DNA of 34,076 bases, taken from an uncultured SAR86 cluster bacterium (GTDB lineage: Bacteria > Pseudomonadota > Gammaproteobacteria > Magnimaribacterales > D2472). The position numbers were made by a program, and so were the translations under genes. Below are positions 1 to 34,076 of this stretch, one piece after another. Position 1 is the first letter of the stretch. Every line of letters starts with the position of its first letter. Below the pieces are notes generated by a model. It saw nothing but the letters and a program-made list of their open reading frames with translations, had not been told where the DNA came from and did not search any database. The stretch covers positions 1 to 34,076 of the forward strand of contig CACEDQ010000011.1 in NCBI GenBank assembly GCA_902558375.1. The letters are read 5' to 3'.

Positions 1-263
1 ATAACACCAAGACCACCATGAGCATAAATCTCAAAAGAATCTTCTCCTGTATAACTGTCTGGACCTTTAAACGAAACAATGCCTACACGATCTACAATAT
101 CCCCAGATTTATTCTTAATAGATCTTAAATAAAACGACCTGTGTTTTTTTAATGGCGACCCAACAAGACTTGGTATTTTAGACAAACAACCAGAGCCGGA
201 AACACGAAAAACACATATGGCAGACTTTGCAGGAGGCGTTGCTAACGCAAAAACAATGGACAT
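1..263 (-). CDS. mnmE: tRNA modification GTPase MnmE, N-terminal part only
   Basis: MnmE (TrmE) works with MnmG to modify the wobble uridine of certain tRNAs. Only the first ~87 residues are in the window; the gene runs off the left edge. The visible part matches the N-terminal formyl-tetrahydrofolate-binding domain: an opening like the family's 'ALATPP', then 'FRVSGSG', then 'FKGPDSYTGEDSFEI' followed by 'HGG', which is the family's GP-S-TGED-E-HGG signature. The ATG at 263 is the first start after an in-frame stop (278-276, which is also the yidC stop), so the start is well fixed. It lies 12 nt after yidC on the same strand, so it is probably co-transcribed with rpmH-rnpA-yidC. The G domain and C-terminal cysteine are outside the window. 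Confidence 0.93.
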   Translation of the reverse strand, partial: MSIVFALATPPAKSAICVFRVSGSGCLSKIPSLVGSPLKKHRSFYLRSIKNKSGDIVDRVGIVSFKGPDSYTGEDSFEIYAHGGLGV

Positions 264-275
264 ACGTATTGTATT

Positions 276-1826
276 TTAGCCACCAGAACCAGCCTCACCC
301 AAGACACCATGTTTTTTATATAAATATCTCTGCTGACCAAGAGAAACACCAGAATTTATAACAGAGTAAAGACAAAGAGCGACAGGCAAAACAAAAAAGA
401 AAACTGAAAAAACCACCGGCATATATTTAATTATTTGTTGCTGTGTTTGATCTGCGGTTGGTGGAGCAGGGCTTAATTTTTGTGTGAACACCATAACAAG
501 ACCAAACATTATAGGAAGAATAAAAAACGGGTCTGGAACAGAGAGATCTGATATCCACAACATAGACGCATGACGCAACTCAACCATTTCCCTTAAGGCA
601 AAAAAGAACCCAATAAAAAAAGGCATTTGCGCAATAATAGGCAAACAACCACCCATGGGGTTGACCTTTTCGGTTTTATACAGCTTCATCATCTCTTGTC
701 CAAGCTTTTGTCTATCATCTTTATACCTGTCTTGAATCTCTTTAAGCTTAGGGCCAGCCTTCCTCATATTACCCATAGACACAAAGCCTTTTGCTGTTAC
801 AGGAAATAACACAAGCTTTAAAACCAAAGTAAACAAAACAATCGACAATGCCCAGTTGTTCAAGTACTCATTAATTAAATCTAAAAACCAAACCATTGGC
901 TGGGATATAAACCAAAACCAACCCATGTCAATTGATAGCTCTAAATTAGGTGCTCTTTTTTCCAAGTCTTTTCTTATCTTGGGGCCAACAAAAACCCGGT
1001 GTGCATGCGAATAGACAAGATTGGCTGCCTCACCCTTTTCTACTGTGTAGCCCATTCTATATATACCCGACTCAGAAGGGTGCGCAAAAAAATTATATAC
1101 ATACTCCCCCGACCCAATTAACGCTGCAAAAAAGTATTTTTGAATAAAAGAAACCCAACCAGATCTTGAAAGGGTGGTTATTGATTCATCTATGCTTCTA
1201 AGCCGGGTTGTTTCATAAGGATCTTTGTCTGTGCTAAAGGCTACGCCCAAATAAGAGCTGTTATTCATCATACCTCCTTGCAACAAAGAGGTTTTTAAAT
1301 CTAAAGACTTGCCAGCCGTTCTATAAAGAGCAGCAAAAGCCTTACCCGTCTCCCCTGAAAGAGAGGTATCTGTTATTGAGATCTCATAGGTAGCCGGCAA
1401 AAAAGCAAACTCTTTAATGTGGTTGCCGTCCGAGCTTTTTAGGGTTACCGAGTTGGGACCATAATTATCAAGCACGTAGTTTACGCTCTTACCCGTAAAA
1501 CCAGTTTTTAAATAATATGTAAAAGTTCCAGCACTATCCGATCCAAAAACCCTTACCCCCGGCGAACCATCAATATTTTCAACACCATATTCCTTAAGCC
1601 TTGATTCAACCAAAGAACCTGTTTTGGTTGATATTTTTAATTTTAAAAGATCATTCTCAAGAAACACATAGTCCCCAGAATCAGAAACCTGTGCAGTAGC
1701 ACTCTCCATGTCTGCAATTCTTAATTGCTCAATTTCTGATTTTTTTTGATTCTCAGCATTCCACTCATAAAAAAGAGCCATACAAAGAACAACGATTACA
1801 CCAAGATAAACTTTTCTAATATTCAT
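276..1826 (-). CDS. yidC: Membrane protein insertase YidC
   Basis: YidC inserts and folds inner-membrane proteins, alone or with SecYEG; its clients elsewhere include respiratory-complex and ATP-synthase subunits. The 516-residue product has a first membrane segment at about 5-22, a large periplasmic domain to about 300, and the conserved insertase core from about 324. The core carries the groove arginine at about R355 ('NMRKAGPK'), the cytoplasmic helical hairpin, and the 'NPMGGCLPIIAQMP' motif. Length and order are normal for a Gram-negative YidC. The ATG (1826-1824) overlaps the rnpA stop by 4 nt. The gene yidD, usually between rnpA and yidC, is absent. mnmE follows 12 nt downstream. Confidence 0.97.
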   Translation of the reverse strand: MNIRKVYLGVIVVLCMALFYEWNAENQKKSEIEQLRIADMESATAQVSDSGDYVFLENDLLKLKISTKTGSLVESRLKEYGVENIDGSPGVRVFGSDSAGTFTYYLKTGFTGKSVNYVLDNYGPNSVTLKSSDGNHIKEFAFLPATYEISITDTSLSGETGKAFAALYRTAGKSLDLKTSLLQGGMMNNSSYLGVAFSTDKDPYETTRLRSIDESITTLSRSGWVSFIQKYFFAALIGSGEYVYNFFAHPSESGIYRMGYTVEKGEAANLVYSHAHRVFVGPKIRKDLEKRAPNLELSIDMGWFWFISQPMVWFLDLINEYLNNWALSIVLFTLVLKLVLFPVTAKGFVSMGNMRKAGPKLKEIQDRYKDDRQKLGQEMMKLYKTEKVNPMGGCLPIIAQMPFFIGFFFALREMVELRHASMLWISDLSVPDPFFILPIMFGLVMVFTQKLSPAPPTADQTQQQIIKYMPVVFSVFFFVLPVALCLYSVINSGVSLGQQRYLYKKHGVLGEAGSGG

Positions 1827-2125
1827 TTACAAACCTTTTTATGAATGGATGATTTTACAGCCTTAACCACCTCAACAGAAGCCTCTTTGAAAGATAACTC
1901 AACAAAAGGCTTATATACCATAATTACAAAAGAACCATTTTCGAGCATAAGATGATTTGTTCTGAAAATTTCTTTAATTCTTCTTTTGATTTTATTTCTG
2001 TCAACAGCAAGCTTAAAGTTTTTTTTTGAAACAGATATTCTTAGGCCAGCCGGATTGGACTCAATAAAAAATATTCTTAAATTTTTAGAGGAGTAAAAAT
2101 GTCTTGGAAGGGGTGTATAAGGCAA
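1823..2125 (-). CDS. rnpA: Ribonuclease P protein component, short N-terminus
   Basis: RnpA is the protein cofactor that binds the RNase P RNA and helps it cleave tRNA 5' leaders. The 100-residue product shows 'RISVSKKNFKLAVDRNKIKRRIKEIFR', containing the RNR-type RNA-binding helix (about 43-48) that defines the family. The start is TTG at 2125, one base after the rpmH stop; the only earlier option is CTG at 2134, because an in-frame TGA lies at 2137-2135. The protein is therefore about 100-103 residues against about 119 in E. coli. Compared with E. coli the missing part falls at the first helix (the stretch before the first beta strand). The stop overlaps the yidC start (ATGA). Identity is sure; the exact start is less so. 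Confidence 0.93.
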   Translation of the reverse strand: MPYTPLPRHFYSSKNLRIFFIESNPAGLRISVSKKNFKLAVDRNKIKRRIKEIFRTNHLMLENGSFVIMVYKPFVELSFKEASVEVVKAVKSSIHKKVCK

Positions 2126-2126
2126 A

Positions 2127-2261
2127 CTATGCAGTCAAAACCTTGCGGCCCTTTTTTCTTCTGTTAGACAATATGGCCCTGCCGGCTTTAGTAGCCATCC
2201 TAGCCCTAAAACCATGGGTTCTGCTTCTTTTTAATGTGCTTGGTTGAAATGTTCTTTTCAT
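2127..2261 (-). CDS. rpmH: Large ribosomal subunit protein bL34
   Basis: This 44-residue basic protein of the 50S subunit begins '[18 protein letters not shown]' and ends '[11 protein letters not shown]', an almost textbook bL34. The ATG is at 2261-2259 and the TAG at 2129-2127. It is the first gene of the rpmH-rnpA-yidC-mnmE chain and sits next to the dnaA control region, the classic bacterial arrangement. A TATAAT box on the same strand at 2294-2289 gives a leader of about 20 nt. Confidence 0.98.
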
Positions 2262-2288
2262 AAAGTACCCGCTAAAAAATTGTGGCGC

Positions 2289-2294
2289 ATTATA
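2289..2294 (-). promoter_or_regulatory. Putative -10 box of the rpmH promoter
   Basis: The minus strand reads TATAAT here, about 28 nt upstream of the rpmH ATG, within 'GGGCTATAATGCGCC'. No convincing -35 hexamer is seen at 16-18 nt. The call rests on the perfect -10 and its position. Confidence 0.4.
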
Positions 2295-2357
2295 GCCCAT
2301 TAATTGAAAGAATTCACATAAATTTATAAAAAGAAGATCTAATTTTTTATATACAAC

Positions 2358-2366
2358 TTATCCACA
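2358..2366 (+). promoter_or_regulatory. DnaA box (perfect consensus)
   Basis: TTATCCACA matches the DnaA box consensus in all nine positions, 76 nt before the dnaA start. It could serve in initiation, in dnaA autoregulation, or both. Confidence 0.75.
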
Positions 2367-2428
2367 GAAAATTCATTACTTTATCCTGTAGATATCTTGT
2401 TGGTTTTTTCGTAGACTAGGTTTCTATT

Positions 2429-2434
2429 AGGAGG
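2429..2434 (+). promoter_or_regulatory. Strong Shine-Dalgarno site that fixes the TTG start of dnaA
   Basis: AGGAGG lies 8 nt before TTG at 2443. No in-frame ATG is suitably placed, so this site decides the start codon. Confidence 0.8.
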
Positions 2435-2442
2435 AATTAGAT

Positions 2443-3735
2443 TTGGAATTTTGGAGTAAATGTTCACAAAAGCTTGAAAACAAGCTATCACAAGATGATT
2501 TTAACACATGGATAAGACCCCTCAAAGGTAGTCTTAACAAAAACACCCTTGAACTAACAGCGCCAAATGACTTTATTCTAAACTATGTAGAAACAAACCT
2601 ATCTGAACAGATCGTGAGCATGATAAAATCACAATCAAAAAAGGACATAAGTTTGGTTTTTAAAACTCACACAAAGGAAACTTTTGTTGATAAATACAAA
2701 GACAATAAGTCAGAGGACACAAAACTAGTTCCATCATATGTTTTTGATACTTTTGTTGAGGGCAAATCAAATCATGTTGCCCTGGCAGCATCAAAACAGG
2801 TTGCATCAAATCCACGGGGGGATTACAACCCACTTTTCATTTATGGTGGTGTTGGCCTTGGAAAAACACACCTTATGCATGCGGTTGGTAATGAAATTTT
2901 AAAAAACGAGCCAAAAAAACGAATTGTATATGTTCACTCAGAAAAATTTGTATCGGACATGGTTAAAGCTCTTCAACTCGGCGCGATGAATGAGTTTAAA
3001 TCTTTTTATAGAAACGCTGATGCTTTGTTGATTGATGACATCCAGTTTTTTGCTGGAAAAGAGCAATCACAAGAAGAGTTTTTCCATACTTTTAACGCAT
3101 TGTTGGATAGAAACAATCAAATGATCTTAACATGTGATAAATATCCAAAAGAAATTGATGGGCTTGAGGAAAGGCTTAAGTCTAGGCTTGGCTGGGGGCT
3201 TCCTGTAATAATAGATCCGCCCGAGCTTGAAACCAGGGCCGCCGTGCTTTTACAAAAAGCCTCCTCAATGAATGTTGAGCTGCCAAACGATTGTGCAATA
3301 TATATAGCACAAAGAATTAGATCTAATATAAGAGAGCTAGAGGGTGCGCTTAAAAGGGTTGTGGCAAATGCGCGCTTTACCAATCAACCAATTGATTTGG
3401 CCTTGGTTAAAGATGCACTAAAAGATCTTTTTGTTATATCTGCAAAAATGGTTAGCATTGAAAACATTCAAAAAACAGTAGCTGAATACTACAACATAAA
3501 ACTCTCTGATCTTTTATCCAAACGAAGAAGCAGATCGATAACAAGGCCAAGGCAACTAGCAATGGCCTTAACTAAAGAGCTAACCAGACACAGCCTTCCA
3601 GAAATTGGTGAGGCGTTTAATGGTAGAGATCACACAACCGTTTTGCATGCATGCAAAAAAATTGCAGAACTCAGAAAAGAAAGTCCCTCACATGAAGAAG
3701 ACTATAGAAATTTAACAAGAGCGCTTACGAATTAA
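2443..3735 (+). CDS. dnaA: Chromosomal replication initiator DnaA
   Basis: DnaA is an AAA+ ATPase that binds DnaA boxes, melts the origin and loads the helicase. The 430-residue product has domain I at about 1-65, a short domain II linker, Walker A 'GGVGLGKT' at 135-142, Walker B 'LLIDDI' at 195-200, and the domain IV DNA-binding signature 'GRDHTTV' at 394-400. It is shorter than E. coli DnaA (467), mainly through the linker. Translation starts at TTG behind AGGAGG; a weak start codon with a strong ribosome site may keep expression limited. dnaN starts 2 nt after the stop, so the two are co-transcribed. An 18-bp perfect palindrome lies over codons 400-405. Confidence 0.98.
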
Positions 3736-3737
3736 AT

Positions 3738-4841
3738 ATGGATTTTTATATTACTAAAGAAGAGATGGTTTCATCTCTTAATTCCACGCTCGGTGTTGTA
3801 GAAAAGCGACAAACACTCCCAATACTTGCTAACGTTCTTATCGAGGTAGATGAATCAACCCTTCGGTTAACGGCAACAGACTTAGAATCTGAAATATCAA
3901 CCATATCAACTGTATCAAATTTTAAAAGTGGTGGCAAAACAACAGCACCCGCTAAAAAACTTAGTGAACTTTGCAGGCTTTTTAAAGATGGTGATGAAAT
4001 TCATTTTTATCTTGATGGAGACAACCTTAAGATTGAAACAAGCTCAGGAAAATATAACTTATCCACCTTACCAAGCGAAGACTTTCCAATATTTGAAAAA
4101 GAAGCGGGTGGTGACTCTATTAATATTTCAGCCTCCAGCCTAAAAGATCTAATATACAAAACATCTTTTGCTATGGGCAACCAAGACTGGCGTCATTATT
4201 TGAATGGCCTGTATATATCTGTTGATGATACCCTTATCACAAGTGTTGCTACAGATGCTCACAGGCTTGCCCTATCTACTGCCTCTATAAATGAGGGCGT
4301 TTCAAACCAGGTTACAGGCATTGTTCCAAGAAAATCAATTAATGAAATAGGAAAAATTGTAAGTGATAGTAATGAAAATATTACACTTCAATTAACACCC
4401 AACTCTATTAATGTTAACCTCGGTGGAACAACATTCTCTAGTAAACTTATAGAGGGCAAATTTCCTGATTATGAACAAGTAATACCCAGTGGAGAAAGCT
4501 CAACCCTATCAATTAACAAAAAAGAACTATCTGAGAGCTTAAGCAGGGTTAGTGTTTTATCTAGTGAAAAATTTAGAGGCGTTAGAATAGTTACATCAGA
4601 AAATTTGGTAAACATTTCTGCAAACAATCCCGACAAAGAGCAGGCAGAAGAGAGTATTAAATGTTCCTATAGTGGGGAAAATATCGATATAGCATTTAAT
4701 GTTAACTATATTCAAGAAATTTTATCATCAATGGATGGTGAAAATGTAGATCTACATTTTTTTGGCTCTGATAAAAGCTGCTTAATAACCAAACCTGGTT
4801 CAGATGATTTTAAGTATGTTGTAATGCCATTACTAATCTAA
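3738..4841 (+). CDS. dnaN: DNA polymerase III beta subunit (sliding clamp)
   Basis: DnaN forms the dimeric ring that tethers polymerase III and other repair enzymes to DNA. The 367-residue product has the normal length (366 in E. coli) and the three-fold repeated clamp domain. It opens with 'LVIEV'-like strands after 'VVEKRQTLPILANVLIEV' and ends in 'YVVMPLLI', matching the family's conserved 'Y-VMPMRL' C-terminus that forms part of the client-binding cleft. It follows dnaA by 2 nt. A TTATCCACC sequence at 4059-4067 resembles a DnaA box with one mismatch but lies inside this gene. Confidence 0.98.
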   Translation: MDFYITKEEMVSSLNSTLGVVEKRQTLPILANVLIEVDESTLRLTATDLESEISTISTVSNFKSGGKTTAPAKKLSELCRLFKDGDEIHFYLDGDNLKIETSSGKYNLSTLPSEDFPIFEKEAGGDSINISASSLKDLIYKTSFAMGNQDWRHYLNGLYISVDDTLITSVATDAHRLALSTASINEGVSNQVTGIVPRKSINEIGKIVSDSNENITLQLTPNSINVNLGGTTFSSKLIEGKFPDYEQVIPSGESSTLSINKKELSESLSRVSVLSSEKFRGVRIVTSENLVNISANNPDKEQAEESIKCSYSGENIDIAFNVNYIQEILSSMDGENVDLHFFGSDKSCLITKPGSDDFKYVVMPLLI

Positions 4842-4878
4842 TTGCTTAATATTAAATTTCTAGTTTTAATAGAAGCAA
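4842..4878 (+). other. Hairpin filling the dnaN-recF gap
   Basis: The whole 37-nt gap can fold. TTGCTT (4842-4847) pairs with AAGCAA (4873-4878), and ATTAAA (4851-4856) pairs with TTTAAT (4865-4870), separated by a small asymmetric internal loop and an 8-nt apical loop. The right arm ends at the base before the recF ATG and includes the only purine-rich ribosome-site candidate (AGAAG, 4871-4875). It has no T-run, so a terminator is unlikely. A translation brake on recF is my inference. Confidence 0.45.
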
Positions 4879-8578
<3,700 letters not shown>

Positions 8579-8581
8579 TAT

Positions 8582-9937
8582 TTATTCATTTATACATTTT
8601 ATTAAATATTCTGGTAAAGCATCAATAGAGATTCTTTCTTGCTGCATAGTATCTCTATCTCTAACTGTGGCCGTATTGTCTTCCAGGCTCTCAAAATCTA
8701 TAGTAATACATAAAGGCGTACCAATTTCATCATGTCTTCGATAGCCTTTACCTATATTACCTGTATTTTCCAAAACAACCCTTCCTATGTTTAAGCCTTG
8801 CAATTTCTTTTTCAAATCAGAGGCTTTATTAACCAGTTCTTCATTATTTTTTTTCAGCGGTATTACAGCAGCCTTTATGGGAGAAAGATGTGGTTTAAGC
8901 TTTAAGACAATCCTCTCTTTGCCCTCACCCAAATCTTCAACATTATATGCCTCATTCATGATAGCTAAAACACCTCTATCTACTCCAGCAGAAGGCTCTA
9001 TGACATAGGGAACTACCCATTTCTTGGACTCTATGTCTTGAATTGCTAATCTTGTATTTGAATTATTATTTGGCATGACTTTAGCGGATATATTAAGCTC
9101 ATCCTGATTTTTTGTATGTGATCCCAAGTCAAAATCTGTTCTATTGGCTATACCCTCCAACTCCTCAAGGCCATGAGGAAACTTGTACATAATGTCAATT
9201 GTGCCCTTTGAGTAATGCGCCAACTCGTCTTCAGGAACATCATAGAGTTCTATATTATCTTTTGGCACACCTTGTTTTTCCCACCAATCAAGCCTATTTT
9301 TAACCCACGTCTTATGCCACTCTTCATCAGTACCAGGCTTTACAAAAAATTCCAACTCCATTTGTTCAAATTCTCTAACTCGAAAAATAAAATTCCTAGG
9401 AGTTATTTCATTCCTAAATGCTTTGCCTATCTGTGCAATACCAAAAGGTAATGTTTTTGAGGAAGAATCAACAACATTTTTAAAATTTGTAAATATCTGC
9501 TGTGCAGTTTCAGGTCTTAAATAGGCAAATGAAGTACCATCATCTATTGGGCCCACATTTGTTTTAAACATAAGATTAAACTGTCGAGCTTCAGTAAAAT
9601 CACAATTACCTTTATTGCAGTTTTCAGGTAACTGATCTTCTCTAAACCTGGATTTACATGTTTTACAGTCAACCATGGGGTCTGAGAAAGTATCTTCATG
9701 TCCGGAATACCTTAAAACTGTAGGGTTTGATAATATAGATGCATCTAAGCCTTCAATATTATCGTTTTCATAGACCATAGATGACCACCAAGCATTTTTT
9801 AGGTTATTTTTTAGCTCTACTCCCAAGGGGCCATAGTCATACATGCCCTGTAATCCACCATAAATCTCCCCAGACTGAAAGATAAAACCTCTTCTCTTAC
9901 ACAAAGATACTAAATCATCCATTGTTTTTGCGGTCAA
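8582..9937 (-). CDS. glyS: Glycyl-tRNA synthetase, single-chain (alpha2) type
   Basis: This enzyme charges tRNA-Gly with glycine. It is a class II synthetase of the one-chain homodimer type found in archaea, eukaryotes and many Gram-positives, not the GlyQ/GlyS pair usual in gammaproteobacteria. The 451-residue product shows '[11 protein letters not shown]' near 35, a cysteine group (C91, C94, C107, C112) that could hold a metal, 'RPETAQ' at 141-146, motif 2 'FRNEI' at 174-178, motif 3 '[10 protein letters not shown]', and a C-terminal anticodon-binding domain beginning at '[12 protein letters not shown]'. The start is TTG at 9937, supported by AGGAG 6 nt upstream; the next ATG is five codons in. 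plsC follows 3 nt downstream. Confidence 0.96.
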
Positions 9938-9973
9938 AGCATACTCCTAATCTATAAAAAGAAACATATGTCT

Positions 9974-10001
9974 ATTTTACTAGTTTTAAATAAATTACCA
10001 A
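9974..10001 (-). promoter_or_regulatory. Putative glyS-plsC promoter
   Basis: On the minus strand TTGGTA (10001-9996) is followed after 16 nt by TAAAAT (9979-9974), about 37 nt upstream of the glyS start. Both hexamers are close to consensus. AT-rich DNA gives chance matches, so confidence is limited. Confidence 0.35.
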
Positions 10002-10012
10002 TTATTAAACTT

Positions 10013-10041
10013 TTGATAACTAAATCAATTAAGATTATATA
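10013..10041 (+). promoter_or_regulatory. Putative promoter of the lipid A acyltransferase gene
   Basis: TTGATA (10013-10018) and TATATA (10036-10041) are separated by exactly 17 nt, 24 nt before the ATG at 10066. It lies back to back with the putative glyS promoter in the 128-nt divergent gap. Confidence 0.4.
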
Positions 10042-10065
10042 TCAAACATTAGATAAGTATTAATA

Positions 10066-10926
10066 ATGCAGCTTTTATTTTACGTAGTAACATTGATTCC
10101 CTTAAAAGTCGTTAGAATTGTAACGAGATCTATTGTTAATCTTGGTGTGCTTAGCTGGACTTCCGGATATAAAATTACAAAAATTAATCTTAAGCTTTGT
10201 TATAAAGATCTTTCTGATAAAAAGTTAAAGAGTCTCACAAATAAAAGCTATATAGAATCAATAGTTAGTATATTTGAAACATTAAATGCATGGAGTAGGC
10301 CAATACATGTTTCTGGAAAAAAAATTTATCGCATAGAAAATAATTTTCTTATTAGTAGAAACGTAAAAGAAAAAAATGGACTTGCCATAATTTCTATTCA
10401 TAACAGAAGTGTTGATTTGTTGCTTAAGTGGGCAAATGCAAATATCCAAACAGTCTCACTTTATAAAAAAATAAAATTAAGTTCTCTTAATAAATTTGTT
10501 AAAAGTCAGAGGGAATCAAAAAACAGTGTTTTATATGAAACAAGCATCCTAGGCACAAGAAAAATATTTAAAGCTTACAAATCAAATAAAACAATTTGTA
10601 TAGTTTCTGATCAAGTTCCACAAAGGGGGATGGGAGAATATGTGAAGTTTTTTAATATTGATGCATACACAGCAACACTTGCACCAACCTTAGTTCAGAA
10701 ACTAAAAAAACCAGCAGTTTTTGCTTGTATACATTCTTTTAAAAACAATATGCTGGGAATTACAATAAAGCCATGCAAAGAAAATATGTATAGTAAAAGT
10801 GAGTACCAACTATCGTTAAATCAAAGTATAGAAGAGCTTATAAACATAAACCCAATTGATTATGCTTGGGAATATAAAAGGTTCAGAAGGCAACAGTCAG
10901 GAGAGGATGTCTATTCTCAGATTTAA
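10066..10926 (+). CDS. Lipid A acyltransferase-like protein (LpxL/HtrB family)
   Basis: LpxL/HtrB enzymes add a secondary acyl chain to lipid A at the inner membrane. The 286-residue product has the N-terminal hydrophobic segment, the HX4D catalytic motif 'HNRSVD' (H112, D117), 'DQVPQRGMGEYVKFF' like the family's D-x-G-x-FFG stretch, and 'YAWEYKRFRRQ' near the end, matching the family's W-H-RFK motif. It is about 20 residues shorter than E. coli LpxL. Pseudomonas carries an htrB-type gene at the matching place after glyQS. Which acyl chain or acceptor it uses cannot be told, so no gene symbol is given. It ends 1 nt from the convergent trkH stop. Confidence 0.85.
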   Translation: MQLLFYVVTLIPLKVVRIVTRSIVNLGVLSWTSGYKITKINLKLCYKDLSDKKLKSLTNKSYIESIVSIFETLNAWSRPIHVSGKKIYRIENNFLISRNVKEKNGLAIISIHNRSVDLLLKWANANIQTVSLYKKIKLSSLNKFVKSQRESKNSVLYETSILGTRKIFKAYKSNKTICIVSDQVPQRGMGEYVKFFNIDAYTATLAPTLVQKLKKPAVFACIHSFKNNMLGITIKPCKENMYSKSEYQLSLNQSIEELININPIDYAWEYKRFRRQQSGEDVYSQI

Positions 10927-10927
10927 T

Positions 10928-12361
10928 TTATCTCTGCCAGAAAATAGGCATAAAGAGTATTAACAAAGTAAATATTTCTAACCTTCCTAAAATCATCGCG
11001 AACGTTAAAATACCTTTCCCGGCCGTTGATAGTGAACTATAGGTTTGAGCAACCTCACCAAGCCCTGGCCCTAAATTATTTAAGCATGCACCTACTGCTG
11101 AGAAAGAAGATTGGAAATCAAGCCCTGTTACAACAAGTCCGAGTAATAAAACAATGAATGATATAACATAAATCGAAAAGAAGCCCCACACAGATGCAGC
11201 AACATCATTTTCTACGCTTTTAGTGCCAATCTTTAATGAAATAACAGCATTAGGATGAATCATTTTTTTAAGATTAATATAGGCATAGTTTATTAATATC
11301 AGAACCCTCCAAGACTTTATCCCGCCTCCAACAGAGCCTGAGCATGCACCAATAAAAGCCCCTATTAAAAATAGAAAACCAATAGATGGGCTCCATTGAC
11401 TGGTATCTCCTGTTGTAAAACCTGTGGTTGTCACAGTAGAAACAGAATGAAATATAAGCTCTCTCATGTTTGCCTTAGAGCCCCCTGAGAAATAGTTAAT
11501 TAAAACAGAAAGCATAAAGACAACGGCAAGTATCGAAATAAAAAATCTCAACTCAGGATCATAAAAGTACTTTAGTGGTTTTTTCATGTAAAAAGCAAAA
11601 TAGTGCAATGTAAAACTTAGCGCGGAGAGAAGCATAAAAAACATGCAAATTGTTTCTATTAGGCCATTATTAAAATGCCCAATACTTTCATCATATGTTG
11701 AGAAGCCTCCAATCGAAACAGTACTAAGACTGTGTGCAATAGCATCAAAAACACTCATTCCCGCTAAAAAATAAAAAATAGCACAAACTATGGTAAGTAA
11801 AAGATATATAAGCCATAAAGCTTGTGCTGTTTCTTTTATTCTTGGTGTGAGCTTTTGATCATTCATGGCACCAGGTATTTCTGTTTTATACAGCTGACCA
11901 CCGCCAATACCCAACAAGGGCATAACTGCAATAGCTAAAACAATTAATCCCATTCCACCCATCCATTGTAATAGTTGTCTGTATAGCAATAATGATTCAG
12001 GTAAAGCATTTAGATTTGAAATAACTGTAGCACCGGTTGTTGTTATACCTGACATTGATTCAAAAAAGGAATCAATAAATGTCATTCCGTATAAAATAAA
12101 AGGAATAGATCCAGCAGAAGAAAGAACAACCCAGAATAACGTAATAACCAAAAAACCATCTTTATGACTCATATCATCTTTACTATTTCTAGAGAAAAGC
12201 CATCCTAAAAAGCCAAACCCAAAAACAACAGACAATGTAATAGTAAATATTGATAGCGCGCCATCTTTATAAATTAAAGAAGTTATTATTGGTATAAAAA
12301 AAGAAATGCTAAAAAACATTACCAATATGCTAAAAAGTTTTAATAGAGGCTTTAAGTTCAT
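10928..12361 (-). CDS. trkH: Trk potassium uptake channel subunit TrkH
   Basis: TrkH is the membrane-embedded potassium-translocating subunit of the Trk system and is gated by TrkA. With the ATG at 12361 the product is 477 residues, near the E. coli length (483). It is very hydrophobic, with four pore loops each carrying the selectivity glycine: 'GITTTGATV', 'STVSIGGFS', 'STVTTTGFT' and 'CLNNLGPGLG'. I chose this ATG because it lies 4 nt after the trkA stop; a longer reading to 12394 would run into trkA and add a non-family N-terminus. It is the last gene of the def-fmt-trkA-trkH group. Confidence 0.96.
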   Translation of the reverse strand: MNLKPLLKLFSILVMFFSISFFIPIITSLIYKDGALSIFTITLSVVFGFGFLGWLFSRNSKDDMSHKDGFLVITLFWVVLSSAGSIPFILYGMTFIDSFFESMSGITTTGATVISNLNALPESLLLYRQLLQWMGGMGLIVLAIAVMPLLGIGGGQLYKTEIPGAMNDQKLTPRIKETAQALWLIYLLLTIVCAIFYFLAGMSVFDAIAHSLSTVSIGGFSTYDESIGHFNNGLIETICMFFMLLSALSFTLHYFAFYMKKPLKYFYDPELRFFISILAVVFMLSVLINYFSGGSKANMRELIFHSVSTVTTTGFTTGDTSQWSPSIGFLFLIGAFIGACSGSVGGGIKSWRVLILINYAYINLKKMIHPNAVISLKIGTKSVENDVAASVWGFFSIYVISFIVLLLGLVVTGLDFQSSFSAVGACLNNLGPGLGEVAQTYSSLSTAGKGILTFAMILGRLEIFTLLILFMPIFWQR

Positions 12362-12365
12362 TGAC

Positions 12366-13715
12366 CTATTTAAAAAGCACCTCAACCTCATCAATATTAT
12401 TTTTATCTGATAAGAATATTACTAAATGATCATTAAGGGTTAATTCAACACTAGAACTAGGCATTATTAGTTCACCATGTCTAATGATGGCAGCTATTGC
12501 GGTGCCCTCTGGTAGGGGGATTTCTTTTATAGGCTTACCAAACAACGGAGAGGTAAATTCATTTGCATGAACAATGCCCTCAATAGCCTCAGCACCAGTA
12601 TTTACCTTTAATATAACATCTTGCGCCACATCACTCTCTCTTAGATCTTGAAGTACAGATGATACAGTAAGTCTGTAAGGAGCAATGTAAACATCAATAA
12701 ACCCAGGAACAAGACCCAGATATGACGGATTATTTAAAATAATCATAGTTTTTTTGGCGCCCATTTTTTTTGCAAGAAGAGAAGACATGACATTTGTCTC
12801 ATCATCATCAGTTAATGCACAAAAAATATCTATATTTGCAATATTTTCACTTTTAAGAAGCGCTTCATCTGTTGCAGAGCCACTCAAAACAATGGTTTTA
12901 TCTAATTCTTTTGATAATGTTCTACATCTTTCCTCATTGGAATCAATTAATTTTACGTTATAGTCTTTTTCAATATCCTTAGCTAAAGAAAATCCAACTT
13001 TTCCACCGCCCACAATCATTATTCTTGAATATTGGTCCTCATGATCTCTAAACTCATCAACAATTTGACCTATATCAAATTCTGATGAAATAAAATAAAT
13101 CTCATCATTTTCTTTAATAACGGTATCTCCTGATGGTATAAAAGGCTTGCCTTTTCTATAAATTGATGCCACAAAAGCATCAATATCAGGCATGTCATCT
13201 TTAATACCCTTAAGCTCGCGACCAACAAGTTTGCCTTTTTTCTTTGCTTTTACTGAGACAAGTTTTACTTTGCCATTGGCAAAACTTTCAATTTGTCCTG
13301 CGCCAGGATGGTTTATCAGCTCCTTTAAATGTGATGTTATCTCATCTTCAGGACTAATAGGTATATCAATAATGTCCTCACCAAATATATCAAGTTTTTC
13401 AAAGTAAGAATTATCTTTAAATCGACATATTGTTTTCCTTACTTTAAATTCTCTTTTTGCAATCTGGCATGCAACTATATTGACCTCATCATTTGATGTT
13501 ACGGCAAGAATAATTGTGTTTTCATCAAGACCAGATCTTTTTAATGTATTTATATGTGATGCAGAGCCTTCAACCGTCATAATGTCTAACTTATCTTCAA
13601 GCTCTGAAAGTTTGTTTTTGTTTTCATCAACTATACAAACTTCATAGTTTGAGCTTGATAAATTTCTTGCTAGGCTGCCACCAATTCTTCCGGCTCCCAA
13701 TATTACAATTTTCAT
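12366..13715 (-). CDS. trkA: Trk system potassium regulatory subunit TrkA
   Basis: TrkA is the cytoplasmic nucleotide-binding ring that controls TrkH. The 449-residue product has two RCK units in tandem, each a Rossmann domain followed by a TrkA-C domain. The first starts 'VILGAGRIGGSLA' (G7-x-G9-x-x-G12) and the second 'IVGGGKVGFSLA' near 233. This doubled form is the standard TrkA layout (458 in E. coli). trkH follows 4 nt after the stop. Upstream, a 55-nt gap with a hairpin separates it from fmt; rsmB, which lies here in many gammaproteobacteria, is missing. Confidence 0.97.
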   Translation of the reverse strand: MKIVILGAGRIGGSLARNLSSSNYEVCIVDENKNKLSELEDKLDIMTVEGSASHINTLKRSGLDENTIILAVTSNDEVNIVACQIAKREFKVRKTICRFKDNSYFEKLDIFGEDIIDIPISPEDEITSHLKELINHPGAGQIESFANGKVKLVSVKAKKKGKLVGRELKGIKDDMPDIDAFVASIYRKGKPFIPSGDTVIKENDEIYFISSEFDIGQIVDEFRDHEDQYSRIMIVGGGKVGFSLAKDIEKDYNVKLIDSNEERCRTLSKELDKTIVLSGSATDEALLKSENIANIDIFCALTDDDETNVMSSLLAKKMGAKKTMIILNNPSYLGLVPGFIDVYIAPYRLTVSSVLQDLRESDVAQDVILKVNTGAEAIEGIVHANEFTSPLFGKPIKEIPLPEGTAIAAIIRHGELIMPSSSVELTLNDHLVIFLSDKNNIDEVEVLFK

Positions 13716-13732
13716 ATTTGTTAAATTAAACC

Positions 13733-13753
13733 TCTTTTAATGTAATTAAAAGA
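13733..13753. other. AT-rich perfect hairpin between fmt and trkA
   Basis: TCTTTTAAT (13733-13741) and ATTAAAAGA (13745-13753) are exact inverted copies with a 3-nt loop. On the transcribed minus strand the stem is followed by GGTTTAATTT, a poor U-tract, so it is at best a weak terminator or a processing site between fmt and trkA. Confidence 0.5.
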
Positions 13754-13770
13754 CCTCCATGTAAATTAAA

Positions 13771-14694
13771 TTATTTGATGAAGAACTCTTTATATGAATT
13801 AAAAGCATCCACAGAGCTTATAATATTTTTATTTGGAAATTGTAAGTGAGTAATTACTATTGTTTTATCACTTGTTTGCGCTATTAATCCTGATTTATCA
13901 AATGTAAAAATTTCATTGTCTAAACACCCATTATTTTTATCTAAAACAAACATTTCTTTAATTTTTACGATTGTATTTTTATGTTCAAATGATATGCCGG
14001 GCCACTCATAAAATGCTCTAAATTTGTTATAAATTTCTTCAGATGACATGTCAAAATTTATCAATGAATCTTGCTTTGTAATTTTTTTACAATAAGAGGA
14101 TCCTTCATCGCTTTGTTTTAATAAGGAAAAATTATTTTGGATAATGTTTGATAATACAGTGAATATATTTTCTATAGCTAAATTACACAAATCTTCTTCG
14201 AGTGTTATTTTATTATGATCATCACATACACTAATTTCAAATTTTTCTATGCAATCACCCTCATCTAATTTATTGTTCATTTTAATAAAAGTAATCCCAG
14301 TTTTTTTATCGCCATTTAAAAGACATGACTGAATTGGAGATGCGCCTCTGTATTTTGGAAGAAGCGAGTAGTGAACATTAACTGGCATAATTTTTGGAAT
14401 TTCCAACATCCAATCTGGAAGTATTTTTCCGTATGCTGCAACTACTAAAAAATCGAAGTCTAGTTTCAAGCAAGTCTTCTTAAACTCAGTTGAATTTAAA
14501 TTATGAGGCTTGAAGAGTGGAAGGTTAGCCTCAGAAGCAACAGAAGATACTTGAGATTGTTGTATTTTATTGCCCCTTTTTTGAGCTACATCTGGTTTTG
14601 TTAGAACACCAACAATATTTATATCATTAATATTAATCAATGATTGAAGTAGTTTGGCTGATGGCTCGGGCGTTCCAGCAAATAAAATATTCAT
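13771..14694 (-). CDS. fmt: Methionyl-tRNA formyltransferase
   Basis: Fmt formylates the initiator Met-tRNA using 10-formyl-tetrahydrofolate. The 307-residue product has the catalytic residues N106 and H108 in 'NVHYSLLPKYRGASPIQ' and D144 in 'LDEGD', the same positions as in E. coli Fmt. The C-terminal tRNA-binding domain is present but diverged. The ATG is at 14694, downstream of def by 46 nt, matching the common def-fmt pairing: one gene adds the formyl group, the other removes it. A pair of 11-nt direct repeats lies in the gap just upstream. Confidence 0.96.
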   Translation of the reverse strand: MNILFAGTPEPSAKLLQSLININDINIVGVLTKPDVAQKRGNKIQQSQVSSVASEANLPLFKPHNLNSTEFKKTCLKLDFDFLVVAAYGKILPDWMLEIPKIMPVNVHYSLLPKYRGASPIQSCLLNGDKKTGITFIKMNNKLDEGDCIEKFEISVCDDHNKITLEEDLCNLAIENIFTVLSNIIQNNFSLLKQSDEGSSYCKKITKQDSLINFDMSSEEIYNKFRAFYEWPGISFEHKNTIVKIKEMFVLDKNNGCLDNEIFTFDKSGLIAQTSDKTIVITHLQFPNKNIISSVDAFNSYKEFFIK

Positions 14695-14698
14695 AAAA

Positions 14699-14729
14699 TC
14701 GGTTAAAATTCGCTAATTTCGGTTAAAAT
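14699..14729. repeat. Direct repeat in the def-fmt gap
   Basis: TCGGTTAAAAT occurs at 14699-14709 and again at 14719-14729, a 20-nt period, in the 46-nt gap upstream of fmt. On the transcribed strand it reads ATTTTAACCGA. It may be a slippage duplication or a two-site regulatory element; nothing in the sequence decides. Confidence 0.7.
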
Positions 14730-14740
14730 CTCTTTATTTC

Positions 14741-15235
14741 TTACTTTGAAAGCTTTTTCCTAATTCTATCACGTTTAATAGGACTTATATAATCAACCAT
14801 TAATTTTCCTTCTAAATGATCTATTTCATGTTGTATACATATAGTAAGAAGACCGTCTGGGGTATCTTGATGCAATTCACCTGATAGATCCTGCCATTTA
14901 AGCTCTATTTTATCGGGTCTTATGATTTCTTCACTAAACCCTGGAACTGAAAGACACCCTTCTTCAAAGGAGGCTAGTGATTCTTTATCTAATATCTTGT
15001 ATTCAGGATTAATAAAAACTCTTGGATCATTTCTTTCTTCACTTAAATCCATAACTATTACGCGTATATGTCTATTTACTTGAGTTGCTGCAAGACCAAT
15101 TCCATTATCTTCATACATTGTATAAAGCATATCCTTAGTAAGCTTTTCTAGACTTTTGTCGAATTTTTCGACTTTCTTAGCAACAGTCCTAAGCCTAGGA
15201 TCTGGGAATTTTAAAATTTTTAGTTTTTCTGCCAT
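14741..15235 (-). CDS. def: Peptide deformylase
   Basis: Def removes the formyl group from the N-terminal methionine of new proteins, using a bound metal ion. The 164-residue product has all three motifs: 'GIGLAATQ' at 45-52, 'EEGCLS' at 91-96 (metal ligand C94), and 'HEIDH' at 136-140 (ligands H136 and H140, catalytic E137). Length is close to E. coli Def (169). I use the ATG at 15235; a TTG one codon upstream is possible. It heads the def-fmt-trkA-trkH group and is divergent from purE. Confidence 0.96.
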
Positions 15236-15264
15236 CAAATCACTATTTTTTTATATATTCCACC

Positions 15265-15272
15265 ATTATAAT
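15265..15272. promoter_or_regulatory. Shared palindromic -10 box between def and purE
   Basis: ATTATAAT is its own reverse complement, so it gives TATAAT on both strands: 15267-15272 facing purE and 15270-15265 facing def. A TTGTTA on the minus strand (15291-15286) is a possible -35 for def at a short 15-nt spacing. No good -35 is seen on the purE side. Confidence 0.4.
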
Positions 15273-15308
15273 CTCTTTGTATTATTAACAACTATTTATT
15301 TTAAAATT

Positions 15309-15809
15309 ATGACTAATTCAACCACAGATGTAGCGATAATAATGGGCTCAGACTCTGATTTGCCAATAGTTGAGGCTAGTTTTGCTATTTTGGACTCATT
15401 TGGCGTCAATTACACAAAAAATGTGATGTCTGCACATAGAACCCCTCATGAGGTTATGGAATTGATAAAAACCTCTGAAAACAATGGATGTAAGGTATTT
15501 ATAGCTGCTGCTGGGATGGCGGCCCACCTTGCTGGAGCTGTTGCAGCACACTCAACCAGACCTGTTATAGGCATTCCTATAGAGTCGGGCGGAATGGGTG
15601 GAATGGACTCTTTGTTATCAACAGCCATGATGCCTCCTGGAGTTCCAGTTGCTACAGTTGCTGTAGGGAAAGCTGGCGCAAAAAATAGTGCAATTCTAGC
15701 AGTTCAGATTTTAGCTACTTCAGATGATGATCTTGCAGCAAAGCTTTCAGAGTATAAAAGCAATATGCGTGATGAGGTTCTAAAAAAAGATCAGGCACTT
15801 AATTCTTAA
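15309..15809 (+). CDS. purE: N5-carboxyaminoimidazole ribonucleotide mutase PurE
   Basis: PurE converts N5-CAIR to CAIR in purine synthesis. The 166-residue product has the class I features: the 'GSDSDLP' phosphate-binding loop at 13-19, 'SAHRTP' with the conserved histidine H43, 'AAAGMAAHL', and the glycine-rich 'GGMGGMDSLLS' loop. The frame is open upstream to 15156, but the ATG at 15309 gives the family's start, while the extra upstream part lies antisense to def. purK, the usual partner, is not next to it; tsaC starts directly after the stop. Confidence 0.96.
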   Translation: MTNSTTDVAIIMGSDSDLPIVEASFAILDSFGVNYTKNVMSAHRTPHEVMELIKTSENNGCKVFIAAAGMAAHLAGAVAAHSTRPVIGIPIESGGMGGMDSLLSTAMMPPGVPVATVAVGKAGAKNSAILAVQILATSDDDLAAKLSEYKSNMRDEVLKKDQALNS

Positions 15810-16370
15810 TTGCATAAAAAATCTTTAAATCTTTTATCTTCAGCCAATCATTTAGCTGAAGGTAAAATTTTAATTCATCCCACCGAAGGCATCTGGGGGA
15901 TAGGCTGCGACGCATTTAATAAAGAAAGTTTTTTTAGAGTATATGATCTTAAAAAAAGACCAAAAAATAAAAGCTTTATTTTATTAATAGACTCCCTCCA
16001 TAAAGTCTCAAAATATATAAATCAACTATCAGCTGAGGAACTAAATTTTATTGATACAGTGTGGCCCGGACCAACGACATTGCTAATAAATTATAACGAA
16101 AAATTGCCAGAGCATTTACAAAACATAAGTGGCAAAATAGCACTAAGAGTAAGTAATCACTATCCTATAAAATCATTATTAAAAGCATTTAATGGAACAA
16201 TGGTTTCAACATCAGCAAATATTTCTGGGCAAGACAACTTAAATAATATTGATGAAATTATGAATGTTTTCAATGAGTCTGACGTAGCTTATTTTGATGA
16301 TAAACTAGGCGATAATAATAAACCTTCAAGAATAATTGACCTTCATACTAGAGCTGTAATTAGAGATTAA
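15810..16370 (+). CDS. tsaC: Threonylcarbamoyl-AMP synthase (TsaC/YrdC family)
   Basis: TsaC makes threonylcarbamoyl-AMP from threonine, bicarbonate and ATP, the first step of the t6A modification of tRNAs that read ANN codons. The 186-residue product has the YrdC fold motifs: 'HPTEGIWGIGCD', 'KRPKNKSFILL', 'WPGPTTLLI', 'IALRVSNH' and 'STSANISG'. Length fits the short TsaC form, not the longer Sua5. The start is TTG at 15810, immediately after the purE stop with no spacer, which suggests translational coupling. hemF begins 1 nt after the stop. In Pseudomonas a yrdC gene also precedes hemF-aroE. Confidence 0.94.
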   Translation: MHKKSLNLLSSANHLAEGKILIHPTEGIWGIGCDAFNKESFFRVYDLKKRPKNKSFILLIDSLHKVSKYINQLSAEELNFIDTVWPGPTTLLINYNEKLPEHLQNISGKIALRVSNHYPIKSLLKAFNGTMVSTSANISGQDNLNNIDEIMNVFNESDVAYFDDKLGDNNKPSRIIDLHTRAVIRD

Positions 16371-16371
16371 T

Positions 16372-17277
16372 ATGATTAAAAATCTAGAAAAAATATTTAC
16401 TGACTCTCAGGCAGAGATAATCAAATCATTTACTGATCTAGAAAGATCTAAAAACGCAAAGATTGTATGTGATTCATGGAAAAGACCTGAGGGAGGTGGC
16501 GGCAAAACATTCATAATTCAAGGTGGTAATTTTTTTGATAATTGCGCAGTAAATTTTTCCTCCATTAAGGGAAAAAAACTTCCGAAAGCAGCTCTTGGAA
16601 ACCTGATAACGAAATCCTCAAATTACGGATATCAGGCTATGGGCGTATCTGTTATATCACACCCAAAAAACCCCAATGTGCCAACCAGCCACATGAACAT
16701 TAGATTGTTTTGTATTTTAGACAAAAAAAATAATATTAAAGATTGGTGGTCAGGTGGTGGTTATGATTTAACACCTTTTCTGCCCTATAAAAGTGATTGT
16801 AAAAAATGGCATAAAGATGCAAAAACTTTTTTGGACGGATATAACAAAACTCTTTATAAAAAGTTCTCAAAAAATTGTAATGAATACTTTTATATACCTC
16901 ACAGGAATGAAAGAAGGGGCATAGGAGGCATTTTTTTTGACAATTTTAAACAATTAGGCCTTGAAAAGACTCTGTTACTTTTGTCTGATACTGCCAGCCA
17001 ATATAAAAATTCATACACAACACTTGCGAACCTTCGGAGACAAAAAAAATATACCAAGTCACAAAAAGATTTTCAGTTGTTGAGAAGAGGAAGATATGCT
17101 GAGTTTAATCTTGTTTATGACAGGGGGACTGCATTTGGTCTTCAATCAAATGGAAGAATAGAGTCCATACTTGCATCATTGCCAAGCGATGTTAAATGGT
17201 CTTATAAAAAGACAAAAGAGCACGAAGCTATGGAGAAAAGATTACTAAAATTTATAGATACGGATTGGAATGTCTAA
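16372..17277 (+). CDS. hemF: Oxygen-dependent coproporphyrinogen III oxidase
   Basis: HemF uses O2 to decarboxylate coproporphyrinogen III to protoporphyrinogen IX in heme synthesis. The 301-residue product (299 in E. coli) has 'KRPEGGGGKTFIIQGG' near 40, 'WWSGGGYDLTPFLPY' near 125, 'YFYIPHRNERRGIGGIFFD' near 170, and the C-terminal signature 'RGRYAEFNLVYDRGTAFGL' followed by 'LASLPSDVKW'. It supplies heme to the oxidase locus downstream and, needing O2, fits an aerobic life. It overlaps aroE by 8 nt and follows tsaC by 1 nt. Confidence 0.97.
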   Translation: MIKNLEKIFTDSQAEIIKSFTDLERSKNAKIVCDSWKRPEGGGGKTFIIQGGNFFDNCAVNFSSIKGKKLPKAALGNLITKSSNYGYQAMGVSVISHPKNPNVPTSHMNIRLFCILDKKNNIKDWWSGGGYDLTPFLPYKSDCKKWHKDAKTFLDGYNKTLYKKFSKNCNEYFYIPHRNERRGIGGIFFDNFKQLGLEKTLLLLSDTASQYKNSYTTLANLRRQKKYTKSQKDFQLLRRGRYAEFNLVYDRGTAFGLQSNGRIESILASLPSDVKWSYKKTKEHEAMEKRLLKFIDTDWNV

Positions 17278-18085
17278 GATATTTAAATTAGGTGTTATTG
17301 GAAACCCCATTGAACATTCGTTGTCTCCTTTTATTCATTCAAGATTTGCTAGGAAGGAAGGACTTAATTTGGATTACAAAGCATATAGAGTAGAGCAAGG
17401 GGATTTTAATGGTTTTATCTCCGAGTTTTTTTCAGATAAATATGCAAAGGGATTGAACGTTACTCTGCCATTAAAAAATCTTGCCGCAACAAACATTAAA
17501 GGCAACATCAGTAATGAAGCAAAATTCATAAATGCAGTAAACACAATAATAAAAAAAGATAAGCAATTTTTCCTAGAATCAACTGATGGCTCAGGCTTTA
17601 TTGATGACTTGCATAAAAAATCTATCAACCCTGAAGGAAAAAAAATATTAATTCTTGGTGCCGGCTCTGCTGTTGAAAGTATTTTATATAAACTATACAA
17701 CTCTAGACCTGAACATATAACCATTATCAATAGAACGAAAGAAAAAGCAGACATTCTTTGTGCAAATTATAAAAATCCAGAGGTTATTACAACTTGTATG
17801 AAAGACACAAAGTATGATCTTGTTATTAATGGAAGTTCAGCGGGATTGACAGGTGAATTTTCTGCCCCATCTAACATACCACTATCTCAGTCAGCTGTTT
17901 TTTACGACTTAAACTATTCACTAGCAAAAACTCCTTTTTGTGAGTGGGCCGAAGAATACTCTAATCAGGTTTATGATGGTATTGGAATGCTAGTGAATCA
18001 AGCAGCCCTATCATTCAATCACTGGTTTGGTGCCATTCCTGAAACAAATTCAGTAATAAAAGATATTGAGGGCCTTTCAAAATGA
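17270..18085 (+). CDS. aroE: Shikimate dehydrogenase
   Basis: AroE reduces 3-dehydroshikimate to shikimate with NADPH in aromatic amino acid synthesis. The 271-residue product (272 in E. coli) has the substrate site 'GNPIEHSLSP' at 11-20, 'NVTLPLK' with catalytic K69, 'STDGSGF' with D106, the NADP-binding 'LGAGSAVES' near 129, and the C-terminal 'DGIGMLVNQAALSF'. The nucleotide-binding loop has serine where the family usually has glycine (GAGG), a mild variant. It overlaps hemF by 8 nt and the next gene by 4 nt. Confidence 0.96.
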   Translation: MSKIFKLGVIGNPIEHSLSPFIHSRFARKEGLNLDYKAYRVEQGDFNGFISEFFSDKYAKGLNVTLPLKNLAATNIKGNISNEAKFINAVNTIIKKDKQFFLESTDGSGFIDDLHKKSINPEGKKILILGAGSAVESILYKLYNSRPEHITIINRTKEKADILCANYKNPEVITTCMKDTKYDLVINGSSAGLTGEFSAPSNIPLSQSAVFYDLNYSLAKTPFCEWAEEYSNQVYDGIGMLVNQAALSFNHWFGAIPETNSVIKDIEGLSK

Positions 18086-18282
18086 AAAAAATGGTCCAAT
18101 TCATAGCCGGGGCTAAATGTCCCAAATGTGGTGCTCAAGACACCATTGCTATCAATGCAGACAATGATCTAATTTATTGTGTAAAGTGTGACTTTTTAGA
18201 AGAAAGACCTAAGGCAGCAGCTGAGAAAAATGAGCTTATAAACGTCATAAATATGCAAGATTATAAAGCTTCTAAAAGCTAG
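18082..18282 (+). CDS. YheV-family small zinc-ribbon protein (DUF2387)
   Basis: This 66-residue protein has two CxxC pairs, 'CPKC' and 'CVKC', spaced as in a zinc ribbon. It opens with 'FIAGAKCPKCGAQD', which closely matches E. coli YheV ('FIAGAKCPACQAQD' as I recall it). The family has no established function that I know of. It overlaps the aroE stop by 4 nt (ATGA), so it is the last gene of the purE-tsaC-hemF-aroE chain. A second ATG three codons in is an alternative start. Confidence 0.88.
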   Translation: MKKMVQFIAGAKCPKCGAQDTIAINADNDLIYCVKCDFLEERPKAAAEKNELINVINMQDYKASKS

Positions 18283-18321
18283 TAAAAAAACGCACAAAAA
18301 GATATCATATGCACCAAAAAA

Positions 18322-18364
18322 GTACGTACATAATTTTGTTTTAATTATAGATATACCTTATAAT
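18322..18364 (+). promoter_or_regulatory. Promoter of the cytochrome oxidase operon
   Basis: TTGTTT (18336-18341) and a perfect TATAAT (18359-18364) are separated by 17 nt, about 50 nt before the coxB ATG. An 8-nt palindrome GTACGTAC (18322-18329) lies just upstream of the -35 and could be a regulator site. The rest of the 132-nt gap is AT-rich with no ORF. An AGGA ribosome site at 18403-18406 lies 8 nt before the ATG. Confidence 0.6.
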
Positions 18365-18414
18365 TGCATATAACCAAATTTTATTTTGTAAAGCACACAC
18401 ATAGGATAAAAAAG

Positions 18415-19560
18415 ATGTCTTTGAAATATTTTCATAATCTTCATTTAAAGATTTTTTCAGCATTGTTTGTTTTCGCATCTCCAATGCATGCAGACTGGTT
18501 CGCCTTGAATATGACAAGAGGCGTAACTGACATTAGTAACGAGGTATTTGAACTGCATATGCTTATCTTTTGGATATGCGTAGTAATTGGCGTAGTTGTA
18601 TTTGGCGTTATGTTCTATTCCATGTATGCACATACAAAGAAAAAAAATCCAGTAGCAGCTTCTTTTCATGAAAATCATAAGCTTGAAATAGCATGGACCA
18701 TAGTTCCATTTTTGATTCTTATCGCTATGGCCGTTCCTGCTTCAAAGACCTTAGTAAAAATTTACGATGATGAAGCTGGAGATGTAAACATACAGGTTAC
18801 TGGTTATCAGTGGAAATGGCAGTACAACTATCTTGAAGATGATATAAGTTTCTTTTCAAATCTCTCGACTGATATGGATGAGATTAACAATCTTGTTCCT
18901 AAAGGAGAGCACTACCTTCAAGAGGTAGACGAGATAGTCGTAATACCTGCTGGCAAAAAAGTAAGATTCTTGATTACAGCAAATGACGTAATTCATTCGT
19001 GGTGGATGCCAGCTTTTGCAATTAAACAAGATGCAATACCAGGTTTCGTGAATACTGCTTGGACTAAAGTTGACAAGCCAGGTGTATATCGAGGCAAGTG
19101 TACTGAGCTATGTGGCAAGAACCATGGATTTATGCCTATTGTTGTAAAGGTGGTTGAACAAGAAGAGTACAACCAATGGGTAGACGAAAAAAAACAAGCA
19201 GCTATTAAAATGGCAGAGCTCACTACGAAAGATTGGACAGCGCAAGAATTAGTTGAAAGAGGTGAAAGCGTATATGCAGTTAACTGTGTTGCATGCCACC
19301 AAACAAACGGACAAGGTATTCCAGGAATATTTCCTGCATTGGCTGGTAGCGATATTGTTATGAACCAAAAAGATAAAAATATTGAGATATTGATGGAAGG
19401 TGTTCAAGGAGCTGCAATGAATTCGTTTAGCTATTTATCTGAAGTAGAGCTGGCAGCTGTAATTACATATACCCGTCAGTCATGGGGAAATGCTGAAAAC
19501 GGAGATGGGGAAATAGTAGTTCCCAAAGATATCGTAGATTATAAAAAACCAAAGATTTAA
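18415..19560 (+). CDS. coxB: Cytochrome c oxidase subunit II with fused cytochrome c domain (caa3-type)
   Basis: Subunit II accepts electrons into the CuA centre and passes them to subunit I. With the ATG at 18415, behind AGGA, the 381-residue precursor has a signal peptide (cleavage likely after A26, 'PMHA'), two membrane segments (about 42-65 and 85-108), and the CuA domain with a histidine in 'VIHSWW' plus C229, C233, H237 and M240 in 'CTELCGKNHGFM'. The C-terminal third is a cytochrome c domain with 'CVACH' (C291, C294, H295) and a candidate methionine ligand in 'GAAMNSF'. This fusion lets the enzyme take electrons through its own heme c. An upstream in-frame ATG at 18364 is rejected because it overlaps the -10 box. 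Confidence 0.97.
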   Translation: MSLKYFHNLHLKIFSALFVFASPMHADWFALNMTRGVTDISNEVFELHMLIFWICVVIGVVVFGVMFYSMYAHTKKKNPVAASFHENHKLEIAWTIVPFLILIAMAVPASKTLVKIYDDEAGDVNIQVTGYQWKWQYNYLEDDISFFSNLSTDMDEINNLVPKGEHYLQEVDEIVVIPAGKKVRFLITANDVIHSWWMPAFAIKQDAIPGFVNTAWTKVDKPGVYRGKCTELCGKNHGFMPIVVKVVEQEEYNQWVDEKKQAAIKMAELTTKDWTAQELVERGESVYAVNCVACHQTNGQGIPGIFPALAGSDIVMNQKDKNIEILMEGVQGAAMNSFSYLSEVELAAVITYTRQSWGNAENGDGEIVVPKDIVDYKKPKI

Positions 19561-19581
19561 TATTAAAGAGAGTAAGTAAAT

Positions 19582-21165
19582 ATGAGCGCAGTAATAGAAA
19601 ATCATCATGACGATCATCATCATGGTCCGGCAAAGGGCTTGACCAGATGGTTATACACAACTAACCATAAAGATATAGGTACTTTATATCTATGGTTTAG
19701 TTTTGCTATGTTCCTAATTGGTGGGGCAATGGCATTGGTTATAAGAGCTGAATTGTTTCAGCCGGGCATGCAAATAGTTGAACCAGAATTTTATAATCAA
19801 ATGATCACACTGCATGGGTTGATAATGATTTTTGGTGGTGTCATGCCAGCTTTTGTTGGCTTAGCAAACTGGCTAGTTCCAATGATGATTGGTGCCCCAG
19901 ATATGGCTTTGCCAAGAATGAATAATCTAAGTTTTTGGATATTGCCTTTTGCTTTCTTTATTTTATTATCATCTTTGTTTATGGAGGGTGGAGCACCTAA
20001 CTTCGGTTGGACATTCTATGCACCTTTATCAACAACGTATGCACCTCCTAGTGTTACTTTCTTTATTTTCTCAGTTCATATAATGGGAGCCTCATCAATC
20101 ATGGGAGCTATTAATGTAGTAGTAACTATTATGAACATGAGAGCTCCAGGTGTTACGTTAATGAAAATGCCTTTGTTTGTATGGTCTTGGCTCATAACAG
20201 CTTATTTATTAATAGCCGTTATGCCAGTACTTGCTGGTGCAGTAACCATGATGTTAATGGATATACATTTTGGAACCAGTTTCTTTAATGCAGCAGGTGG
20301 TGGTGATCCTGTCTTATTTCAGCATATCTTCTGGTTCTTTGGTCACCCAGAGGTTTATATTATGATTCTGCCCGCCTTTGGAATTGTTTCTCATATAATT
20401 GAAACTTTTTCTAGGAAGCAGCTCTTTGGATATTCATCTATGGTTTGGGCGATGCTTTCGATTGCAATATTATCTTTTGTTGTTTGGGCCCATCACATGT
20501 TTACTGTTGGTTTGCCTCTCGCAGCAGAGCTATTTTTTATGTGGGCAACAATGTTAATTGCTGTTCCAACGGGAGTTAAAGTTTTCAACTGGGTTGCAAC
20601 GATGTTTAAAGGATCTCTTACATTTGAAACCCCAATGCTTTTTGCAATTGCATTTGTTGTTTTATTTACTATTGGTGGTTTATCGGGTCTGATGCTTGCC
20701 ATAGTGCCGGCTGATTTCCAATATCACGATACATATTTTGTTGTAGCTCACTTCCACTATGTATTAGTTCCTGGAGCTATTTTCTCAATAATGGCAGCTG
20801 TCTATTACTGGATACCAAAATGGTCTGGAAATATGTACGATGAAAGATTGGGCAAACTTCATTTCTGGCTATCTTTTATTGGCGTTAATGTTACCTTCTT
20901 CCCTCAGCACTTTATTGGGCTTGCAGGTATGCCTAGAAGATATCCAGATTACGCATTGCAATTTGCAGACTGGAACATGGTTTCTTCTGTTGGAGCTTTC
21001 TTGTTTGGTGTTTCTCAAATTTTATTCTTATTTATAGTTGTTAAGACTGTGATGGGTGGTAAAAAAGCAACTGATCAAGTTTGGGAAGGTGCAAGAGGTC
21101 TTGAGTGGACCGTTGCCTCACCTGCTCCTTATCATACATTTACAACACCGCCAAAAGTTGATTAA
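19582..21165 (+). CDS. coxA: Cytochrome c oxidase subunit I (A-type heme-copper oxidase)
   Basis: Subunit I holds heme a and the heme a3-CuB site where O2 is reduced and protons are pumped. The 527-residue product has the ligands H78 (heme a), 'GHPEVY' at 254-259 (H255 CuB; E257 and Y259 as in A-type pumps, Y cross-linked to H), H304-H305 (CuB), and 'HFHY' with H390 and H392 (a3 and a). 'TNHKDIGTLYLWF' at the N-terminus is typical. The first 15 residues are histidine-rich. cox11 starts inside the stop codon (TAATG). Confidence 0.98.
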   Translation: MSAVIENHHDDHHHGPAKGLTRWLYTTNHKDIGTLYLWFSFAMFLIGGAMALVIRAELFQPGMQIVEPEFYNQMITLHGLIMIFGGVMPAFVGLANWLVPMMIGAPDMALPRMNNLSFWILPFAFFILLSSLFMEGGAPNFGWTFYAPLSTTYAPPSVTFFIFSVHIMGASSIMGAINVVVTIMNMRAPGVTLMKMPLFVWSWLITAYLLIAVMPVLAGAVTMMLMDIHFGTSFFNAAGGGDPVLFQHIFWFFGHPEVYIMILPAFGIVSHIIETFSRKQLFGYSSMVWAMLSIAILSFVVWAHHMFTVGLPLAAELFFMWATMLIAVPTGVKVFNWVATMFKGSLTFETPMLFAIAFVVLFTIGGLSGLMLAIVPADFQYHDTYFVVAHFHYVLVPGAIFSIMAAVYYWIPKWSGNMYDERLGKLHFWLSFIGVNVTFFPQHFIGLAGMPRRYPDYALQFADWNMVSSVGAFLFGVSQILFLFIVVKTVMGGKKATDQVWEGARGLEWTVASPAPYHTFTTPPKVD

Positions 21166-21737
21166 TGAATCCTGAAGCCAAAAAAACATTAAGACGACTG
21201 GTAATAGCTGTTCCGCTTATGTTTGCCTTTGGCTTTGCTCTGGTACCTCTATACAACGTTTTTTGTGAGGTCACTGGCATCAACGGAAAGGTCTTTCAAT
21301 CAGATAATGCAGAAAAGCTGGTCATTGAAGATGGAAGGCCATTAGGACTTCAGTTCATCTCTACTAACAATGAAAATATGCCATGGACATTTAGACCTTC
21401 TGAAGATGTTATGACTATTTCTACTGGTAAATACTATACAGCTACTTTTTATGTAAAAAACACTACAAATAAGACAATGACTGCTCAAGCAGTTCCAAGT
21501 GTTGCACCTTCAAACGCTGCAGCACACCTTAAGAAATTAGAGTGTTTCTGCTTTGAACAACAAGAGCTGAAGCCTGGTGAAGACGCATTACTTCCAGTTA
21601 GGTTGCTGGTCTCAGATGAGCTTCCTGAAAATATTGAAAACATAATTTTATCTTATACAATTTTTGATGTTACTGAGTATGATGATGAGGCAGTTGCCCA
21701 GCACATGCACGAAGAACATCATGAAATGGAGCATTAA
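21165..21737 (+). CDS. ctaG: Cytochrome c oxidase copper chaperone Cox11/CtaG
   Basis: Cox11 delivers copper to the CuB site of subunit I. The 190-residue product has one N-terminal membrane anchor (about 12-30), a cysteine at C34, and the copper-binding 'CFCF' motif (C127, C129) in a periplasmic immunoglobulin-like domain. The last 20 residues (171-190) are acidic and histidine-rich (H180, H182, H185, H186, H190; M181, M188), a tail not usual for the family in my recollection and possibly metal-binding. It overlaps the coxA stop by 1 nt, and coxC starts 3 nt after its stop. Confidence 0.95.
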   Translation: MNPEAKKTLRRLVIAVPLMFAFGFALVPLYNVFCEVTGINGKVFQSDNAEKLVIEDGRPLGLQFISTNNENMPWTFRPSEDVMTISTGKYYTATFYVKNTTNKTMTAQAVPSVAPSNAAAHLKKLECFCFEQQELKPGEDALLPVRLLVSDELPENIENIILSYTIFDVTEYDDEAVAQHMHEEHHEMEH

Positions 21738-21740
21738 AAA

Positions 21741-22655
21741 ATGAGCGCACAAACTTATTACGTACCTGAACAAAGTAGATTCCCTATTTTCATGGCGTTA
21801 TCTTTATTTTTATTGGTAATGGGTGCTAGCAGCACAATTAACAATCTTGATAATCCAGACAGCAACTCAGCTTATATTTTATATGCAGGATTTATTTCAC
21901 TATTTACAACATTATTTTTTTGGTTTCGACAGGTTATTAAAGAACACCTAGCTGGGCTAGATAGCAACCAACTAAAAACATCCTATGTTTATGGAATGGC
22001 TTGGTTTATTTTTTCAGAGGTTATGTTTTTTGCAGCTTTTTTTGGAGCATTGTTTTACGTAAGAAGCTTTGCAGTTCCATGGTTAAGCGGTGAAGGTGAA
22101 AATGGTGTTGGTATTTCTGCAATTGGTTTGTGGGAGGGTTTTGAATCCTCGTGGCCTGTAATGACAACTCCAGACAAAGGTGCCGAATATGTTTTAGCAG
22201 AAAAAAGTATGGCTTGGCCTGGTTGGGGGCATGCATTAGAGTGGCTTCCACTATGGAATACAATTGTTCTGCTAAGCTCAAGTGTAACCGTTCATTTTGC
22301 CCATATTGGCCTTAAAAACGGAGATAGAAAAAAGTTTAATCGCTTCTTAGGTATTACAGTTGGCTTAGCTTTAATTTTTGTTGGTCTTCAGGCTGCAGAG
22401 TACTATGAAGCTTACGCTCATTACGGCCTTACATTAAACTCAGGTATTTATGGCTCAACATTTTTTATGCTTACTGGCTTCCATGGCTTCCACGTAATGA
22501 TGGGCGGATTTATGCTTGCAGTTATGTTGGCTAGATCAGTTTTTGCTGGACACTTTGAAGATCACGATCATTTTGGATTTGAAGCTGCCTCATGGTATTG
22601 GCATTTTGTTGATGTGGTCTGGGTAATGTTGTTTTTATTTGTTTATATATTGTAA
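21741..22655 (+). CDS. coxC: Cytochrome c oxidase subunit III
   Basis: Subunit III is a seven-helix protein that stabilises the oxidase core. The 304-residue product carries 'FIFSEVMFFAAFFGALFY' (with the conserved glutamate), 'LPLWNTIVLLSSSVTVHFAH', 'LQAAEYYEA', 'GFHGFHVMMGG' and ends 'SWYWHFVDVVWVMLFLFVYIL', all typical of the family. A loop of about 50 residues between the second and third conserved blocks is usual in this bacterial subgroup. It ends 3 nt from the convergent DUF2909 gene. Confidence 0.97.
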   Translation: MSAQTYYVPEQSRFPIFMALSLFLLVMGASSTINNLDNPDSNSAYILYAGFISLFTTLFFWFRQVIKEHLAGLDSNQLKTSYVYGMAWFIFSEVMFFAAFFGALFYVRSFAVPWLSGEGENGVGISAIGLWEGFESSWPVMTTPDKGAEYVLAEKSMAWPGWGHALEWLPLWNTIVLLSSSVTVHFAHIGLKNGDRKKFNRFLGITVGLALIFVGLQAAEYYEAYAHYGLTLNSGIYGSTFFMLTGFHGFHVMMGGFMLAVMLARSVFAGHFEDHDHFGFEAASWYWHFVDVVWVMLFLFVYIL

Positions 22656-22658
22656 TAA

Positions 22659-22877
22659 TTAAGACTTATCCCAAGGAACTGTGGTGCCTAATTCACCAGT
22701 TATTAAACCTATAGTTACAAGAATTACTAAAATGACAGCTAGCGTGACTCTAAAACCTAAGCTATAGACAGTTCTTTTGCTATCTGGCTTGCCTTGGTCA
22801 ACGATTAAAAAGTAAAGACCACTACCAAGTGATACCATTATTAAGAAGACATCTATATAAATAAGGGTTTTAATCAT
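22659..22877 (-). CDS. Twin-transmembrane protein, DUF2909 family
   Basis: This 72-residue protein has two predicted membrane segments (about 4-24 and 43-63) with a short loop containing 'DQGKPDSKRTVYSLGFRV'. That pattern, K/R-R-T-V-x-x-L-x-x-R between two helices, and its place between subunit III and SURF1 on the opposite strand match DUF2909 genes in other gammaproteobacteria. Function is unknown; the recurring position suggests a link to oxidase assembly or stability. It is divergent from SURF1 over only 33 nt. Confidence 0.85.
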   Translation of the reverse strand: MIKTLIYIDVFLIMVSLGSGLYFLIVDQGKPDSKRTVYSLGFRVTLAVILVILVTIGLITGELGTTVPWDKS

Positions 22878-22910
22878 GGTGTCATTTTAAAGCAATTATG
22901 AATTTAATAT

Positions 22911-23612
22911 ATGAATTTTAAAAAATTTAATCCAGGAAAAAAAATAACTGTCTTTTTTATTGTTTTTGCTACAACTTTTTTTCTTCTTGGCCTGTGGCAG
23001 GTTGAAAGAGGCCATGAAAAATCAAATTTAATTGAACAGTTTAATAGTAATATCACAAAGACTCCCAAATCAATTTCAGAGGAATCTTCTAAATGGGATA
23101 GAGTCATAGTCAAAGGAGTGTGGAAAGGGTCTAAGCAGATACTTATTGATAATGTTATAAGTTCTGGCATTGCTGGATATAAGGTTTTAACACCTTTACA
23201 GATCAATGAAACAGAAACATACATATTGGTTGATCGTGGTTGGATTTCCCAAGGCAAGTCTAGAGATACCTTGCCTGGAATTGATATCAAAGATGAATAT
23301 GTTGAAGTGAATGGAATTCTTGAAGATCCAGAGCTTGGTTTTGTATTGTCAGAAGATCTAGTTACTGATAATTGGCCCAAGGTTTCACAGACAAAAAACC
23401 TTGACGTTTTGAGAAAGGAGTTTGATGAGCAATTGTCTTCATATATTTTAGTTGCAGACCCCACATTAAAAAGTAGTCTTGCTTATATAAAAATTGTTCC
23501 AAGCAATATGACGGCTGAAAAACATTTTGGATATGCCATTCAGTGGTTCACAATGTTTATTGCATTATGTTTAATGTATTTATGGATAGGATTTAAAAAA
23601 AATGAAGAATAA
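22911..23612 (+). CDS. SURF1-family cytochrome oxidase assembly protein
   Basis: SURF1 helps insert heme a into subunit I. The 233-residue product has the two-anchor layout: an N-terminal segment with 'LLGLWQVERGHEK' and a C-terminal segment preceded by 'KHFGYAIQWFTMF', both family signatures, with a periplasmic domain holding 'YILVDRGW' between them. The ATG at 22911 is preceded by another ATG at 22897 that opens a 7-codon reading frame only, so it is not used. It overlaps the next gene by 11 nt. Confidence 0.94.
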   Translation: MNFKKFNPGKKITVFFIVFATTFFLLGLWQVERGHEKSNLIEQFNSNITKTPKSISEESSKWDRVIVKGVWKGSKQILIDNVISSGIAGYKVLTPLQINETETYILVDRGWISQGKSRDTLPGIDIKDEYVEVNGILEDPELGFVLSEDLVTDNWPKVSQTKNLDVLRKEFDEQLSSYILVADPTLKSSLAYIKIVPSNMTAEKHFGYAIQWFTMFIALCLMYLWIGFKKNEE

Positions 23613-24150
23613 GATATTTTTAGCAATTCTTTTATTAACACCAATCTTGGTAGTTACTTTTTCGTCTCTTTATTTTGCTTTGGGGTATTCCCCTGAAGGA
23701 ACAAAAAACAATGGCGTATTTTTTAAAAGCTATTTTAATTTTGAGCAGTTTAACAATGTAAAAAATGAGAAGCTTATTGAGTTTGAAGATGGTAAGTGGG
23801 TTATGGGTGTATATATAACCGATATATCAAAGTCAAAAGAATCACTTTATTTAATGAGGCAGTTAAATGTTGCACTTAATAGAGACATATACAAGGTTAA
23901 GCGCGTTGCTTTCTTTTCAAACCTTCAATTAAAAACTGAGATTGATGTTTTAATCCAGGAATATCCAAGAACTGAATTGGTCAATGATAAAAACGGCGTA
24001 TTAATTAATGTACTTCAAAAAAACTCAACTCTGGATATGTTTCAAGAAAATCCTATTTTTATAATTGATCCCTATGGCAGGGCGGTAATGTATTTCAATC
24101 CCGGAACAGATCCAAAGAAAATTCTTAAAGACTTAAAGGTACTAATCTAA
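23602..24150 (+). CDS. Unknown oxidase-locus protein, membrane-anchored, thioredoxin-like, no cysteines
   Basis: I recognise this gene by position only: Pseudomonas has an uncharacterised gene (PA0111, from memory) at the same place between SURF1 and ctaA. The 182-residue product has one N-terminal membrane anchor (about 5-28) and a periplasmic domain. 'KWVMGVYITDI', then 'SLYLMRQLNVAL', and a C-terminal 'PIFIIDPYGRAVMYFNP' followed by 'DPKKILKDLKVLI' resemble the strand-helix pattern of SCO/thioredoxin proteins ('LLDPNG' in the SCO gene downstream). There is no cysteine anywhere in it, so it cannot work by thiol chemistry or as a CxxxC copper site. It overlaps SURF1 by 11 nt and ctaA by 1 nt, so it is translated with the assembly factors. 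A role in oxidase biogenesis is inference. Confidence 0.85.
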   Translation: MKNKIFLAILLLTPILVVTFSSLYFALGYSPEGTKNNGVFFKSYFNFEQFNNVKNEKLIEFEDGKWVMGVYITDISKSKESLYLMRQLNVALNRDIYKVKRVAFFSNLQLKTEIDVLIQEYPRTELVNDKNGVLINVLQKNSTLDMFQENPIFIIDPYGRAVMYFNPGTDPKKILKDLKVLI

Positions 24151-25124
24151 TGAATAATATTAAAAATTTATCACTTTTTGGAATATGCTTAGCATTTGTG
24201 GTTATTGCATTAGGAGCCTGGACTAGGCTTGTAGATGCAGGTCTGGGCTGTCCAGACTGGCCCGGATGTTATGGCTTTGTTGTTTTTCCAACCAATGAGG
24301 CTGAGATAGCTATAGCTGAGGCTAGATATCCAACATTTCCATATGATATAAACAAAGCAATCCCCGAAGTAGTGCATAGATACTTTGCAGCCGCCCTAGG
24401 CTTTCTAGCAATAATCATGGTTTATTATTCTTTTAAGCAAAACGAGAATAAAAATATTAGACGTTGGACAATAGGCTTGTTAATTTTTATTTGTTGTCAG
24501 GGTCTTTTTGGTTATTTAACTGTTAGTTTATTGTTGTTACCTATAATAGTTACTGCCCATTTGTTTGGCGGTTTTACTACTTTAACTTTATTTTTTCTTA
24601 TTTTTTTAATGTCGGGTAAATTTGATATTTTAGAGAAAATGGCAATTCCAAAGTTAAAGACTATTGCGGGATTAGCGCTTGCAGTTTTACTCTTTCAGAT
24701 TTTTTTAGGAGTTTGGACAAGTACAAATTATGCTTCTTTGGCCTGTGCAGATTTTCCAACCTGTCAGGGAACTTATATGCCAGAAATGGACTTCAAAAAT
24801 GGATTTAATCTTAATCAAGAAGTTGGGCCAAATTATTTATATGGACTATTAGATAATCCTTCTAGAGTAGCGATTCATTATTCACATAGGGTTTCAGCGA
24901 TTCTAGTTACCGTGGTTTTTTTAATTCTTATTTCAAAACTCTGGTTTTCCAACGCTGCTCCTCTTGCGTCAACAATTGGAATTCTTTTATTAACCCAAAT
25001 TAGTTTGGGCATTATTAATGTTGTGTATGTATTGCCGTTATACGTGGCAATAGCACACAATCTAGTTGCTGCTCTGTTGTTATTAACTATTTTTACAGTT
25101 AATTATTTAGCTTGGAAAAAATGA
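24150..25124 (+). CDS. ctaA: Heme A synthase (CtaA/COX15 family)
   Basis: CtaA oxidises the C8 methyl of heme O to a formyl group to give heme A. The 324-residue, eight-helix product has the histidines of the two heme sites ('VVHRYF' with H76, 'AHLFGGF', 'HYSHRVSA', 'AHNLVAALLL') and cysteine pairs in both halves ('GCPDWPGC', C34 and C40; and 'CADFPTC'). Its ATG overlaps the preceding stop by 1 nt, and ctaB begins within its stop (ATGA), giving tight coupling of the two heme A steps. Confidence 0.96.
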   Translation: MNNIKNLSLFGICLAFVVIALGAWTRLVDAGLGCPDWPGCYGFVVFPTNEAEIAIAEARYPTFPYDINKAIPEVVHRYFAAALGFLAIIMVYYSFKQNENKNIRRWTIGLLIFICCQGLFGYLTVSLLLLPIIVTAHLFGGFTTLTLFFLIFLMSGKFDILEKMAIPKLKTIAGLALAVLLFQIFLGVWTSTNYASLACADFPTCQGTYMPEMDFKNGFNLNQEVGPNYLYGLLDNPSRVAIHYSHRVSAILVTVVFLILISKLWFSNAAPLASTIGILLLTQISLGIINVVYVLPLYVAIAHNLVAALLLLTIFTVNYLAWKK

Positions 25125-25984
25125 AACTCTTAAGAAGCTACTACCTGCTCTGTAAGCCTAATGTGGTTTATATGATGCTTATTTGCGCTTTGGTAGGAAT
25201 GCTTTTGGCTGAAGAAACAATTAGCTCAGTTTCAACAATTTTAATCGCATTAATTGGAATTGCTTTGTGTTCGGGGTCAGCCGCTGCAATCAATCAAGTA
25301 ATTGATAGAAAAGCAGACGCGGCCATGACTCGAACTGACCAAAGACCTCTACCTCAAGGAGAGCTTAGTGCACTTCATGCTTCTTCTTTTGCTTTGGTGA
25401 TTGGGGTCGCAGGAGCTTTAATATTATTCCTATACATAAATACATTAACAATGATCTTAACCCTTGCATCATTAGTTGGTTATGCATTTATTTATACTGT
25501 ATATCTTAAAAGAGCAACGCCTCAAAATATCGTAATTGGTGGCTTAGCAGGAGCGGCGCCTCCTCTATTGGGTTGGACTGCAATTTCCAATACGATAGAT
25601 CCCTACGCACTTTTATTGGTCCTAATAATTTTTGTTTGGACTCCGCCACACTTTTGGGCTTTGGCAATCTATCGAAAAGAAGAATATGCAAAAGAGTCTA
25701 TCCCAATGCTTCCAGTTACCCATGGGGTTGCATTTACTAAACTTCAAATCGTTTTGTACACAATTATATTATTTATCGTTAGTGTTCTCCCATACATAGT
25801 ATTAATGTCTGGAGTCATTTATCTAGTTTCAGCCATAATACTTAGTTCAATATTTATGTACTATGCACTGAAGTTATATTTTACCGATGACGATGCTGTT
25901 GCAATGAAAACATTTAATTTTTCAATCTATTATATTTTTCTAATATTTTTAGCTTTGTTGTTAGACCATTATCTTGTGCAATGA
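25121..25984 (+). CDS. ctaB: Protoheme IX farnesyltransferase (heme O synthase)
   Basis: CtaB attaches a farnesyl group to heme B to make heme O, the substrate of CtaA. With the ATG at 25121 the product is 287 residues. The UbiA-type motif N58-x3-D62-x3-D66 in 'NQVIDRKADAAMTRT' binds the diphosphate through Mg2+, followed by 'RPLP'. 'YTVYLKRATPQNIVIGG' and 'GAAPPLLGW' are also typical. The frame extends to a TTG at 25112, but the ATG overlapping the ctaA stop is preferred. SCO1 starts inside its stop (ATGA). Confidence 0.96.
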   Translation: MKLLRSYYLLCKPNVVYMMLICALVGMLLAEETISSVSTILIALIGIALCSGSAAAINQVIDRKADAAMTRTDQRPLPQGELSALHASSFALVIGVAGALILFLYINTLTMILTLASLVGYAFIYTVYLKRATPQNIVIGGLAGAAPPLLGWTAISNTIDPYALLLVLIIFVWTPPHFWALAIYRKEEYAKESIPMLPVTHGVAFTKLQIVLYTIILFIVSVLPYIVLMSGVIYLVSAIILSSIFMYYALKLYFTDDDAVAMKTFNFSIYYIFLIFLALLLDHYLVQ

Positions 25985-26619
25985 AAGCAATAAATAGAAA
26001 CTTATTACTAATAGCTATTTTCATGATGACCGTTCTTGGTTTGTTTATTAATAAACTGACAACACCAAGAACGCTTTCTAATGATGAGTTGCTTGTTAAT
26101 GGTTTGTTTTTATTCAACGAACCAAAACAAATATCAGATTTTGAATTTTTTTCATCCAAACAAAAGGCATTTACAAAAAATGACCTCATTGGTAAGTGGA
26201 CTCTAATGTATTTTGGTTTTACAAAATGTCCCGATGAATGTCCAACAACGATGTATCAACTATCTAAACTGATAAAAGTACTTAGAGACAAAGACTATAA
26301 ATTAGATGATAAGCAATGGGTTTTGGTATCAATTGATCCTGAAAGAGATACCCCAGATATGATAGATAAATATGCCAAGGGGTTTGACAAAGATTTTATT
26401 GGTGTAAGCAATGCTAGACCAATGCTCTTAAGTTTAGCTACCCAGCTATCAGTTAATAACGTGATGCCAAATCACTCAAATCAAATGGATCACTCCCATT
26501 TAGATAATCATGTAAACAATATTATCTTATTGGATCCAAATGGGGATTTTGCTGGAATATTTAGACCGCCTTTTGATATTTCAAGGCTTTCTTTAACTTA
26601 TCAATCTGTTACAAATTAA
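25981..26619 (+). CDS. SCO1/SenC-family copper chaperone
   Basis: SCO proteins deliver copper or act as thiol reductases for the CuA site of subunit II. The 212-residue product has an N-terminal anchor (about 8-24), a thioredoxin fold, the copper-binding 'CPDEC' (C83, C87) in 'YFGFTKCPDECPTTM', and the histidine ligand at about H177 ('DNHVNNIILLDPNG'). Three more histidines (H165, H171, H173) and two methionines sit just before it. It is the last gene of the oxidase operon and overlaps ctaB by 4 nt. An inverted repeat spans its stop codon. Confidence 0.95.
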   Translation: MKAINRNLLLIAIFMMTVLGLFINKLTTPRTLSNDELLVNGLFLFNEPKQISDFEFFSSKQKAFTKNDLIGKWTLMYFGFTKCPDECPTTMYQLSKLIKVLRDKDYKLDDKQWVLVSIDPERDTPDMIDKYAKGFDKDFIGVSNARPMLLSLATQLSVNNVMPNHSNQMDHSHLDNHVNNIILLDPNGDFAGIFRPPFDISRLSLTYQSVTN

Positions 26620-26633
26620 ATCATGTTTGTAAC
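26608..26633 (+). terminator. Inverted repeat at the end of the oxidase operon (weak terminator candidate)
   Basis: GTTACAAA (26608-26615) and TTTGTAAC (26626-26633) are exact inverted copies with a 10-nt loop, spanning the SCO stop codon. AAGTTTTT follows, giving a short U-run. The stem is AT-rich, so it may be a weak terminator. It could also be a palindromic operator for the next gene, whose ATG is 33 nt away. Confidence 0.4.
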
Positions 26634-26666
26634 AAGTTTTTAATATAATTAGGATAAATTTAAATT

Positions 26667-28019
26667 ATGGATAATTCAAAAAGACTATTTATGAAACGTG
26701 CAGGACAGTCTTCTGCAATGTTAATGTTATTCGCATATGGTGGAGGCAAGTTATTTGCTGCTAACAATCCAATATCATCAAAGACAAAATGGGATGGACT
26801 TTTATTAAAAGATCCAAAAGCTTTATTTGATTTGCCTAAAGATTTTTCATACAAAGTGATTATGTCCACTGGTGATCTAATGACAGACGGTCTTAAATAT
26901 GGAGGTAGGCCTGATGGAATGGGTGCTTTTGAATTAAAAGACGGCTCAGTGGCTTTAGTGGTTAATCATGAGACAAAAAGTAAAGATAAAAATTTAGAAC
27001 TTTCAACATCCTATAACGATTATAATGGCAGACCTTTTTCAGGCGGAACAAGCACCATTGTTCTTGAGTCAGATGGTTTGACTTTAAGGCGAGCCAACAG
27101 AAGCCTTTCAGGAACGATCGACAATTGTGCCGGTGGAACTACCCCGTGGAATACATGGATTTCATGTGAAGAAACATATAGAGAAAATCACGGCTATGCT
27201 TTTGAAGTAGATCCAGAGGCTGATTCACTTAAAGGCTATAAAAGATTAACCCAGATGGGCAGATTTCAAAGAGAAGCAATAACAGTTGATCTAAATGATC
27301 CAAATGGAACTGTTTACCAAACTGAAGATGATTACAGCGGCTTATTCTATAAGTTTGTACCAAACAAAAAGAATAATCTCAGCGGAAGAGGAAAGTTATA
27401 TGCACTAAAAATACCGGGAGTTGAAAATACCTCAAACAAAGATGGGTTGATTCGTGTCGGAGACAATTTCCCTGTTGAATGGGTTCGTATAAAAGACCCT
27501 TTGGCAAAATCTACCAAAACCAAAATTCAAGGTAAAAAAATTGGCGCTTCAATTTTTAATGGAGGGGAAGGAATTATTTTCACAAATGACAAAAATATGA
27601 CAACCAACATATTCTTTACTTGTAAAAAAGGCGGCAAGGCTGGCTTGGGACAAATTTGGAAGTATTCACCTGTTAAATCAGAAATATCACTCTTCTATGA
27701 ATCTGATAACGCTAGTAATCTTTGGGAGGGCGACAACATAAATATTACTCCATGGGGAGACTTGATAATATGTGAAGATAATGGCAGTAATGCCTGCAAG
27801 CTTATTGGTTGTACCCCCAACGGGACTCTGTATCCTCTAGGTAGAGTTGCAGGAAATAACAGTTCAGAAATAGCTGGCATATGTTTTTCACCTGATGGAA
27901 AAAATATGTACCTTAATATACAAGATAGGGGTAAAACTATAGCTGTTACTGGTGATTGGAATAAAATCAGAGAATATAGGAATGAGCTTGATTCAAACTT
28001 GGTTCACTATAATTCTTAG
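26667..28019 (+). CDS. PhoX-like (DUF839) exported protein, putative phosphatase
   Basis: DUF839 includes PhoX, a calcium- and iron-dependent secreted alkaline phosphatase common in marine bacteria. The 450-residue product is shorter than classic PhoX (over 600) but shows the family stretches 'LVVNHET', 'NCAGGTTPWNTWISCEE', 'EDDYSGLFYKFVP', 'GGEGIIF', 'WEGDNINITPWGDLIICED' and 'EIAGICFSPDGKNMYLNIQ', a beta-propeller pattern. The N-terminus 'SKRLFMK' (4-10) followed by a hydrophobic stretch and 'LFAAN' looks like a Tat signal with KR in place of the twin arginine. It is 47 nt from SCO and ends over the convergent qor by 4 nt. Whether it hydrolyses phosphate esters is not shown by the sequence. 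Confidence 0.85.
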   Translation: MDNSKRLFMKRAGQSSAMLMLFAYGGGKLFAANNPISSKTKWDGLLLKDPKALFDLPKDFSYKVIMSTGDLMTDGLKYGGRPDGMGAFELKDGSVALVVNHETKSKDKNLELSTSYNDYNGRPFSGGTSTIVLESDGLTLRRANRSLSGTIDNCAGGTTPWNTWISCEETYRENHGYAFEVDPEADSLKGYKRLTQMGRFQREAITVDLNDPNGTVYQTEDDYSGLFYKFVPNKKNNLSGRGKLYALKIPGVENTSNKDGLIRVGDNFPVEWVRIKDPLAKSTKTKIQGKKIGASIFNGGEGIIFTNDKNMTTNIFFTCKKGGKAGLGQIWKYSPVKSEISLFYESDNASNLWEGDNINITPWGDLIICEDNGSNACKLIGCTPNGTLYPLGRVAGNNSSEIAGICFSPDGKNMYLNIQDRGKTIAVTGDWNKIREYRNELDSNLVHYNS

Positions 28020-29020
28020 AAATTAATAACAACCTTGCCTTTAGCCTTCCTATCTTTAAGATGAGCAATTGCTTCTGCGGATGTTTCTAGTGTAAATTTA
28101 TCTGAAGGAGTAGGATTAATTTTTCCATCTTTATACATTTGAAATAACTCCTCAAAGTTCTTTTGATTTTCTGCTGGGAACATTCCTGCCCAAGCACCCC
28201 AAAACACTCCAACAATTTGACATCCTTTTAGCAAGGTTAAATTTAAAGGCATTCTAGGAATTTGATCTGCTCCAGCTGCAAAACCAATTACAAGATACCT
28301 ACCATCCCAGGCTATAGATCTCAGGCATGGTTCTGCATATGTTCCACCAACTGGATCATAGATGACATTTGGTCCAAGACCTCCTGTTAATTCTTTAATT
28401 TTGTTTGAGAGCTCTTTTTGCTGATCTCTATCAAGGTTTCCTGATGGATAAACAAAACCTTCATCCGCACCATTTTCTATACAAATATCAACTTTCTCTT
28501 GTGTTGAAGCTGCTGCTATTACTTTAGCACCCATTGCCTTACCAAGCTGAACAGTTGCAAGACCTACGCCGCCTGAAGCTCCAAGAACCAATAAAGTTTC
28601 ATTTGGTTGGAGATTTGCTCTTTGTTTTAGTGCATATATAGATGTTCCATATGTTACTGATAATGCAGCAGCTATTTCAAAATCCATATTTTCAGGTATT
28701 GGTCTTACATTATTTTTATGGGCCAGAATCTTTTCGCATATACCGCCAACGCCAGTTGCAGCAAAAACTTTATCACCAATATTAAACCCCTCAACACCAT
28801 CACCAATCTCTGTTATTACTCCTGCTGATTCTCCTCCAGGTATAAAAGGAAGAGGTGGCTGAAATTGATACAAGCCTTGTATCATCAAAACATCAGGGAA
28901 ATTTACGCTTGCAGACTTAACTTCGATAATTACATGGTCTGCAGCAATCACAGGATCGGCAACCTCATTCACCACTAATTTCTCAGGTCCACCAAGTTCG
29001 ACGCATTGTAAAGCTTTCAT
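28016..29020 (-). CDS. NADPH:quinone oxidoreductase, MDR family (Qor-like)
   Basis: This is a zinc-free medium-chain dehydrogenase/reductase. The 334-residue product has the N-terminal GroES-like domain ('VSVNFPDVLMIQGLYQ'-type stretch, 'PGGESAGVITEIGDGV') and the Rossmann domain with 'LGASGGVGLATVQLGKAMGAKV'. The family's catalytic zinc cysteines are absent. It probably reduces quinones or enones with NADPH; the true substrate is unknown. The ATG at 29020 has AGGGG 5 nt upstream and lies 12 nt after gshA, so it is likely the third gene of a pckA-gshA-qor chain. The 3' end overlaps the PhoX-like gene by 4 nt. Confidence 0.9.
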   Translation of the reverse strand: MKALQCVELGGPEKLVVNEVADPVIAADHVIIEVKSASVNFPDVLMIQGLYQFQPPLPFIPGGESAGVITEIGDGVEGFNIGDKVFAATGVGGICEKILAHKNNVRPIPENMDFEIAAALSVTYGTSIYALKQRANLQPNETLLVLGASGGVGLATVQLGKAMGAKVIAAASTQEKVDICIENGADEGFVYPSGNLDRDQQKELSNKIKELTGGLGPNVIYDPVGGTYAEPCLRSIAWDGRYLVIGFAAGADQIPRMPLNLTLLKGCQIVGVFWGAWAGMFPAENQKNFEELFQMYKDGKINPTPSDKFTLETSAEAIAHLKDRKAKGKVVINF

Positions 29021-29032
29021 ATTTTCCCCTAT

Positions 29033-30526
29033 TTATATCTTTGAGTTGTAAGAGTTTATGAAATCATCAAAAGTGATTTCTTTTTTTTGATTCATTTTAT
29101 CAAACTCTTTTAATGAGTCACTAGCTTCCTTTTCGCACAATCCAACATCAATATTTGAAAAAGATTTAATAGTCTCATAATTTTCTATTGCTTTTTTAAG
29201 GCCATAATCATGAAATGATGACATTTGATTAAATTTATTTTTCTTAAAATCGCCTATATTTTTAATTGCACTAATAAAAGCGGGGTCCTTAAACTCTGAT
29301 GCTAAAATCTTCAGGTCCTCAATAAGCTCTCTTCTAGCAGAGTCGATGGACATCTCCATATTTTTATATAGCACCGTAAGATTAGGATTCCTACCCGATT
29401 TAATTACACTAATATTTTGTTGCTCAATTTTATTTTTCTCTTCATCAGTCATTTCTGGGCTTGGTGTGATTAAGCAATAAATAAGTAGAAGATCTAGTAT
29501 TCTTATTTGTTCTTTAGAAATTCCAATAGCTTCATTTGGATTAAGATCAATTCCTCTAACCTCAACATACTCAATGCCCCGATCTCTAAGAAGTTGATAA
29601 GGCCTTTGGCCACTTTTACCTGCTCTCTTTGGCCTAATACAGTCATAAAGCTCATTTTCAATTTGTAAAATACCATTTGATATTTGTTGAAAATTATTTT
29701 CATCATCTTTTAGCCCAAGATCTTCAAACTCAGGATAGGGATTTATGATCGCGCTTTTTAATTCAGATAAAAAAGTATTCAAGTCATTATATTTAAAATT
29801 AAGATTTTTTTGAGCTTTGCTTTGATAACCAATATCGCTCATTCGAAGTGAGGTTGCATATGGCTTAAATAAATCTGATTCATTAAGGACATCCAAGTCA
29901 TTAGCCCTCCCCTTAACAAAAGATTTATCTACAACTGGAGAGTTACCAAATTCAATTAAAACGAACCAGAATAATCTTTTGAAATTTCTAATTAAATTTA
30001 GATATGCTTCATTTCTTTTATCTTGAGATGCATACCCTAAGCGTTTAAATGATGCTTTAGATATAGAAAAATTATAATGTATGCCGGATACACATTGCAT
30101 CGTTTTTCCATATCTTATGGCCAAACCTTTTCTATACACATGCTTTAATTTGCCCATATTAGATTTACCATATGTTGCTATTACTATCTTTGATTCATCT
30201 TCTATTTTTGGTGGCATAGAGAAGGGCCAGAGCATTTCTTCATTTGTTAAGTTTTGGTTTATAAAGATATGAATAATTTTTAGTTTTTCATATAGTTCAT
30301 CAATGCTTTTATAAGTGGGTGTAACAATCTCAATTAAAGATTCTGCAAAGTCGGTGGTTATCGATGGGTTTGTATAAGATGACCCAAGAGCTTTTGGATG
30401 TTCTTCATTAGAGATAAATCCGCTTCTTGTGACTCTAAGTGATTCCTTCTCTATACCTCTTTCTATCGTCAGGTCTGAGAAAAAAGATTGTTTTTTAAGG
30501 TTTTCTAATAGATTGTGGAAGTCCAC
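29033..30526 (-). CDS. gshA: Glutamate-cysteine ligase GshA
   Basis: GshA joins glutamate and cysteine with ATP, the first step of glutathione synthesis. The 497-residue product belongs to the gammaproteobacterial type (518 in E. coli). It opens with 'IERGIEKESLRV', 'EHPKALGSSYTNPSITTDFAE' and 'IEIVTP', and later 'GIHYNFS' and 'YVEVRGIDLNP', all characteristic. Translation starts at GTG (30526), 8 nt after the pckA stop, with AGAAAG as a weak ribosome site. gshB is not adjacent. Confidence 0.95.
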   Translation of the reverse strand: MDFHNLLENLKKQSFFSDLTIERGIEKESLRVTRSGFISNEEHPKALGSSYTNPSITTDFAESLIEIVTPTYKSIDELYEKLKIIHIFINQNLTNEEMLWPFSMPPKIEDESKIVIATYGKSNMGKLKHVYRKGLAIRYGKTMQCVSGIHYNFSISKASFKRLGYASQDKRNEAYLNLIRNFKRLFWFVLIEFGNSPVVDKSFVKGRANDLDVLNESDLFKPYATSLRMSDIGYQSKAQKNLNFKYNDLNTFLSELKSAIINPYPEFEDLGLKDDENNFQQISNGILQIENELYDCIRPKRAGKSGQRPYQLLRDRGIEYVEVRGIDLNPNEAIGISKEQIRILDLLLIYCLITPSPEMTDEEKNKIEQQNISVIKSGRNPNLTVLYKNMEMSIDSARRELIEDLKILASEFKDPAFISAIKNIGDFKKNKFNQMSSFHDYGLKKAIENYETIKSFSNIDVGLCEKEASDSLKEFDKMNQKKEITFDDFINSYNSKI

Positions 30527-30534
30527 AGCTTTCT

Positions 30535-32076
30535 CTAAAATTTTGGTCCTGCTGAGATAATATCATGTCCAACATCAAATTTTTTAAAGTTATTTTGGAA
30601 TTTTTCAACCAATTTTTTTAAATATGACTGATAGCTTTCACTATCTGTCCATGTCTCAATTGGATTCAGTAGCCTGTTGTCAATTCCATCAATATTTATT
30701 GGTATTTCTAAATTTAGCCCAGGAATATGTTGAGTTTTAACATCATTAAGTTCACCATTTTGAATGGCATTAACTATCCTTCTTGTAGTTGGTATGTCAA
30801 ACCTTGAACCAGTTCCATATGGTCCTCCAGTCCATCCAGTATTAACTAGAAAAACTTTAGAATTATAGGCTTCGACCCTCTTCATTAATAAATCAGCATA
30901 TACGCCTGCAGGTCTTGGAAAAAAAGGTGCACCAAAACATGTTGAGAAAGTAGACTCGATAGAGGAGTCTGAACCTATTTCTGTTGAACCAACTTTTGCC
31001 GTATAACCGCTGAGAAAATGATAGGCAGCTGCCTCCTTAGAGAGAATGGAAACGGGGGGTATGAGCCCGGTTAAATCACATGTTAAAAATATTACTGTTT
31101 CAGGTTCACCTGCAGCATTCTCTTCTACAGCATCCTCAATGTGAGATCTGGGATAACAACATCTCCCATTTTCAGATAGTGAAGTATTGTAATAATCGGG
31201 TTCATTGGCTTCATTCAAAAAAACATTTTCTATAACACTACCGTGCTTAATTGCTTTAAAGATTACAGGTTCATTTTTCTCAGAAAGGTTTATAGTTTTG
31301 GCATAACACCCGCCCTCGAAATTGAAAACAGAATCTTGACCCCAGCCATGTTCATCATCACCAATTAATGAACAGGTTGGGTCTGCTGATAAAGTTGTTT
31401 TACCAGTTCCTGACAAACCAAAAAATAAGGCTACCTTACCTTCAGAATTAACATTAGCTGAGCAGTGCATAGGTAGTACATCTTTTTCAGGCAGTAAAAA
31501 ATTTTGAGCAGAAAACATAGATTTTTTAAGTTCGCCTGCGTACTTCATTCCAGCAAGCAGAACTTTTCTTTTTTCAAAGTTTATTATCACACAGCCTTCT
31601 GAATTGGTTCCATCCTCTTCAGGAATGCACTCATAATTAGATGCACTTAAAATCTCCCATTCTTCTTTCTTTGATGGATTGTATTCTTGAGGAACAACAA
31701 ATATTAACCTTGCAAATAAACCATGCCAAGCAGTCTCTGTTGTAACTTTGATGGGTAAATAATGATCCTCATGAGAACCAACATGGAGTTGCGATGTGTA
31801 CCTATTTTTATTAGTAAGATAGGTTTCAACTTTATCCCAAAGCAAATCAAATTTTTGAGAATTAAAAGGCTTATTTATGTCGCCCCAGTCTATAAGCCCT
31901 GATGTTGTTGGTTCATCTACAATGAATCTATCATTAGGACTTCTGCCAGTCCTGGGCCCAGTAGAGGTAGAAAAAGCCCCATTGCTCGCAATAACTCCTT
32001 CATTATTTTTTACAGCTTCTTCAATAAGCTCTTCATTGTTGAGATAAAAAGCTTGTGCTGTATTTGCTTTATTCAT
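30535..32076 (-). CDS. pckA: Phosphoenolpyruvate carboxykinase (ATP)
   Basis: PckA converts oxaloacetate and ATP to phosphoenolpyruvate and CO2, opening gluconeogenesis from organic acids and amino acids. The 513-residue product has 'TGRSPNDRF', the kinase P-loop '[14 protein letters not shown]' near 244, the metal site 'DDEHGWG', and '[12 protein letters not shown]' near 405. This is the ATP-dependent class. The ATG at 32076 has AAGG 6 nt upstream. A promoter match lies 53 nt upstream, and gshA follows 8 nt after the stop. Confidence 0.97.
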
Positions 32077-32128
32077 ACTTAACCTTATTAAAACATATAA
32101 CAGTAAATTATTTACATATTTGTAGTGA

Positions 32129-32157
32129 ATTAAATATTACGTTTAAATGATAGTCAA
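32129..32157 (-). promoter_or_regulatory. Putative promoter of pckA-gshA-qor
   Basis: On the minus strand TTGACT (32157-32152) and TTTAAT (32134-32129), each five of six to consensus, are exactly 17 nt apart. They would give a leader of about 45 nt. The rest of the 155-nt gap before dsbB is AT-rich with no ORF. A TTTTGTTACAAAA palindrome (32210-32222) just past the dsbB stop has no clear role. Confidence 0.5.
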
Positions 32158-32231
32158 ATTATATTGTAAACCCATAATACATAGGCTTTCGGGGTAATTT
32201 TACTTGTAGTTTTGTTACAAAATATCGGAAT

Positions 32232-32744
32232 TTATACTCTGAATATTTTTAAAATAGATGATATCAAGAAAACTAGAAAGAATATAAAGCCCCATTCAGC
32301 AAAGTTAAAAATGAAACTCCAGTTAACTTCAGCACAAGTTGGGCCTCCCTTATATGCATTTGCAATTCCTCCAAAAAAACCGAAATATTCTATTTGTGTC
32401 TCTAATGGCATACCGCATCCCATTGGTAAATTACTAATTTCTTCTTGGCTTAAATTTTGAAGATATATCTGTTTTCCTGTTACAGCTAGTCCAGCCGTAG
32501 ATGCCAACACTATAAGAAATTTATCGATTAGAAATAATTTCTTTGCTATAAATCCAAAAAATGATATTAACGCAATAATGCCAAAAAGATATCTTGTCAT
32601 TATGCACATTGGACAGGCTTGAAGGCCTAAGATATTGTCCATCAAGATAGCTAATAAAATTATTGTAGTTGCACCTAAACATGAGGCTATTTCGAAATAG
32701 TTTTGATACACTGAAATGGTAAAATTTTTAAGACGTTTAAACAT
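32232..32744 (-). CDS. dsbB: Disulfide bond formation protein B
   Basis: DsbB reoxidises the periplasmic dithiol oxidase DsbA and passes electrons to quinones. The 170-residue product has four membrane segments and both cysteine pairs: 'CPMC' (C44, C47) at the first periplasmic loop, and C110 with C137 in the second loop. The conserved arginine R51 after the CxxC ('CIMTRY') is present. It is divergent from polA over 75 nt. In an aerobe its electrons would end at the oxidase encoded upstream. Confidence 0.95.
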   Translation of the reverse strand: MFKRLKNFTISVYQNYFEIASCLGATTIILLAILMDNILGLQACPMCIMTRYLFGIIALISFFGFIAKKLFLIDKFLIVLASTAGLAVTGKQIYLQNLSQEEISNLPMGCGMPLETQIEYFGFFGGIANAYKGGPTCAEVNWSFIFNFAEWGFIFFLVFLISSILKIFRV

Positions 32745-32819
32745 AAAAAATAGACTCGTTTTACAATAGTATAAGAAATACTTTTACAGAATACACCTTA
32801 GGCAGGAAATTTAATTAAT

Positions 32820-34076
32820 ATGAAAGATAGAGTTTTTATAATTGATGGTTCTTCATATTTATATCGTGCATATCACGCAATGCCTCCGCTAAGCACATCA
32901 AAAGGTCAACCTACTGGAGCAATCAAGGGAGTCACCAATATGCTGATGACTTTAAAAAAAGATAGCGAAGGATCCCCAATAATTGTAGTTTTTGATGCTA
33001 AGGGAAAAACTTTTAGAAGTGAAATTTATAAAGAATACAAAGCCAATAGACCGCCCATGCCTGACGACCTCAGGGAGCAGCTAGAGCCCCTTAAGGAAAT
33101 TTGTAAGGCAATTGGTTTCCCTCTTATTGAGATCTCAGGAGTTGAGGCAGACGACGTAATTGCAACTCTAGTAAACAAGGCAAAACAAAAAAACTTTAAA
33201 GCAGTCGTTTCCTCTTTGGATAAAGATTTGATGCAATTAGTTGAAGATCCAAATATAACAATCATGAATACAATGAAGCATCAAATTTTTACTGAAGATA
33301 AGGTATTTGAGAAATTTGGTGTTCAGCCAAATCAAATTAGAGACATGCTTGCTCTTGTTGGAGACAGTTCTGATAATATTCCTGGGGTTCCAAAAGTTGG
33401 CCAAAAAACAGCAGCTAAATGGCTGAATGAATATAAGAATTTAGATGGTATAAAAGATAATGCTGAATCAATTAAGGGTGTTGTTGGAGAAAATCTCCGT
33501 AACTCTCTTGCAGATTTAGAGAGAAATGTTGAACTTGTATCATTGAAATATGATGTTGAACTTGGCGTGGACTTTGATAGCTTGCTCCAGCTCAACCCCG
33601 ATCAAGAAAGATTAGATGAGCTTTTTACTGAACTAGAGTTTAAAGCATTGCCAAAAAATACCTCAACAAAATCAATCAATAACACCCCTGAACAACCTGA
33701 TGTTAAAGAAGCTCTCAAAGAGAAAAACAAAAACTATGAAACCGTTCTTAGCGAAGACCAGCTACAAGCCTGGGCCAAAAAGCTTGATGAATGTAAAGTT
33801 TATGCAATAGATACCGAAACAGATTCACTGGATACAATTACCGCAAATCTTGTTGGCATATCATTATCAATTAAAGAGGGAACTGGATGTTATATACCCA
33901 TAGGCCATACCTATGAAGGCTGCTCTGATCAACCAAGCTTAGACTTAGTAGTTGAAATAATTGGCAAGGCCATAGAACGAAATAAGGAAAAAGCTGTTGG
34001 CCAGAATCTAAAATTCGATATACCAATTTTATCTAGACATAAGATTTTGTTAGATAGATTTCATGCAGATACTATG
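32820..34076 (+). CDS. polA: DNA polymerase I, N-terminal part (5' exonuclease and start of 3' exonuclease)
   Basis: PolA fills gaps and removes RNA primers during replication and repair. The first 419 codons are visible, open to the right edge. Residues 1 to about 290 are the 5'-3' exonuclease ('DGSSYLYRAYHA', 'VFDAKGKTFR', 'GVEADDVIATL', 'GDSSDNIPGVPKVGQKTA'). From about 320 the proofreading domain begins, with Exo I 'DTETD' (D331, E333) and Exo II 'NLKFD' (N396, D400), so 3'-5' exonuclease residues are intact where visible. The polymerase domain is outside the window. The ATG at 32820 has an AGGA rather far (12 nt) upstream. Confidence 0.96.
   Translation, partial: MKDRVFIIDGSSYLYRAYHAMPPLSTSKGQPTGAIKGVTNMLMTLKKDSEGSPIIVVFDAKGKTFRSEIYKEYKANRPPMPDDLREQLEPLKEICKAIGFPLIEISGVEADDVIATLVNKAKQKNFKAVVSSLDKDLMQLVEDPNITIMNTMKHQIFTEDKVFEKFGVQPNQIRDMLALVGDSSDNIPGVPKVGQKTAAKWLNEYKNLDGIKDNAESIKGVVGENLRNSLADLERNVELVSLKYDVELGVDFDSLLQLNPDQERLDELFTELEFKALPKNTSTKSINNTPEQPDVKEALKEKNKNYETVLSEDQLQAWAKKLDECKVYAIDTETDSLDTITANLVGISLSIKEGTGCYIPIGHTYEGCSDQPSLDLVVEIIGKAIERNKEKAVGQNLKFDIPILSRHKILLDRFHADTM

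Follow-up and report, generated by a model that had tools for sequence, protein, structure and literature searches.

The membrane-anchored, thioredoxin-like oxidase-assembly factor TlpA of Bradyrhizobium is a thiol reductase with active-site cysteines, which reduces ScoI and the oxidase subunit II (CoxB) before copper insertion (excerpts of PMC6696091 and PMC9145763). Proteins of the SCO1/SenC family (PF02630) carry a CxxxC motif and a ligand histidine, and the available portions of a survey of thioredoxin-fold proteins (PMC2757866) give three-residue spacing of the cysteines for SCO1-type proteins only. Cys-less thioredoxin folds in general are already known. In the same portions of the survey, 22% of 4,082 sequences lack any Cys motif or are too unusual to tell, and the Cys-less proteins mostly make up whole other superfamilies (such as GSTs). 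Plants offer a precedent for loss within SCO proteins: Arabidopsis HCC2, one of two mitochondrial SCO homologues, has lost the motif cysteines and the histidine, a common feature in plants, while five other cysteines are kept, and COX activity is independent of HCC2 (excerpts of PMC3971200). Closest to the gene described here is a family that already has a name in NCBIfam, the 'PA_0111/PP_0108 family redox-active disulfide protein' (NF058629). An excerpt of PMC13128677 states for PA0111 that 'no experimental data are available', and the excerpts of PMC5436846, on the caa3 oxidase of P. aeruginosa, make no mention of it.

The SAR86 protein that we analysed resembles TlpA as a membrane-anchored, thioredoxin-like candidate factor for oxidase assembly but has no cysteine. 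It shares with HCC2 the loss of the motif cysteines, whereas it is an operon-locked orthologue and wholly Cys-free. Unlike the Cys-less superfamilies, its loss occurred inside one orthologous family at a fixed place. As far as the open-access literature was searched, such an operon-locked, wholly Cys-free orthologue standing in place of a thiol protein is new; neither a study of the family's function nor a report of a Cys-free form was found in the open-access PMC literature.

The window, a stretch of 34,076 nucleotides, comes from an uncultured SAR86 cluster bacterium, of a group that is abundant in the sea; its genome (1.0 Mb) is 72% complete. Below, f1 denotes the window's family, and f2, f3 and f4 the other three families of the same SAR86 order. 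The features of the operon are the following.

18364-19560, + strand: oxidase subunit II, with CuA ligands CTELCGKNHGFM and heme-c motif CVACH (read from translation)
19582-21165, + strand: oxidase subunit I (read from translation)
21165..21737, + strand: Cox11/CtaG (PF04442, E 3e-44)
21741-22655, + strand: oxidase subunit III (read from translation)
22911..23612, + strand: SURF1, with an 11-nt overlap with the 23602-24150 gene (PF02104, E 2.9e-34)
23602..24150, + strand: Cys-free protein of 182 aa assigned to the PA0111 family, with a predicted SCO-like thioredoxin fold and membrane anchor (ATG start, ORF translation)
23605..23679, + strand: predicted N-terminal membrane helix of this protein, residues 2-26 (AlphaFold2; pLDDT 92-94 for residues 1-20 and 71 for residues 21-30)
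24150..25124, + strand: ctaA (heme A synthase), retaining both Cys pairs, CPDWPGC and CADFPTC (PF02628, E 3.5e-72)
25112..25984, + strand: ctaB (heme O synthase), listed start TTG (PF01040, E 1.5e-65)
25981..26619, + strand: SCO/SenC, with CPDEC at residues 83-87 (26227-26241) (PF02630, E 9.5e-29)

The operon thus runs from subunit II through subunit I, Cox11, subunit III, SURF1, the 23602-24150 gene, ctaA and ctaB to SCO, with Cox11 placed between subunits I and III of the oxidase block (18364..22655). The Pfam scan covered Cox11, SURF1, CtaA, CtaB and SCO, and subunits I-III were identified by reading their sequences; a profile built from 21741-22655 found homologues upstream in many related loci. 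By sequence, the oxidase is of the caa3 type because subunit II has both the CuA ligands and the heme-c motif. The start of ctaA at 24150 overlaps the end of the gene by 1 nt (TAATG), and the 182-aa product contains zero cysteines. Coordinates and translation therefore bear out the earlier note on these overlaps and on the missing cysteines. CtaA Cys pairs of this kind lie in two extracellular loops (excerpt of PMC8239418).

NF058629 matches the gene with 39.9 bits (E 3.8e-10), well short of its curated cut-off of 230 bits. This cut-off is narrow, as 160 of 275 genomes of the class match at E <= 0.001 and one passes. The SAR86 protein has the sequence homology, the domain, the membrane anchor and the place between SURF1 and ctaA that mark the family, but the redox-active Cys pair that gives the family its name is absent. 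Judged from homology and gene order, it is the SAR86 form of the gammaproteobacterial PA0111/PP_0108 family. The earlier note had called the gene uncharacterised, which is right for experiments, as far as we found, though the family is already named.

No Pfam family was found for the protein at E up to 1, so the PF02630 gathering score was not reached, and a PDB sequence search gave no match at E up to 10. In profile comparisons, an alignment of the 35 f1 sequences alone matched the SCO alignment with a probability of 96.7% (E 3.7e-10) and the Cys-bearing family at E 1.2e-29, f4 matched SCO at E 8.6e-9, and the Cys-bearing family matched SCO at E 2.4e-23. The SCO-like C-terminal pattern reported from the window, IIDPYGRAVMYF in the gene and LLDPNGDFAGIF in SCO, is supported by this f1 match, both stretches being part of the homologous domain. 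Eight chosen Cys-bearing relatives were also scanned against Pfam; three (L037, L055 and L032) passed the SCO1-SenC cut-off, two matched it below the cut-off and three had no family. The same scan gave no SCO match in two Cys-free relatives (L066 and L099).

An AlphaFold2 model built from the window protein and 56 relatives (pLDDT 84.6, pTM 0.71) has the membrane helix followed by a thioredoxin domain. Compared with solved structures, SCO chains take ranks 1-7 by Z (13.0 to 12.3), led by Thermus Sco1 (Z 13.0, rmsd 3.2 over 139), yeast (12.9) and human (12.7), followed by a DsbE-like protein (Z 11.7) and TlpA (Z 11.4-11.5). Ordered by Foldseek E-value, peroxiredoxin fills the first two rows and BsSco the third. 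The model of a Cys-bearing relative from Zooshikella (L223) agrees, with Streptomyces Sco as its first match (Z 13.2). The thioredoxin-like, SCO-related fold and the membrane anchor proposed from the window alone are thus supported by the model, the structural matches and the profile comparison. Fold and profile homology tie the protein to SCO1/SenC, yet the CxxxC and ligand His of SCO are missing from it, and a separate SCO with both follows ctaA and ctaB in the operon. Similarity of fold does not by itself show function.

The place of the gene was followed in 160 loci (35 from f1, 5 from f4, 5 from f2, 6 from f3 and 109 from outside the SAR86 order). In 152 of them SURF1 precedes the gene on the same strand, in agreement with the earlier claim of a fixed operon place, and CtaA was found downstream in 122. 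The eight loci without upstream SURF1 are L012 and L013 (f1, at contig ends), L047, L095, L115, L154, L156 and L157. Of another 40 regions, 36 gave a SURF1 homologue, 34 CtaB and 21 CtaA. Among the 275 class genomes, the family and CtaA occur together in 158; two genomes (G300 and G301) have only the family, 22 have only CtaA and 93 have neither of them (Fisher p 6e-49, uncorrected for kinship). Co-occurrence with heme A synthase is thus near-obligate (158 of 160), and with SURF1 and CtaA as the usual neighbours we did not find homologues widely away from oxidase loci. The 102 genomes among the matches listed all belong to the same class. Four genomes (G126, G117, G274 and G087) have two family copies at different loci (L094/L095, L102/L103, L114/L115 and L124/L125), and upstream SURF1 was not found for the copies L095 and L115.

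The survey outside the SAR86 order covered 149 loci, drawn from 142 of the 156 class genomes with a match; L339 is truncated ahead of the motif, which leaves 148 for the count. A CxxxC motif is present in 145 of these, two have another spacing (L326 and L329, with CxxxxC and CxxxxxxC) and one, L099, has no cysteine. The Cys positions were verified on the family profile, and the CxxxC sits just ahead of the 'LYxxRQ' helix. The best 80 of 94 named-genome loci all have CxxxC (79 verified by column; L164 was omitted as a fragment); no search pattern used for these contained the Cys columns, although the query alignment was made of Cys-bearing sequences. The 80 include many members of f2 and f3, and some of the 80 coincide with genomes counted elsewhere. 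Counterparts with cysteines directly ahead of 'YLxRQ', of the kind that the earlier note had suggested, do occur in the family; an example is L031, the locus of the only one of the 275 class genomes above the NF058629 cut-off, which reads CNESCRELVYLARQ.

Within the SAR86 order, the pair is present in all members of f2 (8/8) and f3 (8/8) and in none of f1 (0/35) or f4 (0/8). All 35 f1 members have no cysteine anywhere in the protein and share a two-residue gap at the motif (35/35), which the five f4 members aligned do not have. The absence of cysteine goes beyond chance, since 43 of 43 members of f1 and f4 lack the pair, which almost every other member examined has; this lineage retained the protein and lost the thiol site, as had been supposed. 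L099 (genome G064), the Cys-free member outside the order, is flanked by SURF1 and CtaA, and the motif of its SCO is unusual (CAMLC).

The simplest and favoured account, based on gene trees, would be one thiol loss in the ancestor of f1 and f4 and a separate one in L099, because both the RpoB and the SCO trees make f1 and f4 sisters. The RpoB tree (26 rows, omitting L242 and the shorter L268) does so with support of 95/95 and a p-AU of 0.038 for the contrary grouping, and the SCO tree, from 51 of 131 sequences, with 100/99. A tree of four operon genes (Cox11, COX3, CtaA and CtaB; 33 rows) places f4 with f2 and f3 (98/97), and the union of f1 and f4 is not rejected by it (AU p 0.051). Two independent losses within the order would be a less simple account.

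The gene was matched in 59 of 61 related genomes and has an internal stop in none. Its median dN/dS is 0.068 (21 usable of 55 pairs), lower than the 0.173 of SURF1 (from 35 pairs) and higher than the 0.039 of CtaA (from 22). The pair sets differ between genes, and dS comes close to saturation (median 1.46 in the pairs used). This is a real gene under purifying selection, and judged by selection its protein still works. Across the 35 f1 sequences, 41 residues are invariant, and variable and frozen positions fall into distinct segments.

23818..23841, + strand: former active-site loop, residues 73-80, aligned with CxxxC and variable in f1 (mean entropy 2.13 bits, 35 sequences)
23842..23895, + strand: frozen helix 1 region, residues 81-98, SLYLMRQLNVALNRDIYK (mean entropy 0.45 bits, 35 sequences)
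24067..24096, + strand: frozen beta-hairpin DPYGRAVMYF, residues 156-165 (mean entropy 0.41 bits for residues 157-166)
24112..24147, + strand: frozen C-terminal helix, residues 171-182, PKKILKDLKVLI (mean entropy 0.11 bits for residues 173-182)

Residues 106-120 are variable too in the 35 f1 sequences (2.24 bits, close to the value of the old loop). In the comparison set, which excluded the known Cys-free sequences, both Cys columns are invariant (198 of 198). Constraint has thus gone from the thiol site and is kept on the rest of the domain, as a docking role predicts. The hairpin (1.60 bits) and the C-terminal helix (1.49 bits) are the best-kept segments in Cys-bearing members as well, and a new interface is thus not required to explain them; their conservation may reflect an ancient interface, or a demand of folding, that outlasted the thiols.

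We consider it reasonably likely, with ample room for doubt, that the SAR86 protein, a form of a thioredoxin for oxidase assembly, serves without thiols or catalysis as a docking or scaffold protein. Members of the family would pair a single membrane helix with an SCO-type thioredoxin domain in the periplasm, and the ancestral member was most likely a TlpA-like thiol-disulfide helper for copper or heme insertion, because it combines a CxxxC without the SCO ligand His, a membrane-anchored SCO-like domain and a place in the oxidase operon. The pair would have been lost in the common ancestor of f1 and f4 and the protein retained, the thiol step having become unneeded or been taken over by others (DsbD is present and SCO has its CxxxC). 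With thiol chemistry impossible in f1 and f4, binding is the simplest function to have been retained, and the protein probably works there by binding partners. An assembly partner, which could be SURF1, CtaA, SCO or apo-subunit II, would dock on helix 1, the DPYGR hairpin and the C-terminal helix. Loss of the cysteines alone is no proof of such a role, because some thioredoxin-fold proteins without the pair are catalytic (portions of PMC2757866), and the frozen segments may reflect folding and not binding.

A different account, which we regard as possible but doubtful, takes the ancestral protein as the redox partner of SCO and couples the thiol loss to a remodelling of the copper/thiol site of SCO that freed it of an external reductant. 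Every SCO sequence read from f1 and f4 retains CxxxC, and a glutamate precedes the second cysteine (CPxEC) in 30 of 30 f1 and 8 of 8 f4 sequences, against 0/8 in f2, 0/7 in f3, 0/61 in named-genome loci and 0/16 in others (a 17th has no readable motif). At seven SCO columns, f1 and f4 together have a fixed or almost fixed residue (36-38 of 38 sequences) that is rare in the other 93; three of these columns lie near the site, namely those of this glutamate, of a tyrosine six before the first Cys and of an asparagine two after the ligand His. However, a control with nearly the same rule (a gap limit was added) gave 10 of 327 columns in CtaA, 5/171 in COX3, 1/229 in SURF1, 0/181 in CtaB, 2/173 in Cox11 (where the f1 and f4 group has 10 rows only) and 6/176 in the Cys-free protein itself. 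Because CtaA and COX3 changed comparably, the SCO change is suggestive only and not exceptional in number, and it is the position of the changes that hints at coupling. Even this must be read with care, as residues conserved in both groups tend to be near active sites anyway, the change lies on a single, unreplicated branch, and the SCO of Cys-free L099 has CAMLC, with no glutamate. A broader version of this account, which we hold to be speculative and rather unlikely, would make the PA0111 family an unrecognised SCO-partner thioredoxin of gammaproteobacterial aa3/caa3 assembly, and part of SAR86 would have rebuilt the copper site of SCO and made this protein a pseudo-redoxin scaffold free of thiols, so that assembly could do without its electrons.

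Carriage of a metal or cofactor fits the protein less well, and docking is favoured over it because no plausible ligand set is conserved. The position between SURF1 and ctaA and the co-occurrence with CtaA would suit a carrier of heme, or heme A, between CtaA and SURF1, but the fold matches are SCO, thiol-disulfide and peroxiredoxin proteins, and no His is invariant in the 35 f1 sequences, where the only conceivable ligands that we see among the invariant residues are Met163 and Tyr71 or Tyr158; we find such a carrier improbable. Of the structural or heme/protein-binding role that the earlier note had put forward, a binding or scaffold function is what the conservation pattern best supports, and the heme part finds no positive support. 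An SCO-type copper chaperone with other ligands, for which the SCO-like fold speaks, is more improbable still, since the protein has no cysteine and no conserved residue eight before DP, the place of the SCO ligand His. That the gene is a decaying relic, retained by chance in a compact operon, could be argued from the vanished active-site motif and from the small size of f1 genomes (0.9-1.5 Mb), yet this is the least credible of the explanations: the frame is open in 59 of 61 related genomes, dN/dS is below that of SURF1 in the same operon, and so many residues are invariant. Overlaps of only 11 and 1 nt mean that the neighbours do not explain this constraint.

The family occurs in 160 of the 275 class genomes sampled and is almost invariably accompanied by heme A synthase. 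In SAR86, its thiol chemistry is naturally separated from its other function, which makes testable the question of whether the CxxxC is needed for oxidase assembly or docking is the essential part.

Several other possible causes or correlates of the thiol loss were considered and set aside. Loss of the periplasmic reductant source is unsupported, as DsbD was found in 57 of 61 relatives, f1 members and all of f4 (8/8) among them (the four without a match belong to f1). Loss of the CtaA Cys pairs is likewise unsupported, both pairs being kept in f4 (5/5) and in L099; in f1, a simple count of Cys spacing gives at least two pairs in 34 of 35 loci and one pair in the last. Loss of the chaperone PCuAC was rejected as a correlate, since among the 61 relatives it was found in 6 of 8 f2 members only and is missing from f3 as well as from f1 and f4.

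Some minor features of the neighbouring genes accompany these results. Numbered along the L061 ORF, eight of the ten switched CtaA columns of f1 and f4 fall within positions 34-102, in about the N-terminal third of that ORF. In the window, SCO is immediately followed by a gene in the same orientation for a PhoX-type protein (26667-28019; PF05787, E 1e-61). In the SCO of many f1 genomes (25981-26619 in the window; L269-L294), the ligand His is immediately preceded by an insert rich in His and Met, such as PDHSNHMDHSHLDNHVNN in L269. This insert might bind copper; no PCuAC was found in these genomes.
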